NCBI RefSeq assembly: GCF_003841505.1
Contig: NZ_REGA01000008.1
Location: 62,001 to 126,000 of the forward strand
From: Natrarchaeobius chitinivorans
GTDB lineage: Archaea > Halobacteriota > Halobacteria > Halobacteriales > Natrialbaceae
Length of the DNA stretch: 64,000 bases
Reading direction: 5' to 3'
The stretch's first letter is position 1. Each line of letters starts with the position of its first letter. The notes below the pieces were generated by a model. That model was not told the DNA's origin and did not search any database. It saw only the letters and a list, made by a program, of their open reading frames with translations. Made by a program: the position numbers and the translations under genes. This document shows, in pieces, positions 1 to 64,000 of this stretch.

Positions 1-421
1 CGGCGTAGTATACGTTGACGAACTCCGTCCCGTCGTCGTTCGTCAGGATCTCGACCCTGTCGATCCCCTCGATCGGCGCGGCGACGACGCCCTCGGTCAG
101 CAAGGCGACCGCAGTCCTGACAGCGCCCTCGACCTTGCCCGCTTTCGTCTCGTAGTCGCCGACGCGGCCCTCCGCAAAGTCCTCCGCGAGTTCGAGGGCG
201 GCCTCCTCGCGAGACATCTGCCCCTCGAGTTCGCGGACCCGCGTTGCGACGCCGTCGATGCCGAGGATGTTCTCGACGCGGTCGGCCATGTCCTTGGCGA
301 CCGGAATCTCGACCTCGGGTTCGGGATCGCCCCCCCGTTCTTTCGCACGCTCGGCGACGTCGAGCGCCTCCTCGAGCCCCGTTTCGAGCCGGTCGAAGTA
401 TCGTTCGTCTTCCGGGCGCAT
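1..421 (-). CDS. polC: DNA polymerase D large subunit DP2 (N-terminal part, runs off window)
   Basis: Catalytic large subunit of the archaeal family-D replicative DNA polymerase, which works with the DP1 exonuclease subunit encoded here at 35755-37437. Only the first ~140 codons are in the window. The visible protein carries the conserved N-terminal segments DMADRVENILGIDGV and TEGVVAAPIEGIDRVE and ends in FVNVYYA, all characteristic of haloarchaeal DP2. The ATG (419-421) follows the stop of the upstream PCC-domain gene by one base, so the two are probably translated from one message. The catalytic core and any intein lie outside the window. Family assignment is firm. Confidence 0.93.
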   Translation of the reverse strand, partial: MRPEDERYFDRLETGLEEALDVAERAKERGGDPEPEVEIPVAKDMADRVENILGIDGVATRVRELEGQMSREEAALELAEDFAEGRVGDYETKAGKVEGAVRTAVALLTEGVVAAPIEGIDRVEILTNDDGTEFVNVYYA

Positions 422-422
422 C

Positions 423-842
423 TCAGAGCCAGAGGTCGAGGTCGGTCGTCTCGTCGCGCTGGCGCTCGAGTGCGCCCTCGAAGACGCGCATGTACACTTC
501 ACCGGCCCAGACGGTTGCTTCGTTCAGGTGGCCCGCGACCGCGTTCCCGTCGGGATCGGAGAGTACTACGTGCGTGTGCGCGAACCGGTCGCCGTCCAGA
601 AGCGAGACGTTCCCGACGCAACTTGCGACCTCGAGGGGTTCGTCGAACGCGATCGGTTCGTACTCGCAGGTGTCCTGATCGTAGAACCAGCACTCGGCAT
701 CCTGGACTGCGCCCAGTGCGGTAAACCACGCTGCGTCGGCGTCGACTTCCTCGGCCAGCGACTCGATCTCGGCTCGCCAGTCGGCCCCCGTCTCGAGGCG
801 AGCGACGTACTCGTCGGTGGTTTCGACGGCTCGATAGTTCAT
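423..842 (-). CDS. PCC/DUF296-domain protein (PD1-like DNA-binding family)
   Basis: A 139-residue single-domain protein of the PPC/PCC (DUF296) family, whose members are related to plant AT-hook proteins and are annotated as PD1-like DNA-binding proteins. Visible family features are the early DWRAEIESLAEEVDADAAWF helix, the central YEPIAFDEPLEVASCVGNVS strand-rich segment, and the HTHVVLSD and AGHLNEATVWAGEVYMRV motifs that build the conserved trimer core. It sits immediately upstream of DP2 with one base between stop and start, suggesting co-expression with the replicative polymerase. A DNA-binding or metabolite-sensing role is inferred from the family only. Confidence 0.85.
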   Translation of the reverse strand: MNYRAVETTDEYVARLETGADWRAEIESLAEEVDADAAWFTALGAVQDAECWFYDQDTCEYEPIAFDEPLEVASCVGNVSLLDGDRFAHTHVVLSDPDGNAVAGHLNEATVWAGEVYMRVFEGALERQRDETTDLDLWL

Positions 843-1289
843 ACGCCACTACTGTGTGCGCGGGGAGAAAAAGGTCACCGGTCGCCGAGGACGTCGGATC
901 GAGGCCGCGGGTTGGCGGGGGCGTTCACGCATCGACCGCCCCAGTCGGTATCGGACACCGGCTCCGAGACGCGGTTAGTCCGTCGATTCCCGAGCGAACG
1001 GGCGACTGACATCGCTGACCGGGTCCCAGTCCCGTTCGCTCGTCGACCGATGACCGAAATCCGGCCCTACCGGACGAGTTCGCTCGTCGGTTCGGGTTCG
1101 AAACGTTACCTGACTAGATAGATATGTCCACTGATGTACAGAGATACACTTCCCAATACATACACGATTTCTGATGATAATAATCGTTCACAGACGACTT
1201 TGTTACACATAGATTGTTAAATGAATATTCGTGTTAGACGAACAAAGACCAAAACCAATAAGGGTTGTCCCCACGGCAATATGCGTATC
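843..1289. other. Intergenic region, divergent promoters
   Basis: No gene found in this 447-bp stretch. The first ~250 bp are GC-rich like coding DNA but carry no recognisable protein. From about 1115 the sequence becomes AT-rich (runs such as GATAATAATCG and TTGTTAAATGAATATTC). AATAAG at 1257-1262, about 30 bp before the ATG at 1290, is the best TATA candidate for the ABC operon. Confidence 0.6.
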
Positions 1290-2954
1290 ATGGGAACTAA
1301 TCACCATGACCTCACCCGGCGACGCTTACTCGCCTCGGGTGCGACGGTCTCCGCAGCAACAATCGCAGGGTGTATCGGTGGGAACGGCGAAGGAAATGGC
1401 AACGGCAACGGTAACGGTAACGGTGCCGACGATGGGAACGGCGGGGCCGGCGACGGTCAGGCCACGCTGGAGTTTACCCAGGAACTGGAACGGGACGAGG
1501 ACTTCGACCCGATCCACTCCAACGACGCCTACAGCACGCAAGTGTTCAAGCTGGTCTTCGACGGCCTCTACACGTGGGACGAGGGCCTCGGTCTCGAGCC
1601 ACAGCTCGCAGTCGACATGCCCGACGTCGAACGCGACGGGACGCGCTATCTGTACGAGATCCACGACGGCGTCGAGTTCCACAACGGCGAGGAGATGACG
1701 GCCGAGGACGTCGCTCACTCCTTCATGGCGTTCCAGGAAGAAGAGAGCGTCAACGAGGCCCAGTACGACATGATCGACTCCGCCGAGGTCGTCGACGACT
1801 ACCAGGTGCAGGTCGACCTCGATCACCCCTTCGGTCCGTGGGAGCTCCAGACGATGGCGATCTACGTCGTCCCGGCGAGCGAACGCGAAACCGAAGAGGA
1901 CCGCGAGGAGTTCAACACGAACCCAATCGGTTCCGGTCCGTTCGTCTGGAGCGACTTCGCGCACAACGAGTACGTCACTCTCGAGCGAAACGACGACTAC
2001 TGGGGCGAACCGATGCCCAACCTCGAGGAGATCACGTTCGTCGACAACGTCGACCCCGCCAGCCGTATCAGCGAGATCCGCGCCGGCGACACCGACGCCA
2101 TCGCCGACGTTCCGAACGACGACTTCGACGATCTCGAGGCCGAAGACGGCGTCGACGTCCACATCTCCGAGAGTCCGTCGTACATGCACCTGACGTTTAA
2201 CTGTCGGGACGACGCGCCGACGGGCGACGCCGACGTCCGCAGAGGGATCTGTCACGCCTTCTCGATGACGGACTTCGTCGAGTCCCGGCTGGAGAACGTC
2301 GCGGACCCACTGTCGGCACCGATTCCGCCGATCACGAACGAGCAGTGGGAGTTCCCACTCGACGACTGGCACGAGGAGTACTACCCGGACTACGATCCGG
2401 ATCAGGCACAGGAACTGCTCGACGGTGCGGTCGACGACGACTGGAGTCCACGCATCCTCGCGCCCGGCGACCACCGGGGCGATCTCGCAGAGCGGATCGT
2501 GACCCGCCTGCACGAGCTCGGCTACGACGGCGCCGAAGCCGTCACGCTCGAGTTCGGGCCGCTGCTCGATCAGACAGTCTACAACGAGGATCCGAGCCCG
2601 GACGACTTCCAGGCGTACCTGCTCGGCTGGACCGGCGGTCCGGACCCCGACGCCTACCTCTACAACCTCTATCACGAGAGCCAGGAGGGAATCAACCAGG
2701 CGCACTTCTACGAAGGAAGTGCGGACTTCCACGACAACATCGCCGCCGCCCGCGAGTCGGCGGACTTCGACGAACGGTACGACCTCTACGAGGACGTCAT
2801 GATCGAGATGCTCGAGGAGCTGCCGTCGCTGCCGGCCTACTCGTTCCGTAACACGATGGCATCGCGTGATTACGTCCAGGACATGCAGGCACACCCGATG
2901 ACCCAGCAGAACCCGCGCATCGTCTCGGGCTACTCGAACGTCTCGATCGAGTAA
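1290..2954 (+). CDS. ABC transporter substrate-binding lipoprotein, family 5 (dipeptide/oligopeptide type)
   Basis: Extracellular solute-binding protein of the DppA/OppA (SBP_bac_5) family, feeding the permeases and ATPases encoded directly downstream. The N-terminus has a twin-arginine signal (LTRRRLLASG) and a lipobox ending in AGC, so the mature protein should be lipid-anchored outside the membrane. A Gly/Asn/Asp linker follows, then the classic core: DGLYTWDEG, GVEFHNGEEMTAEDVAHSF, NPIGSGPFVW and YLLGWTGGPDPDAYL. About 554 residues, normal for the family. Upstream in-frame ATGs exist at 1221 and 1281; 1290 is chosen because it best fits the signal peptide and lies ~30 bp from a TATA-like box. 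The substrate could be peptides or another family-5 ligand such as nickel or sugars. Confidence 0.9.
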   Translation: MGTNHHDLTRRRLLASGATVSAATIAGCIGGNGEGNGNGNGNGNGADDGNGGAGDGQATLEFTQELERDEDFDPIHSNDAYSTQVFKLVFDGLYTWDEGLGLEPQLAVDMPDVERDGTRYLYEIHDGVEFHNGEEMTAEDVAHSFMAFQEEESVNEAQYDMIDSAEVVDDYQVQVDLDHPFGPWELQTMAIYVVPASERETEEDREEFNTNPIGSGPFVWSDFAHNEYVTLERNDDYWGEPMPNLEEITFVDNVDPASRISEIRAGDTDAIADVPNDDFDDLEAEDGVDVHISESPSYMHLTFNCRDDAPTGDADVRRGICHAFSMTDFVESRLENVADPLSAPIPPITNEQWEFPLDDWHEEYYPDYDPDQAQELLDGAVDDDWSPRILAPGDHRGDLAERIVTRLHELGYDGAEAVTLEFGPLLDQTVYNEDPSPDDFQAYLLGWTGGPDPDAYLYNLYHESQEGINQAHFYEGSADFHDNIAAARESADFDERYDLYEDVMIEMLEELPSLPAYSFRNTMASRDYVQDMQAHPMTQQNPRIVSGYSNVSIE

Positions 2955-2975
2955 TCGCGGCCGGTCGGGGCCATC

Positions 2976-2983
2976 TTTATAAT
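2976..2983 (+). promoter_or_regulatory. Internal TATA box before dppB
   Basis: TTTATAAT lies in the 86-bp gap between the binding-protein gene and the first permease, preceded by the G/C palindrome GGCCGGTCGGGGCC (2959-2972) that could attenuate readthrough. It suggests that the permease/ATPase part can be transcribed separately from the highly expressed binding protein. Confidence 0.5.
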
Positions 2984-3040
2984 GAGTGAGCGACCGACGA
3001 ACGAACAACGGCGGGACACAGCGAACACATACGACACTAC

Positions 3041-4039
3041 ATGGGACTGCTCCGATATACGATCGGCCGCTTGATCCAGGCGATTCCGGTGCTGATCGGG
3101 ATCACCGTGATCACGTTTATCCTCGCGAATTTAGCGCCCGGTGACCCCGTTCGGCTCATGTTACAGGGCCAGGAGGTCGATCAGGAACTGATCGAGCGCG
3201 TCGAACAACAGTACGGCCTCGACAGACCGATTCACGAACGGTACGCGACGTACATGATTAATCTCCTCCAGGGAGACCTCGGGTACAGTATTCACCGCGA
3301 CCGGCCCGTAACCGATCTGGTCATTCAGCGATCCGGGCCGACGCTCATGCTCGTGCTGTCTGCGTACGCGTTCGCACTCGCGACCGCGATTCCACTCGGG
3401 ATACTGGCCGCGACCAGACGAAACGAGCCGACCGACCACATCTCGCGAATCGTCGCCCTCATCGGCGTCAGCACGCCGTCGTTCTGGATCGGCATCATGC
3501 TGATCCTCGTCTTCGCGATCCAACTCGGCGTGTTGCCCTCGAGCGGGCTGGTCTACCCCTGGTGGGGGCCGGACCACTACGGCTACAGCGGCTATCCCGA
3601 GTTGATCTATCAGACGATCAGACACCTGCTGTTGCCGATGATCGCACTGGGAACGCTGCAGATGGCGACGCTGATGCGCGTCGAGCGCACTCAGATGATC
3701 GAATCGCTTCAGGGAGAGTACGTCAAACTCGCACGCGCCTACGGCGTTCCGGAACGAACCATCCTCCGGAAACACGCCTTCCAGGTCGCCCAGCTCCCGA
3801 TCATCACCATCGTCGGACTCAACCTCTCGACGGCACTTGGCGGAGCCGTCCTCATCGAGTACGTCTTCAACATCAACGGTCTCGGAAGACTGCTCCTCGA
3901 GGCGATCATCGGGCTCGACTACCAGCTGATCATGGGGATTACCGTCGTCATCGGAACGATGTTCGTCGTGGGCGTCATCATCACCGACATCTCGTACGCC
4001 TACGTCGACCCCCGCGTAACCTACGGAGACCGTGATTAA
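3041..4039 (+). CDS. dppB: Dipeptide-type ABC transporter permease (DppB family)
   Basis: First inner-membrane subunit of the importer. The 332-residue protein begins with the DppB-type helix RYTIGRLIQAIPVLIGITVITF, followed by APGDP, a large external loop (LDRPIHERYATY) and five more membrane segments. The cytoplasmic coupling loop EYVKLARAYGVPERTILRKHAF is the EAA motif that contacts the ATPases. Two bases separate its stop from the next permease, so the five genes form one operon. Family is certain; substrate is not. Confidence 0.93.
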   Translation: MGLLRYTIGRLIQAIPVLIGITVITFILANLAPGDPVRLMLQGQEVDQELIERVEQQYGLDRPIHERYATYMINLLQGDLGYSIHRDRPVTDLVIQRSGPTLMLVLSAYAFALATAIPLGILAATRRNEPTDHISRIVALIGVSTPSFWIGIMLILVFAIQLGVLPSSGLVYPWWGPDHYGYSGYPELIYQTIRHLLLPMIALGTLQMATLMRVERTQMIESLQGEYVKLARAYGVPERTILRKHAFQVAQLPIITIVGLNLSTALGGAVLIEYVFNINGLGRLLLEAIIGLDYQLIMGITVVIGTMFVVGVIITDISYAYVDPRVTYGDRD

Positions 4040-4041
4040 CG

Positions 4042-5037
4042 ATGGCAATCGGAGAATCACAACTCGACAGTGACGGCCCGTCCGAGGACGTCGACGCACA
4101 GTTCGGCTGGCGGTACACGTTCGGCAAGGTCATGCAGGACACCACCGCACGGTGGGGGCTGTACGTCGTCGCCTTCGTGTTGCTCGTCTCGGCGTACACG
4201 CTCATCGACAGCAACCTCTCGCGTCTGACCTTCGGTGCGGTGTCGGATTTCGCCGCAGCGGAGGCGCTTCCGATTTTCGAACACCCCGAGCGGATTCCGC
4301 CACCGGGAGAGATAGACGGAAACGTCCCGCCGGCGTTTCATCCGGACGGAACGCTTTCGCACCCACTCGGAACCGATCCCGACGGTCGGGACTACTTCAC
4401 CAGAATCGTCTACGGCGCACAGGTGTCGGTCAGCGTCGGCATCGTCTCGACGATGATCGGCTTCGTCGGTGGAACGATCATCGGTGCCGTCTCCGGGTTC
4501 TACGGCGGACGGGTCGACGACATCCTGATGCGGATCGTCGAGATCATTTACGCGATTCCGCCACTGATCCTCATCATCGTCTTCATCGTCTTCGTCAGCG
4601 GTGGTACGCCGGACATCAGGTACGCAGTCATCGGCGTCGGAATCACGTTCATCCCGATTTTCGCCCGGATCATCAGAAGCGAGGTGCTCTCGGTCCGGGA
4701 GATGGACTACATCGAGGCCGCGAGAGCCTCCGGCGTCAAAAACCGAAACATCATCCTCAGACACGTCATTCCGAACAGCTTCGCGCCCGTGCTCGTCTAC
4801 GCCAGCCTCCAGATCGGCGTGACGATCCTCGTCGTCGCGGGACTCTCGTTTCTTGGCTTCGGCGCACAGCCGCCGACGCCAGACTGGGGCCAGATGCTCA
4901 ACGTCTCACACGGCTACATGCACTCGAACGTCTGGCTCTCTATCTGGCCGGGGGTCGCGATCCTCGTGACGATCATGGGGTTCAACCTCTTCGGTGACGG
5001 CCTGCAGGACGCACTCGATCCACGAATCAACGACTAA
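4042..5037 (+). CDS. dppC: Dipeptide-type ABC transporter permease (DppC family)
   Basis: Second membrane subunit of the importer, 331 residues. It has the DppC layout: an N-terminal cytoplasmic stretch, one membrane helix, a periplasmic-type loop containing HPLGTDPDGRDYFTRIVYGAQ, then the transport domain with VSGFYGGRVDDILMRIVE and the EAA loop MDYIEAARASGVKNRNIILRH. It ends in FNLFGDGLQDALDPR, typical of this subfamily. It starts two bases after dppB stops and ends two bases before the first ATPase. Confidence 0.93.
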   Translation: MAIGESQLDSDGPSEDVDAQFGWRYTFGKVMQDTTARWGLYVVAFVLLVSAYTLIDSNLSRLTFGAVSDFAAAEALPIFEHPERIPPPGEIDGNVPPAFHPDGTLSHPLGTDPDGRDYFTRIVYGAQVSVSVGIVSTMIGFVGGTIIGAVSGFYGGRVDDILMRIVEIIYAIPPLILIIVFIVFVSGGTPDIRYAVIGVGITFIPIFARIIRSEVLSVREMDYIEAARASGVKNRNIILRHVIPNSFAPVLVYASLQIGVTILVVAGLSFLGFGAQPPTPDWGQMLNVSHGYMHSNVWLSIWPGVAILVTIMGFNLFGDGLQDALDPRIND

Positions 5038-5039
5038 CC

Positions 5040-6152
5040 ATGGCTGAACCACTACTTCGCGTCGAGAATCTCAAGACGCAGTTCTTTACGGACGCCGGTA
5101 CAGTGCGCGCGGTCGACGGCATCTCCTTCGAGGTTCACGAGGGCGAAATCGTCGGTCTCGTCGGGGAAAGCGGCGCGGGCAAGAGCGTCGCCTCGATGAG
5201 CCTGCTCAGGCTCGTCGAGAGCCCCGGCGAGATCGTCGGCGGCGAGATCACCTACAAGGGAGAGACCATCTTCGGCCTCGAAGAGGGGCCGGACGGCGAC
5301 CTCCGCGAACGTGAGGACATGCTTTCGAACGTGGAGATGCGCGATCGGATCCGCGGCAACGAGATCGCCGTCATCTTCCAGGATCCGATGGAGTCGCTCA
5401 ACCCGGTCTTCACCGTCGGCGGCCAGTTACGGGAGTTCATCGAACTCAACCGCGGACTGGGCAAAGACGAGGCTCGCCAGGAAGCGATTCAGATGCTTCG
5501 CGAGGTCGGCATTCCCGATCCGGCCGAACGGTACCACGAGTATCCCCACCAGTTCTCCGGCGGGATGCGCCAGCGGGTGCTGATCGCGATGGCGCTTGCC
5601 TGTGAGCCGAATCTCATCATCGCCGACGAGCCGACGACCGCCCTCGACGTCACCGTCGAGGGACAGATCCTCGAACTGGTCGACGACCTCCAGGAGAAAT
5701 ACGACACGAGTTTCATCTGGGTCACCCACGACATGGGCGTCGTCGCCGAGATTTGCGATCGGGTGAACGTGATGTACCTCGGCGAGATCATCGAACAGGC
5801 ACCCGTCGACGAACTGTTCCACGCGACGAAACACCCCTACACCACCGCCCTGTTGAACTCGATGCCCCGACCCGATCGAACGGTCGAGGAACTCGAGCCG
5901 ATCGAGGGCGTGATGCCCGAAGCGATCACGCCACCCTCCGGCTGCCGATTTCACCCACGCTGTCCCGACGCGAGGGAGGTCTGCAAACGCGTCCATCCCG
6001 ACAACGAGGTGATCGAACACGCCGCAGGATATCCTCACCGAGCGGCCTGTGTCAAACACGACGTCTTCGACGTCGGCTACGACGAGAGCGTCCCGCTCGA
6101 GAAAGAGCCACAGGTAACGGCGGGAACCCCTGGCGGGGGTGAAGAGCAATGA
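5040..6152 (+). CDS. dppD: Dipeptide-type ABC transporter ATPase (DppD family)
   Basis: Cytoplasmic ATP-binding subunit of the importer, 370 residues. Visible motifs are Walker A GESGAGKS (about residues 41-48), signature FSGGMRQRV, Walker [13 protein letters not shown] and the switch histidine in [10 protein letters not shown]. The C-terminal oligopeptide/dipeptide extension with [14 protein letters not shown] is present; in related transporters these cysteines can hold an Fe-S cluster. Its TGA overlaps the ATG of the second ATPase (ATGA), indicating coupled translation. Confidence 0.93.
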
Positions 6153-7504
6153 GCCAACGCGGTGGACTCGGCTCCGAGATGACGGGCGAAGACGTCCCCT
6201 TCGGCGAGACGCTCGTCGAAGTCGACGGACTCAAAAAGTACTTCACCCAGAGTTCGGGCCTGTTATCGGGGCTCTCGCTCGAGCCCGACCAGTTCCCGCC
6301 GATCAGCGTCGGTCGACAGCAAGTCAAAGCCGTCGACGACGTTAGCTTCGATATCCGACGCGGGGAGACGCTCGGACTCGTCGGCGAATCCGGCTGTGGC
6401 AAGAGTACGCTCGGGCGAACGATCCTTCGATTGCTCGAACCGACGGACGGAAGCATCCGCTTCAAGGGAGAGGATCTGGCCGACGTCAGCGGTGAAACGC
6501 TCCGACAGAAACGCTCGGAGATCCAGATGATCTTCCAGGATCCCCAGTCGTCGCTCGATCCGCGGATGAAGATCGGCCAGATCATCGAGGAACCGATGCG
6601 GGCTCACGACATGTTAGACGACGAGGGTCGGGAGGATCGAGCCAAGATGCTCCTCGAGAAGGTCGGTCTCGACCCACACCACTACAACCGCCACCCGCAC
6701 GCGTTCTCGGGCGGCCAGCGCCAGCGGGTCAACCTCGCGCGTGCGCTGTCGGTCAACCCGGATTTCATCGTCTGTGACGAACCAGTCTCGGCACTCGACG
6801 TCTCCATCCAGGCTCAGGTGTTGAACACGATGGAGGAACTGCAAGAGGAGTTCGGGCTGACCTACCTCTTTATCGCCCACGACCTCTCGGTGATTCGTCA
6901 CATCTCCGATCGCGTGGCCGTGATGTACCTCGGCAACGTCGTCGAACTCGCCGGAAAGGAAGAACTGTTCGAAAATCCCCAACACCCCTACACGAAGGCG
7001 TTACTCGAGTCGATTCCGGTGCCCGACCCGCGCCAGCGGGACGTCCGCGGCGTACTCGAAGGCGAAGTGCCGAGCCCGCTGAATCCACCGTCGGGGTGTC
7101 GATTCAGGACGCGATGTCCGCGGCTGATCGCACCCGATACCTACGAGTGGACCGACGAGGAGTGGGACCGAACGCGGGCGTTCATGCGCGCGGTCAAGCG
7201 ACAGACGTTCGAACCGATGACCGCAAGCGAGACGCGCGCGGAGTTTTTCGGTGGCGACCTCCCGGACGGTGCGGCCGGCGACGTGGTCTCCGAGGCGATC
7301 GACCTGATCGCGACCGATCGGACGAACGGCGACGATGGCGACGAGGCAAAACTCGTCGAGGGCGTCGACTGGGACGGCGCGACGGAACTGCTGCTCGAGT
7401 CCTTCGCCGAAGAGAGCATTTGCGCGCGCGAACAGCCCGCATACGAGATCGAGTCGCAATACGGCGACGAGCCACACCACGCGGCCTGTCACCTCCACCG
7501 ATAA
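6149..7504 (+). CDS. dppF: Dipeptide-type ABC transporter ATPase (DppF family) with long C-terminal insertion
   Basis: Second ATPase of the importer, 451 residues, longer than the usual ~330. Walker [10 protein letters not shown], signature [15 protein letters not shown], Walker [13 protein letters not shown] and switch [10 protein letters not shown] are intact. The C-terminal Cys region is split: [10 protein letters not shown] is followed by an insertion of roughly 100 acidic residues before CAREQPAYE. The insertion is not recognisable as a domain; it may be a haloarchaeal elaboration of the regulatory tail. Last gene of the operon, overlapping dppD by four bases. Confidence 0.92.
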
Positions 7505-7563
7505 CCCACACGGACGATCATCGCGAAAACGCTTATGGAAACCGGGGGCGAAGTTACTCGTGT

Positions 7564-7713
7564 ATGAGTAAACTTCTCCACGCGATCGCGATCGGGACGA
7601 CCACCGGCGAAAAGATTCGACGAACGATCGAGCACTCGCCCGACCTCGGCGACGGACAGGCCGACGACCGGCCGTCGGGACGGATTCCACCCGGCGGATA
7701 CCTCACCGGGTGA
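7564..7713 (+). CDS. Small hypothetical protein (49 aa)
   Basis: A short reading frame MSKLLHAIAIGTTTGEKIRR...GGYLTG, not recognised. It is supported by a TATA-like CTTATGG about 30 bp before the ATG, the leaderless spacing seen at other genes here. The protein is mildly basic at first and has no membrane segment or cysteine motif. It could also be a non-coding tail of the ABC operon transcript. Confidence 0.4.
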   Translation: MSKLLHAIAIGTTTGEKIRRTIEHSPDLGDGQADDRPSGRIPPGGYLTG

Positions 7714-7917
7714 TCTGACGGCCCGTCGTGAGTCGACCACATCGACAAACTCGTTTTGAGACGTTTCGATCGGGGAGGGAGACGGTACGTTCCTCGAGGA
7801 CGCCTATCACAGGACTCGAGAACGCGTTCGTCAGGAGCACATCGGCCAGACTCGGGAGTGGAAAACGAGGGAAAACGGAGAATTCAGGGCCGAAAGCCGA
7901 GAAACGAGCCGAATCCG

Positions 7918-8451
7918 CTACCCGAGGAGGTAGCGCAGTTTCGGGAAGCGTTCGACGATCGGGTGTTCCTCGATGTAGCGGTCGAGGCCGACGATTCGAC
8001 CGGCCGCGAACGCGCCGAGTGCGAGGAAGACGGCGGCGTAGACCAGTTGATCGTTGACCAGCCCGGTGGCGACGTCCCAGCTGCCGAAGTAGAACAGCAC
8101 CATCTGGGTGGCTGCTCCGAGGGCAGCGAGTCGGACGAAGACGCCGGCGATCAGCGCCAGTCCGATCAGCAACTGCGTCCAGGGGACGATGACGTCGACG
8201 GCGGCCATCATCGCACCGCTTTCGGCCATCAGCGCGAAGAGCCCGCTCGCCGGACTCGCCGCGTCGACGTTGGCGAGATAGCCGTAGGCGCTGAACTCGC
8301 CGGTAACCTTCCCCCAGCCCGCGCTCAGCATGATCCAGCCCATGATGAGCCGGAGTCCGACGACCGCCCACGCGCTCAGCTGGTGTGGACGACCGTCTAT
8401 CGTTACGCCACCGAGCTTGCTTTCCAACCGGTTGACCGAAGATGTTTCCAT
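7918..8451 (-). CDS. DoxX family membrane protein
   Basis: A 177-residue protein with four predicted membrane helices (VVGLRLIMGWIMLSAGWGK, VIVPWTQLLIGLALIAGVFV, LGAATQMVLFYFG, LVYAAVFLALGAFAAG). The pattern RLIMGWIMLSAGWGKV and the polar WDVATGLVNDQLVYA loop are typical of DoxX/DoxD-like proteins, first described as a subunit of a thiosulfate:quinone oxidoreductase but widespread with unknown roles. The start is preceded by a GAGGTGA ribosome-binding site (8459-8465) and a TATA-like CTTATATG near 8495. No redox partner gene is adjacent, so the function is open. Confidence 0.85.
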   Translation of the reverse strand: METSSVNRLESKLGGVTIDGRPHQLSAWAVVGLRLIMGWIMLSAGWGKVTGEFSAYGYLANVDAASPASGLFALMAESGAMMAAVDVIVPWTQLLIGLALIAGVFVRLAALGAATQMVLFYFGSWDVATGLVNDQLVYAAVFLALGAFAAGRIVGLDRYIEEHPIVERFPKLRYLLG

Positions 8452-8533
8452 AATCGTTCACCTCTCACGGTTTTAGCTTGGACGGATACCCACATATAAG
8501 TGGAATACGATTCCCAGAACTGAGGAACGGTCG

Positions 8534-9259
8534 TCACAACCAGGGAAGCGGTCCCCACGCGGCGAACCCGAGGAACGCACCGACAACGACGGCGGCCACC
8601 AGTCCGCGGGTGAGCCACGGCTCGAGGCGCTCGCGCCGAGTTGTCACCCGAACCCGGGGGACGCGCTCGACCTGTCTGATCCCGCTGTCGGAGCGGTAGG
8701 TAAACACCACCGGAATCGCGTACTCGCCCGGCGGAGTCGAATTCCGCGTGTTGATCTCGAGGAGGTAGGCCGGTTCGCCGGTCCGGTTCCCGTCGAGGGG
8801 TTCCCACCGGAGCGTCCCCCCGGCGTCGCTCGAGTCGCGTCGAAACAGGGTCGACTGGCCGCCGTCGGTCGGCTTCCCAGCCTGACCTGCTCGAGCGGCT
8901 TCGAGGCCCGCGTCGGCTGCTATCTCCGCTGATTCGGCTGTCCCGAGGCCCGGATTCCGTCTGACGACGCCGGGATCGTCGAGGTCGATCAGTTCGTCGC
9001 CGTCGTAGAATACGCTGAGATCGTTCTCGGCGACGCGGCCGGTGCCGGAGACGAACACCCCCAGTTCGATCGGTTCGCCGGGATCGACGCGATCCGTTCT
9101 GAGAAAGACGTCGAGTTCGTTCTCGTCGATCTCGGCGGTTCCGGCGACGGAAACGGCGATCTCGAGTTGCCCGTCGGAATCGATTCGGGAGCGCTCGAGG
9201 AGGGGGGCGATCGGGTGTCCACCGTCGTCGCTTGCGTCGCCGTCTGCCGAGTGGCCCAT
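8534..9259 (-). CDS. Hypothetical membrane-anchored protein
   Basis: About 241 residues, not recognised. The start is taken at MGHSADGD because the in-frame upstream extension is Arg/Cys-rich and unlike haloarchaeal protein. The body is acidic and beta-rich (LEIAVSVAGTAEIDENELDVFL, GEPIELGVFVSGTGRVAENDLSVFYDG, GEYAIPVVFTYRSD), resembling tandem Ig-like or NEW3-type domains. A basic segment (TTRRERLEPW) precedes one C-terminal helix (LVAAVVVGAFLGFAAW). This suggests a tail-anchored protein exposed on one face of the membrane. Confidence 0.65.
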   Translation of the reverse strand: MGHSADGDASDDGGHPIAPLLERSRIDSDGQLEIAVSVAGTAEIDENELDVFLRTDRVDPGEPIELGVFVSGTGRVAENDLSVFYDGDELIDLDDPGVVRRNPGLGTAESAEIAADAGLEAARAGQAGKPTDGGQSTLFRRDSSDAGGTLRWEPLDGNRTGEPAYLLEINTRNSTPPGEYAIPVVFTYRSDSGIRQVERVPRVRVTTRRERLEPWLTRGLVAAVVVGAFLGFAAWGPLPWL

Positions 9260-9382
9260 TGAACATCCGACTATTACGGCCACCCGAGTTGAGCGTAACG
9301 GCCGATTCGCCGTCTGACGGCACTGACGCCAGCTGTTCGTTTCGCCGTCTGGCGGCACTGACGACGGCTGTACGTTTTCGCC

Positions 9383-10672
9383 CTACGTTCCGTGATCCCA
9401 GCTTCCCATGTACTCGCGCTGGGTAGCAGAAAGCGAGTCGTACTCGACGCCTTCGGCCTCGAGTTTGATCTCGGCGATCTCCTCGTCGAGTTCGTCCGGG
9501 ACGTCGTGGACGCCCGCGTCGTACTCGTCGCTGTTCTCGAGCATCTCGCGCACGCAGACGGCCTGGACGCCGAAGGATTGATCCATCACTTCGACGGGAT
9601 GGCCCAGCGAGACGGGGGCAGCGAGGTTGACCAGTCGCCCCTCGGCGATGACGTTCAGCCGGCGACCGTCCTCGAGTTCGTATGCGTCGACGCCGTCGCG
9701 GGCCTCGTAGCGGTCGACCGCGAGGTCGTCGAGGGCCTCGAGATCGATCTCGATGTCGAAGTGGCCGGCGTTCGCGAGCAGGACGCCGTCTTGCATCTTC
9801 TCGAAGTGCTCCTCCACGATGACGTCGCGGTTTCCGGTGGTCGTCAGGAAGACGTCGCCCACCTCGGCGGCTTCGGCCATCGGCATGACCTCGTAGCCTT
9901 CCATGTGTGCCTCGAGGGCGCGGCGTGGCTCGACTTCGGTGACGATGACGTTCGCGTTCTGGCCCGCGGCCTTCTTCGCGACACCCTTTCCGCAGTAGCC
10001 GTAGCCCGCGACCACGACGTTCTTGCCGGCCCACGAGAGGTTCGTCGTCATCGCGATGGAGGCCAGCGAGGACTCGCCGGTGCCGTGGACGTTGTCGAAC
10101 AGACGCTTCATCGGCGTGTCGTTTACGGCGAAGACGGGATACTCGAGTGCACCGTCGTCGTCCATCGCACGCAGGCGATGAACGCCGGTCGTCGTTTCCT
10201 CTGCACCGCCGACGATGCCGTCGATCAGCTCGGGATAGTCCTCGTGGATCGCCGCGACGAGGTCCATTCCGTCGTCGACCGTCACGGTCGGCTCGTGGGC
10301 GATGACGGCCTCGATAGCGGCGTAGTACTCCTCGTCGTCGACGCCGCGTTTGGCGTAGCAGGTGATGTTCTCGTGGGCGTCGAGGGCCGCGCTGACGTCG
10401 TCGTGCGTCGACAGCGGATTACAGCCCGTGACTGCGACCTCCGCGCCGCCGTCCGCGAGCGTCTCGACGAGGATCGCCGTCTTCGCTTCCACGTGCATCG
10501 CCATCGCGATCCGCTCGCCCTCGAAGGGCTGGTCTGCGAGGAACTCCTCGCGAACGTGCTCGAGAATCGGCATGTGCTGGGCGGCCCAGTCCATCTTTCG
10601 TCGCCCCTCGGTTCGGGCGTCGTCGACGTCGTCCAGCTGTTCGCTGATCGGCGGATACGAACTGTCTGTCAT
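9383..10672 (-). CDS. ahcY: S-adenosylhomocysteine hydrolase
   Basis: Converts S-adenosylhomocysteine to adenosine and homocysteine with a tightly bound NAD, sustaining methyl transfer. The 429-residue protein has the family hallmarks: HVEAKTAILVETLADGGAEV, the NAD fold VVVAGYGYCGKGVAKKA, TTTGNRDVI, NAGHFDIEID and the C-terminal LGHPVEVMDQSFG. The start MTDSSYPPISE is chosen because the upstream in-frame stretch is basic and non-conserved. In some archaea the enzyme uses S-inosylhomocysteine made by an SAH deaminase, which matters because such a deaminase is encoded at 12027-13319. Confidence 0.95.
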   Translation of the reverse strand: MTDSSYPPISEQLDDVDDARTEGRRKMDWAAQHMPILEHVREEFLADQPFEGERIAMAMHVEAKTAILVETLADGGAEVAVTGCNPLSTHDDVSAALDAHENITCYAKRGVDDEEYYAAIEAVIAHEPTVTVDDGMDLVAAIHEDYPELIDGIVGGAEETTTGVHRLRAMDDDGALEYPVFAVNDTPMKRLFDNVHGTGESSLASIAMTTNLSWAGKNVVVAGYGYCGKGVAKKAAGQNANVIVTEVEPRRALEAHMEGYEVMPMAEAAEVGDVFLTTTGNRDVIVEEHFEKMQDGVLLANAGHFDIEIDLEALDDLAVDRYEARDGVDAYELEDGRRLNVIAEGRLVNLAAPVSLGHPVEVMDQSFGVQAVCVREMLENSDEYDAGVHDVPDELDEEIAEIKLEAEGVEYDSLSATQREYMGSWDHGT

Positions 10673-10926
10673 ACCTCGACAGAGAGCGACCGGAGGCAAA
10701 ACGCTACCGAACCAGAGACGCCACGGATCGATCCGAGCCGGCTCCGAAGCCGGTTCGTCCAGGTTCGGTGATCGAGAGTGTGCCCGGACACGTCTCCGGT
10801 CGGAGCCGCGAGCGCACGGGCTCGATGCTCGTGCGTGCGGGCGAGACGACACCGGCGACGACCGTGCCTCTGACACTGGCGTCCGTTCGTCGTCGGCCGG
10901 TATCGGTCGGGAAACGAGAGCGGACG

Positions 10927-11880
10927 TCAGGGCGGACCGGCGTGGTCCGGTGGCCCCTGACCGTCGTTGGCGTCGGACTGCCCGTTGCCCACGCCGTTCG
11001 GTCCGGCGGATGTCTCGTCGTTCGCATCGACGTCCTCGTCGTCACCGTCTTCGTCATCACCGTGCGGACCAGCGTGGTCCGGCGGGCCCGTTCGGTCGGA
11101 CTGACCGGCGTGATCCGAGCCGTTACCGAGGTTGTTCTCCTGGACGAAACTCGAGACGAGGAGGCCGAGCGGACCGGATTCGTTCTGGTGGTCGTGGACG
11201 AACGACGAGACGAGTTGCCCGAAGGTGCCCTCGTCCGCGTCTTCGTCGTCTACGGGCTCGAGCGTCGCCGTCGTCTCGGCGGACGCGTTGCCGGCGGTCG
11301 CGTTGAACGAAACGTCGACCGTCTCGGCCGGGGGCTCGAGCGACAGGGTTCCGTTCGCGTCAGTTTCGTACGTTCCTTCGTTAGCGTACGATGCGTTCTC
11401 CTCGACGACCGTCACGTCGACAGTCGCCTTCGCGACGCCGTCGTCTTCGCCATCGGTGACGGTGACGGTCACACCGTCAGTTCCGTCGACGTCGATCGAG
11501 AGGTTCTCGGGGGCCGAATCGTCCGGCTCGTCTGCCGGCTCGAGTGTCACGCTCGTTTCGGCAGTTTCGTCGCCGGCTGATGCAATGATGGTAACGTCGA
11601 TCTTTTCGTCGGGGTCGGGAAGCGCGACCGTGCCGTTTTCGTCGGTCACGTGTTCGCCCGTACCCGCGTACGATTCGTTGCCGTCGACCGAGACGTCGAC
11701 CGTGGCGTTTTCGATCGGCGTCTCGTTCGCCGTCACGGTCACGTGCCCGTCGCCCTCGACGAGTATCGACAGATCGTCGACCTCGTGTTGATCGGCTGTG
11801 GCCGCGCCGGCTCCCAGCGGAGCCAGCAGGGATATCGTGACGATCACCGCAAGCGTCGTCGCAATTCGTCGGTCTCTCAT
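10927..11880 (-). CDS. Secreted glycoprotein-like protein with tandem beta domains and PPDHAGPP tail
   Basis: A 317-residue exported protein, not assigned to a characterised family. The N-terminus is a Sec signal peptide (ATTLAVIVTISLLAPLGAGA). Two similar domains follow (about residues 37-110 and 118-195), each starting LSI.V.G...VTVT and ending in ETxxTLEP; they look like Ig- or carboxypeptidase-regulatory-like modules. Many NxS/NxT sequons suggest N-glycosylation. After these come two LVSSFV repeats and a highly acidic tail with PPDHAGPH and PPDHAGPP. There is no membrane anchor, so it is probably released or cell-wall associated. Confidence 0.75.
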   Translation of the reverse strand: MRDRRIATTLAVIVTISLLAPLGAGAATADQHEVDDLSILVEGDGHVTVTANETPIENATVDVSVDGNESYAGTGEHVTDENGTVALPDPDEKIDVTIIASAGDETAETSVTLEPADEPDDSAPENLSIDVDGTDGVTVTVTDGEDDGVAKATVDVTVVEENASYANEGTYETDANGTLSLEPPAETVDVSFNATAGNASAETTATLEPVDDEDADEGTFGQLVSSFVHDHQNESGPLGLLVSSFVQENNLGNGSDHAGQSDRTGPPDHAGPHGDDEDGDDEDVDANDETSAGPNGVGNGQSDANDGQGPPDHAGPP

Positions 11881-12026
11881 AACCCGGCCGGATCCACCGG
11901 CGATCGGCGAATAAACCCCACCGGCAGTTACCGACGGTTTTCGATCTCTACAACTTGTCGAGAACTGTTTGTAGCGTTTATCGTCCGCTTTGACGGTTCA
12001 ATTTTCGTTCACGGAATCGTGAACGT

Positions 12027-13319
12027 CTAGTCCTCGAGACGTGTGCGCAGATCCGCGGCCGCCTCGCGTGCTCGGGAGAGAACGCTCGCCTCCTCGAGCG
12101 TGAGAACCTCCCGGTCGCGCATGAGAACGCGACCGTCACAGACGGTGTGACGGACGTCCGATGCCGCGGCTGCGTACGCGAGGTGGCTCACCAGGTCGTA
12201 ACGAGGCGTCAGGTGTGGAGCGTCGAGATCGATGACGGCGAGATCGGCAGGCGCACCCTGCTCGAGGCGACCCGATTCGAGACCGAGCGCATCGGCGCTC
12301 CCGCGAGTCACCAACTCGACGACGGATTCGGCCGGAACGGCACTGGCATCCTCGGCGGCGAGTTTGCCGAGCATGGCCGCATCGCGTGCTTCGTCGAGCA
12401 TCGAGAGGTCGTTGTTCGACGCCGCACCGTCGGTTCCCAGCCCGACGGTCACGCCCGCCTCGAGCATCCGCTGGACCGGTGCCATCCCGCTCGCGAGCTT
12501 CATGTTCGAGGCCGGACAGTGGATCACGCCCGTTCCAGCCTCTGCGAGTAACTGAATCTCGCTCTCGTCGACGTGGACGCCGTGTGCGACGAAGTCCTGG
12601 GAATCGAGCATTCCCTTCTCTGCGGCGTAGGCGAGCGGGCGAACGCCGCGTTCTTCGACGATCGGTGTGACCTCCTCGCTCGTCTCGTTGGCGTGGTAGT
12701 GAATCGGGATCCCCGCCTCGCGGGCTCTGGGGACGTACTCGGCGAGGTACTCCTCGCCGACAGTCGTCAACGAGTGTGGCATGAACGCCGCCGAGATCCG
12801 GCCGTCCGCAGCGCCGTCGTACTCCCGGGCGATCTCGAGGCTGGTCTCTGCGTCCTCGCGGGCCTCCTCCTCGTCCTTGGCGACGGTAACGATACCGTGG
12901 CCAAGCCGGGCGCGAACGCCGGCCTCCTCGACCGCCGCGGCGATCTCGGGCACCTCGAAGTACATGTCCGCAAACGCCGTCGTTCCGGATTTGATCATCT
13001 CGAGCACGCCGAGTTCGGCCCCGGCGCGGATGTCCTCGTCCGTCAGTTGCGCTTCCGCCGGCCAGATGTCCTCGCGAAGCCAGTTCTCGAGGGGTTTGTC
13101 GTCGGCGTATCCGCGTAGCAACGACATCGCGACGTGACAGTGGCCGTTGACGAACCCCGGCGTCACGAGCGCGTCCGACCCGTCGAGCGTCTCGTCGCCG
13201 TCGAGGTCGGGTCCGATCTGGAGAATCTCGCCGGCGTCCTGATCGATCAGTACGTCCGCACGCGTGATCGTCGCGTCCGGAAGCAACACCCGGCCCCCGG
13301 TGATCGCAAGCGTCGTCAT
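12027..13319 (-). CDS. mtaD: 5-methylthioadenosine / S-adenosylhomocysteine deaminase
   Basis: Amidohydrolase that deaminates MTA and SAH (MtaD/DadD family), 430 residues. The metal-binding residues are visible: GHCHVAM (HxH), HYHANETSEE, AHGVHVDE and GLGTDGAASNNDLSM. It ends with the beta-sandwich segment APADLAVIDLDAPHLTP. The ATG is ~28 bp from a TATA box (13344-13350, minus strand), so it is probably leaderless. With SAH hydrolase 1.4 kb away it suggests that SAH may be recycled through S-inosylhomocysteine, as in methanogens; guanine or chlorohydrolase activities of relatives are less likely. Confidence 0.9.
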   Translation of the reverse strand: MTTLAITGGRVLLPDATITRADVLIDQDAGEILQIGPDLDGDETLDGSDALVTPGFVNGHCHVAMSLLRGYADDKPLENWLREDIWPAEAQLTDEDIRAGAELGVLEMIKSGTTAFADMYFEVPEIAAAVEEAGVRARLGHGIVTVAKDEEEAREDAETSLEIAREYDGAADGRISAAFMPHSLTTVGEEYLAEYVPRAREAGIPIHYHANETSEEVTPIVEERGVRPLAYAAEKGMLDSQDFVAHGVHVDESEIQLLAEAGTGVIHCPASNMKLASGMAPVQRMLEAGVTVGLGTDGAASNNDLSMLDEARDAAMLGKLAAEDASAVPAESVVELVTRGSADALGLESGRLEQGAPADLAVIDLDAPHLTPRYDLVSHLAYAAAASDVRHTVCDGRVLMRDREVLTLEEASVLSRAREAAADLRTRLED

Positions 13320-13343
13320 CGAGTAGGAGTTCTCGAGGGAGTT

Positions 13344-13350
13344 CCTTATA
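13344..13350 (-). promoter_or_regulatory. TATA box of the MTA/SAH deaminase gene
   Basis: On the minus strand the sequence reads TATAAGG, 28 bp before the start codon at 13319. It overlaps the left end of the 113-bp inverted-repeat element at 13348-13460. Confidence 0.55.
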
Positions 13351-13460
13351 CTGTCGGACAGAACTCAGTGAGTAGTTAGTCGCGGATTCGCGGCCGTCAC
13401 CGGGGGTGACGGCCGCAGTAGCGCGACCGATCTTCAAATAGTTCTGTCTGACGGTAGTAT
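13348..13460. repeat. 113-bp element with imperfect terminal inverted repeats and central hairpin
   Basis: The left end (ATACTGTCGGACAGAAC) is matched in inverse at the right end (complement ATACTACCGTCAGACAGAAC), one 3-bp gap and one substitution apart. The centre is a perfect 12-bp stem, GCGGCCGTCACC (13390-13401) and GGTGACGGCCGC (13405-13416), with a GGG loop. It separates two genes read on the minus strand and could terminate the upstream message; only this copy was found in the window. Confidence 0.6.
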
Positions 13461-13481
13461 AGTATCGATCGGCGACGGGGA

Positions 13482-13706
13482 TCACCGGCCGCTCAATTCG
13501 CCGTACAGATTGACCAGCGTCACGAGAAGTACGACCCAGCCGACGAAGACGAGAACGGCCCCGCTCCCCTGGTAGAGACTCTGTCGGGACCACGAGTGAG
13601 CCGTCGCGAACAGCACTTCGTTCACCCCGTAGGCGACGAGGAGAGTCCCGAGCGTCCCGCCCACGGAATACTTTCCGACGAGAAGCGCTACGTTCGATCC
13701 TGACAT
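13482..13706 (-). CDS. Small two-helix membrane protein
   Basis: A 74-residue protein, not recognised. It starts MSGSNVALLVGKYSVGGTLG and has two hydrophobic segments (GTLGTLLVAYGVNEVLFA and GAVLVFVGWVVLLVTLVNLYG) separated by a short polar loop. The start is placed at 13706 because the in-frame DNA further upstream is antisense to another gene and gives an Arg/Thr-rich non-protein sequence. Confidence 0.65.
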   Translation of the reverse strand: MSGSNVALLVGKYSVGGTLGTLLVAYGVNEVLFATAHSWSRQSLYQGSGAVLVFVGWVVLLVTLVNLYGELSGR

Positions 13707-13800
13707 CGTACTCCTCGTTCGGAACCGAGACGTGTGGTTCTTTCGAAGCGTTCGACGCGCTAACCATCCGACAGCACCCGAAAGCGGTGTGTCGGTGGGA

Positions 13801-14223
13801 CTACTGCTGGTCGTCGTCCACCGCTCCGTCGGTTCCGGGCGGGGTCCCCTCGCCCGGCACGCCGTCGGCGTCGCCCACGTCGTCGCCACTCGAGGACGCC
13901 GTGTCTTCGACGTCGTGCGTCCCGTCGCCGGCGTCGCCAGTCTCGCCGGTCCCACCTGCGGTCTCTCCTGTTCCGCCCTCGGGGTCGGAAACGTAGCCGA
14001 GTTCGAACCAGAGTCTTGCCGTACACTCCATGCGCTGTTCGTCGAGTTCCGTCTCGCCTTCTCGCTGGTCGAGATACCCGTTACACCGTCCGTGAGAGAT
14101 GACGTTCGAAAGCGTCGCCGCCGACCCACACTCCGGACAGTCGATGTAGTATCCCTCGTCGTTCTGGTGCCACGAGTCGGGTGTCAGTTCGGTGTACGCG
14201 GCCTCCTCGTTCCGGTCGCTCAT
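13801..14223 (-). CDS. Zinc-ribbon-like protein with acidic low-complexity tail
   Basis: About 140 residues, no known function. The N-terminal half has the pattern YYIDCPECGSAATLSNVISHGRCNGYLD, with CPEC and a later Cys plus a further Cys in RMECTARLWF, suggesting a zinc-binding fold. The C-terminal half is Gly/Asp/Thr-rich (EGGTGETAGGTGETGDAG) and is probably disordered. The start MSDRNEEAAY is preferred over upstream ATGs because conserved-looking protein begins there. Confidence 0.65.
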   Translation of the reverse strand: MSDRNEEAAYTELTPDSWHQNDEGYYIDCPECGSAATLSNVISHGRCNGYLDQREGETELDEQRMECTARLWFELGYVSDPEGGTGETAGGTGETGDAGDGTHDVEDTASSSGDDVGDADGVPGEGTPPGTDGAVDDDQQ

Positions 14224-14303
14224 GTCAGAGCGGACGGTCTCGAGGTCGGTAAACGCAAGCCCGGAGTGCGCAACCACTGACGAGACTGCTGGGGTCGATG
14301 CGA

Positions 14304-14804
14304 TCACCGCGACCGGCCGATCCGCGGCAGCCAGCGGGGAACCGCCTCGCGGTACTGGTCGTACCGCTCTCCGTGTTTCTCGGCGAGATGTGGTTCCTCG
14401 TACTCGAGGACCCTGTTATGAAAGCCGAGCCAACAACCGGCCGCCCACCAGAGGACCGAAACCGATCGGTACCGAAGCGCCTGTCCGACGACGACCAACA
14501 GGACGCCGACGTACATCGGATTCCGGACGTGGTCGTAGAGTCCGCCGGTGACGAGGTCGTCCGGTTCGTCGGACGGCGACGGCGTTCCACTCCCCTCAGC
14601 GGCGAATCGCCACGCGGTGTGAAGGTACACCACGGTACCGACGAGGATCGAAGCGGTTCCGAGGACTCGTCCAGTCGAAGTCCCGATCGGAAGTCGGGGG
14701 TGTTCGCGCCACCTCGCGAGAACCCGAGGGATCACGCCGGCGACCGTGACCGGCACGAGAACCGTAAACAGTACCGTCTTCAGGAGTACTCGCGGTGACA
14801 CCAT
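14304..14804 (-). CDS. Isoprenylcysteine carboxyl methyltransferase-like membrane protein
   Basis: A 166-residue polytopic protein of the ICMT/PEMT/NnrU-like superfamily, which methylates small membrane substrates with S-adenosylmethionine. The diagnostic C-terminal block is VTGGLYDHVRNPMYVGVLLVVVG, followed by FHNRVLEYEEPHLAEKHGERYDQYR, matching the R-[HN]P-x-Y and EE...L...G..Y motifs. Three to four membrane segments precede and interleave these. The substrate is unknown; in archaea such proteins may act on lipids or quinone-like molecules. Confidence 0.8.
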   Translation of the reverse strand: MVSPRVLLKTVLFTVLVPVTVAGVIPRVLARWREHPRLPIGTSTGRVLGTASILVGTVVYLHTAWRFAAEGSGTPSPSDEPDDLVTGGLYDHVRNPMYVGVLLVVVGQALRYRSVSVLWWAAGCWLGFHNRVLEYEEPHLAEKHGERYDQYREAVPRWLPRIGRSR

Positions 14805-14976
14805 ACGGAACGCAACCCGACGTGACGAAATATAGGTTGTGACGAGAGAGGAAGCGAAACGCGGACGGAGGAAGGACCCGGTCGGTCCAGAACGGACGGT
14901 AAGAACTCGATCGGTCCAGAACGGGCAAGAAGGGAGCAGACAGTCCGATACGGCGAGTGTCGGTTGGACAGTCCGG

Positions 14977-16368
14977 TCAGACGAGCGGGGACACGAGTTC
15001 CTGACCGGCCTCGAGGAGTTCGTCGACCCTCGCCTCGTCGGTCGCCTCGGCGTACACCCGTAACACGGGTTCGGTTCCGCTGGGGCGGACCAGTAACCAC
15101 GAGCCGTCGGCGAGTTGGAGTTTGAAGCCGTCCGCGGTGTTCACGCCCTCGACGGTCGTTCCGGCGACGGTCTCCGGAATCTCGTCCTCGAGATCCCCGA
15201 TGACGCGGGCTTTCTCGTGATCCGGACAGGCCACGCTCGTCTTGTTCTGAACGACGGTGCCGTGGGTCTCGAGCAGGCGGTCGACGCGCTCGTCGAGCGG
15301 TTCGTCGGCGTGCATGGCGGCCGCGAGCAGGGCCACGAGGACGCCGTCTTTCTCGCGGACGTGGCCGCGGACGGTGAAGCCGCCGGACTCCTCGCCGCCG
15401 ATCAGGGCGTCGGTTTCGGCCATCGCCTGGGCGACCCACTTGAAGCCGACCGGGACCTCGTGGACGGATTCGCCGTGAGCGTCCGCAACCCTGTCGATCA
15501 GGAACGTGGTCGACACCGAGCGAACCGCCGCGCCGGCGTCGTCCTCGAGGAGGTACTCGTACAGCGCCGCGAAGAACAGGTTCTCGTCGAGGAATCCGCG
15601 TTCGGGCGTGACGAGCGCGATACGGTCCGCGTCGCCGTCGTTTGCGATACCCAGATCCGGACCGTCGTCGTCGGTCACGAGATCGACCAGCTCCGTCAGG
15701 TTCTCGGGTGCCGGCTCGGGTGCGCCGCCGCCGAACTCGGGGTCGCGCTCACAGTGAAGACGCTCGAGGGATGCACCGGCTCGAGAGAGCAGCGTATCCG
15801 TGGTTTCGCGACCGCTGCCGTACATCGCGTCGTAGGCGACGGTCAGCCCGGAGAGGTCGACCTCACCGGTGATCGATTCGACCAACTCGAGCGCGGCGTC
15901 GGCGTGAGGGGAGACGAGATCGACCTCGCGGACGGTACCGTGTTCGCTGTCCGGAAGCGCCTCCGGTTTCGCGAGGCGCGCTGCGATCGCGTCGGTTACC
16001 TCGGGGAGCGCCGGTGCGCCGTCGTCGGGGATGAACTTCACGCCGTTGTACTCCGGCGGGTTGTGCGAGGCCGTGACCGCGAACCCGCCCGCGAGGTCTC
16101 TGTCGACGATCGCGTATGCCACGAGCGGGGTCGGGCGATCGCGTTCGGGGAGCAACACGTCGAATCCGTTCGCACACAGCACACGCGCGAGTTCCTCCGC
16201 GAAACCGCGGGAGGTTTCACGAGCGTCGTAACCCACGACGACCGGTTCCTCACGCCCCTCATCGGAGAGATACGAGGCGACCGCCTGTCCGACCATCCGT
16301 ACCCGGGGCGTCGTAAACTCCTCGAGCGGTGCCCGCCAGCCGTCAGTACCGAACGTAATGGCCTCCAT
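14977..16368 (-). CDS. Phosphohexomutase (phosphoglucomutase/phosphomannomutase family)
   Basis: Interconverts hexose-1- and hexose-6-phosphates for glycan precursor synthesis; 463 residues. Four signature loops are intact: the phosphoserine loop TASHNPPEYNG, the metal loop DGDADR, the sugar-recognition loop GGEESGGF and the phosphate-binding RPSGTEP. Alternatives within the family are phosphoglucosamine mutase or PMM; the sequence alone does not settle the sugar. There is no adjacent nucleotidyltransferase gene. Confidence 0.92.
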   Translation of the reverse strand: MEAITFGTDGWRAPLEEFTTPRVRMVGQAVASYLSDEGREEPVVVGYDARETSRGFAEELARVLCANGFDVLLPERDRPTPLVAYAIVDRDLAGGFAVTASHNPPEYNGVKFIPDDGAPALPEVTDAIAARLAKPEALPDSEHGTVREVDLVSPHADAALELVESITGEVDLSGLTVAYDAMYGSGRETTDTLLSRAGASLERLHCERDPEFGGGAPEPAPENLTELVDLVTDDDGPDLGIANDGDADRIALVTPERGFLDENLFFAALYEYLLEDDAGAAVRSVSTTFLIDRVADAHGESVHEVPVGFKWVAQAMAETDALIGGEESGGFTVRGHVREKDGVLVALLAAAMHADEPLDERVDRLLETHGTVVQNKTSVACPDHEKARVIGDLEDEIPETVAGTTVEGVNTADGFKLQLADGSWLLVRPSGTEPVLRVYAEATDEARVDELLEAGQELVSPLV

Positions 16369-16526
16369 ACGCGTGTCTCATCGGCCGACGCGAAAAAAGC
16401 GACGCCATCGTGCACGCGCGGAAAAGGGATAGGAAGAGCACAGGCGGGTCGCGCTCGTACGGTACCGACTGACGGCAGATCGTACGACAGCAACGCCGTT
16501 ATCCGCCGGCCGACCGTATCACCGGT

Positions 16527-17126
16527 ATGGCCGACGCCCCACTCGTCGTCGCCGTCAACGGTAGCCTTCGCGAGGAGAGCTACACGCGGACGGCGCTTCA
16601 GTACGCCCTTCGTGCCGCCGAGGACGCTGGAGCGGAAACCAGACTGCTCGACCTCCGCGAGTACGACCTCCCCGTCTACGATCCCGACGTGGACGACCAG
16701 GGCGACGGGAGCAAGGCGACCAGCCTCGTCCGCGAGGCCAACGCCGTAGCCCTCGGAACGCCGGTCTATCACGGGTCGTACTCCGGCGCGCTGAAAAACT
16801 TCCACGACTACTGTGGCTTCGACGAGTACGAGGATACCACCGTCGGGTTACTGGCGACGGCCGGCGGGGGGAGCTACGGATCGACGCTCGATCACCTCCG
16901 AATCACCGTCCGCGGCGTCCACGGCTGGGTCCTCCCCCACCAGGTCGGTATCCGCAACGCCTCGAGCCGACTCGTCGATGCCCAGGACGACGATGCGATC
17001 GACGGGCGGACGTTCGCCGACGCGAGCCTCCAGGATCGCGTCGAGAAACTCGGGCGGATGCTCTCCGAGTACGCGTTCATCGAACCCCACGTCGAGTCCC
17101 ATCGTGCGGCAGCCGACGACGACTGA
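16527..17126 (+). CDS. NADPH-dependent FMN reductase family protein
   Basis: A 199-residue flavodoxin-fold oxidoreductase that uses FMN and NAD(P)H. The FMN-phosphate loop is VNGSLREESYTRTAL near the N-terminus, and GTPVYHGSYSGALKNFHDY is the second conserved block. A TATA-like GTTATCC about 28 bp upstream suggests a leaderless message. The stop codon TGA (17124-17126) is the first three bases of a degenerate palindromic element. Substrate unknown; quinone, azo or chromate reductase activities occur in the family. Confidence 0.85.
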   Translation: MADAPLVVAVNGSLREESYTRTALQYALRAAEDAGAETRLLDLREYDLPVYDPDVDDQGDGSKATSLVREANAVALGTPVYHGSYSGALKNFHDYCGFDEYEDTTVGLLATAGGGSYGSTLDHLRITVRGVHGWVLPHQVGIRNASSRLVDAQDDDAIDGRTFADASLQDRVEKLGRMLSEYAFIEPHVESHRAAADDD

Positions 17127-17180
17127 TACGAACTGCTGTAACTGTGTACCGGAGCGACCGGGTGCCGTCCCGGGGTCGCC
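17124..17180 (+). repeat. Degenerate copy of the TGATACG palindromic element
   Basis: TGATACGAACTGCTGTAAC followed by TGTGTACCGG matches the outer arm of the 86-bp elements at 23532, 27506 and 54840. The inner part (GGGTGCCGTCCCGGGG) is a shorter G/C hairpin and the second outer arm is lost. It provides the stop codon of the FMN reductase gene and lies between convergent genes, like the complete copies at 23532 and 27506. Confidence 0.6.
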
Positions 17181-17317
17181 CCAGTGGGATCGCAAACCGT
17201 CCCCGGTAGGATCGCGAACCGTTTTCGGTGTCGCCGGACCTGGCGGCAAGCGGACCGACTGTCGGCCCTCCAACCCCCGATTCGAGACCGGTCCGACGCC
17301 CCGTCCTCGCCGGTTCG

Positions 17318-17572
17318 TTACTCGAGGCCGATCAGACGCTCTTTCTGACGGCGGCTGAGTTGCTTGATCTCGTACTCGCGTGACATCGCCGCCGACCGCG
17401 ACTCGTACCGTTCGTGATGCTGGAGTGTGACGGGCGTGCGCCCGCGCGTGTACTTCGCTCCATCACCGGCGTCGTGTTCGGCGAGTCGGCGCTCGAGATC
17501 GGTGGTGTAGCCGGTATAGAGCGTCCCGTCGGCACACTCGAGGACGTAGACGACGTGGTCGGCTCCGGACAT
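17318..17572 (-). CDS. GIY-YIG nuclease-domain protein (UPF0213-like)
   Basis: An 84-residue single-domain protein. [27 protein letters not shown] is the GIY-YIG core (here VYV...YTG with the conserved Arg in ERRLAEH), and [20 protein letters not shown] is the conserved C-terminal helix with the catalytic-type Glu. Stand-alone members of this type are common and thought to cut DNA structures, but none is well understood. There is no intron or homing context. Confidence 0.85.
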
Positions 17573-17667
17573 CGATCGGCCGTACGAGGGAGGCGACGAA
17601 AAGCGTCCCGACTACGCATCGGTCGTGTTCGAAAAGGGGTCCACCGGTAGTTCGACGCGTTTCCCGT

Positions 17668-17817
17668 CTACGTGCCGCGAGCGCGCTCTTTTGCGACTTC
17701 AGCAATTCCGGCGTTCGCAGAACAGCTGATACACGCGTGGATTGTTCCGTGCTCGTCGGCGAAGACGCGTGCGAATCGTTCGGAAACGTGCGCACTACAG
17801 TGGTTACACTTGGGCAT
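17668..17817 (-). CDS. Small two-CxxC zinc-finger protein (DUF7563-like, tentative)
   Basis: Translating the minus strand from 17817 gives a 49-residue protein with CNHC at residues 4-7 and CISC at 29-32, spaced by VSERFARVFADEHGTIHA, the pattern of small haloarchaeal zinc-ribbon proteins that resemble DUF7563. Such proteins are abundant in haloarchaea and mostly uncharacterised. The start codon lies eight bases after a UUCG-capped hairpin in the leader. Confidence 0.75.
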   Translation of the reverse strand: MPKCNHCSAHVSERFARVFADEHGTIHACISCSANAGIAEVAKERARGT

Positions 17818-17824
17818 TGGGCAC

Positions 17825-17840
17825 ACCGGCCGAAGCCGGT
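17825..17840 (-). promoter_or_regulatory. UUCG-tetraloop hairpin in leader of small zinc-finger gene
   Basis: On the minus strand, ACCGGC-TTCG-GCCGGT forms a 6-bp stem capped by a C(UUCG)G tetraloop, ending eight bases before the start codon at 17817. Such a stable structure so close to a start codon could limit or time translation. Confidence 0.5.
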
Positions 17841-18172
17841 ACCCAAAGATACCCAGTGAGTGTTTAAAAATCCTTTCCCATACACCGTATGGTGGTTCGG
17901 TAGAAGGATAATTTATTTATCGATTCGTTAACCGAGTGGGGTATCGTTTTTCGCTCGAGGACGCACCACCAGACGGACGAGAGTGAAAACCAGCCAGTCG
18001 AACCAGGACCTTCGCGAGCGGACCCGACAGCGCGCGCGAGCGCAATTTTGCCGCTCGAGTCGGTGAGAGTTCGACAGCGGGATTCATCAAACATATACTT
18101 TCCGGTGGTACCGGTCGACGAAACAGGCGAATCAACCCCTGCATCACCGGTATTTCCACAGATAACCAGAAC

Positions 18173-18180
18173 TTTTATAT
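18173..18180 (+). promoter_or_regulatory. TATA box of the DUF1931 gene
   Basis: TTTTATAT lies about 30 bp before the ATG at 18207, the spacing expected for a leaderless haloarchaeal transcript. Confidence 0.7.
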
Positions 18181-18206
18181 GAGGTAAAGGGAAATCGATA
18201 CATCGT

Positions 18207-18374
18207 ATGGCAGACCTTATCGTCAAAGCCGCCGTGAAGGAAGCGCTCGATGACAAGAACGTCGCCTCGGACTTCTACGATGCACTCGACGAGGAAGTCG
18301 ACGAACTGCTCGAGGACGCTGCCCGCCGAGCAGAAGCAAACGACCGGAAAACCGTTCAGCCGCGCGACCTGTAA
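18207..18374 (+). CDS. DUF1931 / histone-fold protein (55 aa)
   Basis: A 55-residue acidic protein, MADLIVKAAVKEALDD...KTVQPRDL, matching the short haloarchaeal DUF1931 proteins that adopt a single histone-fold. The helix-loop-helix pattern and the terminal TVQPRDL (the histone-type RD near the end of helix 3) are visible. It may act as a small chromatin or assembly factor; the family function is unproven. It has a strong TATA box and is followed by a T-run, so it is a single-gene unit. Confidence 0.85.
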   Translation: MADLIVKAAVKEALDDKNVASDFYDALDEEVDELLEDAARRAEANDRKTVQPRDL

Positions 18375-18390
18375 GGGACGCCACCAGAAC

Positions 18391-18400
18391 GATTTTTTAT
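18391..18400 (+). terminator. T-rich terminator after DUF1931 gene
   Basis: GATTTTTTAT begins 17 bp after the stop codon; a short run of T residues is the usual archaeal termination signal. Confidence 0.5.
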
Positions 18401-18505
18401 CGACGCAATCGTCGGATAGTGTCGACTATCCAGTCCGCGGGTGATGCGACTATCGTAGCAACTGCACGTCAGCGCACGCTCGATCGAACGACTACGAGTT
18501 TACTG

Positions 18506-19564
18506 TCACCGGCGTTGCTCGAGGTACTCCTTCGTCCGACCGAGAACGACGTACTCCGTCGACCGCAGCTCCGAGAGTGTCGCCGATCCGGTGACGAACA
18601 TCGCCGTCCGCAACTCGAGTGAAAGCTGTTCGATGAGGTCGACGACCGCGTCGGTTCCCCGGCCTGCTGGTCCGAGAAACGGCTTCGCGAGGCCGCCGGC
18701 TCTGGCACCGAGGGCGATCGCCTTCGCAACGTCTAACCCGGAGCGGACGCCGCCGCTCGCGACGACCTGGTCGTGGACCGACGCCGCCTCGAGGGTGCTG
18801 ATCGCGGTCGGGACGCCCCAGGCACGAAACAGGTTGCCGATCGCCTCCTGTCGGTCGGCACCGACGGCGGCGGCCCGGTGGGATTCGATCCCCGACCACG
18901 TGGTTCCGCCCTGGCCCGCGACGTCGATGGCGTCGACGCCCACATCGGCCAGCCGGCTGGCGGTTTCCCGAGAGATGCCGTTGCCCGTTTCCTTGACGAC
19001 GACCGGGACCGACAGCCCTTCCGCGACGCGTTCGATCTCCGCCAGACAGCCTCGAGCGTCGACGTCGCCCTCCGGCTGGACCGCCTCCTGGAGGAAGTTG
19101 AGGTGGATCGCCATCGCGTCGGCGTCGATCATCTCTACGGCCGTCTCGACCGCCTCGAGGTCGTACTCGAGCAACTGGGCCGCGCCGACGTTGCCGTAGA
19201 GGCAGGCGTCGGGTGCGACCTCGCGGACGACCGTATACGACTCGAGGAGTTCCTCGTCGTCGAGTTCGAGGCCGGCGCGTTGACTACCGACGCCCATGGC
19301 GACGTTCGTCTCCTGGGCGGCCTCAGCGAGCGCTCGATTGATTTTCGTCGTGTTCGGGTGGCCGCCGGTCATGGACTCGATGACGATCGGAACCGCCAGC
19401 TCGTGCCCGAACAGCGTCGTCGTCGTGTCGATCTCGTCGCGGTGGAGTTCGGGGAGCGCCTCGTGGACGAGGTCGACGTCCGCAAACCCCGCACCGGAGG
19501 TCTCGACGTCCTCTTCTTCGATGATTCGAATGTGGTCGTCTTTTCTGTCGGATGTCTCGGGCAT
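18506..19564 (-). CDS. fni: Isopentenyl-diphosphate delta-isomerase, type 2
   Basis: FMN- and NADPH-dependent isomerase that interconverts isopentenyl and dimethylallyl diphosphate for archaeal lipid synthesis; about 352 residues. Visible motifs are RKDDHIRI near the start, [62 protein letters not shown]-type [13 protein letters not shown] and [19 protein letters not shown]. The start [10 protein letters not shown] is chosen over an upstream ATG because it matches the usual N-terminus of the family. Confidence 0.94.
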
Positions 19565-19714
19565 CGGATCGTCTCGATCGGAAGATGTTGCGACGGGATA
19601 GAAAAACCCGTTCATTCCGGCCGCGCCGGGACTCCGGAATCGCCACGATTTGTGCAGAGTTCTCCCAGACGGACTACTGGAGGACGTTCTCCGGGTTCGA
19701 GACGGGCCGAGCGG

Positions 19715-22700
19715 TCACCGATCGAGTTCGCTCGCCGCCGGGAGCACAATCGAGAACGTCGACCCCTCGCCGGGTTCCGACTCGAGTCGGATCTCGCCGC
19801 CGTGGCGTTCGACGATGCGCTGACAGAGCGCGAGTCCGATACCCGTCCCCGGGTGTTCGTCGTGTGTATGCAGTCGCTGGAACACCTCGAAGATGCGCTC
19901 TTGCTCGTCAGGAGCGATTCCGATTCCGTCGTCGTGAACCGAGATGATCCAGTCGTTGCCGTTGCGTTCGGCGGCGATGTCGATCCGCGGTGGCCCGTCG
20001 CCGCTGTACTCGATCGCATTACTCACGAGATTCTGGAACACCTGATGCAGTTGACCGGCGTCGCCCGCTACACGCGGCAACTCGTCGGTCGTGATCTCGG
20101 CGTCGGTTCTCTCTATTTGTATCCGGAGATCCTCACGAACGGTTTCGAGCACGTCGTTCAGGTCGACCGATCCGAACTGATCTCCGCGCGTTTCGACCCG
20201 CGAATACGCGAGCAATCCGTCGATCATCTCGCGCATACGGTCGGCCCCGTCGATGGCGAACTCGAGGAACTCTTCACCGTCTTCGTCGAACGCGTCTCGG
20301 TATCGGCGGTCGATCAACTGAAGGTAACTCGAGACCATCCGGAGAGGCTCTTGCAGGTCGTGGCTGGCGGCGTAGGCGAACTGCTCGAGTCGTTTGTTCG
20401 ACTCCTCGAGGCGCTCGTTTGATTCCTCGAGGTCGGCAACCAGCTGTTTGAGTTCGCGCTGGTATCGGTGGCGTTCGATGGCCTCGGCGAGGATGTTGGC
20501 GACGCTCTGGACGAAGGTGACGTCCTGTTCGGTGAACGTCCGACGGTCGGTGTCGTGCGTGCCGAGGATCCCCCACGGCTCGTCGAACGATCCGATGACG
20601 GTACTGATCCCACTGCGAACGTCGTGGCTCCGCAGCAGGTCGGGGCCGCTGAACCGCGTTTCCGTCCCGAGGTCCTCGACCACGATCGGGTGATCGTTTG
20701 CCAGGGTGTACGCAGCCTGGGAATCCGTCTCGACGGAGGAGACCGTCGCCTGACCGACGATCCCGTCGTGCCAGCCCACGCCCTGGCGCAACAGCAGTTC
20801 CTGCTCGTCGGCGTCGAGATCGAGCACCTTGCAGTACTCGTTGTCGAGGACGTCCGCCACCTGCCGGGCTGCCTCGTCCATGAGTTCGTCCAGATCGTCG
20901 GACTCGAGTGCGAACTGCCCGAGGTCCGCGACGGCCTGTTGCTGGCGGGCCCGCTGCTCGAACGCGCGTTCGCGCTCTTTTCGCTCGGAGATGTCGCGGA
21001 CGACACCTGTGCGACCGATCGACCCATCTTCGAGCACGTACGGGCCGAACCGGCCCTCGACGGGGATCGTATCGCCGCCGTCGGTTTCGATATCGAACTC
21101 GAGCGACGCGTACTCCGCGCTCTCCGCGACGACGTCCTCGTTCAATTCCTCGGCTCGGACGTCGACCGTCTCGTCGTGGACGAGCGTGACGTGTGCACCC
21201 AGCAATTCGTCGCGGTCGTACCCACTCATCTCGCAGAACGTGTCGTTGACCATGACGAACCGGCCGTCGGCGTCGACCGTTGCGACACCGTCCCAGATCG
21301 TTTCGATCGTCTGTTCGTACCGTTCTAGCTCTCGCTCGCGCTCTTTTCGCTCGGTGATATCAGTGAAGTAGACCGACAGTCCCGTTTCGGACGGATAGAC
21401 GTTCACTTCGGCCCAGATATCGAGCGGTTCGGAGTATCGCTCGAACGCGATTGCCCGCTGGTTTTCCATCGCATTCGTGTAATTCTCGTAGAGATCCGAC
21501 CCGACAGCCTCCGGGAACACGTCCCACAGGACGTTTCCGCGCAACTCCTCTTCTGAGTAACCGAGGAGGTCTTCCGCATGGGAATTGACGTGGGTGAATC
21601 GATACTCGCCGTCGAGTGTGTAGAACGCATCGGAGAATCTATCGAATATCCGCTGGAGTTCGCCCTCGAGTTCCTGCTCGCGTCGATGACGCTCGGTCAT
21701 ATCGCGCGTGACCTTCAGGTAGCCACGGTGCGTTCCATCGTCGTCTCGGATCGCCGTAATCGTCACGTTCGCCCAGAACCGGCTGCCGTCCGCTCTGACG
21801 CGCCAGCCTTCGTCTTCGACCGATCCGGTTTCGGTCGCCTGCTCGAGATTCCGGGTCGGAACGCCCGCCGCTCGATCGTCCTCGGTGTAAAACGCCGAGA
21901 TGTGCTCGCCGAGGATCTCCTCGCGGTCGTAGCCCTTGATCTCCGCCGCACCTTCGTTCCAGCTGATGACGTGTCCCTCCGAATCGAGCCGAAAGATCGC
22001 GTACTCCTCGACGGCATCGACCAGCGACTGAAACCGCTCTCGGGTTTCGCGGTGGGCATCCTGGGATTGCTTTCGGTCCGTGATATCGTAGTAGAGTTCG
22101 ATGCGACCGCCGGCGTACTGACCCGACTCGATCGGTTTGCTCTGGTGCTCGAGCCAGCGTGCGTCACGGGTTTCACCCGCGGTGACGCGACACTCGAACG
22201 TCTCGAAGTGACGGTTCTCTTCGTACGTTGCCCGAACCTTCCGTCCGAATCGGTCCGGGTCGTCGAATCTGTGCTTGATCGTTTCCTCGAGTACGATTCG
22301 TTTGTCCCGGCCGATCAACTCGTCGCGGTCGAGACCGAGGTACTCGCCGATGGTCTCGTCGGCCCACGCGATCGAGAACTCGTCGTCGAGAACGAAGACG
22401 CCGATGTTGGCCTCGTCGAGAACGTTCGCGATCGATTCGACCGACGCCTGTGCCGACTCGAGTGACTCGAGGCGTTGACGGTCCTCCGAGAGGTCGCGTG
22501 CGACGCCGATCGTCCCCTGAAACTCCCCCGCGTCGATCAGCACACTGACCCGTAATTCACAGGCAAACACGCCACCATCGGCAGTCTGCATTCCGAGTTC
22601 GAACGGAGCGATTCCGCCGTCATCCGTTCCGATTTGCCGTTCGATCTCGCGGTCGATACGTTCGACGTCGCCATCGGTGAGAACGAGCGAGACGTGCTCG

Positions 22701-22894
22701 CCGAGAAGTTCCTCGGGTGAACGTCCCGTCGCCTCGACGAGCGCGTCGTTGACCGCAACGAAGTGGCCGTCCGAATCGAGCTGATACACGACGTCGTCGA
22801 TCGTGCTAACGAGTGTCCGATACCGGTGGAGCGCCACGTCGTCGTCGACGTCGTCCCAAAATGCTCCGTCGGGAGCACCCGATCGCGTACTCAT
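19715..22894 (-). CDS. Multi-PAS/GAF sensor histidine kinase
   Basis: A 1059-residue sensor kinase without membrane helices, so probably cytoplasmic. In order it shows about five PAS domains (near residues 27-130, 155-270, 283-400, 410-525, 530-645; repeated GYDREEILG, GYSEEELRG, GYDRDELLG and DITERKERE linkers), one GAF domain (about 665-800, with GIVGQATVSSVE), a coiled segment LKQLVADLEESNERLEESNKR, HisKA with the phospho-acceptor His845 in ASHDLQEPLR, and HATPase_c with N-box FQNLVSNAIE (~953), G1 DDGIGIAPDE and G2 GTGIGLALCQ. No response regulator is adjacent, as is usual for orphan haloarchaeal kinases of bacterio-opsin-activator style. A TATA-like GTTTTAAC sits ~27 bp upstream of the ATG. 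Confidence 0.93.
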   Translation of the reverse strand: MSTRSGAPDGAFWDDVDDDVALHRYRTLVSTIDDVVYQLDSDGHFVAVNDALVEATGRSPEELLGEHVSLVLTDGDVERIDREIERQIGTDDGGIAPFELGMQTADGGVFACELRVSVLIDAGEFQGTIGVARDLSEDRQRLESLESAQASVESIANVLDEANIGVFVLDDEFSIAWADETIGEYLGLDRDELIGRDKRIVLEETIKHRFDDPDRFGRKVRATYEENRHFETFECRVTAGETRDARWLEHQSKPIESGQYAGGRIELYYDITDRKQSQDAHRETRERFQSLVDAVEEYAIFRLDSEGHVISWNEGAAEIKGYDREEILGEHISAFYTEDDRAAGVPTRNLEQATETGSVEDEGWRVRADGSRFWANVTITAIRDDDGTHRGYLKVTRDMTERHRREQELEGELQRIFDRFSDAFYTLDGEYRFTHVNSHAEDLLGYSEEELRGNVLWDVFPEAVGSDLYENYTNAMENQRAIAFERYSEPLDIWAEVNVYPSETGLSVYFTDITERKERERELERYEQTIETIWDGVATVDADGRFVMVNDTFCEMSGYDRDELLGAHVTLVHDETVDVRAEELNEDVVAESAEYASLEFDIETDGGDTIPVEGRFGPYVLEDGSIGRTGVVRDISERKERERAFEQRARQQQAVADLGQFALESDDLDELMDEAARQVADVLDNEYCKVLDLDADEQELLLRQGVGWHDGIVGQATVSSVETDSQAAYTLANDHPIVVEDLGTETRFSGPDLLRSHDVRSGISTVIGSFDEPWGILGTHDTDRRTFTEQDVTFVQSVANILAEAIERHRYQRELKQLVADLEESNERLEESNKRLEQFAYAASHDLQEPLRMVSSYLQLIDRRYRDAFDEDGEEFLEFAIDGADRMREMIDGLLAYSRVETRGDQFGSVDLNDVLETVREDLRIQIERTDAEITTDELPRVAGDAGQLHQVFQNLVSNAIEYSGDGPPRIDIAAERNGNDWIISVHDDGIGIAPDEQERIFEVFQRLHTHDEHPGTGIGLALCQRIVERHGGEIRLESEPGEGSTFSIVLPAASELDR

Positions 22895-23024
22895 TACCCT
22901 TCGAAGATCATTGACCGAGTTAAAACGCTCGACGCTCGAGGGCTTCGAGGAGCCCCTGTCGTAATCCGATCGAACTCTCGAGACGGCGGGGTTTTTGTCT
23001 GGCGTCGTGGAACGTCCGACCGAA

Positions 23025-23528
23025 ATGGTGGGCAAACTCCTGGTCGGCTTCGGCCGCTTCGAAATCCTCAGACCGGAGCCCGTCGTCTGGGTGATGGCTC
23101 GCGGCCGACAGGGATCGCCACTCGTCACCGCGGCGCTCGCACTCGCCGGTGTGATCCTGGTCTTGGTGCCGCGACGGATCGTCCACGCCGCCGAGCGAGT
23201 CGCGTTCGAGAACCCCGACGCCGGACGGCTCCGGCCGTGGACGGTTCCGATGGCCCGACTCGAGGGGATCGTCTTCGCCTGGCTGCTCGTCCGCGGCGAC
23301 GGCTGGAAGCGGCTTCGAACCCCCCTCGCAGCGCTTGGATTCGTCATGGCGCTGGTGCCGCGGTCGGCCGCGGCGTTCGGTCTCGAGGTCGCCTACGAGA
23401 ATCCCGACGAACTCGAGGTGAAATCGTGGGTGGTTCCGGTCACCCGACTGCTGGGGGCGTGGTATCTCGTCGTCGGTCTACTTGCCGGACGGGCGGACGC
23501 TCCCGAGGACGGGGATAGTAGTCGTTAA
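23025..23528 (+). CDS. Hypothetical membrane protein with internal duplication
   Basis: About 167 residues, not recognised. The two halves repeat each other: RRIVHAAERVAFENPDAGRL-RPWTVPMARLEGIVFAWLLV and RSAAAFGLEVAYENPDELEV-KSWVVPVTRLLGAWYLVV. Each half has an amphipathic stretch, the shared xENPD motif and a membrane helix. ATG 23025 (MVGKLLVGFGR) is preferred over an in-frame ATG at 22995. It is convergent with rpiA across a palindromic element. Confidence 0.65.
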   Translation: MVGKLLVGFGRFEILRPEPVVWVMARGRQGSPLVTAALALAGVILVLVPRRIVHAAERVAFENPDAGRLRPWTVPMARLEGIVFAWLLVRGDGWKRLRTPLAALGFVMALVPRSAAAFGLEVAYENPDELEVKSWVVPVTRLLGAWYLVVGLLAGRADAPEDGDSSR

Positions 23529-23531
23529 ACG

Positions 23532-23617
23532 TCATACGGATTACTGTAACTGTTTACCGGCGCACCCGCCGCCCGGGTCGCGGGTGCGCCGGCAATGACT
23601 TACAGTAAACCGTATCA
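23532..23617. repeat. 86-bp palindromic element, copy A
   Basis: Starts TCATACGGATTACTGTAAC and ends in CCGTATCA; the inner arms GGCGCACCCGC / GCGGGTGCGCC form a strong G/C stem around CCCGGG. The rightmost three bases are the complement of the TGA stop codon of rpiA. It fills the gap between two convergent genes. Copies B (27506) and C (54840) have exactly the same length. Confidence 0.85.
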
Positions 23618-24322
23618 GTACTCCCGAATCTCGACGCCGTCGTCGGTCCCGACGTACGTCGTATCCGCCATACCGACGAACAGCCCGTGTTCGACGACTC
23701 CCGGAACGCTCGAGAGTCGCGTCGCCAGTTCGCCGGGATCCTCGATCGATCCGAACGCACAGTCGAGGACCAGGTTGCCGTTGTCGGTAACGATCGGGCC
23801 GTCCTTGTGCGAGGCGTCCCGAAGCGTCGGATCGCCGCCGAACTCGCGAACGCGGTCGGCGACGACGGTGTGGGCATCGGGAAGGACCTCGAGCGGGATC
23901 GGGCGCTCGAGGCGGTCGGTCAGCTTCGAGGGATCGGCGACGACGACGAACCGGTCGGCCGTCGCGTCCACGATCTTCTCGCGTGCGTGGGCTGCCCCGC
24001 CGCCTTTGATCAGTGCGCCGTCAGTGCGCGCGTCCGGCGCGTCGACGACCTGGTCTGCGCCATCGATCGCGAGGTCGACAGCCTCGACCGCGTCGAGCGT
24101 CGTCAGCGGGATCCCGACCTCGAGCGCCAGTCGTCGTGACTGAAACGACGTCGGAATTCCGCGAACCGCGAGGCCGTCGGCGACGGCGCGTCCGATCGCG
24201 TCGATCGCGTACGCGGTCGTCGAACCGGTGCCGAGACCGACGACGTCGCCGTCTTCGACCGCTTCGGCCGCCCGTTCGCCGGCCCGTCGCTTCGCCGCGT
24301 CCGAACCACCCTCCGTCTTCAT
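23615..24322 (-). CDS. rpiA: Ribose-5-phosphate isomerase A
   Basis: Interconverts ribose-5-phosphate and ribulose-5-phosphate for nucleotide sugar supply. The 235-residue protein carries the RpiA blocks GLGTGSTTAYAIDAIG, DLAIDGADQVVD, KGGGAAHAREKIVDA (catalytic-region Lys/Gly loop) and VVADPSKLTDRL, ending VEHGLFVGMADTTYVG. Normal length. Its stop codon is contributed by the palindromic element A. The enoyl-CoA hydratase gene begins its coding region 32 bp upstream of this start on the same strand. Confidence 0.95.
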   Translation of the reverse strand: MKTEGGSDAAKRRAGERAAEAVEDGDVVGLGTGSTTAYAIDAIGRAVADGLAVRGIPTSFQSRRLALEVGIPLTTLDAVEAVDLAIDGADQVVDAPDARTDGALIKGGGAAHAREKIVDATADRFVVVADPSKLTDRLERPIPLEVLPDAHTVVADRVREFGGDPTLRDASHKDGPIVTDNGNLVLDCAFGSIEDPGELATRLSSVPGVVEHGLFVGMADTTYVGTDDGVEIREY

Positions 24323-24354
24323 GATTGCTACCGCGTGCGGCGGTGGGAAAAGCG

Positions 24355-25134
24355 TTACTCGAACTCCGGCTCCCGGTCCTCGAGAAACGCCTCGACGCCC
24401 TCGCGTTGATCCGGCGTTCCGAACAGGCCGGCGAACGCTCGCTTTTCGTACGCGAGGCCGCTCGTTTTCGATCCCTCGTACTGTTGGTTGATCGACTGTT
24501 TCGCGGCCCGGATCGCGGTCGCCGGCTTGGCCGCGATTCTGCCCGCGAGGTCGTCGACGACGTCCTCGAGGTCGTCGTCCGGGACGACCTCGCCGACGAG
24601 GCCAACCTCGGCCGCGCTCTCGGCGTCGAGGCGTTTGCCGAGATAGATCATTCGACGCGCTGTCTCGTCGCCGACGATCCGCGGAAGCCGCTGGGTTGCC
24701 CCCCAGCCGGGGATTATCCCGAGGTCGATCTCCGTGTTGCCGAGGACCGCCGACTCGGCTGCGATCCGGAGGTCACAGGCGAGCGCCATCTCACAGCCGC
24801 CGCCGAACGCGTAGCCGTTGACGGCGGCGATCGTCGGCGCGGGAAACGCCTCGATTGCGTCGGCGACGGTGTGGCCGAGTTCGACCCACTCGCGGGCCTC
24901 CTCGACGGAGAGGTCTTTCATGTGTGCGATGTCCGCACCCGCGATGAACGCGTCGTCGCCCCCGCCCGTGAGAACGAGCGCGCGGGCGTCGTTCGCTTCT
25001 GCCTCCGAAAGCGCGTCGACCATCGCCTCGAGCGTCTCGACGTTCAACGCGTTGAGCGCATCCGGTCGATCGATCGTCAGCGTGGCGACGTCGTCGCCGT
25101 CGTTCCAGTCGAGTCGAACCGTCTCCCAGTACAT
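24355..25134 (-). CDS. Enoyl-CoA hydratase/isomerase family protein
   Basis: A 259-residue crotonase-fold enzyme. The oxyanion-hole and catalytic segments are visible: GGGDDAFIAGADIAHMKDL, IAAVNGYAFGGGCEMALACDLRIAA and the catalytic glutamates in AVLGNTEIDLGIIPGWGATQRLPR. It probably hydrates trans-2-enoyl-CoA esters in beta-oxidation or amino-acid breakdown. The start MYWETVRLDW is chosen because the upstream in-frame region is Cys/Arg-rich and covers tandem repeats. Confidence 0.92.
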   Translation of the reverse strand: MYWETVRLDWNDGDDVATLTIDRPDALNALNVETLEAMVDALSEAEANDARALVLTGGGDDAFIAGADIAHMKDLSVEEAREWVELGHTVADAIEAFPAPTIAAVNGYAFGGGCEMALACDLRIAAESAVLGNTEIDLGIIPGWGATQRLPRIVGDETARRMIYLGKRLDAESAAEVGLVGEVVPDDDLEDVVDDLAGRIAAKPATAIRAAKQSINQQYEGSKTSGLAYEKRAFAGLFGTPDQREGVEAFLEDREPEFE

Positions 25135-25225
25135 ACCCAATCGCTCCACTGCCAGGGTGAAATGGGTTCGGTCCTGCCGGCGTCTCCGGACGCGTTCGCA
25201 GACGGGTACTGGACAGCAGTATCGG

Positions 25226-25297
25226 CGCACAACAGACCGGCACACATCAGTACCCGCACAACAGACCGGCACACAACAGTACCCGCACAACGACGGG
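25226..25297. repeat. 29-bp tandem repeat, 2.5 copies
   Basis: Two nearly identical units starting CGCACAACAGACCGGCACAC (25226-25254, 25255-25283; one substitution) are followed by a partial third. It lies between the divergent enoyl-CoA hydratase and ABC exporter genes, upstream of both promoters. Only one tandem cluster exists and there are no spacers, so it is not a CRISPR. Confidence 0.75.
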
Positions 25298-25424
25298 CGG
25301 TCCACGAATGCACCGGGACGCCGGGACAGCAGCCCGTATCACTCGTCGGGATACGGGTCGGCCTCGAGTCACCTCCCGGAGCGGCGTCTGGAAGGTTTTT
25401 CCCCCTCTTCGTGGTCGACATCCC

Positions 25425-26200
25425 ATGGCGAGTTCGGACACCGCAGTCTCCCTCGAAAACGTGCGCAAGACCTACCGGCTGGCCGAGCCCGTTCACGCCC
25501 TCGACGGCGTCTCGCTTGCGGTTCCTCGAGGGTCCTACACCGCGATTATGGGACCGAGTGGCTCCGGGAAGTCGACGCTGATGAACCTCGTCGGCTGTCT
25601 GGATACCCCGACGGAGGGGACCGTGATCGTCGACGGGCGGGACGTGACGGCCCTCGACGGAAACGAGCGAACCGCGCTGCGCGGCGAGCAGGTCGGATTC
25701 GTCTTCCAGACGTTCAACCTGATGCCCCGACTCACCGCCCTCGAAAACGTTGCCCTCCCCCAGTTGTTCCAGAGCGTGAGCCGAGGGGAACGTCGGGAGC
25801 GAGCGCGGACGCTTCTCGAGCGCGTCGGTCTCGGCGACCGGGCCGACCACCTGCCCAACGAGTTGTCCGGCGGTCAGCGCCAGCGGGTCGCGCTGGCCCG
25901 GGCACTGGTGAACGATCCGGCGATCGTCCTGGCCGACGAGCCCTCCGGAAACCTGGATACTGGGACGGAAGCCGACGTTCTCGATCTCTTCGACGAGTTC
26001 CACGAGGCCGGGACGACGATGGTCGTCGTCACTCACGAGCGCCACGTCGCAGAGCGTGCCGAGCGGATCGTCCACTTGCTCGACGGTCGAATCGAGCGGA
26101 TCGAAGAACTCGAGTCCGACGGTAAGACGACGAGACCGGGGGGATCGACGACCCCGAACGTCACTGGTGAGACCGACTCGGAAGCCGGGGACGGGCGCTG

Positions 26201-26201
<1 letters not shown>
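25425..26201 (+). CDS. ABC transporter ATPase (MacB/LolD-type)
   Basis: ATP-binding subunit of a MacB-like exporter, about 258 residues. Walker [10 protein letters not shown], signature [15 protein letters not shown], Walker [17 protein letters not shown] and switch [11 protein letters not shown] are intact; the Q-loop region reads [19 protein letters not shown], the LolD/MacB hallmark. The start [10 protein letters not shown] is used because the upstream extension is repeat-derived. Its TGA overlaps the ATG of the permease (TGATG). Confidence 0.93.
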
Positions 26202-27505
<1,304 letters not shown>

Positions 27506-27508
<3 letters not shown>

Positions 27509-27591
27509 TACGGTTTACTGTAAGTCCTTGCCGGCGTACCCGCGACCCGGGTCGCGGGTGCGCCGGTAAACAGTTACAGTAATCCGTATGA
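27506..27591. repeat. 86-bp palindromic element, copy B (inverse orientation)
   Basis: Starts TGATACGGTTTACTGTAAG and ends AATCCGTATGA, i.e. the inverse of copy A, with the same GTACCCGCGACCCGGGTCGCGGGTGCGCC core. It gives the TGA stop of the MacB-type permease and fills the gap before a convergent gene. Confidence 0.85.
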
Positions 27592-27702
27592 GAGGCCACC
27601 GTCGGAGCGTGCACGGACGGGCAAACATCAGCCATTTCCGTCATTCGACCCGGAGACGTCGCCTTTCGCTGGCACTCGTCCTGGAGACGTTCCCGCTCGA
27701 CG

Positions 27703-28281
27703 TCACTCGTCTCGGTCCGTTTCGCGCTCCTCCTGCCACCGCGTCGGCTCGGTCCGATCGTTCCTGGCGTCGGTCGCCGGCGGCCGGTCGGAGTCCGGGG
27801 CCTCGAGGTCCGTCGGCTCCGGCGGCCCCCGCCGATTCCGTCGCCCTGCAGGCGGTCGACCGGCGCGTTCGTCGGCGCTCATTCCGATCGTTCGGCGGGT
27901 GTTGGTCCGCTTTTCGGGGTACTCGCGGGCGAGATACGAACCGACGTACCCGCCGAGCAACGCCACGCCGACGGTGTAGAACAGAAGGGTCGTCGTGGCC
28001 ACGATGACGACGAACAGGAGGAACACGAGTCCGCCCGTCGGGCCGCCACTGGCTCCGAACCCGAACCCGAGAAAGACGAGGACGAGAAACGCGCCAGCGG
28101 CGACGGGAACGAACGTGATCGCACCGGCCAGCGCCCCGACGAGCGCACCGTCGCGCGTATCCGGCCCCTCGAGAAAGCCCGCGACTGCGCCGCCGATAAC
28201 CGTCGAGAACGGGATAAACGAGAGGACGACGCCGACGACCGCGCCGATAATCGCGTGAACGAGCGTTCGACTACTGACCAT
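27703..28281 (-). CDS. DUF5518 family membrane protein
   Basis: A 192-residue protein with four hydrophobic segments and many glycines (VHAIIGAVVGVVLSFIPFST, GGAVAGFLEG, GALAGAITFVPVAAGAFLVL, LGGYVGSYLAREY), the arrangement of haloarchaeal DUF5518 proteins. The last ~70 residues are Arg/Pro/Glu-rich and probably cytoplasmic and disordered. Function unknown. Confidence 0.8.
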   Translation of the reverse strand: MVSSRTLVHAIIGAVVGVVLSFIPFSTVIGGAVAGFLEGPDTRDGALVGALAGAITFVPVAAGAFLVLVFLGFGFGASGGPTGGLVFLLFVVIVATTTLLFYTVGVALLGGYVGSYLAREYPEKRTNTRRTIGMSADERAGRPPAGRRNRRGPPEPTDLEAPDSDRPPATDARNDRTEPTRWQEERETDRDE

Positions 28282-28386
28282 ACCGAACGAACGACAGGCA
28301 AGGAGAAAAGTGTCGGTGGTCCAAAAGACGGCGGGCGAGACCTCGGTCGAATCGGCGGCGTCGGTCGCCGTCGCTCGAAGACGAAA

Positions 28387-29511
28387 TCAGTCGTCCGCCG
28401 CACGAGAGGGCGATTCCTCGTAGGACGCTTCGGTGTCGGTCACGAGTTCGTCGCCCCGGTCACCGTGTTCGAGATCCGGCTCGAGGAGGTCGGAGACGTC
28501 GGTATCGTCGTTGACTTCGTCGGCGAGGAGGTCGACCGCCTCGACGAAGACGGCGACGATGAGCGGGCCGACGACGATGCCGATCGCGCCGAGCGTGAAC
28601 AGTCCGCCGGTGAAACCGACGAAGTAGAGGCTCCCGGGAAGCCCGGCCGACCGACGGGCGAGGCGCGGTCGAACGCCGACGTCGGGGAACCACGCGACGA
28701 GCGCGATTCCCAGGACTGCAACGAGCACCGCGGCCACCAGTTCGCCGGCGACGACGTGATAGATCGCGATCGGAACGATCAGCAGGCTCGGACCGATGAT
28801 CGGAACGAACTGCAAGATCGCCGCGAGGAGCGCGAGCGTGAACGGAATGTCGTAGCCGAGCGCCCAGAACAGCGGGTACGCGATTATCAGCGTCACGACC
28901 GAGGTGGCCAGTTGCAGTACGTAGATCGCGTACAGCGTCTCTCGAGCGCGTTTGGCGAGCGCGTAGACCACGTCCCGATACTCGTGGGGGACCGGGGCGA
29001 CGGCGGCCCGGGCGGCGGCCTCCCCTTTGAGAACGAGCGCGAACAGCAGGATGACGAACAGCGCGAACTTGATGGCGAGTACCGGCAACGAGGAGGCGAG
29101 CGCGATGGCACTGGTCGTGAGGAAGTCGATCGCGAGGCCCTGGACCTCCGCGACGTCGACCGTGTACGTGACGTCGAAGGCAGTGATCGGAACCTCCGGC
29201 GGAATGGCCTCGAGGAATCCGATGATCTCGTCGAGTCTGAAGTAAAGCGTCGCGGCGATCGGCGAAAAGACGGCGACGACGACGACGAATCCGACGACGG
29301 TCGCCCCGACGGCCCCTGTCCACTCCGTAAACCCGCGCCTGACCAGCCACTTCTGGACCGGAATCAGGACGTACGCGGCCGTTAACGCGAAGAGTATCGT
29401 CCCGAGGACCTCGAGCAATATCCCCGCCGTGAGGACCCCGAGTGCGACGACGATTCCCGCGAGGACGTATCGCCGGGTTCGGTCGCGGTCCTCGAGTTCG
29501 TTCGGTTCCAC
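28387..29511 (-). CDS. AI-2E family transporter-like membrane protein
   Basis: A 374-residue polytopic protein of the AI-2E/UPF0118 family, whose members include autoinducer-2 exporters and Na+/H+ antiporters. Helices flank the family blocks LILVFALVLKG-like FALFVILLFALVLKGE, GYDIPFTLALLAAILQFVPIIGP and GAIGIVVGPLIVAVFVEAV. The start is GTG (29509-29511); MEPNELEDRDRTRRY gives a positive-inside N-terminus. The C-terminal 40 residues are acidic. In an extreme halophile ion antiport is at least as likely as signalling. Confidence 0.88.
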   Translation of the reverse strand: MEPNELEDRDRTRRYVLAGIVVALGVLTAGILLEVLGTILFALTAAYVLIPVQKWLVRRGFTEWTGAVGATVVGFVVVVAVFSPIAATLYFRLDEIIGFLEAIPPEVPITAFDVTYTVDVAEVQGLAIDFLTTSAIALASSLPVLAIKFALFVILLFALVLKGEAAARAAVAPVPHEYRDVVYALAKRARETLYAIYVLQLATSVVTLIIAYPLFWALGYDIPFTLALLAAILQFVPIIGPSLLIVPIAIYHVVAGELVAAVLVAVLGIALVAWFPDVGVRPRLARRSAGLPGSLYFVGFTGGLFTLGAIGIVVGPLIVAVFVEAVDLLADEVNDDTDVSDLLEPDLEHGDRGDELVTDTEASYEESPSRAADD

Positions 29512-29611
29512 ACGAGTGACTCACACTGGACGGTGAAAGTCTTTCCCTCCGAACGAACCGAGCGCGTGCGAGGACAGGACCCTTATGCCGCTTCGCACCG
29601 AGATCCGAACG

Positions 29612-30748
29612 ATGAGACGACGGACCTTCGTCCGGGGCGTCGGCGGCGGGTCGATGCTGGCCGTCGCCGGCTGTCTCGAGCGCGAGGACGAAGACGACGA
29701 ACCCGAGGAGGCACAACCGGAAGACGAGAACACGCTCCGGGTCGTAACCTACTCCTCGATGGTGACCGGCGAGACGCCGGCCGGAGCCGTCCTCGCGGAG
29801 GCGTTCGAGGAGGAGCTTCCGGACGCCGAAATCGAGTGGATCGTCCCCGAAGCGGGGATCGAACACTACGCCCAGCGGGCCCGACTCGAAGCGGAGATGA
29901 ACGCGGACGTCTATCTCGGTCTGACGCCTGCCGAACTCGTCTTCCTCGACGAAGCCGTCTCCGCCGACGTGTTCGAACGCCTCGAGAGGGAGCGACTCGA
30001 GCGTGACGGTCGGATCCGCGCTGATCTGTCGTTTGGCGACCCGGACGACAGGGCACTTCCGATCGATTCGGGGTACGTCGGCCTCGTCTACGACGAATCG
30101 GTCCTCGAAGCACCCGAGACGTTCGAGGACCTGCTCGCGGAGGAGTACGCCGGAACGGTACTCGCACAGGATCCACGTCGATCCGCCCCCGGCCGAGCCT
30201 TCCTGTTGTCGACCGTCGCGGCGTACGGAAACGAGTTCGTCGACTACTGGGAGGGCCTCCGGGAGAACGACGTCGACGTGTACGAGCGCTGGACGGACTC
30301 GTACGTCGACGAGTACCTCGAGGAAACCCGGCCGATGGTCGTCTCGTATACGACCGATCGGATCGCTGCGAACGCGGCCGACAGGAGTATGGAACGCCAC
30401 CAGATCGCAACCCCCGACGGCCAGGGGTACGAAAACGTCGAGGGAGTGGCAGTCTTTGCGGACACCGGACGACGGGAACTCGCCTACGAGTTCGTCGACT
30501 TCCTGCTGTCGAGTCAGATACAGACGGAAATCGCCATCCGAAACGCACAGTTTCCCGCACTCGAGCGCCAATATCTCGACCTCGGCACGGAGTTTACGGC
30601 GTTCGCTCGCCAGCCCGAGCAGCCGGTACGGTTTACCTACGACGAACTTCACGGGAACCTGACCGGTTGGCTCGAGGAGTGGGGTGAGGAGTTCGGGGAG
30701 GACGTAATCGACGACCGCCCCGAAATCGACGACACAGGCACCGATTAA
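29612..30748 (+). CDS. Thiamine/iron-type ABC transporter substrate-binding lipoprotein
   Basis: About 378 residues; a TbpA/FbpA-like (SBP_bac_1 or 6) binding protein. The N-terminus has a Tat-like RRRTFVRGVGGG and a lipobox AVAGC, followed by an acidic linker. The core has LRVVTYSSMVTGETPAG, ADVYLGLTPAELVFLDEA, LPIDSGYVGLVYDE and FADTGRRELAYEFVDFLLS, which resembles thiamine-binding proteins. An in-frame ATG at 29585 overlaps the TATA-like CCTTATGCC that lies ~27 bp before 29612, so the latter is the likely leaderless start. No permease or ATPase gene is adjacent. Confidence 0.82.
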   Translation: MRRRTFVRGVGGGSMLAVAGCLEREDEDDEPEEAQPEDENTLRVVTYSSMVTGETPAGAVLAEAFEEELPDAEIEWIVPEAGIEHYAQRARLEAEMNADVYLGLTPAELVFLDEAVSADVFERLERERLERDGRIRADLSFGDPDDRALPIDSGYVGLVYDESVLEAPETFEDLLAEEYAGTVLAQDPRRSAPGRAFLLSTVAAYGNEFVDYWEGLRENDVDVYERWTDSYVDEYLEETRPMVVSYTTDRIAANAADRSMERHQIATPDGQGYENVEGVAVFADTGRRELAYEFVDFLLSSQIQTEIAIRNAQFPALERQYLDLGTEFTAFARQPEQPVRFTYDELHGNLTGWLEEWGEEFGEDVIDDRPEIDDTGTD

Positions 30749-30811
30749 CTGGCGGCGGACGGCGAAAGCCCGGCGCAGCTTTAAGAATCCCACCGTGGTA
30801 CGTCGCGGCGC

Positions 30812-31177
30812 ATGGCGTTTCGACGACTACTCAGCGGCGACCCGGCGAAGAGCTCGAAGCTCTATCTCGCGATCGGAATCCTCTCGCTCGTGAAAGCGAT
30901 CGCGATACGAGACGACCGAGAACGGTTCCGACGCGAACTGATGGACGCGGGCCTGTTCATCGGCGTCGGCCTCGTCCTCCGGAAGTACAGCCAGCTCAAA
31001 GCCCAGAAGCGCGACGAGATCGAATCACAGCTACCGGAGTGGCTCGCCGGACTCGGCGACTCCGGATCGACGTCGACCGACTCCGGACTCCAGTCGCTGG
31101 CGAGACGGCAATTCGAGAGTCAGTCCGAAGAGGAACCGAGCTTTCGAGACCGCGCTCGTGGAATCGTCTCGAGTTAG
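30812..31177 (+). CDS. Conserved-looking hypothetical protein (121 aa)
   Basis: Not recognised. The N-terminal half has two hydrophobic stretches (LYLAIGILSLVKAIAI and LMDAGLFIGVGLVLRKYSQL) around a charged loop RDDRERFRRE, so it may be membrane-associated; the C-terminal half is Ser/Glu-rich. A TTTAAG box at 30780-30785 is ~29 bp before the ATG, supporting a leaderless transcript. Confidence 0.65.
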   Translation: MAFRRLLSGDPAKSSKLYLAIGILSLVKAIAIRDDRERFRRELMDAGLFIGVGLVLRKYSQLKAQKRDEIESQLPEWLAGLGDSGSTSTDSGLQSLARRQFESQSEEEPSFRDRARGIVSS

Positions 31178-31293
31178 ACTGCTCGAATCAGGAACCCTCG
31201 AATCGACGGCCCACTCGAATCGGCAACTCGCTCGAATCGACAGCGCGCTCGACGACCGGTTGGGTTTCCATCGACTCGAGTGAACCCGGACGA

Positions 31294-32637
31294 CTACGCC
31301 AACGGCTCGAGCCCGGCCGTGAAGTGACGGAGTTCGGGGATTTCGGGTTCGGCGGCGATCTCGAATCCGACGACCTCCTCTCGTTTCTCGAGGACGGTAG
31401 CGGCGGTTTCGGCCACGTGCTCGAAGTGCTCGCGGCTGTAGGTTCGCCGCGGAACGGCGAGTCTCACGAGTTCGGGTCGATCCGTTTCCGGAAACGCGAA
31501 GCTGCCGAGTTCGACGCCGCGAACGCCGCCCTCGCGGTACAGTTCACAGACGAACGCCTGTCCCGGAAATGCTTCCGCCGGGAGGTGTGAGAGCGCCGAC
31601 CCCGCGTCGAGATAGACGGCGTGACCGCCGGTGGGGCCGTAGATCGGCACGCCGACGTCCGCGAGCATCTCGCCGAACGCTGCCACGCGATCGATTCTGT
31701 CGGTGACGTACGCCTCCTCGACGGCCTCGCGAAGCCCGACGGCCAGCGCGGCGACGTCCCGGCCGGCCATGCCGCCGTAGGTCGGAAACCCCTCGTAGAG
31801 GATCGCACGCTGTTTGCACCGTTCGTAGAGGTCGGCGTCGTCGGTCGCGACGAAACCGCCGGCGTTGACGAGGCCGTCTTTCTTCCCGCTCATCACGACC
31901 GCGTCCGCGTGCCCGAGCTGTTCTCGTGCGATTTCGTCGATTTCCCGGTCGGCGAACTCCTCCTCGCGGCGGCGAACGAACGCGGCGTTCTCCGCGAACC
32001 GGCAGGCGTCGACGACGAACGTCGCGTCTATCTCGTCGGCGAACTCGCGAACTCGACGGGTGTTCTCGACGCTGACCGGCTGTCCCGCCGCCGAGTTGTT
32101 CGTGATCGTCTGGATCACGAGCGGAACGCGTTCCGGGCCGACGTCGTCGACCACCTCCCGCGCTCGCTCGAGCGAGAAGTTCCCCTTGAACGGGTCGGAA
32201 GCATCCGGATCGAAGGCGCGATCGACGGGACAGTCGACCGGCTCTGCCCCCTGGTTGGCGACGTGAGCCCGCGTCGTATCGAAGTGGGTGTTGTTCGGAA
32301 CGACGTCGCCCTCGGAGAGCACCGTCCCGTAGAGGACGTTCTCAGCGCCCCGGCCCTGGTGGGCCGGAATTACATGGGAAAAGCCCATCACGTCCTCGAC
32401 GGCCGACTCGAGGCGGTCGAACCCACGCGAACCGGCGTAGGCTTCGTCGCCCCGAATCAGTGCGGCCCACTGCGAATCGCTCATCGCACCCGTTCCGCTG
32501 TCGGTCAACAGATCGATGAAGACTTCATCGGCGTCGAGATTGAAAACGTTGTAGCCGGCCGCCTCGAGGTTTCGCTCTCGGCGGTCCCTCGGGGGGAGCG
32601 AGATCGACTCGACCATCTTCGATTTGTACGCGACCAT
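31294..32637 (-). CDS. tnaA: Tryptophanase (beta-eliminating aromatic amino acid lyase)
   Basis: PLP enzyme that splits tryptophan into indole, pyruvate and ammonia; 447 residues. Family blocks are YNVFNLDADEVFIDLLTDSGTGAMSD, IPAHQGRGAENVLY, ITNNSAAGQPVS, DACRFAENA and the PLP-lysine region MSGKKDGLVNAGGF. Tyrosine phenol-lyase is the close alternative, and I cannot separate them from motifs alone. An internal ATG lies at 32616; 32637 is used because VAYKSKMVESI resembles family N-termini. It stands alone, without a transporter or leader peptide. Confidence 0.9.
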   Translation of the reverse strand: MVAYKSKMVESISLPPRDRRERNLEAAGYNVFNLDADEVFIDLLTDSGTGAMSDSQWAALIRGDEAYAGSRGFDRLESAVEDVMGFSHVIPAHQGRGAENVLYGTVLSEGDVVPNNTHFDTTRAHVANQGAEPVDCPVDRAFDPDASDPFKGNFSLERAREVVDDVGPERVPLVIQTITNNSAAGQPVSVENTRRVREFADEIDATFVVDACRFAENAAFVRRREEEFADREIDEIAREQLGHADAVVMSGKKDGLVNAGGFVATDDADLYERCKQRAILYEGFPTYGGMAGRDVAALAVGLREAVEEAYVTDRIDRVAAFGEMLADVGVPIYGPTGGHAVYLDAGSALSHLPAEAFPGQAFVCELYREGGVRGVELGSFAFPETDRPELVRLAVPRRTYSREHFEHVAETAATVLEKREEVVGFEIAAEPEIPELRHFTAGLEPLA

Positions 32638-32868
32638 ACACCTCACTGAGACGTCCAGCGAGTTGAAATCGAGTGACGTGATTCGGTGACCGACGAACCG
32701 ATCGAATCGACCACGGACAGGTTCGCTCACCGATGGAGAGGTTCGGGGATTCGTTACGGACCGCCAGCCGGGGACAGCCGTCAGTCGGCTACCGGAGCCC
32801 AGACGGTTTGCTGTTGGTCACCGCCGGTGAGACCGGGAGCCGCGGTTGAGACGAGACAGCGATCCGTA

Positions 32869-33393
32869 TCAGGACGAGAGTTCGACCTCGTCACCGAACC
32901 AGTGGAACTCGGACGCTCGACCGGTTCCGAACGCGTCGTTTTCGACCCGGTCGGGACTCGGGGTGGGACCGACGAGTTCGATCCCGCCCGCCGACCGCGA
33001 TTCCGGTCGGGACTCAGTTCCGTCGACCAGTTCCTCGAGCCCCGCGTCGGTCGGTCGGGCCGTGACCGTCGGCTCGCCGATCAGAACCGCGTCGTCTGCC
33101 GCTGTCGGATCGGCGGACGATCCGGTGTCCGCCCCCCGTCGATCCTCGCCCGACGAACGATCGTCCACCGACTCGAGTGACTCGGACCGATCGGGAACGG
33201 CGCTCTCGAGGCCAGCGAACAGTCCCTCGAGATCGTCCGGGTCCGCGTCGATCTCGTCGTCGATCGTCGGGTCGTGTTCGCCGCCGCTCTCGGCGAGTTC
33301 GTCCGGTGACTCGACGCCTGCGGCCGCGAGAACCGCGTCCGGGTCGGGCTCGACGTCCTGAAACACTTCGGTTACTGCGGGGTCCGTGCTCAT
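32869..33393 (-). CDS. Acidic hypothetical protein (174 aa)
   Basis: Not recognised. It starts MSTDPAVTEVFQDVEPDPDAVLAAAGVESPDELA, a pattern I associate with a small haloarchaeal family, then has an Asp/Ser/Glu-rich middle and a C-terminal block FGTGRASEFHWFGDEVELSS. No membrane segment or catalytic motif is seen. Composition suggests partial disorder. Confidence 0.6.
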   Translation of the reverse strand: MSTDPAVTEVFQDVEPDPDAVLAAAGVESPDELAESGGEHDPTIDDEIDADPDDLEGLFAGLESAVPDRSESLESVDDRSSGEDRRGADTGSSADPTAADDAVLIGEPTVTARPTDAGLEELVDGTESRPESRSAGGIELVGPTPSPDRVENDAFGTGRASEFHWFGDEVELSS

Positions 33394-33590
33394 GGCCTCG
33401 AGTCCGCCACGCCAATCCTTCGTTACGAGCCCGTTTCTTCCGGACAAGGGACCGACTACCGTCACCAACGTGGACTGTCTGAAAACCCCGTGAGAGAGTC
33501 TATCGACGGGTTCAGTCGGTTTCCGTCGCTGTATCGGTTGATTATTATCCGAAATATGATCGTTCAGAGTTCGCAAACGGTCGTCGAGAT

Positions 33591-34769
33591 CTAGAAGAGT
33601 TCCTGGGTCAACTCGAGGGTCTTCTCGCGGTCGTCCCAGTCGACGAACACCGCGACGCTGGTCGCGCTCGTGATGACGTCCTGCAGGTGGATTCGTTCCT
33701 CGGCGAGCGGGGCGATGATCTCGCTGACGACTCCCGGCTGGTTCGGCAGTTCGCCGCCGGTGACGCGTACGACCGCAACCGGCGAGTCGACGGTGACACT
33801 CGAGAGTTCGTCGCGGGCGATGACCTCCCGGTGGAGGATGTTCTCGGCGCGTTCGGCTTCGTCCTCGTCGATGTAGAACGTGATCGTGTCCATCCCGCTG
33901 GCTACGGCGTCGACGTTGACGTCGCTCTCGCTCAGCGCCGAGGACAAGTGGCTGAAGACGCCGGGCTGGTTACGGATCGCCCGGCCGGCGACGGTCAGAC
34001 ACGCGAGCGGGCGCTCGCGCAGGTCCACGAGGTTCTTGAACTCGCCTTCGATGCTCGTCCCGCCGGAGAGCAGGTCGCCGTGCTGGTAGTGGACGACGCG
34101 GACGTCGAGTCGGCCGTCCTTATACGACAGCGCCGAGGGGGCGACGACTTCGGCACCGCGAAAGGAGAGATTTCGGAGTTCGTCGACGGAGATTTTGCCC
34201 ACGTTTCGTGCGCCTTCGACGACGCGGGGGTCCCCGGTCATAACGCCTTCGACGTCGGTTACGATGACGACCTCGTCTGCGTCCATGTAGTTACCCATCA
34301 TGACCGCCGTCGTGTCGCTGCCACCGCGACCGAGCGTCGTGACGGAGTCGTTCGGACCCTCCGCGAGGAAACCGGTGAGAACCGGTACCTCCTCGTCCAT
34401 CGTTTTCGCGACCTCGAGGGCACGTGCTTGCGTTTCCTCGACGTCTACCTCGCCGTACTCGTCGGTGATCACCGGCCAGTCGTCTTTGCCCGGCTCCAGA
34501 AATTTGGCGTCGATCCCGCGGGCCGACAACGCCGCTTTGAGCATCCGAACGGACGTTCGCTCGCCCATACTGACGATCTGTGCGCGATCCGCTTCGTCCG
34601 TCTCGAACGTGATGTCGTCGAGCAGATCGTCGGTCGTCGACCCCATCGCACTCGCGACCACCGCGATTTCGTGTCCGTCCTCGACGGCCGCGGCGATCGA
34701 ATCCGCCGCACGGTCGATCCGTTCACCGCTGCCGAGACTCGTTCCCCCGAACTTGGCTACGACGCGCAT
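33591..34769 (-). CDS. lysC: Aspartate kinase
   Basis: Phosphorylates aspartate as the first step toward lysine, threonine and methionine; 392 residues. The kinase domain shows VVAKFGGTSLGSGERI, GRGGSDTTAVMMGNYMDADEVVIVTDVEGVMTGDPR and SFRGAEVVAPSALSY. Two ACT domains follow (about 255-325 with NQPGVFSHLSSALSE, and 330-392 with NQPGVVSEIIAPLAEE), so allosteric control by end-product amino acids is expected. It stands alone here with no homoserine dehydrogenase gene. Confidence 0.95.
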   Translation of the reverse strand: MRVVAKFGGTSLGSGERIDRAADSIAAAVEDGHEIAVVASAMGSTTDDLLDDITFETDEADRAQIVSMGERTSVRMLKAALSARGIDAKFLEPGKDDWPVITDEYGEVDVEETQARALEVAKTMDEEVPVLTGFLAEGPNDSVTTLGRGGSDTTAVMMGNYMDADEVVIVTDVEGVMTGDPRVVEGARNVGKISVDELRNLSFRGAEVVAPSALSYKDGRLDVRVVHYQHGDLLSGGTSIEGEFKNLVDLRERPLACLTVAGRAIRNQPGVFSHLSSALSESDVNVDAVASGMDTITFYIDEDEAERAENILHREVIARDELSSVTVDSPVAVVRVTGGELPNQPGVVSEIIAPLAEERIHLQDVITSATSVAVFVDWDDREKTLELTQELF

Positions 34770-34885
34770 ACTGTCACCTCACAGCGTGGCTGTGAACTGT
34801 TACCGATGTTGTGGCTCATACTCGGTTCGTTACCAGAGCGGGCAGATAACTGTGTCCCATTGTCCCAGTGGGGCTCGTCCGGGAC

Positions 34886-34893
34886 TTTATATT
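34886..34893 (+). promoter_or_regulatory. TATA box of the GNAT-like gene
   Basis: TTTATATT lies 29 bp before the ATG at 34918, leaderless spacing. Confidence 0.7.
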
Positions 34894-34917
34894 CGTGCGT
34901 AGCATTACCACACGACG

Positions 34918-35355
34918 ATGAACGTACGGGACGCACTCGAGGCAGACGCCGACGCGCTCGCGGCGATCGCCGACTCACCCACCGACGTGATGCGAAATCT
35001 CGTTCACGATCGGACGGTTCGCGTCGCCGAAGACGGCACCCACGATCCGAACGCTGACGTCTCGAGATCGCAGTACGACGGCTCCGATCCCGAGGATCTG
35101 CTTGGATTTATCAGCTTCGACGCGAAAGAGGATACGGTACACGTCACACAGCTCGACGGCACCGACGAGGCCTGCAAACGACTGCTCGCGGAGCCGGTTC
35201 GGTTCGCCGAACGGGAGTCGATGGCCGTCGAACTGCTCATCTCCTCGGACGGCGAACACGTCCGAACGGCAGCCGAAGAACTCGGGTTCGAACACCGGGG
35301 ACCGGGGCCACGGTTCGACGGCTCCCGAACGGTGAAGTTTCGATTGGATCCGTGA
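34918..35355 (+). CDS. GNAT-like N-acetyltransferase domain protein
   Basis: A 145-residue protein with the GNAT architecture: MNVRDALEADADALAAIA at the N-terminus, strand pair LLGFISFDAKEDTVHVTQL, a shortened acetyl-CoA loop region ACKRLLAEPVRFAERESMAVELLISSDGEHVRTAAEELGFEHRGPGP, and a terminal strand. The Q/RxxGxG/A loop is not obvious, so acetyl-CoA binding is unproven; it may be a degenerate GNAT. Confidence 0.65.
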   Translation: MNVRDALEADADALAAIADSPTDVMRNLVHDRTVRVAEDGTHDPNADVSRSQYDGSDPEDLLGFISFDAKEDTVHVTQLDGTDEACKRLLAEPVRFAERESMAVELLISSDGEHVRTAAEELGFEHRGPGPRFDGSRTVKFRLDP

Positions 35356-35474
35356 GCCGATCCGGAGCGGTTCGCGCGGGGTGACCCCGAACGCCGGATC
35401 ACGATAGAGTGGATATCCGGACAGACAGGTAAATCCGATACTAGCTTTATCGCCGCTCGTAGCGTCTCTCCGGT

Positions 35475-35726
35475 ATGAACGTGAGATCACACCGCTACGA
35501 GACCGTCCTCGGCGTGCAGGTACTCGGCACCATAATTTTCGGTATCGGCCTCCTCCAGGGTGGGCTCACGCCATTGACCGTCTTCGGCGCGGTCATCATC
35601 TTCCTGAGTATCGTCGCACTCGCTCTGGAAGCCGCGATAGGAGAGCCGGTCGGTGCCGAAAGTTCGCGGGACGACGAGCCCAGTACGAACGGGGTCCTGG
35701 CACGGGTGAAAACGATACGTCGATGA
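35475..35726 (+). CDS. Small membrane protein (83 aa)
   Basis: Not recognised. Two hydrophobic segments (TVLGVQVLGTIIFGIGLLQ and LTVFGAVIIFLSIVALALEAAIG) are followed by a polar tail. A CTTTAT box at 35445-35450, about 27 bp before the ATG, supports leaderless expression. Confidence 0.65.
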   Translation: MNVRSHRYETVLGVQVLGTIIFGIGLLQGGLTPLTVFGAVIIFLSIVALALEAAIGEPVGAESSRDDEPSTNGVLARVKTIRR

Positions 35727-35754
35727 CGATCGGATAGTCGATGCGTGGAACGGG

Positions 35755-37437
35755 CTAGCTAAACTTCTGGACGGTCACGTCGAGCGTATCGAGGTCGACG
35801 ATCGGCGCATATCCCGCGTCGGGGTCGATGTTGACGGACGCCTGGAAGTCCGTCTGGGCCTGCCAGCAACCCGAGTTGATCGCGAGCACGTTGTGGTACT
35901 TGCCGAATCCGAGTTTGTGAACGTGGCCGGTGTGAAAAATGTCGGGGACCTCCTCGATGACGAGGTGGTCTTTCTCTTCCGGTGCCAGGCGTGTGTGGCC
36001 GCCGAACTGCGGGGCGACGTGGCGCTTTTTCAGAAGCTGGTACATCGCTTTGTGAGGTTCGTCGTAACTGGCCTTCTCCTCCGGAAGTTCGGCGATGACC
36101 TCGTCGAGGGAGACGCCGTGATACATCAACACGGAGACGCCCTCGAGGGTCACGGTCGAGGGGTTGCTCACGATCCTCGAGTCGTGAGCCGACATGATCT
36201 CCCGGAGGTCTTCGTCGAACCCCGGTTGGGGTTCGGCGAGTCGCACCGCGTCGTGGTTGCCCGGGATCATGACGACCTCGATGTTGCCTGGGACGGATTT
36301 GAGCCGTTCGCTGAACGCCTCGTACTGCTCGTAGATGTCGACGACGTCGAGTTCCTCGTCCTGATTCGGATAGACGCCGACGCCCTCGACCATGTCGCCC
36401 GCGATCAGCAGGTACTCGACGTGCTGGGCCTCCTGGGTGTGAAGCCAGTCGGTGAACGCACTCCAGGCGTCGGCCATGAACTCTTCGCTGCCGACGTGGA
36501 CGTCGCTGATGAGCGCCGCCTGTACGTGACGGTCGGCGGTCGACGGCTCGTGGGTCCGGGGGACGTCCGGAAAGTACATCGAGTCGACGAACGCGATTCC
36601 GGCGTCGTCCGAGAGCGTTCCTTCCATCGCCAGCGCTTCGTCACAGAGCAACTCCTGGACCAGATCGGCGTACTCCCGATCTTTCATCACCAGCCACGGA
36701 AACGTCCCCGTGGCGTCCTCGAGTTCGATCAGCCAGTGACCGCTCGCCGTCGAGCGGATGTCGTTGACCAGCCCGACCATGCCGACCTCGCTGCCGCCGG
36801 GCATGCTCTGGATCGCCGTCGCCGGCCGGTGGTTGACCCGCCCTTTCAGTTTCGAACCGAGTCGCTCGAGACGGTCGCGAAAGACCGCCACGAAATCCTC
36901 GTACTCGCCAGTTCCGGTGCTCTCACCGGTCATGTCGCCGGTAATCTCGAGCGATCGGAGCGCGGGATCGCTCGATCGACCGGCTCCGGACCCCTTCGTT
37001 TCAACTGGAGACGTGTCGCCGGTATCGCCGCCCATCGGCGGGGTAGTTCCAGTTGAAACAGAGGGGTGTTCGTCGTCGCTCCCCCGACCGCCATCCGAGT
37101 GGTCAGCGGACGGACCTACGTCGGACGGGTCTGTGTCGGACGGATCCGCGTCGGACGGGCCTGTATCGGGCGGATTCGCGTCGGAGGGTCCCGCGTCGGT
37201 CGATCCGCGTTTACCCTCGGATGAGGTCGGTTCGGTGAGAGGTTCTTCACTCGAGAGCACCGATTCGACGTGGCCGGTTCGGACGACCAGTGCGTCGTCG
37301 GGCATCGTCTCGATCACCTGCTCCAAGACGGCCGCGGGGCGGTCCGCCGAGGCGATCTTCGTGACCGCCTCACGCTCCGCGTTGAACCCCATGCTGGTGA
37401 GTTCGTCGACGATTTTCGCGGGTCCCTCGAGTGGCAC
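35755..37437 (-). CDS. polB: DNA polymerase D small subunit DP1 (3'-5' exonuclease)
   Basis: Proofreading/regulatory subunit of polymerase D, partner of DP2 at the window start. The calcineurin-like phosphoesterase motifs are intact: SDVHVGSEEF, AGDMVEGVG, IPGNHDAVR, LMYHGVS and FHTGHVHKLG. The start is GTG (37435-37437): MPLEGPAKIVDEL fits haloarchaeal DP1 N-termini and a TATA box (37459-37466) lies ~26 bp upstream. Between an N-terminal helical domain (1-65) and the OB/exonuclease part (from ~175) is a ~100-residue disordered linker with SDxGPSDxDP repeats. Within it, residues ~127-150 are encoded by two inverted ORB sequences (see findings). 560 residues. Confidence 0.95.
   Translation of the reverse strand: MPLEGPAKIVDELTSMGFNAEREAVTKIASADRPAAVLEQVIETMPDDALVVRTGHVESVLSSEEPLTEPTSSEGKRGSTDAGPSDANPPDTGPSDADPSDTDPSDVGPSADHSDGGRGSDDEHPSVSTGTTPPMGGDTGDTSPVETKGSGAGRSSDPALRSLEITGDMTGESTGTGEYEDFVAVFRDRLERLGSKLKGRVNHRPATAIQSMPGGSEVGMVGLVNDIRSTASGHWLIELEDATGTFPWLVMKDREYADLVQELLCDEALAMEGTLSDDAGIAFVDSMYFPDVPRTHEPSTADRHVQAALISDVHVGSEEFMADAWSAFTDWLHTQEAQHVEYLLIAGDMVEGVGVYPNQDEELDVVDIYEQYEAFSERLKSVPGNIEVVMIPGNHDAVRLAEPQPGFDEDLREIMSAHDSRIVSNPSTVTLEGVSVLMYHGVSLDEVIAELPEEKASYDEPHKAMYQLLKKRHVAPQFGGHTRLAPEEKDHLVIEEVPDIFHTGHVHKLGFGKYHNVLAINSGCWQAQTDFQASVNIDPDAGYAPIVDLDTLDVTVQKFS
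36986..37009 (-). promoter_or_regulatory. ORB-like element inside DP1 gene, left (G-run points left)
   Basis: Minus strand reads CCAGTTGAAACGAAGGGG plus flanking TCT and TCC, differing from the oriC right ORB at one position of this core. In the DP1 frame it is translated SPVETKG. Confidence 0.65.
37044..37068 (+). promoter_or_regulatory. ORB-like element inside DP1 gene, right (G-run points right)
   Basis: Plus strand reads GTTCCAGTTGAAACAGAGGG then GTG. It forms a divergent pair with the element at 36986 about 40 bp away, the same polarity as the oriC ORBs. In the DP1 frame the complementary strand encodes SVSTGTT. Confidence 0.65.
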
Positions 37438-37458
37438 ACACCTCGCATTCGCGACTGG

Positions 37459-37466
37459 ATAAAAAA
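37459..37466 (-). promoter_or_regulatory. TATA box of the DP1 gene
   Basis: TTTTTTAT on the minus strand, ~26 bp before the GTG at 37435-37437. Its position supports a leaderless message starting at that GTG. Confidence 0.65.
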
Positions 37467-37634
37467 GGATAGCGAACTGCGCCCGGAAAAGGAAACGGCG
37501 GTTCCGCCGGCACACGATCGTATTCGAAACCGGCGGATCGAAATCCGACCGGTGTCTGGGGACTCGAGAGGTGATTCCGATCCATCCCCGAACGAACAGA
37601 ACCTTGATTGCACGCCCCGGCAAAAGGCGAGATA

Positions 37635-38456
37635 ATGAGCGGTCCCCACTCCGGTGATCCGGACGCCGGCGACTCCGACTCCGAGGGCCCCGACTGGGAC
37701 GGCCCCGACGACTCGAGGCGAAACGCCGAGCGAACGACAGACACCGGCGACGGCGACGTTACGATCGAAGACGACGGGATCGTCCGGTGGTTTCTCGGAA
37801 CCGACGACGGCACGGTCGTCGCCGTCCGGGACGTGTTGAGTAGCGTCGCCATCGTCGCGGTAATCGCGCTCGTTCTGTTCGCGATCAGCGGTATCTGGCC
37901 GCCGCTGGTCGCCGTCGAGAGCGGGAGCATGGAGCCGAACATGGAACGAGGGGATCTGATCTTCGTCGTCGACGACGACCGATTCGCCGGCGATCAGGCG
38001 ACCGACGGTACCGGCGTCGTGACCCTCGAGGACGGACAGAACGCCGATCACGAGAAGTTCGGCCAGCCCGGCGACGTCATCGTCTTCAAACCGGACGGCA
38101 GCGAGTATCGGACGCCGATCATCCACCGTGCACACTTCTGGGTCGACGAAGGCGAAAACTGGGTCGACACCAGGGCGAACGACGAGTACGTCGCCGATGC
38201 CACCTGTGCCGAGGTGCCGACCTGCCCCGCGCCACACGACGGCTTCGTGACGAAAGGCGACGACAACAGCGGCTACGACCAGTACCACGGCGGGGCCGGA
38301 ACCACCGTCGTCCATCCCGACTGGGTCACCGGTAAAGCGATGATCCGAGTTCCGTGGCTCGGACACGTTCGACTGTTCTTCGACTCCCTGTTCGGCGGGA
38401 TGATCGCCCCCGTGTCGTTTTCACAGCCCGCTTCATACGGGTTTTTGTCACTGTAA
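37635..38456 (+). CDS. Signal peptidase I (Sec11-type)
   Basis: Membrane serine protease that removes Sec signal peptides. About 273 residues: an acidic cytoplasmic N-terminus, one membrane anchor (VAIVAVIALVLFAISGIW), then the catalytic Ser in VESGSMEPNMERGDL, PIIHRAHF with the His that replaces the bacterial Lys, and GFVTKGDDNSGYDQ with the conserved Asp residues. A second hydrophobic stretch near the end may be membrane-associated. ATG 37635 is chosen over 37608. Confidence 0.9.
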   Translation: MSGPHSGDPDAGDSDSEGPDWDGPDDSRRNAERTTDTGDGDVTIEDDGIVRWFLGTDDGTVVAVRDVLSSVAIVAVIALVLFAISGIWPPLVAVESGSMEPNMERGDLIFVVDDDRFAGDQATDGTGVVTLEDGQNADHEKFGQPGDVIVFKPDGSEYRTPIIHRAHFWVDEGENWVDTRANDEYVADATCAEVPTCPAPHDGFVTKGDDNSGYDQYHGGAGTTVVHPDWVTGKAMIRVPWLGHVRLFFDSLFGGMIAPVSFSQPASYGFLSL

Positions 38457-38602
38457 ACCGGATCGACACGACCGAAACTGGAGCGATCACGACCAATTTC
38501 CGACCGCCTCGAAAAATCGAGACAGGAGTTCATGCGACAGGAGTTCGGACCAGACACGATCGCCTCGAGCGGCCCTACACTCGAGTTCGCCGGCCGGCTG
38601 AA

Positions 38603-39829
38603 TCAAACCCTGTCACGTCCGGATCGCTCCGAGACCTGTACTGTAACCGTCTCTCGTCCCGGTTCGAACCGCATCGACACGGCCAGTAGTACTACCGACA
38701 GAAAAGCCAAACCACCGAACGCCGCGGTGTACCCGCCGGTGACGTCCAGAAGGACGCCCGCGGCGGCCGGACCGATCGCGGCGATGAAATATCCACCGCC
38801 GAGAATCATCGAAGCGAGTCCGTCCGTCGCCGTCGGTCCAGCGGCGTAGATCACCGGCAAGGTAAGCCCCAGCGTGAACAATCCGCCGGTGCCGATACCG
38901 AGGAGAACCGCCCAGATCCACGGGACAAACTGTGGAGCGATCACGACGCCCGTCGCCCCGCCAATGACCGAAAACAGCATCAGCGCAAACAGCGGTCGCT
39001 GGTCGCTCAGCCGGTCCCCAACCGCCGACACCGCCAGGTTTCCACCGAGCTGTGCGACGACGAACGCCGAGAGAAGCATCCCAGCGTGACTCGCCCCCCA
39101 TCCCAGCGCCACGTACCTCGGAGCGAGCCAGGCCAGTACGACGAAGAACATCGTCGACGAACTGCCGAAAAACAGCGTCAGTACGATCGCCCACCGATTT
39201 CGCCACGGAAGGCGTACTCGATCCCCACCGTCGTCACTCGCGGGTTTCCGGCGGACAGCCCACCGCCAACTCAGATACCAGAGAGGAACACCGATCGCTG
39301 CGAGGACAGCCCAGACGGCCAGCGCCGCCGGCCAGGAGCCAACGAGATCGCCGATCGGGGCAGTCACCCCGCCGGCGAGCGCCGCACCCACCGTCAAACT
39401 CGCCGTGTACACACCAGTCGCGAACGATTCCCGTCCTGGCAAGTACTCCGTGACGAGCGACGGAAGCAGCGACTGAGTGACAGCGATACCGATTCCGACC
39501 AGGAGAGTGCTTCCGAACAGTACCAAAACGTGTCGACTTCCCAGACGGATTCCCGTTGCAACGGTGATGAGAACGATGCCCCAGAACACGCCCCGCTCGC
39601 GACCGACCCGATCCGTGATCGCCGGAACCGTCAGTGCGAACGCACCCATACAGAGGATGGGGATTGTGGTGAGCAAACTGAGTGCCGTGTACGAAAGACC
39701 GAGATCGGCTCGAATCGTCTCTAGAACGGGCGAGACCGAGGCGACGGCGGGGCGGAGACTTATCGCCACGACCACGATCCCGAACAACAGAACCCACTGA
39801 AACCGTTTCATCTGACGGTCACTCGCCAT
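38603..39829 (-). CDS. MFS transporter (CynX/NimT-like)
   Basis: A 12-helix major-facilitator protein of about 408 residues. The first half has RPAVASVSPVLETIRADLGLSYTALSLLTTIPILCMG and DRVGRERG, the hallmark arrangement of the CynX/NimT cyanate or nitroimidazole exporter group; AGPTATDGLASMILGGGYF lies in the second half. Substrate unknown. The ATG at 39829 lies 11 bp inside the end of the preceding small gene, so translation may be coupled. Confidence 0.87.
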   Translation of the reverse strand: MASDRQMKRFQWVLLFGIVVVAISLRPAVASVSPVLETIRADLGLSYTALSLLTTIPILCMGAFALTVPAITDRVGRERGVFWGIVLITVATGIRLGSRHVLVLFGSTLLVGIGIAVTQSLLPSLVTEYLPGRESFATGVYTASLTVGAALAGGVTAPIGDLVGSWPAALAVWAVLAAIGVPLWYLSWRWAVRRKPASDDGGDRVRLPWRNRWAIVLTLFFGSSSTMFFVVLAWLAPRYVALGWGASHAGMLLSAFVVAQLGGNLAVSAVGDRLSDQRPLFALMLFSVIGGATGVVIAPQFVPWIWAVLLGIGTGGLFTLGLTLPVIYAAGPTATDGLASMILGGGYFIAAIGPAAAGVLLDVTGGYTAAFGGLAFLSVVLLAVSMRFEPGRETVTVQVSERSGRDRV

Positions 39830-40001
39830 CCCGAGTCGTGACTCTCGGTTTAGCGAGTTGTTCCTCGAGAGCGATGAGACGATCGATTCGTTCAGTGGCT
39901 GCCTCGAGAGAGACTGGGGTATCACCACTGGTCGTCAGCCAGCTATCGGCCCCAAACGCAAGCCGACAGACCGTGACGACGGACTGTTTGCACTTCCACA
40001 T
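39819..40001 (-). CDS. Small hypothetical protein overlapping the MFS gene start
   Basis: A 60-residue frame (MWKCKQSVVTVCRLAFGADS...KPRVTTRDGE) whose TGA overlaps the MFS start by 11 bp. The second half, SLEAATERIDRLIALEEQLA, looks like a genuine amphipathic helix. Not recognised; it may be a small partner or a translational coupling leader for the transporter. Confidence 0.45.
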   Translation of the reverse strand: MWKCKQSVVTVCRLAFGADSWLTTSGDTPVSLEAATERIDRLIALEEQLAKPRVTTRDGE

Positions 40002-40291
40002 GGTACACACTCGCAGAGTTCCGTGAAAAAGACAATGCTTTTTAGAGTTTGTAATATATACGCCCGCAACCACATACACAAAACATTCATGAACTATTAA
40101 GGATTATATCCCCACATATTTAGAAAATTAGTGCTCATTCGAACAATAGTCATGACGGGTCAAGCTGACTCGATCGGACTCTCGTACCAAAGACGTTTCG
40201 ACGGAGAGGGCTCCATTACAACGGCGTCGACACAACCGAGAGACCCATACTCCGAGCCGATGCGAGAGAGCGTACTCGAGACCGCAAGAGA
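40002..40291. other. AT-rich intergenic region
   Basis: 290 bp without a convincing gene. The left part is strongly AT-rich (TTTTTAGAGTTTGTAATATA, ATTAAGGATTATATCC) and probably contains the promoter of the minus-strand MFS unit; the right part is downstream of the lipoprotein gene. Confidence 0.5.
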
Positions 40292-40750
40292 TCACCCGCC
40301 AGTACTGATCTCGAGCAGCAGGTCGTCGCCGTCCTCGAGGACGTACTCGGTCGGCTCGACCTCGTCGTCGTCGACGCGAAATCGCAGCTCCGTTCCGGAT
40401 TCGTCCCCGTGATACGCCGTTCCGTCGTAGGTTACGACGTGGGCACCGGCGTCCTGCCGGTACTCGAAGTACGGAATGGCATCGATCCCTTCGGCGAACG
40501 TCACCGGTTCCTCTCCCTCCATATACCAGAAGTCCGTCTCCTCGTGAAAGTGAAAGTCCATCGAGTAATTGTCGGCATGTTCGGCCTGGAACCGGTCTTC
40601 GGAGAGATCGACCGGCGAACCGTCGATGACGATCTCGAGACGACCGATTCCGTGGAGTTCGGGCGCTTTGGCATCGCCCTCGTCGTCGAGTAGACAGCCG
40701 GAAATCGCAGAAAACGTCGCCGATCCGACGATGAGAGTCCGTCGTCGCAT
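40292..40750 (-). CDS. Putative lipoprotein (152 aa)
   Basis: Starts MRRRTLIVGSATFSAISGC, a short signal with an RRR motif and lipobox SGC, so it is probably a Tat-exported lipoprotein. The mature part is acidic with HGIGRLEIVIDGSPVDLSED, DFHFHEETDFWYMEGEEPV and a C-terminal VEPTEYVLEDGDDLLLEIST. I do not recognise the family; the HFHEET block could bind metal, which is only a guess. Confidence 0.65.
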   Translation of the reverse strand: MRRRTLIVGSATFSAISGCLLDDEGDAKAPELHGIGRLEIVIDGSPVDLSEDRFQAEHADNYSMDFHFHEETDFWYMEGEEPVTFAEGIDAIPYFEYRQDAGAHVVTYDGTAYHGDESGTELRFRVDDDEVEPTEYVLEDGDDLLLEISTGG

Positions 40751-40815
40751 ACGCGAATGCAATCACTCCACCTATTTCGATTCGTCGATGATTCCAGATC
40801 AACTGGAATCGAACC

Positions 40816-42600
40816 CTAGTTCTCGAAGCGGGCCTGGACGAACGGCTGGACGTCGTCGATGTCAGAAAGCCGGGAGTCAGAAAGCAGGACGGCCTCGGTT
40901 TCCTCGAGTGGAACCGAGAGGCTGATCTCCTTGGTCCGGCCGTACCGGCCCTTCGAGACGACGACCGCGTTGACGATCCCGAGCATGTCGAGTTCGCTGA
41001 TGAGGTCAGTCACGCGCCGCTGGGTGAGGACGTCCGCATCGATCTCCTCGCAGAGACGCTTGTAGATGTTGAACACCTCACCGGTGTTGATGCTGTGGAC
41101 GCCGTTTTTCTCGAGCAGGATGATCGAAAAGAGGACGAGTTTGCTCTGGGTCGGGAGCGTCCGGACGACCTCGACGACGCGGTCGAGTTCGATCTTGTCC
41201 TGGGCCTGTCTAACGTGTTCTTCGACGATCGTTTCCGCCTGGGAGCGCTCTGCGAGTTCACCCGCGGTTCGAAGCAAGTCGAGCGCGCGACGAGCGTCGC
41301 CGTGTTCCTGTGCGGCAAAGGCCGCACAGAGCGGGATTACGTCGTCTGAAAGTGCACTGCCTTTAAACGCGACTTCCGACCGGTGCTGGAGGATGTCCCG
41401 CAGTTGATTTGCGTCGTACGGCGGGAAGACGATCTCTTCCTCACCGAGGCTAGATTTGACGCGGGGATCGAGGAAGTCTGTGAACTTCAGGTCGTTCGAG
41501 ATACCGATGATCGACACCCGTGAATTCTCGAGTTCGGAGTTCATCCGTGAGAGATTGTAGAGGGTGTCGTCGCCGCTTTTCTCGACCAGTTTGTCGATCT
41601 CGTCGAGCATGATGACGACGACTCGCTCGTCGTAGTCGACTGCGTCGAAAAAGACGCTGTAGACGCGATCCGTCGGCCACCCCGTCATCGGCACTTCCTC
41701 GAACGACTCTTTATCCTCCTTGAGGTCGACGATGCGGTCTTCGACCGCCTGGCGGGAGTCAAAAGACGTCGACTCGAGCGGGTGATCGGACGGGAAACGT
41801 GCGTCAGGAGTATCGTCGGTATTGGCGGGACCCGTTGCTTCGGGTCGAGCACGTCCCTCAGCCTCCGAAACCCGACGGTCGGGATCCGATTCAGCGTCGG
41901 AAACGTCGTCCGTCGACCGCTCCGCCGGAGACCCCCCTGTTTCAGGTGTGAAATCACCATCAGTATCGGAGTTGGTAGTTCCAGTCGAAACGTTGCGTTC
42001 GCTCCCTCCGTCCGCCGTGGGATCGGCGAAAAGCTCCGACTCGTTCTCGGATGCGATTTCGAACTCCGGTGACTCGGATCCCGGATCGTAATCGTCGACG
42101 GCCGCGAGTAACTCCTCGAGTGAGTCGATCCGATCGTCTATACGCTGTTCGTTCTTTTCGATGAACTTGTTCGCAAGCTGTGCGAGCACGCGATACTGCG
42201 TATCGGTAACCTCACAGTTGATGTACTCGACGTCACACGGGACGCTGTACTTCTTGGACGTGCTCTCGAGTTCTTTGCTGACGAATTTCGCGCTGGCGGT
42301 CTTTCCGGTTCCCGTTTTGCCGTAAATGAGAATGTTCGACGGCGTCTCACCACGGAGGGCGGCCACGAGGATCGTCGCCATCTTGTTGATCTGGTCGCTG
42401 CGGTGTGGGAGTTCGTGGGGAGTGTACGACGGCCGGAGAACTTCCTTGTTCTCGAAGATCGGCTCGCCGCTGAGCAAATCGTCGAACAATCCCTGATTCG
42501 ACTCCTCGTCGCCGATATCGGTCACACCGAGTTCCGTCGCGAACCCGCGCGTACCGTCTATCTCGTTCGAACCGGTCGTGTTCATATCCTCGTCTGACAT
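40816..42600 (-). CDS. cdc6: Orc1/Cdc6 replication initiator with acidic insertion
   Basis: AAA+ origin-recognition protein, 594 residues, encoded next to the origin at 43174-43513. Motifs: Walker A GKTGTGKT (94-101), Walker B VVIMLDEID (~328-336), sensor I GISNDLKF, sensor II region HGDARRALDLLRTAG, and a C-terminal winged helix (about 510-594, with RVTDLISELDMLGIVN). Residues ~168-285 are an acidic low-complexity insertion not needed for the AAA fold. Residues ~203-224 of it (NVSTGTTN...FTPETGGS) are encoded by a pair of inverted ORB-like sequences. Orc1/Cdc6 proteins bind ORBs through the winged helix and AAA insert. Confidence 0.95.
   Translation of the reverse strand: MSDEDMNTTGSNEIDGTRGFATELGVTDIGDEESNQGLFDDLLSGEPIFENKEVLRPSYTPHELPHRSDQINKMATILVAALRGETPSNILIYGKTGTGKTASAKFVSKELESTSKKYSVPCDVEYINCEVTDTQYRVLAQLANKFIEKNEQRIDDRIDSLEELLAAVDDYDPGSESPEFEIASENESELFADPTADGGSERNVSTGTTNSDTDGDFTPETGGSPAERSTDDVSDAESDPDRRVSEAEGRARPEATGPANTDDTPDARFPSDHPLESTSFDSRQAVEDRIVDLKEDKESFEEVPMTGWPTDRVYSVFFDAVDYDERVVVIMLDEIDKLVEKSGDDTLYNLSRMNSELENSRVSIIGISNDLKFTDFLDPRVKSSLGEEEIVFPPYDANQLRDILQHRSEVAFKGSALSDDVIPLCAAFAAQEHGDARRALDLLRTAGELAERSQAETIVEEHVRQAQDKIELDRVVEVVRTLPTQSKLVLFSIILLEKNGVHSINTGEVFNIYKRLCEEIDADVLTQRRVTDLISELDMLGIVNAVVVSKGRYGRTKEISLSVPLEETEAVLLSDSRLSDIDDVQPFVQARFEN
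41931..41951 (-). promoter_or_regulatory. ORB-like element inside cdc6, left
   Basis: Minus strand reads CACCTGAAACAGGGGGG (preceded by ACA), matching the oriC left ORB core CCACCTGAAAC and G-run. Translated in the cdc6 frame as TPETGG. Confidence 0.55.
41976..41996 (+). promoter_or_regulatory. ORB-like element inside cdc6, right (no G-run)
   Basis: Plus strand reads AGTTCCAGTCGAAACGTTG. The dyad core is as in the oriC right ORB but the G-run is missing. It is divergent to the element at 41931 and is translated as NVSTGTT. Confidence 0.5.
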
Positions 42601-43173
42601 TCGTCGTACACGCCCCCCTCATTTCGAGTGGAATTCCGAAGCCGGGAGCCGGATTAGACGGGTGTAGATGGGGAAATACGGCCAACCTACGAGATAACCG
42701 TCCCAGTTCGGATCCAGTTGATGCAAACGAAGCAGAGGAACACCTCGATAATAAATTCTTCCCTTCAATTCAGCATCGCAGACTAGATACGATCGGGCGA
42801 ATATCCAATATTCGGCCATCTCATGCCACTATAAGCGTTGATTTGGAAGGTATTGGTCAGGCATTTCTCGAACAGGCGGTTACGTTGGGGTTACGCACGT
42901 TACGCTAGCGTCAATCTCGCGGGGGTATTTCGGTGATTTATCGAGTACGGTTCGACACGTGACGTCGATCCGCTTCCAGCTGATCGGTGAATGACCTCTC
43001 GAACGTCTTTTCGATCGTCTCGGAGCAGGGGTTCGGTTCTCGAGTGAACACGCGAACGAATGATGAGATGGCCGGGTGACAGATGATGAGATGGGTGTGT
43101 GATGAGTGATTGACTGATGATGATAGTGATGGGTGATCGATGGGTGTGTTGGTTGGTGACTGATGACACCCCT
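42601..43173. other. Left flank of the origin; cdc6 promoter region
   Basis: 573 bp without a convincing gene. It should contain the cdc6 promoter. From ~43040 to 43160 it is a run of GATGA/TGATG-type short repeats (GATGAGATGG, TGATGATGATAGTGATGG). One minus-strand frame just upstream of cdc6 looks vaguely protein-like but is not supported. Confidence 0.55.
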
Positions 43174-43204
43174 GACCCCCCACCCCTTCGTTTCAGGTGG
43201 AACG
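43174..43204 (-). promoter_or_regulatory. Origin recognition box, left
   Basis: Minus strand reads GTTCCACCTGAAACGAAGGG and continues GTGGGGGGTC: dyad core plus G-run, pointing away from the AT-rich core. Confidence 0.88.
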
Positions 43205-43483
43205 GTCCGAACAAGGGAGGAGGCTCGAAGGATTTTATAATGGAAGGTTTTATGTTGGTTGGTTAGAAATAAGGTCCGTACCACTAGCAGAATAATATAT
43301 TTACTAGAGTGGTTTGGTTTATTTACTAGATCGAACTAGATCTACCCGAAAATACCTTCCAAGTTACTAGTTCTGTCGTATCCGCCAGAATCGTTCGAAA
43401 GAGCCCTCAGTACGTCGGTTCTCACGACAATCCCTTTCCAGCAACGGTTCACTCACGCCCATCGAACGGGACGTCTCTGTTAC

Positions 43484-43513
43484 TCTCCAGTCGAAACGAA
43501 GGGGTGGGGGTGG
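43484..43513 (+). promoter_or_regulatory. Origin recognition box, right
   Basis: Plus strand reads CTCCAGTCGAAACGAAGGGG followed by TGGGGGTGG; mirror partner of the left box. Confidence 0.88.
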
Positions 43514-43529
43514 TTAATCTCGGTTCTCC

Positions 43530-43705
43530 GTCAATAACTGGTTGCGGTTCTGGCTGCCAACTAATTGGAAACCTGAACTATCTACGGTCGGCCTCCTGAA
43601 TGGTAACTGGTTAAATGTTTGGACTATCTTCAGTTGAGTTTCTGAGCGGTCATTGGCTGATCTCCGGTTAGTCATTGATCGACCTACAAAATAGTCACTG
43701 GGAAG
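43530..43705 (+). repeat. Degenerate ~47-bp direct repeats downstream of the right ORB
   Basis: GAACTATCTACGGTC...CTGAATGGTAACTGGTTA (about 43575-43613) and GGACTATCTTCAGTTG...CTGAGCGGTCATTGGCTG (about 43621-43659) align over ~38 bp, and further GGTNAYTGG-like motifs recur at 43533, 43669 and 43692. No protein-coding signal is convincing. Possible iteron-like or decayed repeats. Confidence 0.45.
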
Positions 43706-43928
43706 ATTCCAGCCAGTTTCCCCGGCATCGCAGACGTGAATTCTGGCATCTACCTCGAGATCAATTCGGTGGGAGTTTGATTCAGTGACCGGACGACACC
43801 GCCACCATATAAAAGATGGAGTGGTGAACATTCACTCCTGTCCGAGAGTCAACTCGTTTGACGTAGGCTTAAGTGAGTTCGGTTCAGTAGTACGCGCAGA
43901 CACACCCCGTGTGCTGGAGGCCCTAACG

Positions 43929-44567
43929 ATGGGACTGTTCACAGAACTCAAAGATAGTATATCTCGGGCTACGGACCGCCTGTTCTCCGAACAGGAGCCC
44001 AAACGAATCGGTATTTATGGTCCGCCGAACGCTGGAAAAACGACCCTCGCGAACCGGATCGCTCGAGACTGGACCGGCGACGCCATCGGGACTGAGAGTC
44101 ACATCCCGCACGAGACTCGTCGCGCGCGTAGAAAAGAAAACGTCGAGATCGAGCGAAATGGAAAGACGGTGACGATCGATATCGTCGATACGCCCGGCGT
44201 GACGACGAAGGTCGACTACGAAGAGTTCACCGACGAGATGGAAGAAGACGACGCGATCCGTCGCTCTCGAGAGGCAACCGAAGGCGTCGCCGAAGCGATG
44301 CACTGGCTCCGGGAGGACGTCGACGGCGTCATCTACGTTCTCGATAGCGCGGAGGATCCGATCACGCAGGTCAACACGATGCTGATCGGCATCATCGAAT
44401 CCCGCGACCTCCCCGTGCTCATCTTCGCGAACAAAATCGACCTGGACGACTCGAGCGTCAAACGGATCGAAGACGCGTTTCCACAGCACAAGACCGTTCC
44501 GCTCTCCGCAAAAGAAGGCGAAAACATGGACGAGGTCTACGCGAACATCGCGGAGTACTTCGGGTGA
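43929..44567 (+). CDS. oapA: Origin-associated GTP-binding protein OapA (Era-like GTPase)
   Basis: A 212-residue Era/TrmE-like GTPase next to the origin. G1 GIYGPPNAGKTT (~28-39), G3 IVDTPGVTT, G4 ANKIDLDD and G5 LSAKEGENMDE are all visible. The gene has an SD-like GGAGG (43916-43920) and a TATA-like ATATAAAAG near 43806. It heads the oapABC cluster, named for its conserved position at haloarchaeal origins; the biochemical role is unknown. Confidence 0.92.
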   Translation: MGLFTELKDSISRATDRLFSEQEPKRIGIYGPPNAGKTTLANRIARDWTGDAIGTESHIPHETRRARRKENVEIERNGKTVTIDIVDTPGVTTKVDYEEFTDEMEEDDAIRRSREATEGVAEAMHWLREDVDGVIYVLDSAEDPITQVNTMLIGIIESRDLPVLIFANKIDLDDSSVKRIEDAFPQHKTVPLSAKEGENMDEVYANIAEYFG

Positions 44568-44573
44568 TTTCCG

Positions 44574-44975
44574 ATGCCCAAAGCAACTAACGCGGACGAC
44601 ACGGATCCGTCGGACGGCATCCAGATCGATCTGATCAGCGGCGAACGCATGGAGAGTATGGCGACCATGGAGAAGATCAGAATGATTCTCGATGGCGTCC
44701 ACGACGGCAACATAGTCATCTTGGAAGAGGGGCTGACGCCCGACGAAGAGAGCAAACTCATCGAGACGACGATGGCGGAGATCAATCCGGACGAGTTCAA
44801 CGGGATCGAAATCGAGACCTACCCGAAATCGGATAGTAGCGACTCCTCACTGCTCGGACGGATCATGGGAAGTGACGGTTCGGAAGCGAAATTGACGGTG
44901 ATCGGACCGGCAAACCAGATCGAGACGCTCCACAAGGACGAAACGCTCATCAGCGCACTCGTGTCCAGAAACTAA
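44574..44975 (+). CDS. oapB: Origin-associated protein OapB (DUF2073)
   Basis: A 133-residue DUF2073 protein: GIQIDLISGERMESMATMEKIRMILDGVHDGNIVILEEGLTPDEESKLIETTM is the conserved block, and the end is GPANQIETLHKDETLISAL. It starts seven bases after oapA stops, and its TAA overlaps the ATG of oapC (TAATG). Function unknown; its pairing with the Era-like GTPase suggests a shared pathway. Confidence 0.9.
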   Translation: MPKATNADDTDPSDGIQIDLISGERMESMATMEKIRMILDGVHDGNIVILEEGLTPDEESKLIETTMAEINPDEFNGIEIETYPKSDSSDSSLLGRIMGSDGSEAKLTVIGPANQIETLHKDETLISALVSRN

Positions 44976-45841
44976 TGCCTCACGAATGTACGAACTGCGG
45001 CCGGACGTTCCCGGACGGCTCCAAGGAGATGCTGTCTGGGTGTCCGGACTGTGGCGGAAACAGGTTTCAGTTTACCCCCGCCACGCCGTCCGGAGCGGAT
45101 CGCTCCGACTCCCGGAGTGAAATCGCCGATAAAGGAGGTGAACCGGATAGATTCGACGGGTCCGGATCGCCCGACCCGTCGTCCGAAACCGGTACCGACT
45201 GGGTATCGGCCGATCAAAAAGCGAACTCGGAGTTCGACCGACCCCGAACCGAACCCTCGAGCGATCGCCTCGAGAAGTCCGACGTTTCGGACCGGGCGTG
45301 GCCCGAGACGGCTCGTCGCCCGGAAGACCGGGCGGAAGCAAAACGGTCTCGACCGGAAACCGACCCGTCCCCGCCGTCGGCGTCCGAGCAGGACTGGACG
45401 GAGGCCAATTCGAACGGAACTGCTGGTGAAGAGTCGCCGACGCTCGCTGAGACGGAGGAGTCGGCCCAGGCGGACGCCAGAAGCGAGGTCGTTCCCAGGG
45501 ACGAACTCCCGACGGCGTCCGACCGCCCCCCGGCCGAACGCCGGCAATCTGATTCGGATGACGACCCGGAAGACGGGACGGAGGAACCGCCAGATCCTGA
45601 CAGCGAAGCGGCGCCGGAAAACGGACGCGTCGTCAGCGAACCGACCGGTGATCAGCCGTCGATCGAAGATCTCCGGGCCGAACTCAACGAGCAGTTCGAG
45701 AGTATCAAGATCCTCAACCCCGGCCAGTACGAACTCAATCTGATGGAACTGTACAACCGCGAGGAGTACATCATCTCCCTGCAGGAGGACGGCCGGTACG
45801 TCATCGACGTTCCGGATTCCTGGCGCGACGGCGACGAGTAA
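44975..45841 (+). CDS. oapC: Origin-associated zinc-ribbon protein OapC
   Basis: A 288-residue protein with an N-terminal zinc ribbon (ECTNCGRTFPDGSKEMLSGCPDCGGN, four Cys), a ~180-residue acidic disordered middle, and a conserved C-terminal domain (SIEDLRAELNEQFESIKILNPGQYELNLMELYNREEYIISLQEDGRYVIDVPD). The C-terminus resembles an OB- or SAM-like small domain, but I cannot assign it. Third gene of the origin-linked cluster, overlapping oapB. Confidence 0.9.
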   Translation: MPHECTNCGRTFPDGSKEMLSGCPDCGGNRFQFTPATPSGADRSDSRSEIADKGGEPDRFDGSGSPDPSSETGTDWVSADQKANSEFDRPRTEPSSDRLEKSDVSDRAWPETARRPEDRAEAKRSRPETDPSPPSASEQDWTEANSNGTAGEESPTLAETEESAQADARSEVVPRDELPTASDRPPAERRQSDSDDDPEDGTEEPPDPDSEAAPENGRVVSEPTGDQPSIEDLRAELNEQFESIKILNPGQYELNLMELYNREEYIISLQEDGRYVIDVPDSWRDGDE

Positions 45842-46183
45842 CCCGTTCGGTGACGACCGCCCCGTTCTCTAGCCTTCTTCTCCAAACCAGTGTTTCCCCT
45901 CGAGACAATCTTCCTTGTACAACTTCTGTATTGTGCGTTAGTGGCTTGTTTCTACGCGAAACAGGAGGGGTTGTATGACGATAATTGCGGATACCAGTCT
46001 TCATAGAGTATTGATCGACGACGGTGTGCGATCGGTTTCAGTCGTGACGCTATCCACCGGCGTCGATATACGACTCGACGGGCCGGAAACCGGCGAATCG
46101 AGGGATGACACCGAGCAAGGGGGAAACCGAGCGACGACGCCGAGAAAGATGGATTTAAGCGACGTCGGCGACTGGCTTCGGGT
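45842..46183 (+). other. Intergenic region with weak ORB-like site
   Basis: 342 bp. A candidate ORB-like sequence GCGAAACAGGAGGGGTTG occurs at 45957-45974, with the dyad partner degenerate. A short frame at 45975-46187 (MTIIADTSLHRV...) is possible but overlaps the next promoter and I do not support it as a gene. TTTAAG at 46154-46159 is the TATA box of the 29-residue gene at 46184. Confidence 0.5.
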
Positions 46184-46273
46184 ATGAGTACTGCAACCAA
46201 GATCGTCGTCGGTACGGTCGCCATTTCGGCCGTCCTGTCGCTTTTGCTCGTCTTCCAGACAGTCTTCGCCTGA
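46184..46273 (+). CDS. 29-residue membrane peptide
   Basis: MSTATKIVVGTVAISAVLSL followed by LLVFQTVFA: one membrane helix and nothing else. A TTTAAG box ~28 bp upstream gives leaderless spacing, and the TGA overlaps the ATG of the next gene (TGATG), so expression is coupled to it. Too short for family assignment, but the promoter and coupling make it likely real. Confidence 0.7.
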   Translation: MSTATKIVVGTVAISAVLSLLLVFQTVFA

Positions 46274-47055
46274 TGTTCGACGCCCACGACCTCTCGAGTT
46301 CCCTCGAGGGGGTTCGGGACGATCACGCGCCGGAGGCCCTGGTCTTCGACTGCGAGCGGGACTTCGAGACCCTCTCGCCGGAGGTCGCGGAAGAACTGGG
46401 TCTCGTCGTCGACGCGCTCGAGCCGGCCACCTATCCCGCGGAGTGGCTGCCGGAGGACGCGCCGACGTTGCTCGCCCGTTACGCGGGATCGGAGTTTACG
46501 ATCGGGATGCCGGGTGACGGAAGCATCGTCTGGACGCGCCAGGCCGAGCCGCCGGTCGTGTTGATCAAGGCCCGGGTCGAAGGGGCCCCCGAACCGTTCC
46601 TCGAGTTCCTCCTCGCCGAGGCGTTCGTCGAACTCGGCCTCGAGATACCCGACCACTTCCTCGGATTCTTCGAGGAGGGCTACCGCGACCTCGACCGCGC
46701 GGTCGACCTCGGGCCCGGCGACACCTATCAGGTCGGCGCTGCGCTGTACGACGGCTGGATCGGACTCCATACTCGCGAGGTATTCGCGGGATGGGAAGAC
46801 GATCGACCCGCCCTCGCGGACGCCTGGCGCGACGCCGGCGACCGCCTCGAGGGCCGCGTGTCGGAACTGCCTCGAGCGGTCGCCCGCGGCGAGACCGACT
46901 TCGCCGACGCGACGGAACTCGCGTGTGCGGCGATCAAACACGACCTCGAGTTACCGGCTCCGTTCGACGCACTCGACACGGAGGCGTATCGCGATCACGC
47001 TCCCGAGTACGCGATCAGGTGGGCCGAGAAGACGTTCGACTCGCTCGCCGAGTGA
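46273..47055 (+). CDS. Conserved-looking hypothetical protein (260 aa)
   Basis: Not recognised. The protein is acidic and alpha-helical, with SSLEGVRDDHAPEALVFDCE at the start, ATYPAEWLPEDAPTLLARYAGSEFTIGMPGDGSIVWTRQ in the first third, FLEFLLAEAFVELGLEIPDHFLGFFEEGYRDLD in the middle, and a helical end LACAAIKHDLELPAPFDALDTEAYRDHAPEYAIRWAEKTF. No cofactor motif or membrane span is visible. It is translated together with the 29-residue membrane peptide upstream, which might anchor it. Confidence 0.75.
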   Translation: MFDAHDLSSSLEGVRDDHAPEALVFDCERDFETLSPEVAEELGLVVDALEPATYPAEWLPEDAPTLLARYAGSEFTIGMPGDGSIVWTRQAEPPVVLIKARVEGAPEPFLEFLLAEAFVELGLEIPDHFLGFFEEGYRDLDRAVDLGPGDTYQVGAALYDGWIGLHTREVFAGWEDDRPALADAWRDAGDRLEGRVSELPRAVARGETDFADATELACAAIKHDLELPAPFDALDTEAYRDHAPEYAIRWAEKTFDSLAE

Positions 47056-47114
47056 ACGCAGTTCGAAGGAGGGTCCGGCGTTTCAATTACGACCACTCCG
47101 GTTCGAATCCAGAG

Positions 47115-47428
47115 CTACGACTCGTCGACGCACTCGAGGACGATACCGTCCTCGAACCCGCCGCGATCCGATCGCTTCTGTCGGCGTCGCTCCTCGAGAT
47201 CGGATAGCCCCTCCCCGCGGGCTTCGAGGATGGCGTGGACGACCTCGAGAACGTCCGCCAGTTCCTCGAGTTCTCGGAGTCGTCGAACTCAACGGCTTCC
47301 TCCCGGAGCTTGGCCGCGAGCCGGTCGGCGTACTCGTCGCCGTCCACGACGTGGGTTTCGGGTCGTTGGTCGTTTGCGTAGATGATCTCCGGGATACGGT
47401 CGCGAACGAGTTTGTCGTATTCGGGCAT
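47115..47428 (-). pseudogene. MazG/HisE-like nucleotide pyrophosphohydrolase, frameshifted
   Basis: The frame starts normally (MPEYDKLVRDRIPEIIYAND, DGDEYADRLAAKLREEAVEF) and then changes register at about 47271-47272. In the other frame the protein continues LEELADVLEVVHAILEARGE and GLSDLEERRRQKRSDRGGFE to a stop at 47115-47117, restoring a complete ~104-residue protein of the house-cleaning pyrophosphohydrolase type. One missing base (GAGAACTC where GAGGAACTC is expected) explains it. It is either a recent pseudogene or a sequencing error. Confidence 0.82.
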
Positions 47429-47527
47429 GTAGATCGGTCGATGCTGTATTCGGGCGTGTGGAGCGGTCGATGTCGTGGGTCGCTGGTGGATTCGATACGG
47501 ATCGATTCCGTTCTCCGTGTCCGGAAC

Positions 47528-48106
47528 TCAGAATTCGGCGTCGACGCTTCCGTCCTCGTCGAGGTCGATCACGCCGTCGAACCGGTTGCGGAAGTCCTCG
47601 ACGATCGAGGGGTCGTGGGGTTCCTCCGAGAGGTGAAAGAGGCCGACCGCGTCGTGTTCTGCGAGTAATTCGAGGATGCGGTCGACGGCCTCGAGTGCGT
47701 CGTCGTCGCCGGCGTAGTAGGCGAGTTCGGTGACGGAGTCGAAACTGAGGCGCAGTTTGCCGTCGTGGGACTCGAGGAAGCCGTCGATGTGTTCGACGAT
47801 GCCGTCGACGTCGTCGGGAGCGGCGACGTAGTGGACGGTATCGGTCTTGCGCCGGGAGTAGCCGCGGTCGATGCTCAGCGTGTCGAGGATCTCGGCGCGT
47901 TCCTCGTCGACGTCGTAGTACTCGAGTTTCTGTCTGACCTCGCGGGCAGTGGTTCGCGTGGAGACGACGAGGAAGTGGTCGGTATCCGTCTTCAGAAAGT
48001 CGGTATCGATTCGGTCGGTCTCCCCGGTACTCGGGTGGAGCAAGAGGACGCCAGTCCCACCGGGAATCGTCTCCGGTGTTCCCTCGATTTCGAGCCGATA
48101 GTCCAT
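47528..48106 (-). CDS. RecA/KaiC-like fold protein without P-loop (DUF7090-like, tentative)
   Basis: A 192-residue protein: MDYRLEIEGTPETIPGGTGVLLLHPSTGETDRIDTDFLK, then DTDHFLVVSTRTTAREVRQKLEYYDVD and LRLSFDSVTELAYYAGDDDALEAVDRILELLAEHDAVGLFHLSEE. The order of strands resembles KaiC or DUF835-type domains, but the position of the Walker A loop reads HPSTGETD with no GK[ST], so ATP binding is doubtful. Encoded downstream of the iron-type permease on the same strand, after ~100 bp. Confidence 0.7.
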   Translation of the reverse strand: MDYRLEIEGTPETIPGGTGVLLLHPSTGETDRIDTDFLKTDTDHFLVVSTRTTAREVRQKLEYYDVDEERAEILDTLSIDRGYSRRKTDTVHYVAAPDDVDGIVEHIDGFLESHDGKLRLSFDSVTELAYYAGDDDALEAVDRILELLAEHDAVGLFHLSEEPHDPSIVEDFRNRFDGVIDLDEDGSVDAEF

Positions 48107-48204
48107 GTCGGCCTGAACAACTTCCGGAATCGACTTAATAGTGCGGATTCACGGCCTCGAGCGCGGTTGTCGAAGTGCACGGAATCCGGACTCCCGTCCG
48201 GATG

Positions 48205-49827
48205 TCAACTCAGGTCGGATCCTTCCTGTCGTAACAAGACCAGCATCGAGAGTCCCGAGATGAGGACGAGAAACAGCGCCGGGATGGCCGCGTACCGATA
48301 CGCCAGCGCATCCTGGGCGTCCCAGATGATGATGACGAGCGTATCCATCCCGACGGGTCCGACCATCAACGTCACCGGGAGTTCTTTCATCGTCGTCAGG
48401 AACACGAGGATGCCGCCGGCGATCACTCCCGGCATGATCTGGGGGAGGGTAACCCGCCGGAACGTTTCGAGTCGACCGACGTTGAGGGTGCGAGCTGCCT
48501 CGATCGTTCGGCTGTCGACCTGCAGGACGGACGACCGGACGGTACCGACTGCCTGTGGCAGAAATCGAATAACGTACGCGAACACGAGCAGCCAGACCCC
48601 CCGTCTGTACAGCGAGGGGAACGTTCGGGTTCCCAGAAACACCAGCGCGAGTCCGATAACGACCCCTGGAACGGCGAAGCCGACGTAGGTTGCCCGCTCG
48701 AGGACACGAGACACCAGAGAGTTCGTCCGCCCGGAGTAGTATGCAACCGGCAGGGCGAACGCGCACGCTACCACTGCCGCCAGGAGTGCGAGCCGAACCG
48801 AGTGGTAGACGAACTCCCACTGAAACTCGAGGGACGGAATCCGGTCTCCCTCGCTGCGGAACAGCCAACTCGTAAAGATCGTGACTGGAACGACGAGTGT
48901 GAGAAAGCCGAGAAGCGAGACGAAGCTCATCGCCGGCCACTTCCAGTTGCCGAGCCGTATCGTACTCCCGCTTCCGTCCGTGTCGCCGCTGGCGTCTTCG
49001 TCGCGTCCGATGCCAGCTTCGATGACGAGGACGACGGCGACGATCGCCACCAACTGTAACGCGAGCAACGCTGCGTACTCGGGGGCGAATCCGCTGAACT
49101 CCCAGTATATCGTGCTGGTAAACACGCTGGCTTGCATGAACGCCGGCGTTCCGAAGTCCGATATCGCGTAGAGACCGGCGAGCAACGCCCCGGCGGCGAT
49201 TCCGGGTCTAATCTGGGGAAACGTGACCCGGCGGAACGCCTCGAGCGGACCAGCGTTGAGCGTGCGAGCCGCATCAACGAGGGAACTGTCCATCGAAATG
49301 AGGGCGGCTCTGGTCGTCAGAAACACGTACGGATACGTGTACAGTGTGATGATGAATACGGAGCCTCGGAGCCCGTGTACGCGGGGAAGCGTGAACCCGA
49401 GCAGGGAGTCGACCTCACCGCCCGAGCCGAACATGGAGACGAACGCGATCGCGCCGATGTAACTCGGAATGACGAGCGGGAGCGCGGCCACGACCGTCCA
49501 AAATCGGGGATATGGGAGGTCGGTTCGTGTCGTCAGTACGGCGAGCGGAACGCCGAGCAAGATCGAAAACAGCGTGACGGACAACATCAATACGATGCTG
49601 TTCGCGGTGATCAGCGCGGTCTGTGAGGAGACGACGAGGTTGTACGCACGTGAGAACTCGACCGTCGACGCTTGCCACACCACCCAGAACATCGGGGTGA
49701 CGACGAGAAAGGCGACAATGGCACTCAGCGCACCCAACCCGACCATCCACGGGTCGATGCGCTTGAGCCGACCACCGATCGAATCGGATCGATGTGTGGT
49801 CTCGGCGTCGTTCGTTGTCGATTTCAT
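48205..49827 (-). CDS. Iron(III)/thiamine-type ABC permease (two fused permease domains)
   Basis: A 540-residue FbpB/ThiP-like permease with about 12 helices in two homologous halves. Each has an EAA loop: SLVDAARTLNAGPLEAFRRVTFPQIRPGIAAG and RTIEAARTLNVGRLETFRRVTLPQIMPGVIAG. It follows the binding-protein gene on the same strand after ~150 bp. No ATPase gene is adjacent, so the energising subunit must be encoded elsewhere or shared. Confidence 0.9.
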   Translation of the reverse strand: MKSTTNDAETTHRSDSIGGRLKRIDPWMVGLGALSAIVAFLVVTPMFWVVWQASTVEFSRAYNLVVSSQTALITANSIVLMLSVTLFSILLGVPLAVLTTRTDLPYPRFWTVVAALPLVIPSYIGAIAFVSMFGSGGEVDSLLGFTLPRVHGLRGSVFIITLYTYPYVFLTTRAALISMDSSLVDAARTLNAGPLEAFRRVTFPQIRPGIAAGALLAGLYAISDFGTPAFMQASVFTSTIYWEFSGFAPEYAALLALQLVAIVAVVLVIEAGIGRDEDASGDTDGSGSTIRLGNWKWPAMSFVSLLGFLTLVVPVTIFTSWLFRSEGDRIPSLEFQWEFVYHSVRLALLAAVVACAFALPVAYYSGRTNSLVSRVLERATYVGFAVPGVVIGLALVFLGTRTFPSLYRRGVWLLVFAYVIRFLPQAVGTVRSSVLQVDSRTIEAARTLNVGRLETFRRVTLPQIMPGVIAGGILVFLTTMKELPVTLMVGPVGMDTLVIIIWDAQDALAYRYAAIPALFLVLISGLSMLVLLRQEGSDLS

Positions 49828-49978
49828 CGTGTGTCTCGCGCACCGATTGGATCAGTTCGCGTAATCGACCGGTCGGCGCTCGACGTTCTTGAAACTCTTG
49901 ATTGGCTCGTCGGACAGTTCTGATCGCCTGCGGACAGCGACCGCGTTTCCGATCGGTGATCGAAACGGCTGACTGCCG

Positions 49979-51241
49979 CTATAGCGGCATCATGCCTTCG
50001 TCTTCCAGAAGTTCGCTGGCTTCTTGCAGTTCCATGTCGAACTCGCTGAGATCGAACGTCGGCGAGTTGAGCTCGTCGGGGCTGGGTAGCGGGCCGACGT
50101 AATCGACGCCTTCGACGACGGGGAATTCGCCGTTGGCGTCCATCATGAACTCCTGTCCTTCCACGGCGACGAGGTGACGAACGAATTCGGCGACAAGTTC
50201 GGGGTCCTCGACGCTGTTCGTGGCGGCGACGCCCGCGACGCTGAACAGGCTTCCTGGGTCGTCTTCCGTAAACGTCACCCGGATCGGCGAGTCAGGATCC
50301 TCGTTAACCAGTCGCGCGGCGTAGTAGCTGTTGCCGAGCCCGATGATCGGGTCGTCGTCACCGCCCTGTTCGACGGCTGCGGCCTGGCTGCTCCCACCCG
50401 AAAACAGCTGTGGGTCCTGATCCATGAAGTCCCGAACCCACTGTCGCGTCGCCTCTTCGCCTTCGAGGTCGACCATCGCCTGAATGAACCCGCGGAACGT
50501 TCCGGAGTTCGGACGCGTCGAGATGATGCCCTTGAATCGATCGTCTTCCGCGTACGCGAAGATGTCCGTCGGAAGCTCGTCCCAGCTATCGAACGGCGTT
50601 TCGTCCAGGCGATCCTCGTTGTACATGATCGAACGGACGCGTCCGCTGACGCCGGTCCAGTGTCCGCCGGGTTCGCGGTAGCTCTCGGGAACGGTGTCGA
50701 CGACGTCTTCCGGAAGCTCCTGGACGAGGCCCTCGTCGTGGACCGCACCGAGCGCTCCTGGGTCCTGTGAGTAGAACACGTCTGCTGGTGTTGCGTCGCC
50801 TTCCTGGACCAGTTGATTGACCTGCACGTCGTTGTCGTCGTAATTTCGGTGGATTTCGAGTCCGTCGTACTCGTTCTCGAGTTCTTCGAACACCAGATCG
50901 ATCTGGTCGCGAGTTCGACCGGAGTAGACAGTGATATCACCCTCGAGATCGCCGAGATCGTCCCAGGAAACCCCGCTCGGGTCGACCGGGCTGGCAAGCG
51001 GCTCGGCGTCGGCGACAGTTGTGCCCCCGGCGTCTCCGTTGCCGTTGCCACCGTCGTCACTTCCGCCGTTGCCACCGCCGTTGCCGCCGTCGTCACTTCC
51101 GCCGTTACCACTGCCGTTGCCGTTCTCGTCCCCGAGACAGCCTGCGATCCCGGTCGTTCCGGCGACGGCGGCGCCTGCCAGGGCGAGAAACGGTCGTCGA
51201 CTGGTCGTTCGAGGCGTCTGACTGCTGTCGCGTCGTACCAT
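49979..51241 (-). CDS. Iron(III)-type ABC transporter substrate-binding lipoprotein
   Basis: A 420-residue FbpA-like binding protein. The signal has TSRRPFLALAGAAVAG and a lipobox GIAGC, then a Gly/Asn/Ser/Asp linker with a repeated NGGSDDGGNG unit. The core shows ITVYSGRTRDQIDLVFEELENEYDGLEI, DATPADVFYSQDPGALGAVHDEGLVQELP, GVSGRVRSIMYNED and GGSSQAAAVEQGGDDDPIIGLGNSYYAARL, typical of ferric-iron periplasmic proteins. A perfect 18-bp palindrome (51248-51265) sits between TATA and start codon, indicating metal-dependent repression. Confidence 0.9.
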   Translation of the reverse strand: MVRRDSSQTPRTTSRRPFLALAGAAVAGTTGIAGCLGDENGNGSGNGGSDDGGNGGGNGGSDDGGNGNGDAGGTTVADAEPLASPVDPSGVSWDDLGDLEGDITVYSGRTRDQIDLVFEELENEYDGLEIHRNYDDNDVQVNQLVQEGDATPADVFYSQDPGALGAVHDEGLVQELPEDVVDTVPESYREPGGHWTGVSGRVRSIMYNEDRLDETPFDSWDELPTDIFAYAEDDRFKGIISTRPNSGTFRGFIQAMVDLEGEEATRQWVRDFMDQDPQLFSGGSSQAAAVEQGGDDDPIIGLGNSYYAARLVNEDPDSPIRVTFTEDDPGSLFSVAGVAATNSVEDPELVAEFVRHLVAVEGQEFMMDANGEFPVVEGVDYVGPLPSPDELNSPTFDLSEFDMELQEASELLEDEGMMPL

Positions 51242-51247
51242 GTCTAG

Positions 51248-51265
51248 TTTTAGGTCGACCTAAAA
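51248..51265. promoter_or_regulatory. DtxR/SirR/Idr-type operator, perfect palindrome
   Basis: TTTTAGGTCGACCTAAAA, perfectly symmetric, 6 bp before the start codon of the iron-type binding protein; TATAG (near 51271) lies just beyond it. The pattern TTTAGG-N4-CCTAAA matches metal-dependent repressor boxes upstream of haloarchaeal iron-uptake genes. Confidence 0.8.
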
Positions 51266-51355
51266 CACATATAGCTTCCGATGTTCGTCGTCGGTTCGGA
51301 AAAAACGCGGCGGCAGCTACCGCTCGAGGGTCGTCAGCCTCGATGATGCCCACGG

Positions 51356-51371
51356 TTTTGGCTGACCTAAA
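51356..51371. promoter_or_regulatory. Second, imperfect metal-repressor-like box
   Basis: TTTTGGCTGACCTAAA keeps one perfect half-site (CCTAAA) and a degenerate other half. It lies ~100 bp upstream of the first box. Confidence 0.5.
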
Positions 51372-51387
51372 CCCCTGCACACTACTT

Positions 51388-51403
51388 TTTAGGCTATCCT
51401 AAA
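51388..51403. promoter_or_regulatory. Third metal-repressor-like box
   Basis: TTTAGGCTATCCTAAA has both half-sites intact with a non-symmetric 4-bp centre. It is ~190 bp before the methyltransferase gene on the plus strand, so it might control an extra promoter in either direction. Confidence 0.6.
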
Positions 51404-51594
51404 GAGTCTGTCGGTCGGCTTGAGTTCCCGGAGAAAGACGGCTCGAGCCACCGGCCATCTTGCGCCTCGGCCGATGTCAATCACCTCGCGTTCCGGTCGA
51501 TCGGGTCCGGCTCGCGACGTTGTACCCTCGAAGACGGCTCGAGCGCCGACCGGGAACCCGTAACGGGGAAGGCGTTTCTGCTCGAACGACGGAT

Positions 51595-52275
51595 ATGAGC
51601 GTCCGCGAGGAGTTCGACGAGTGGGCGGCGAGCGGGAAAGACAGAGGGATGGAAGAACGCCACTGGCACACCGCGAAACACGCGCTGGCGCGGATGCCGA
51701 TCGAACCGGGCGACGTTGTCCTCGACCTCGGCTGTGGCAGCGGATACGCCGGGCGAGCCTTACGGGAGACGAAGGGTGCCGGCCGCGTCTACGGTCTGGA
51801 CGGCGCACCGGAGATGGCGCGAAACGCCGCCGGCTACACCGCCGATCCCGGTGTCGGCTATCTCGTCGGCGATTTCGACTCGCTTCCGTTCGCCGCCGAC
51901 TCGATCGACCACGTCTGGTCGATGGAGGCGTTTTACTACGCGGCGGATCCACACCACACCCTCGAGGAGATCGCCAGAATCCTCCGGCCGGGTGGGACCT
52001 TCTACTGTGCAGTCAACTACTACGAGGAGAACGTTTACTCTCACGCGTGGCAGGAATCGATCTCGATTCCGATGACTCGCTGGGATCGCGACCAGTATCG
52101 GAGCGCCTTCCACGATGCTGGCCTCTACGTCGCAGAACAGGACAACGTTCCGGATCGCGAGATCACGATCCCCGACGCCGACGAATTCCCGACCGACGAC
52201 TGGGACAGCCGAGAAGAGATGGTCGAGCGCTACCGCGAGTACGGTACGCTGCTCACGGTCGGTGTCGCCCCCTGA
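51595..52275 (+). CDS. Class I SAM-dependent methyltransferase
   Basis: A 226-residue Rossmann-fold methyltransferase. Motif I is VVLDLGCGSGYAGRAL (~43-58), followed by VYGLDGAPEMARNA, LVGDFDSLPFAADSIDHVWSMEAFYYAADPHHTLEEIARILRPGGTFYCAVNYY, the UbiE/COQ5-like block. The N-terminus SVREEFDEWAASGKDRGMEERHWHT is characteristic of a small haloarchaeal group. Substrate unknown. ATG 51595 is chosen over in-frame upstream starts because the extension is Arg-rich. Confidence 0.88.
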   Translation: MSVREEFDEWAASGKDRGMEERHWHTAKHALARMPIEPGDVVLDLGCGSGYAGRALRETKGAGRVYGLDGAPEMARNAAGYTADPGVGYLVGDFDSLPFAADSIDHVWSMEAFYYAADPHHTLEEIARILRPGGTFYCAVNYYEENVYSHAWQESISIPMTRWDRDQYRSAFHDAGLYVAEQDNVPDREITIPDADEFPTDDWDSREEMVERYREYGTLLTVGVAP

Positions 52276-52398
52276 TTTCCACTCGAGCGAACTTCGAAGT
52301 CGGGCTATCGATCGCCGTCTGCGTTCGAGTACGCACGCTGAGCGGGAACTCTCCGGTTTCGATCCCGCAGTGGGACGTATTTCCAGTCAGCCCCTCGT

Positions 52399-52779
52399 TC
52401 ACTGGGTCGAATCCGGCGTGTCGGTTCGCTCGTCGGACTCGATCGATCCGCGCGGTTCCTCCACTCGCTCTCGCTGGCCCCACAGGCCGTCACCCTTCCT
52501 CACGTCGACGTCTCCGAGCACCTCGGTCTGACAGGACAACCGCAGGTCGTCCTGGCCTCGCAGGGGTGGAATCCCGAGCCGTCGACGCTCTGCCGCCGAC
52601 GGTTCGCTCACGTCACCATCGATTCGGACGGCACAGGTGCCACACGTCGCGCGACCGCCGCAATTGAGCCGCGTTGCCGCACCGTTGTGTGGCGACAGCC
52701 CCGCATTCAGCAACGCATCCCGGAGAATCTCCCCTCGGTCGCACTCGAGTCGCTCCCCGTCGTAGTGTATCGTCGGCAT
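52399..52779 (-). CDS. 2Fe-2S ferredoxin-domain protein
   Basis: A 126-residue plant-type [2Fe-2S] ferredoxin. Ligand cysteines are visible in LNCGGRATCGTCAVRI (C-x5-C-x2-C) with the fourth in LRLSCQTEV. The N-terminus TIHYDGERLECDRGEILRDALLNAGL is the beta-grasp start. A ~25-residue charged tail follows. Likely electron carrier for an unknown partner; distinct from the longer halophilic ferredoxin with an acidic insertion. Confidence 0.88.
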   Translation of the reverse strand: MPTIHYDGERLECDRGEILRDALLNAGLSPHNGAATRLNCGGRATCGTCAVRIDGDVSEPSAAERRRLGIPPLRGQDDLRLSCQTEVLGDVDVRKGDGLWGQRERVEEPRGSIESDERTDTPDSTQ

Positions 52780-52943
52780 ATATGGATGTGTGCTAGCAAA
52801 GAACAAGTCTCTGTGGGTCCTCAAGGTCCGTCAGTGTGAACAGACAGTTTCGGGGTCCAGTGTGAACGAACACTTCGCGTGGAACGTTTTCGATTCTGGG
52901 ACGTGAACGTACGCTCTCGCGATCCGAGGACGTCGCGACCGTC

Positions 52944-53528
52944 TCACTCGAAGCGTTCGCCGGCGGGAACCGCGATCTCGAGCCAGTTTTCCTCGGGTGG
53001 AAGGGGACAGTCGTAGGTCTCGCTGTAGGCACAGAACGGCGTGTACGCGAGGTTGAAGTCGACGACGATCTCGTCTCCGTCTTCGAGGTCCTGCTCCGGT
53101 GCGAGTTCCATGTACCGACCGCCCTCGTAGCTCTGTTGCCCGGTCGTCTTGTCCCGGAACGGGACGAACAACTGCCGCTCGTTCGGATTCTCGAGTCGGT
53201 AGGCAGCCAGTTCGAACGTTCCGTCCTCGAGGTCGTCGTCCGCGCGCTCGAGGTCGAACGAGAGTGTCGCGACGCGGAGATATCGCATCTCCCGACCTGC
53301 GGTCGTGTCCATCAACACGACATCGGGGTCGTCGTGGCTCTCGACCGTCGCGTTCACGCGGTAGGACGGATCCGGGCCGAAGTACTCGAGTCCGTCGAAC
53401 GTCTCCCGTTCGTCGGGGGGAATCGGCGACTGGGGGTGCTCGGCGAAGAACTCGTCTTTCTCGGCTCGTTTTTCCTCGAGTTCGGTTCGCCACTGGTCGA
53501 CGGCGTCGCCCTCGAACGATTCGGTCAT
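52944..53528 (-). CDS. DUF1684 family protein
   Basis: A 194-residue protein of DUF1684. Conserved features: DQWRTELEEKRAEKDEFFAEHPQSPIP, FDGLEYFGPDPSYRV, LRVATLSFDLERADDDL, QLFVPFRDKTTGQQSYEGGRYMEL and the end DFNLAYTPFCAYSETYDCPLPPEENWLEIAVPAGER. The block from DKTTG to PPEENWL is strongly conserved and probably forms the active site; function unknown. ATG 53528 is used rather than 53582. Confidence 0.87.
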   Translation of the reverse strand: MTESFEGDAVDQWRTELEEKRAEKDEFFAEHPQSPIPPDERETFDGLEYFGPDPSYRVNATVESHDDPDVVLMDTTAGREMRYLRVATLSFDLERADDDLEDGTFELAAYRLENPNERQLFVPFRDKTTGQQSYEGGRYMELAPEQDLEDGDEIVVDFNLAYTPFCAYSETYDCPLPPEENWLEIAVPAGERFE

Positions 53529-53678
53529 ACCCGGTGTAGCGGTGCCGGACGGGAAGGGGTTGCGCTTTGCGGGTCCCATCAATGCACCGCCGATACCCGT
53601 CGCGATTCCACCGAACGAACGATGTAAAATACACAGCTACATTACAGCATCGCGCGTATCTCCCGGGACGAACACGCG

Positions 53679-54638
53679 ATGGATCGTCACCCACTCCTGA
53701 TCTTCCTCGGATCGCTCATCGCGCTCTCGAGTGCGTTCGTGGCCGTCTCGCAGTTCGTCGGCGTGAGCATGATCGCCCTCGCGCCCGCGTACATGTTCAC
53801 GCCGATGCTCGCCGGTATCCTCACGTGTATCGTCGCGACACCGTCGTTCGAACGGGCGGGCCTTCGGTTCCCGTGGAACGAGTATCGATGGCTCGCCGTC
53901 GCCGCCGTCGCGCCGATCGTCCTGATACTGATCGGTACCGGCCTCTCGATACTCCTTCCCGGCGTCGAGTTCGTCCCCGACGCGAACCCGCTCACCGGCG
54001 AGGGAACGGAGTTCGCGCCCGAAGGGGGTGACGCGGACGCCCCCGTCGGTCCGTCGCTCCCGGAGTGGCCGCTCAACCTTCTGATCACAGTCGTCGCCGC
54101 GCTCGTTTTCGGCGCGACGATCAACGCCGTCTTCGCGTTCGGCGAGGAGTTCGGCTGGCGGGGCGTCCTCCTCACGGAACTCGCCCCGCTCGGTTTCTGG
54201 GGCGCGTCGGCGATCATCGGCGTCCTCTGGGGGCTCTGGCACGCGCCGGTCATCCTCGAGGGGTACAACTATCCGAACAACCCGGTCCTCGGCGTCGCCG
54301 TTATGACCGCCGCCACGCTCACGATGTCACCGGTGTACACCTACGTCACGGTCCGCGCCAGATCCGTCCTCGCACCGACGGTCTTCCACGGGACGTTCAA
54401 CGCCTTCGCCGCGACCATGTTCGTCTTCGCACAGGGCGGGTCGGAACTGATCGTCAACCCCGTCGGCGCGGTGGGCATCTTGGTGTTCGCGGCCGTGGCC
54501 GTCGTTATCGCCGTCACCGGTGCGCCCGACCTCGAGCGCGACTGGGCACTCGAGGACGACGCCACGGGCGGGCCTCGAGCGGATTCCGACGCCGAATCGG
54601 TCGACGTTGACGTCGAATCGGGCGAACACGACGTGTAG
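53679..54638 (+). CDS. CPBP-family intramembrane glutamic protease
   Basis: A 319-residue polytopic protein with the Rce1/CPBP catalytic motifs: FAFGEEFGWRGVLL (EExxxR), GVLWGLWHAPVIL (FxxxH-type) and TVFHGTFNAFAATMF (HxxxN/D-type). About eight helices; the last ~60 residues are acidic and cytoplasmic. Members cleave prenylated or other membrane proteins and in bacteria often serve bacteriocin immunity; no bacteriocin gene is visible here. Confidence 0.9.
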   Translation: MDRHPLLIFLGSLIALSSAFVAVSQFVGVSMIALAPAYMFTPMLAGILTCIVATPSFERAGLRFPWNEYRWLAVAAVAPIVLILIGTGLSILLPGVEFVPDANPLTGEGTEFAPEGGDADAPVGPSLPEWPLNLLITVVAALVFGATINAVFAFGEEFGWRGVLLTELAPLGFWGASAIIGVLWGLWHAPVILEGYNYPNNPVLGVAVMTAATLTMSPVYTYVTVRARSVLAPTVFHGTFNAFAATMFVFAQGGSELIVNPVGAVGILVFAAVAVVIAVTGAPDLERDWALEDDATGGPRADSDAESVDVDVESGEHDV

Positions 54639-54749
54639 TCCCGGGCCTGACCCGACCTCGACCGGCATCATCGCTGAAGTGAGTACTGGAAACCCAACCC
54701 AGTGTCCGAACCCTGCTACTGAATAACCTGCCACCATGCGGAGCTACAC

Positions 54750-54857
54750 ATGGTCGTACAACTCACCACCAACTGCGACTGTGGTACCGACGTTCGTACG
54801 AAGCGGACCGACGGCACGGTGATCTGCCCCCACTGGGAGTCATACGGATTGCTGTAA
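54750..54857 (+). pseudogene. Possible truncated zinc-ribbon gene ending in palindromic element C
   Basis: A 35-codon frame MVVQLTTNCDCGTDVRTKRT...GTVICPHWESYGLL with CDC early and CPH later, as in a zinc ribbon whose last cysteine (CPHC) is replaced by Trp. Its TAA lies inside the 86-bp element, which starts at codon 31. It may be the stump of a longer gene cut by element insertion, or chance. Confidence 0.35.
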
Positions 54858-54925
54858 CGATTTACCGGCGCAACCGCGACCCGGGCGGCGGTTGCGCCGG
54901 AAATGACTTACAGTAAACCGTATCA
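54840..54925. repeat. 86-bp palindromic element, copy C
   Basis: Starts TCATACGGATTGCTGTAAC and ends CAGTAAACCGTATCA, same orientation and exact length as copy A; the core arms are GGCGCAACCGC / GCGGTTGCGCC, a compensated base pair change relative to copies A and B. Confidence 0.85.
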
Positions 54926-55303
54926 GTGCTCGAGACGACGGTCATCGAACTCGAGAACGATCAGGATGCATCCAGCACTCGCTACGGCACTCCGGACCGC
55001 TCGGGGTGGCAGTGATCGAGGAAAGCGGGTGACTGGCCGTTGGCTGCCATCACATCCTCTCGCTTTTAGTGCTGTTCAGATCACACGGGAAGGGATGACG
55101 TAGGCGTCTTCTGACAGCATTGATTACACTGACTTCTCCAGCGAACATCCAGACACGTAGGGCAGTTTATTGAACGTTGAACGGTCTATCAGCATTGAAC
55201 GGCGTTCAGAATATCGTGCAAATATGGCGTATATCTTGTCCGGACGTGGATACCGTCAGGAACGCTGTCCTTGGGCTTGACAGCGATTAGAGGGGTTGTT
55301 CTG
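54926..55303. other. Gene-poor stretch
   Basis: 378 bp with no convincing gene on either strand. There is a small direct repeat of CATTGAACG/GTTGAACGG near 55170-55200. I see nothing else. Confidence 0.5.
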
Positions 55304-55456
55304 TTAGTGCGATTCGTGGATGTGGTCGCGCAGCGACTCTGTATCGTCGAACTCCTCGCTGCAGACTCCACAGGTGTGGTGGTGGAGCGGAAGGTGTTGG
55401 GTTAGTCCCGCTGCCGATTCGAACTCTTCGTCGCACGTTGAACATTTGACTGCCAT
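55304..55456 (-). CDS. Small protein with two C2H2 zinc fingers
   Basis: Translating the minus strand from 55456 gives 50 residues, MAVKCSTCDEEFESAAGLTQ continuing HLPLHHHTCGVCSEEFDDTE SLRDHIHESH. Two fingers are seen: C5-x2-C8...H21-x3/4-H, and C29-x2-C32...H45-x4-H50, with the conserved Phe and Leu spacing. Such small C2H2 proteins are common in haloarchaea; one has been linked to biofilm and adhesion control. The upstream DNA is AT-rich (GTTAACGTGG, ATAAAAAGGATTG), consistent with a promoter. Confidence 0.85.
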   Translation of the reverse strand: MAVKCSTCDEEFESAAGLTQHLPLHHHTCGVCSEEFDDTESLRDHIHESH

Positions 55457-55567
55457 TGCGTTGTTAACGTGGACGCGACACCATAAAAAGGATTGTTAAG
55501 ACAGCGCGAAAAATCCCGACATAACGTATTAACTTCGATACGTGGGTTCTCATCATACGGGCGTTAT

Positions 55568-55645
55568 AGTGCCCACTGCAAGTCATTGTACACCCGATCG
55601 CCAGACGAGTCGGCGATCAGTGTGTAAATCGTTGCAGTTGTTACT
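55568..55645. repeat. 78-bp palindromic element, second family, copy 1
   Basis: AGTGCCCACTGCAAGTCATT on the left is inverted by GTAAATCGTTGCAGTTGTTACT-type sequence on the right, with inner arms CCGATCGCC / GGCGATC. The right arm is identical to that of copy 2 at 57441-57518. The outer arms resemble those of the 86-bp family (ACTGyAAGTCATTG; CTGyAACGATTTAC). Confidence 0.75.
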
Positions 55646-55651
55646 GAAGAG

Positions 55652-55671
55652 AGGGCGCGAATGTTGCACGG
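55652..55671 (+). repeat. 20-bp direct repeat, left of hydrolase gene
   Basis: AGGGCGCGAATGTTGCACGG. A copy with two substitutions occurs at 56918-56937, bracketing the alpha/beta hydrolase gene. Confidence 0.55.
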
Positions 55672-55881
55672 ACTGAGGGGCAATAGACGCGGAAGGCTGA
55701 ACGCTCAGGACGGGAGAAGCAGGTAACGGAGGTGTGTTTGATTCCTCCATAGCCGACAATAATAGTCAAATTGTTCAATTATGATGAAACAGTTAATACA
55801 TTCGACCACGAATTCACCCCGGGCGTTCGTTAGACAGGAAATGTGTGGTCGGCGCTGTGAGTGTTGTAATGAATGCTCGCC

Positions 55882-55890
55882 AAAGGAGGG
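55882..55890 (+). promoter_or_regulatory. Strong Shine-Dalgarno site
   Basis: AAAGGAGGG ends 7 bp before the ATG at 55898. Most genes here are leaderless or lack such a site, so it both fixes the start and hints at a different origin for this gene. Confidence 0.75.
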
Positions 55891-55897
55891 AGGATCC

Positions 55898-56863
55898 ATG
55901 ACAGACACAACGCCGGAAAGCGACGAAGAGACAGAACCCCACCCGACCGACACTACCGGCAGTACCAAGATCGCCGGGGAGGCGAAAGAATTGCGCTTCC
56001 GGTCGGACGATGAAGAGTGCGCCGCCTCGCTGTATCGTCCCGACGGCCCCACCGAGGTCGACATACCCTGTGTCGTGATGGGCAATGGCTTCAGCCTGAC
56101 TCGCCGCGACGGGCTCCCCTACTTCGCCGAACGCTTCGCAGCCGCGGGAATCGCGACGCTGACGTTCGACTTCCGTCATCTCGGGGACAGCGATGGCGAG
56201 CCCCGTCAGTTGATCGACTACCAGCGCCAGCGCGCCGACCTCACCGCCGCCATAGACTTCGCACGATCGCTCGAGGGAATCGACGCCGACCGGATCGCGA
56301 CGTGGGGGTTCTCGTTCGGCGGTGGACACGCCGTCCACGTCGCCGCAAACGACGACCGGGTGGCAGCGGCTGTCTCGATGTTCCCGATTATCGACGGATT
56401 GGCGGCGGCACGAGAGTACGGGCTGCGCACCAACGCGCGGCTAATAGCCGCAGCAGCACGCGCCGCGATGGGCCGTCGGCCGCTGCGGATGCGCGTGACC
56501 GGGCCGCCCGGGTCGCCGGCCGTGTTGAACCAGCCGGAGGCGGAACCCGGCTTCGCCGCCGTGTGTGCGGAGGACTCCACTTGGCGTAACGAGTTCCTCG
56601 CGAAGCCGAGCCAGCCACTCGCGGAGATCCGCCCGGTGCACGACGTCCCAAACGTGGGTTGCCCGCTGTTGTTCTGTCTCGGCACCAAGGACACGATAGC
56701 GCCAGTCGGGCCGATCGAACGAGCTGCCGACCGAGCACCCCGCGGCGAGTTACGCCGTTACCCTGTCGGCCACTTCGACGGGTTCCTCGATGCGTTCGAG
56801 GAGGTGGTTGGCGACCAGATCGAGTTCCTCAACCGCCACCTCACAGTGTCGCCCTCGGCCTGA
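55898..56863 (+). CDS. Alpha/beta hydrolase
   Basis: A 321-residue hydrolase. The nucleophile elbow is TWGFSFGGGHA (GxSxG), the oxyanion region VVMGNGFSLTRRDGLPYFAERFAAAGIATLTFDFRHLGDSDGEPRQLIDYQRQ, the acid probably in FCLGTKDTIAP and the histidine in YPVGHFDGF. This resembles the dienelactone-hydrolase or X-Pro-peptidase-like group. Several in-frame starts exist upstream; the perfect SD fixes 55898. It stands alone between repeats and may be acquired DNA. Confidence 0.87.
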   Translation: MTDTTPESDEETEPHPTDTTGSTKIAGEAKELRFRSDDEECAASLYRPDGPTEVDIPCVVMGNGFSLTRRDGLPYFAERFAAAGIATLTFDFRHLGDSDGEPRQLIDYQRQRADLTAAIDFARSLEGIDADRIATWGFSFGGGHAVHVAANDDRVAAAVSMFPIIDGLAAAREYGLRTNARLIAAAARAAMGRRPLRMRVTGPPGSPAVLNQPEAEPGFAAVCAEDSTWRNEFLAKPSQPLAEIRPVHDVPNVGCPLLFCLGTKDTIAPVGPIERAADRAPRGELRRYPVGHFDGFLDAFEEVVGDQIEFLNRHLTVSPSA

Positions 56864-57286
56864 TCGATCGCCGACACAGTAACATCGCAGCACGAACGAT
56901 CGGTCTCTGCTGACTACAGGGCGCGAATGTCCCACGGCAACGTAGTGGCGCTTCAGGTATGAACTGATAGAGGTGACTTAGGACCGCTGTAGTGCAAAGA
57001 TCTAGCGATTTGCGGCTGAATCTCCACTACCCAAACAAAGTTCGGTGCTGCATATTGGATTCTACCGTCCGACGGACAACGGCTGTATTTTACCCCATCG
57101 AATAGATACGTCTCGTCGGCTCGTCGAGCACCTCATCGGGACCGTTCAGGATAGTTCGGATTCGCACTTAGTTAACAACTGAATTCAGAAATTTACTACG
57201 TGTTGCCAACTCCTATCTGTTATTACACAATCCTGTTCCGGATACTAACAGGGCTTATACTCTCCAAAACCCACGTTCCAGACGGA
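56864..57286. other. Gene-poor, AT-richer stretch
   Basis: 423 bp. It holds the second 20-bp direct repeat (56918-56937) and, toward its end, the TATA box (CTTATA, 57254-57259) of the small gene at 57287. No other gene or motif is recognised. Confidence 0.5.
56918..56937 (+). repeat. 20-bp direct repeat, right of hydrolase gene
   Basis: AGGGCGCGAATGTCCCACGG; same orientation as the copy at 55652-55671, 1.27 kb apart. Confidence 0.55.
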
Positions 57287-57421
57287 ATGTGTCACTGCTT
57301 CGAATCCGTCGACGACCTCTCGGAAAGCGAGCGAAAAGAAATCGTCACTGAACACAGCACGGACGAACTCCGTGCCGAGTATTCGAGTGAAGAACTCGAA
57401 AAGCTCGGTATCGCAGCTTGA
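57287..57421 (+). CDS. Small acidic protein (44 aa)
   Basis: MCHCFESVDDLSESERKEIV and THSTDELRAEYSSEELEKLG-like helical remainder; an N-terminal CHC motif followed by charged helices. A CTTATA box ~28 bp upstream supports a leaderless start at 57287 rather than at the hydrophobic in-frame extension upstream. Not recognised, but composition is typical haloarchaeal protein. Confidence 0.65.
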   Translation: MCHCFESVDDLSESERKEIVTEHSTDELRAEYSSEELEKLGIAA

Positions 57422-57440
57422 GCTAGCCACGACTAAACAC

Positions 57441-57518
57441 AGTAGCCACTGCACGTCAGCCCACACCCGATCGCCAGCCGAGTCGGCGATGGGTGTGTAA
57501 ATCGTTGCAGTTGTTACT
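57441..57518. repeat. 78-bp palindromic element, second family, copy 2
   Basis: AGTAGCCACTGCACGTCAGC at the left, inner arms ACACCCGATCGCC / GGCGATGGGTGTGT, right end identical to copy 1 (GTAAATCGTTGCAGTTGTTA then CT). It ends exactly where the next element begins. Confidence 0.75.
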
Positions 57519-57602
57519 ACAGTAGTTGCTGAAGTAGCCAAGCGACGATTGTTGTCTCGGTCGTTATCTCGATACGGTCGAGACAACCGAGGCAACTACT
57601 GT
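57519..57602. repeat. 84-bp element with perfect 11-bp terminal inverted repeats
   Basis: ACAGTAGTTGC at 57519-57529 is the exact inverse of GCAACTACTGT at 57592-57602. Inner arms TTGTCTCG / CGAGACAA also pair. It directly abuts the 78-bp element, forming a 162-bp double-hairpin block. Confidence 0.75.
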
Positions 57603-57728
57603 AACGCCGTAGGTTTTCTCCAGTGTCTCGTATAACCAGAGAGATCGTCCGAACACTCCTCACACTCGAGCCGACAGTTTATATCCGATGGCGAGGCACG
57701 ACTCCGTCAACGCTATGGCCGACCGACG

Positions 57729-60173
57729 ATGAGTACGGGGAGAGTCATGGACTGGCGCTCGATCTTCGGTCACGCCCGACCCTACGACCAGCAGGTCGAT
57801 GGTATCGAGACCGTCCTCGAGACGGCTCGAGACGGCGGCTACACGGTCGTCGAGGGTGCCTGTGGGACCGGAAAGACGATGATCGCGCTCACCGCCGGCA
57901 TCGATCTCGTGCGCGATCCCGAGACGGACTACGAGCGCGTCTTCGTCCTCACGAGCGTCAAACAGCAACTGCGCCAGTTCGAGGCCGACCTCGAGACGAT
58001 AAACGAGAACCTGCCAGGCGGCTGGGATCCGGTGTCCGGACTCACGCTCGTCGGCAAGGCGGACGTCTGTCCGTACAACCGCGAGGGTGCGGGCGGGATC
58101 GACGACGGAAACGTCTACGACCGGTGTGAGACGCTTCGGGACCGGACGCGGGACCTCTCCGGTGAGGGCGGGGAGACGACCGCGGCCAGCCTGGCCGCGG
58201 GGGCCCGCAGCCAGCAGATCGGACTGGCCGACAGCGGGGATCGTGGCGGCGGCGCGAACTTCCTCGAGACCGCGGGCGAACCGACGCCGTACCCGCCCGA
58301 TCTGCCGACGTACAGCGACGGCGGAGCCGCCGGGGTCGAAACCGAGTACTGTCCGTTCTACGCGCAGTACCTCGAGGATCTCCCGGAGGAGGGGAGCGAG
58401 GGCGACGCGGCCGAGGCTGTCCCGTTCGATTTTACCGGTGCCGGAATGGTCACGCCGGAGGACCTCGTCGCCCGCTCGATACGTCACGGTACCTGTCCAC
58501 ACTCGGTGATGGGTGCCCTCCTCGGACACGCCGAGGTCGTCGTCGGCAACTACTACCACGCCTTCGACCCCCGAACCGTCGGCTCCTTTACCGGCGCGTT
58601 GCTCGACGAGTCGACGTTCGTCGTCTGCGACGAAGCGCACATGCTCGAGCCCCGCGTTCGCGATCTGGTCAGCGACGGGATCGCCGACGCGACGCTTCGG
58701 GACGCCGAAACCGAACTCTCGCGGGTGATCCAGCCGGTGAAGTTCGAACGCGAGGGTCGCCAGGCCGAGGGCGGGTCGAAGACCGCCGACGCCGACCTCG
58801 TGCGAGCCGAACTGAACGATACCGACGTCTCCTACGAGGACCTCAACCGTACACTCGAGTTCCTCCGGGATATCCGGGGCGAACTCGATCGACGGGTGAC
58901 CGCCCACCTCGACCGAAACCACGGGGCGTGGAAGTCGGATCTCACCGACCTCTCGGACGACGAAATCCCTCTTCGCGATCCGGCCCAACCCGCCGAGGAC
59001 GACCTCACGGCGTGGGCGCGCGAGGCGGGCTACGGCGACGCGGACTGGGTTCGAGCCGAGGCCGTCGGAGCCGTCGCCGCCCGGATCCTGAACGAAGCCG
59101 AAGACGAAGAGCGGACGCGGGCCGCGCCGTCGGTCGGCCGCGTCCTCGGCGAGTGGTACCGGTGTGGACACACCGACTACTTTCGCGAGATCGAACTCGA
59201 GCGGACGTGGAACGAGACCGAACCGGCCGACTCGTGGCGACGCGCCTACACCGCTCGCCTCGCCCTTCACAACTGCGTCCCGAGCGACGCCATCGGGTCA
59301 CGACTCGCTGCTTTCGGCGGCGGAATCCTGATGAGTGCGACCCTCGAGCCGATGGACGCGTTTACCGAGGTGACGGGACTGGAGTATCTCGACCGCGAGG
59401 AAGATCGGCCGGTGGTTACGCGCCGCTACGGGCTGCACTTCCCAGAGGAGAACCGGGAGAGCTTCGCGGTCGCCGCGCCGAAGTTCACCTACGAAAACCG
59501 GGGGCCGCCGGGAGGCGGAGCCTCGAGCCCGGGAGACGGGAGTTCGACACGGGGTGACGAGAACTCCACGCGAGCTCACTACGTCGACGCCGTCTCCCGG
59601 GTCGGTCGCCTTCCCGGGAACGTCCTCGTCGGAATGCCGAGTTACGCGGAAGCGGAGTGGATCGCCGGGGCCCTCGAGGATTGCCTCGAGAAACCCGTCT
59701 TGCTCGACGCCTCGAGCGGCGACGAGGCCACGGAGGCGCTCAAATCCCAGTTCTTCGACGGTGAGGGGAAGGTCCTCGTCACGAGCCTCCGCGGGACGCT
59801 CACCGAGGGGGTCGATTACAGCGGCGACAGACTCTCGGCAGCGGTCGTCTGTGGCGTTCCGATCGTCAACACCGCGAGCCCCCGAACGAAGGCCGTCCGT
59901 CGAGCGTACGACGACGAGTTCGAGGACGGGTTCACCTACGCGCTGTTGATCCCTGCGGTCAGAAAGGCGCGCCAGGCGGTCGGCCGGGTCATCCGCTCTC
60001 CCGAGGACGTCGGCGTCCGCGTCCTGCTGGACGAACGCTACGCTCGTGAGAGCTGGGACTCGGTCCGACCGTACCTGCCCGACGACGGCGAGTTCCAGCC
60101 CGTGAGTCCGGACATGCTCGAACTGGGCCTCGATCGGTTCCGATCGAAACTCGAGCCGGAATACTCGCCGTAG
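57729..60173 (+). CDS. XPD/Rad3-like ATP-dependent DNA helicase with Fe-S cluster domain
   Basis: Superfamily 2 5'-3' helicase, 814 residues. Walker A GACGTGKT (43-50), DEAH box CDEAHMLEPR (301-304), motif VI QAVGRVIRS (749-757). Four cysteines at about 114, 133, 208 and 256 (VCPYN, DRCETL, EYCPF, GTCPH) match the Fe-S ligands of XPD-family enzymes; the ~75 residues between the second and third form a Gly/Asp-rich insertion. ILMSATLEPMD and VLVTSLRGTLTEGVDY are further helicase motifs. Role: repair or structure resolution. An in-frame ATG at 57747 (MDWRSIFGHARPYD) is an equally good start. Confidence 0.93.
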   Translation: MSTGRVMDWRSIFGHARPYDQQVDGIETVLETARDGGYTVVEGACGTGKTMIALTAGIDLVRDPETDYERVFVLTSVKQQLRQFEADLETINENLPGGWDPVSGLTLVGKADVCPYNREGAGGIDDGNVYDRCETLRDRTRDLSGEGGETTAASLAAGARSQQIGLADSGDRGGGANFLETAGEPTPYPPDLPTYSDGGAAGVETEYCPFYAQYLEDLPEEGSEGDAAEAVPFDFTGAGMVTPEDLVARSIRHGTCPHSVMGALLGHAEVVVGNYYHAFDPRTVGSFTGALLDESTFVVCDEAHMLEPRVRDLVSDGIADATLRDAETELSRVIQPVKFEREGRQAEGGSKTADADLVRAELNDTDVSYEDLNRTLEFLRDIRGELDRRVTAHLDRNHGAWKSDLTDLSDDEIPLRDPAQPAEDDLTAWAREAGYGDADWVRAEAVGAVAARILNEAEDEERTRAAPSVGRVLGEWYRCGHTDYFREIELERTWNETEPADSWRRAYTARLALHNCVPSDAIGSRLAAFGGGILMSATLEPMDAFTEVTGLEYLDREEDRPVVTRRYGLHFPEENRESFAVAAPKFTYENRGPPGGGASSPGDGSSTRGDENSTRAHYVDAVSRVGRLPGNVLVGMPSYAEAEWIAGALEDCLEKPVLLDASSGDEATEALKSQFFDGEGKVLVTSLRGTLTEGVDYSGDRLSAAVVCGVPIVNTASPRTKAVRRAYDDEFEDGFTYALLIPAVRKARQAVGRVIRSPEDVGVRVLLDERYARESWDSVRPYLPDDGEFQPVSPDMLELGLDRFRSKLEPEYSP

Positions 60174-60175
60174 CT

Positions 60176-60381
60176 CCCTTCGGAACGGGTGGATTCGGAC
60201 GGTCCACGACGTCGTTTTCCTCACCCGACGAACCGACGTCGTTTTCCTCACCCGACGAACCGACGTCGTTTTCCTCACCCGACGAACCGACGTCGTTTTC
60301 CTCACCCGGCGAACCGACGTCGTTTTCCTCACCCGACGAACCGACGTCGTCTTCCCCGTCCCGGCGAACCGCCGTCGTCAC
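60176..60381 (-). CDS. Possible repeat peptide (GSSGEENDV)n coupled to upstream gene
   Basis: From a GTG at 60379-60381, which overlaps the TGA of the preceding gene (GTGA), the minus strand encodes MTTAVRRDGEDDVG followed by five acidic nonapeptide repeats. The frame then runs on antisense to the end of the helicase gene, to 59989, where the sequence becomes Arg/Pro-rich and unlike protein. I mark only the repeat part. Overlap geometry and acidity favour coding; the antisense tail argues against it. Confidence 0.3.
60207..60368. repeat. 27-bp minisatellite, six units
   Basis: Six head-to-tail units of CGACGTCGTTTTCCTCACCC + GACGAAC (60207, 60234, 60261, 60288, 60315, 60342). The first five are identical except one base; the sixth has diverged. 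The length is a multiple of three and the minus strand can encode repeats of the nonapeptide GSSGEENDV. Confidence 0.9.
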
Positions 60382-60689
60382 TCCGTGACCGCCACCGTCT
60401 CCGTTCGCGTCGTCGCCGTCTCGACGTACAACGAGTACAGCAGGATCCCGAATCCGCCCGCGACGAACGAACTCTGGATCGCGACGCCGAGTGCCACGTT
60501 CCCCTCGAGGAGGTGTACGACGCCGCCGACGACGGAGCCGACGACGATGAACACGAATCCGGCAGCGACCGCCTTGAGGGATCGCGATCCGGTTCTCCGA
60601 TACGCCCTGTAGGAAAACGTCGCTACGGCACCGCCCGTCAGCAGCGTTGCGGTGTTGGCGACCGCGATGATTAGCGTATACTCGTCCAT
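60378..60689 (-). CDS. Small membrane protein (DUF7521-like, tentative)
   Basis: A 103-residue protein with three hydrophobic helices: YTLIIAVANTATLLTGGAVA, AVAAGFVFIVVGSVVGGVVHLL and VAIQSSFVAGGFGILLYSLYV, and RAYRRTGSRSLK between the first two. The layout fits the small haloarchaeal DUF7521 proteins often encoded beside transcription regulators, but none is adjacent. ATG 60689 is chosen because the upstream extension is Arg-rich. Confidence 0.75.
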   Translation of the reverse strand: MDEYTLIIAVANTATLLTGGAVATFSYRAYRRTGSRSLKAVAAGFVFIVVGSVVGGVVHLLEGNVALGVAIQSSFVAGGFGILLYSLYVETATTRTETVAVTE

Positions 60690-60963
60690 GGGTCTCACCG
60701 GATCGGTCGCGATCCGATCTCGAGCGGCCGGAACTCGATTGGATCGATCGACTCGATACCGGTCGATTCGCGGTCCGGATCCTTCAGTAACGACCGTCCT
60801 TCTCACTCGAGGGGAACCACGATGAATATGTTCGGCAAACGTCGTCCGGGAGAGAAAATCGTTCGTCAGATCCGGTGTCGACAGTTCCAGTACGACCGGC
60901 TGGTAGTTCCAGAACGTCCAGATTGTCCCGATATCACGCCGCAGACCGGAACGGGAGACCGCA

Positions 60964-61449
60964 TCAGTCCTGTTCGTACGTTCGCCCCGTCTCTACGGCG
61001 ACGCCGTGATGTCGTCTGTCGTCGATCGGCTCGATCGAAAACCCGAGGGACTCGTAGAACGGCCGGACCCGATCGTCGAACCGGACCGTTAGCCGCCCTT
61101 CGCGCTCGAGCGCTCGCTCGACCAGCGCGCGACCGATTCCGCGATTCCGGTGGCGACGGCGAACGCCGACAGCGGAAACGTGTGCGCCCGTCTCCTCGAC
61201 GACTGGCTCGAGGACGAGCGCTCCGAGGATCCGCTCGGACCCGCCGGCGGAATTCGGCCCACCAGTCGGCTGCGAGCCCGAACTCGAGCGCTCGCTCGTG
61301 GTGGATCGTCCCCGACGGTCCCCCGCCACGAGGACGTCGTCGGCTGCGATTCGACCCTCGATGTCCCCCGGCTCGAGCATCGCAGCGTCGAGGATGCGTC
61401 TCACCTCGAGGGCGTCGTCGTCAGTCGCGGTTCGAACGTAGGGTGACAT
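60964..61449 (-). CDS. GNAT family N-acetyltransferase
   Basis: A 161-residue acetyltransferase. VSAVGVRRRHRNRGIGRALVERAL is the acetyl-CoA loop (R-x-x-G-x-G/A), and VRFDDRVRPFYESLGFSIEP is the C-terminal motif B. The N-terminus YVRTATDDDALEVRRILDAAMLEPGDIEGRI is followed by a ~30-residue Ser/Gly insertion. Substrate unknown. Confidence 0.87.
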   Translation of the reverse strand: MSPYVRTATDDDALEVRRILDAAMLEPGDIEGRIAADDVLVAGDRRGRSTTSERSSSGSQPTGGPNSAGGSERILGALVLEPVVEETGAHVSAVGVRRRHRNRGIGRALVERALEREGRLTVRFDDRVRPFYESLGFSIEPIDDRRHHGVAVETGRTYEQD

Positions 61450-61572
61450 CGCAGCGTAAACGGGGTAGGACGCGGATCGGCAAAACGGCGGAGCTTTCGA
61501 CGCCCGATTTCGTGGGTGTCGGTTCCCCGGTTTCGTGGGTATCGTCCCCGCTTTCGTCGCGATCGAACTGGC

Positions 61573-61785
61573 CTACCCGCCTTTGATGAGTCTGAGGACG
61601 GTGACGTGATCGCTTTCGACCGGTTGATCTTCTGGAACCGGGCGGCCGTCGACGAGAACGCTCACCTCGTGGGGGCTGAGGCCGACCTCGGCGAGGAGAC
61701 TCGCGTACGTTGGCGGAGACCCGTCCGTCCGCTCGAGTTCGAGTTCGTGGGTGTCTTCGCCCTTGACGTCGACGGTGACCCGCAT
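61573..61785 (-). CDS. samp2: Ubiquitin-like small archaeal modifier protein SAMP2
   Basis: A 70-residue beta-grasp protein ending in the diglycine LRLIKGG, required for activation by the E1-like UbaA. VGLSPHEVSVLVDGRPVPEDQPVESDHVTVLRLIKGG matches SAMP2 of Haloferax very closely from memory. SAMP2 is conjugated to lysines of target proteins and also supplies sulfur for tRNA thiolation. Single gene. Confidence 0.93.
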   Translation of the reverse strand: MRVTVDVKGEDTHELELERTDGSPPTYASLLAEVGLSPHEVSVLVDGRPVPEDQPVESDHVTVLRLIKGG

Positions 61786-61853
61786 ACCAGCAGTTACGAG
61801 AGGACGAACTTGAGCGCGTCGCTCGCGGCGTGCTCGGGATACTTCCCAACCGA

Positions 61854-62945
61854 TCAGTCAGCCGATGGCTCCTCCGGGCCGACGCCGCCCCGCGGATCCC
61901 GCTCTCGTCTCCGTACCGATTGCCGACGAGCGTAGAGGCCTCGAGCGAGCGCCCCGAGTCCGAGCAGGAGGACGAGCAGGTTGATCAGGCTCCCGAAATA
62001 GGGAATCTGGACGACGAGGGCACCGGCGACCAACCCGACGACGAGCGCGACCCAGCGATTGTGCACGTCGACGAGCGAGAGGACCCACGCCGCGACGGCG
62101 AAGCGACCGTAAACGATCGCGATCCAGATCGCCAGGGCGAACGCGAACCCGCCGACGAACGAGATCGGAAGCCCGACGATCGTGACCGCAATCGCGACCA
62201 ACAAAACGGGGACACCGACGAGGGCTCCGAGGCCGACGAGCCCGGTTCGCAGGGGATCGTTCGCCACGTGATCGGCGACGCCGCCTGAGAAGCGAGGAAA
62301 GACGAGCAACAACGCCGCGCCGAGAACCAGATTCAGTGCGAGAACGTAAGCCGAGAACAGCCAGGAGAAGACCGTTTCGAACCCCGTCTCGTCCCCCCAG
62401 CCCCACGTCGTCTCCTGACGAATCTCGCCGGCGACCGCGTCGGTGTTCCCCTCCAACGTGCCGCCGTACCGGAGGTCGCCGGCGATAGCGGCGTCGTCCC
62501 CGAGCCGAATCGTCTCCGCACCGACCGCCGCGTTGCCGTCGACGGTTCCGTCGATCACGACGGTCCCCGCGCCGGCCGAGAGGTCTCCTCCGACAGTCCC
62601 GTCTTCCTCGATCGAGAGCGTTCCAGTCGCGGCCTCGAGATCGCCGTCGACGTTCCCGGCGACGGTGGCGCTCCCGCCGACCGCCTCGAGGTCGCCGCCG
62701 ACGTCGCCGTCGATCCGGACGTCGCCCCCGACGGCGCTTACGTCACCCGTGACGGTTCCCTCGACGACCACCGTCCCCGCGAACGCTTCGAGTTCGTCGA
62801 TCGTTTCGCCCTCCTCGACGACGACCGTCCCGCCGACCTGCGATTCCGACTGGGCAACCGCGGTTCCGGGGACTGCGACACAGAACACGAGCGCGAACGC
62901 GAGGAGCAGGGCCGTTCGCCGGCCTCGAGCGGTCCCGATGTCCAT
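61854..62945 (-). CDS. Bactofilin-like polymer-forming protein with membrane domain
   Basis: A 363-residue exported/membrane protein. After a signal peptide (TALLLAFALVFCVAVPGTAVA) comes a right-handed beta-helix of regular GTVVVEGTVTGDVSAVGGDV-type hexad repeats (about residues 35-160), as in bactofilins (polymer-forming cytoskeletal). Then a linker TWGWGDE and five to six membrane helices, and a basic/acidic tail. The arrangement places the beta-helix outside the cell, unlike bacterial cytoplasmic bactofilins. ATG 62945 is chosen over 62984 because it begins the signal peptide. Confidence 0.85.
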   Translation of the reverse strand: MDIGTARGRRTALLLAFALVFCVAVPGTAVAQSESQVGGTVVVEEGETIDELEAFAGTVVVEGTVTGDVSAVGGDVRIDGDVGGDLEAVGGSATVAGNVDGDLEAATGTLSIEEDGTVGGDLSAGAGTVVIDGTVDGNAAVGAETIRLGDDAAIAGDLRYGGTLEGNTDAVAGEIRQETTWGWGDETGFETVFSWLFSAYVLALNLVLGAALLLVFPRFSGGVADHVANDPLRTGLVGLGALVGVPVLLVAIAVTIVGLPISFVGGFAFALAIWIAIVYGRFAVAAWVLSLVDVHNRWVALVVGLVAGALVVQIPYFGSLINLLVLLLGLGALARGLYARRQSVRRRERDPRGGVGPEEPSAD

Positions 62946-63052
62946 ACGCTTTCTCCCTCGAGCAACGCCAAAAACGTGACACACAGGTATCAGGATATAG
63001 AACGGTTCGGTTGCGCGATTCTGTCACCGAGGGGACGCTCGCCTTCGGTCGA

Positions 63053-63058
63053 TTTATT
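63053..63058 (+). promoter_or_regulatory. TATA box of rfcS
   Basis: TTTATT lies ~27 bp before the ATG at 63082, leaderless spacing. Confidence 0.6.
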
Positions 63059-63081
63059 TTCCGTCCGCTCGTTGGACGGGT

Positions 63082-64000
63082 ATGAGCGAGGCCGACGCCG
63101 AGGCGGTAGAACCGACTCCCGGCAAGACCGAAGTCTGGATCGAGAAGTACCGGCCGGAGCGCCTCGACGAGGTCAAGGGCCACGAGAACATCGTTCCCCG
63201 CCTCGAGCGGTACGTGGAACAGGACGACCTCCCCCACCTCATGTTTGCGGGGCCGGCCGGAACGGGAAAAACCACCACAGCCCAGGCCATCGCCCGCGAG
63301 GTGTACGACGACGATTGGCGTGAGAACTTCCTCGAGCTCAACGCCTCCGACCAGCGCGGGATCGACGTCGTCCGGGATCGAATCAAGGACTTCGCGCGCT
63401 CGTCGTTCGGCGGCTACGACCACCGCATCATCTTCCTGGACGAGGCCGACGCACTCACTTCCGACGCCCAGTCGGCGCTCCGACGGACGATGGAGCAGTT
63501 CTCGAACAACACCCGATTCATCCTCTCGTGTAACTACTCGAGTCAGATCATCGACCCGATCCAGTCTCGGTGTGCCGTTTTCCGGTTCACCCAGCTCTCC
63601 GAGGATGCGATCGACGCCCAGATCCGAGAGATCGCGACGACCGAGGACATCGAGGTGACCGACGACGGCGTCGACGCGCTCGTCTACGCGGCCGACGGCG
63701 ACATGCGCAAGGCGATCAACGGCCTGCAGGCCGCCGCCGTCATGGGCGAAACCGTCGACGAGGAGACCGTCTTCGCGATCACCGCGACTGCCCGGCCCGA
63801 AGAGGTCGAGGCGATGGTAAACCACGCCATCGACGGCGACTTCACCGCCGCCCGCGCCGCGCTCGAGGATCTGCTTACGGATCGCGGACTTGCTGGCGGC
63901 GACGTGATCGATCAGCTTCACCGTTCGGCCTGGGAGTTCGACCTCCCCGAGCAGGCGACGGTGCGACTGCTCGAGCGACTCGGCGAGGTCGACTACCGCA
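63082..64000 (+). CDS. rfcS: Replication factor C small subunit (C-terminus beyond window)
   Basis: Clamp-loader subunit that opens the PCNA ring at primer-template junctions. 306 codons are visible. Motifs: [19 protein letters not shown] (RFC box II), Walker [10 protein letters not shown], Walker [33 protein letters not shown] and the arginine finger SRCAVFRF. No intein interrupts the visible part, although this gene is a common intein host in haloarchaea. It adds to the replication-gene cluster around the origin. Confidence 0.95.

Follow-up and report, generated by a model that had tools for sequence, protein, structure and literature searches.

Why should a gene for a replicative polymerase subunit carry DNA of the type found at the replication origin? 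In the window (the whole 64,000-nucleotide stretch of Natrarchaeobius chitinivorans DNA that was analysed), two sequences resembling the origin recognition boxes (ORBs) of oriC1 lie within the coding sequence of DP1, the small exonuclease subunit of PolD. They could be there by chance, as a by-product of the peptide that they encode, or as DNA with a role of its own, in which case the nature of that role has to be weighed. The neighbourhood of oriC1 in the window comprises DP1, a signal peptidase gene, orc1/cdc6, oriC1 itself and a gene for a GTP-binding protein (Table 1), a synteny that is already known from haloarchaea (PMC4010727). DP1 consists of a conserved N-terminal segment, a low-complexity acidic linker and a conserved domain, with PF04042 (DNA_pol_E_B) matched at residues 308-505 (E 2e-16).

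Table 1. Positions of the DP1, orc1/cdc6 and oriC1 features within the window
Feature	Position	Strand	Basis or remark
DP1 gene (PolD small exonuclease subunit)	35755..37437	-	ORF and translation; GTG start inferred
ORB site B, CTCCAGTTGAAACGAAGGGG	36991..37010	-	In frame as SPVETKG
Spacer between sites B and A, 36 bp, variable sequence	37011..37046	.	B-to-A start-to-start 56 bp
ORB site A, TTCCAGTTGAAACAGAGGGG	37047..37066	+	Divergent to site B; coding strand gives PSVSTGT
orc1/cdc6 gene, adjoins oriC1	40816..42600	-	Cdc6_C PF09079 and Cdc6_lid PF22703
ORB-like site in disordered orc1 insert (FTPETGG)	41932..41951	-	Frame shared with site B
Degraded divergent partner in orc1, TTCCAGTCGAAAC, with loss of the G-run	41979..41991	+	Sequence comparison
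ORB-like site 5' of orc1, starts 14 bp upstream of ATG	42614..42633	-	Sequence match
oriC1 left ORB, TTCCACCTGAAACGAAGGGG	43183..43202	-	Sequence match
oriC1 right ORB, CTCCAGTCGAAACGAAGGGG	43485..43504	+	Sequence match; inverted relative to left ORB

Origin recognition boxes in DP1 and orc1

The first-pass annotation had described two ORBs in DP1, about 40 bp apart, with their G-runs facing outward and lying in frame in the linker. This description is confirmed: 40 bp separates the two 18-mers, and translation gives the linker peptide HPSVSTGTTPPMGGDTGDTSPVETKG, which carries both ORBs in frame. The outward polarity of the G-strings is common to the DP1 pair and the ORBs of oriC1, and each DP1 site combines the core TCCANNYGAAAC with a G-string, as do the ORBs at this genome's own oriC1. 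The latter had been placed at 43174 and 43484; they are present, but their positions were a few bases off. In Haloarcula hispanica, the G-strings are essential at oriC1 (PMC3936714). A chance match in DP1 is excluded by counts in the window and across the genome together with a reversed control. The window holds 7 ORB matches with at most two mismatches against 0.27 expected, and in the 4.57-Mb genome TTNNANNTGRAACRRRGGGG occurs with at most one mismatch at only 5 sites. The DP1 pair accounts for two of these, and the remaining three comprise an oriC1 site, a site within orc1 and one elsewhere. Similarly, exact matches to TCCANNYGAAACRRRGGGG number 6 in the genome, two of them being the DP1 pair, with 0 for the reversed control. 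The consensus of 79 intact DP1 pairs is the same as that of 206 oriC1 sites, differing only in which bases are preferred at positions 6-7 and 14-16, and this agreement is the ground for considering it very probable that Orc1/Cdc6 binds the DP1 pair.

Strong ORBs are concentrated at three places, namely oriC1, the orc1 gene (both 5' of it and inside it) and DP1. The two orc1 sites did not appear in the first-pass annotation. The AAA+ region of the gene is interrupted by a long insert of low complexity, and an ORB inside orc1 (at most one mismatch) is present in 47 of 72 loci of the window's family and in none from the other families sampled; the 47-bp spacing to its degraded partner recurs in many members of the window's family. 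An ORB-like site 5' of the orc1 N-terminal match (at most two mismatches) is found across families, in 99 of 118 loci, and is a candidate autoregulatory operator. Two further observations concern sites away from these genes. A rhodanese-like lipoprotein gene, on a contig other than that of oriC1, has a perfect oriC1-type ORB (L001 1501-1520; G000:C6:13471) upstream of it, and an inverted pair of TTACAACTCGAAAAAGGGGG (L022/L023; G000:C23, 50919 on the minus strand and 51273 on the plus strand), with a 334-bp spacer of 43% GC, sits beside an orc1 paralogue and is probably a further origin that uses a separate class of ORB.

Conservation across haloarchaea and selection on DNA

DP1 loci were sampled from 80 genomes of the window's family and from 53 genomes of the same order outside that family, giving 134 linkers with the window included. 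At a tolerance of one mismatch, site B is present in 109 of these, site A in 85 and both in 79; outside the window's family the corresponding figures are 32 of 53 for site B and 17 of 53 for both sites together. Most haloarchaea examined thus carry one or two ORB copies within the DP1 coding sequence. These counts are not phylogenetically independent, yet the intact pairs come from ten families. Both sites are exact in Haloarcula amylovorans, H. pellucida, H. salina, Natronomonas gomsonensis and Natrarchaeobius chitinivorans. Searching whole genomes for the exact divergent pattern recovered it in 62 of the 121 genomes of the family and in 69 of the 243 of the order (Halobacteriales), with none for the reversed control, at one place per genome and always adjoining the conserved domain of DP1, as checked against the DP1 coordinates. 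In Natronorubrum texcoconense (G004), DP1 is found on two contigs, each with the pair, which reflects either a duplication or an assembly overlap.

Retention is not universal. Site B alone is kept in family f12, in part of f5 and in Halorubrum (including Halorubrum coriense), while both ORBs have been lost from DP1 in four genomes (G011, G175, G178 and G223), and the existence of such single-site and siteless lineages means that the element is not essential everywhere. The pair is absent from three families of the order (f2, f9 and f15, with small genomes), and in 23 DP1 loci belonging to other orders of this phylum the linker has no ORB-like site; together these absences contradict an ancestral archaeal origin of the feature. 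Spread by viruses was also considered and rejected, the exact pattern being absent from the viral contig collection. In one genus of family f6 (L126, L127 and L131), the ORB consensus at the origin has drifted to CCACCGGAAAC and CCACTGGAAAC, and the DP1 sites have decayed alongside.

The use of synonymous codons separates selection on DNA from selection on peptide. In the 101 linkers bearing PxETxG, the proline codon is CCA, the glutamate codon GAA and the glycine codon GGG without exception. The corresponding shares in the DP1 domain are 6% (CCA among Pro codons), 24% (GAA among Glu codons) and 24% (GGG among Gly codons). The residue preceding the proline varies (S, A, V, T, D, P, G or F), with a T-ending codon in the forms listed. 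Likewise, among the 89 linkers bearing VS[TGS]G, valine is always GTT (background 7%), the third residue always has a T-ending codon, and glycine is GGA in 88 (background 9%). Shared ancestry was controlled for with 212 columns of the DP1 domain that are both conserved and degenerate, taken from the same genomes: none of the 126 columns of four- or sixfold degeneracy is more than 97% one codon, and only seven favour an A/T-ending codon, at 82% at most. Moreover, when the linker peptides were recoded according to the codon usage of each genome, 0.00 genomes were expected to carry both ORBs with at most one mismatch, against the 79 of 134 observed. The fixed rare codons, the control columns and the recoding null together show that selection acts on DNA, and the ORB pair is kept as DNA, not merely as peptide.

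A constraint on peptide alone would make PSVSTG and SPVETKG short protein motifs and the match to the ORB a by-product of coding. Peptides of these types do recur, and some ORB positions are friendly to coding (position 15 of site A is G, which gives Ser and not Phe). However, rare codons have become fixed at the synonymous positions, residues differ between linkers at the degenerate ORB positions, and the motif is gone in essentially all recoding simulations, so that this explanation is scarcely credible. Linkers that keep the peptide and lose the DNA motif, which the first-pass annotation had named as evidence against its proposal, were looked for, and no orthologue was found with the peptides in ordinary codons. 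Its broader claim, that DP1 carries initiator-type DNA with conservation at synonymous sites, is borne out across the order, with the sites standing as candidates for initiator binding.

Geometry of the pair and its distance from oriC1

Four start-to-start spacings occur among the 79 intact pairs: 56 bp in 64 of them, 53 in 9, 68 in 4 and 74 in 2. By contrast, site B lies at 27 different distances from the conserved domain of DP1, ranging from 92 to 383 bp. Helical phasing was rejected as the basis of the spacing, since 53, 56, 68 and 74 bp fit no 10.5-bp rule; all four preserve the reading frame. An inverted arrangement also means that the transcript is able to pair, and a stem in the DP1 mRNA could control its translation or decay. 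However, pairing of the arms within genomes is not above that of between-genome shuffles (0.9015 against 0.8967, p 0.095), the p value of 0.04 for arm identity is uncorrected for relatedness, and one-armed lineages exist. Each arm, moreover, matches the ORB of oriC1, and that ORB is also present as a single copy 5' of orc1; this makes protein binding to each arm the simpler explanation and an RNA hairpin very improbable.

Proximity to oriC1 does not account for the pair. In G005, which is assembled as a single contig, the DP1 pair is exact and lies at 238 kb, orc1 at 431 kb and the oriC-type pair, with a 298-bp spacer of 46% GC, at 1777 kb. In this genome orc1 and DP1 are thus 194 kb apart, and oriC1 is split from orc1 by more than 1 Mb. 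In G036, oriC1 is found beside gbp, 156 kb from both DP1 and orc1, and the DP1 pair is again exact. The orc1 gene mostly lies a few kb from an intact DP1 pair, but about 10-194 kb from it in several genomes, including G063 and G032, where the distance is 31-34 kb and the exact pair is retained. A requirement for oriC1 nearby is therefore rejected, the pair being intact with oriC1 156 kb or more than 1 Mb from DP1. The pair travels with DP1 and not with oriC1, and its persistence after this separation favours a role tied to the gene.

The first-pass annotation had also raised a cryptic origin at DP1, and Orc1 bound to the pair might recruit MCM and start replication there. The G-strings point outward as at the oriC1 ORBs, and in Sulfolobus the proposed role of Orc1-1 on the pair of inverted ORBs at oriC1 is to bring MCM to the region between them (PMC12141716). 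However, the DP1 spacer is 36 bp here, and spacers of intact pairs average 66% GC, compared with about 300 bp and 50% GC at oriC1. Characterised archaeal origins possess an AT-rich unwinding region (PMC3936714), and none was found in the DP1 spacers. A short GC-rich spacer lacking a duplex-unwinding element leaves the proposal of an auxiliary origin unsupported and improbable.

Proposed initiator binding and the supply of PolD

The reading that we favour, tentatively and at slightly less than an even chance, is that the pair is an intragenic operator coupling the expression of DP1, and hence of PolD, to Orc1/Cdc6. Two protomers of the oriC1 initiator would bind the pair in a complex of constant geometry, and the bound complex, about 370-450 bp into DP1, would act as a roadblock to, or repressor of, DP1 transcription, so that synthesis of the PolD small subunit would be tied to initiator availability. 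This circuit would run parallel to the ORB just 5' of orc1, and the disordered linker would be the part of the protein able to tolerate a constraint on its DNA. In E. coli, RNA polymerase can be blocked by DnaA that is bound inside a gene. An operator is expected to stay with a single gene and to be under selection as DNA, and both hold for the DP1 pair. Against the proposal, no ORB lies in the DP1 promoter itself, and operators are not usually placed within genes.

The main rival is titration of Orc1, which we consider unlikely but far from negligible. The pair would serve as a sink of the datA type, holding two Orc1 protomers per chromosome copy and limiting re-initiation at oriC1, its location in DP1 being a historical accident. 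Of the roughly six exact ORBs in a genome, DP1 has two, about a third of the total and as many as oriC1, which is plausible as a titration load, and a sink does not need to be close to oriC1. In Haloarcula hispanica, oriC2 is restrained by a region rich in ORBs that lies downstream of oriC2-cdc6E, and titration of Cdc6E is the probable means (PMC3936714). However, a sink requires neither fixed spacing and polarity nor a permanent home in one gene, none of the examined genomes has the exact pair elsewhere instead of in DP1, and two sites make a small sink beside the oriC2D cluster. A titration locus is expected to have several boxes near the origin that it controls; DP1 has one pair, which in G005 and G036 is far from oriC1.

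The proposed DP1 operator has partial parallels in known systems. It shares the consensus TCCANNYGAAACRRRGGGG and the outward polarity of haloarchaeal oriC1 ORBs, but differs in its short fixed spacing, its GC-rich spacer, its position inside a coding gene and its independence of oriC1. The oriC2D region of Haloarcula hispanica similarly has extra ORBs beyond the origin, proposed as modulators of initiator supply (PMC3936714); it consists, however, of many ORBs directly downstream of oriC2-cdc6E, whereas DP1 has a single pair, order-wide and selected as DNA within codons. The DnaA regulon and datA of E. coli also place initiator sites outside oriC, where they regulate replication-linked genes or sequester initiator, and DnaA prefers closely spaced box pairs at regulon sites (PMC11317965). 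That system is bacterial, with an unrelated recognition sequence and with DnaA pairs 2-3 bp apart upstream of target genes. In Sulfolobus, Orc1-2 is an archaeal Orc1-family protein that acts as a gene regulator (PMC9738581), but it is a non-initiator paralogue of the DNA-damage response, whereas it is the oriC1 initiator whose sites the DP1 pair matches.

Both oriC ORBs and gbp-cdc6-sec-pol synteny are described in work on haloarchaeal origins (PMC3936714, PMC4010727). Within the open-licence literature on these origins, no description of ORBs in a polymerase gene was found. We know of no other codon-embedded initiator pair in a replicative polymerase gene, and to our knowledge the matching of initiation to replisome supply in archaea is poorly known. 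The DP1 pair would be a clear case of regulatory DNA selected within coding sequence, and cautions that conserved linker peptides may mirror a function of DNA. Both sites can be erased by synonymous changes that leave the protein unaltered. Orc1/Cdc6 may directly control PolD through a dual-use element embedded in codons, in an ancient order-wide circuit in which Orc1 would be autoregulated through its own promoter-proximal ORB, a possibility that we hold at nearly even weight. Being unique in each genome and present in most haloarchaeal families sampled, the pair offers a precise target for the coupling of initiation to replisome supply.
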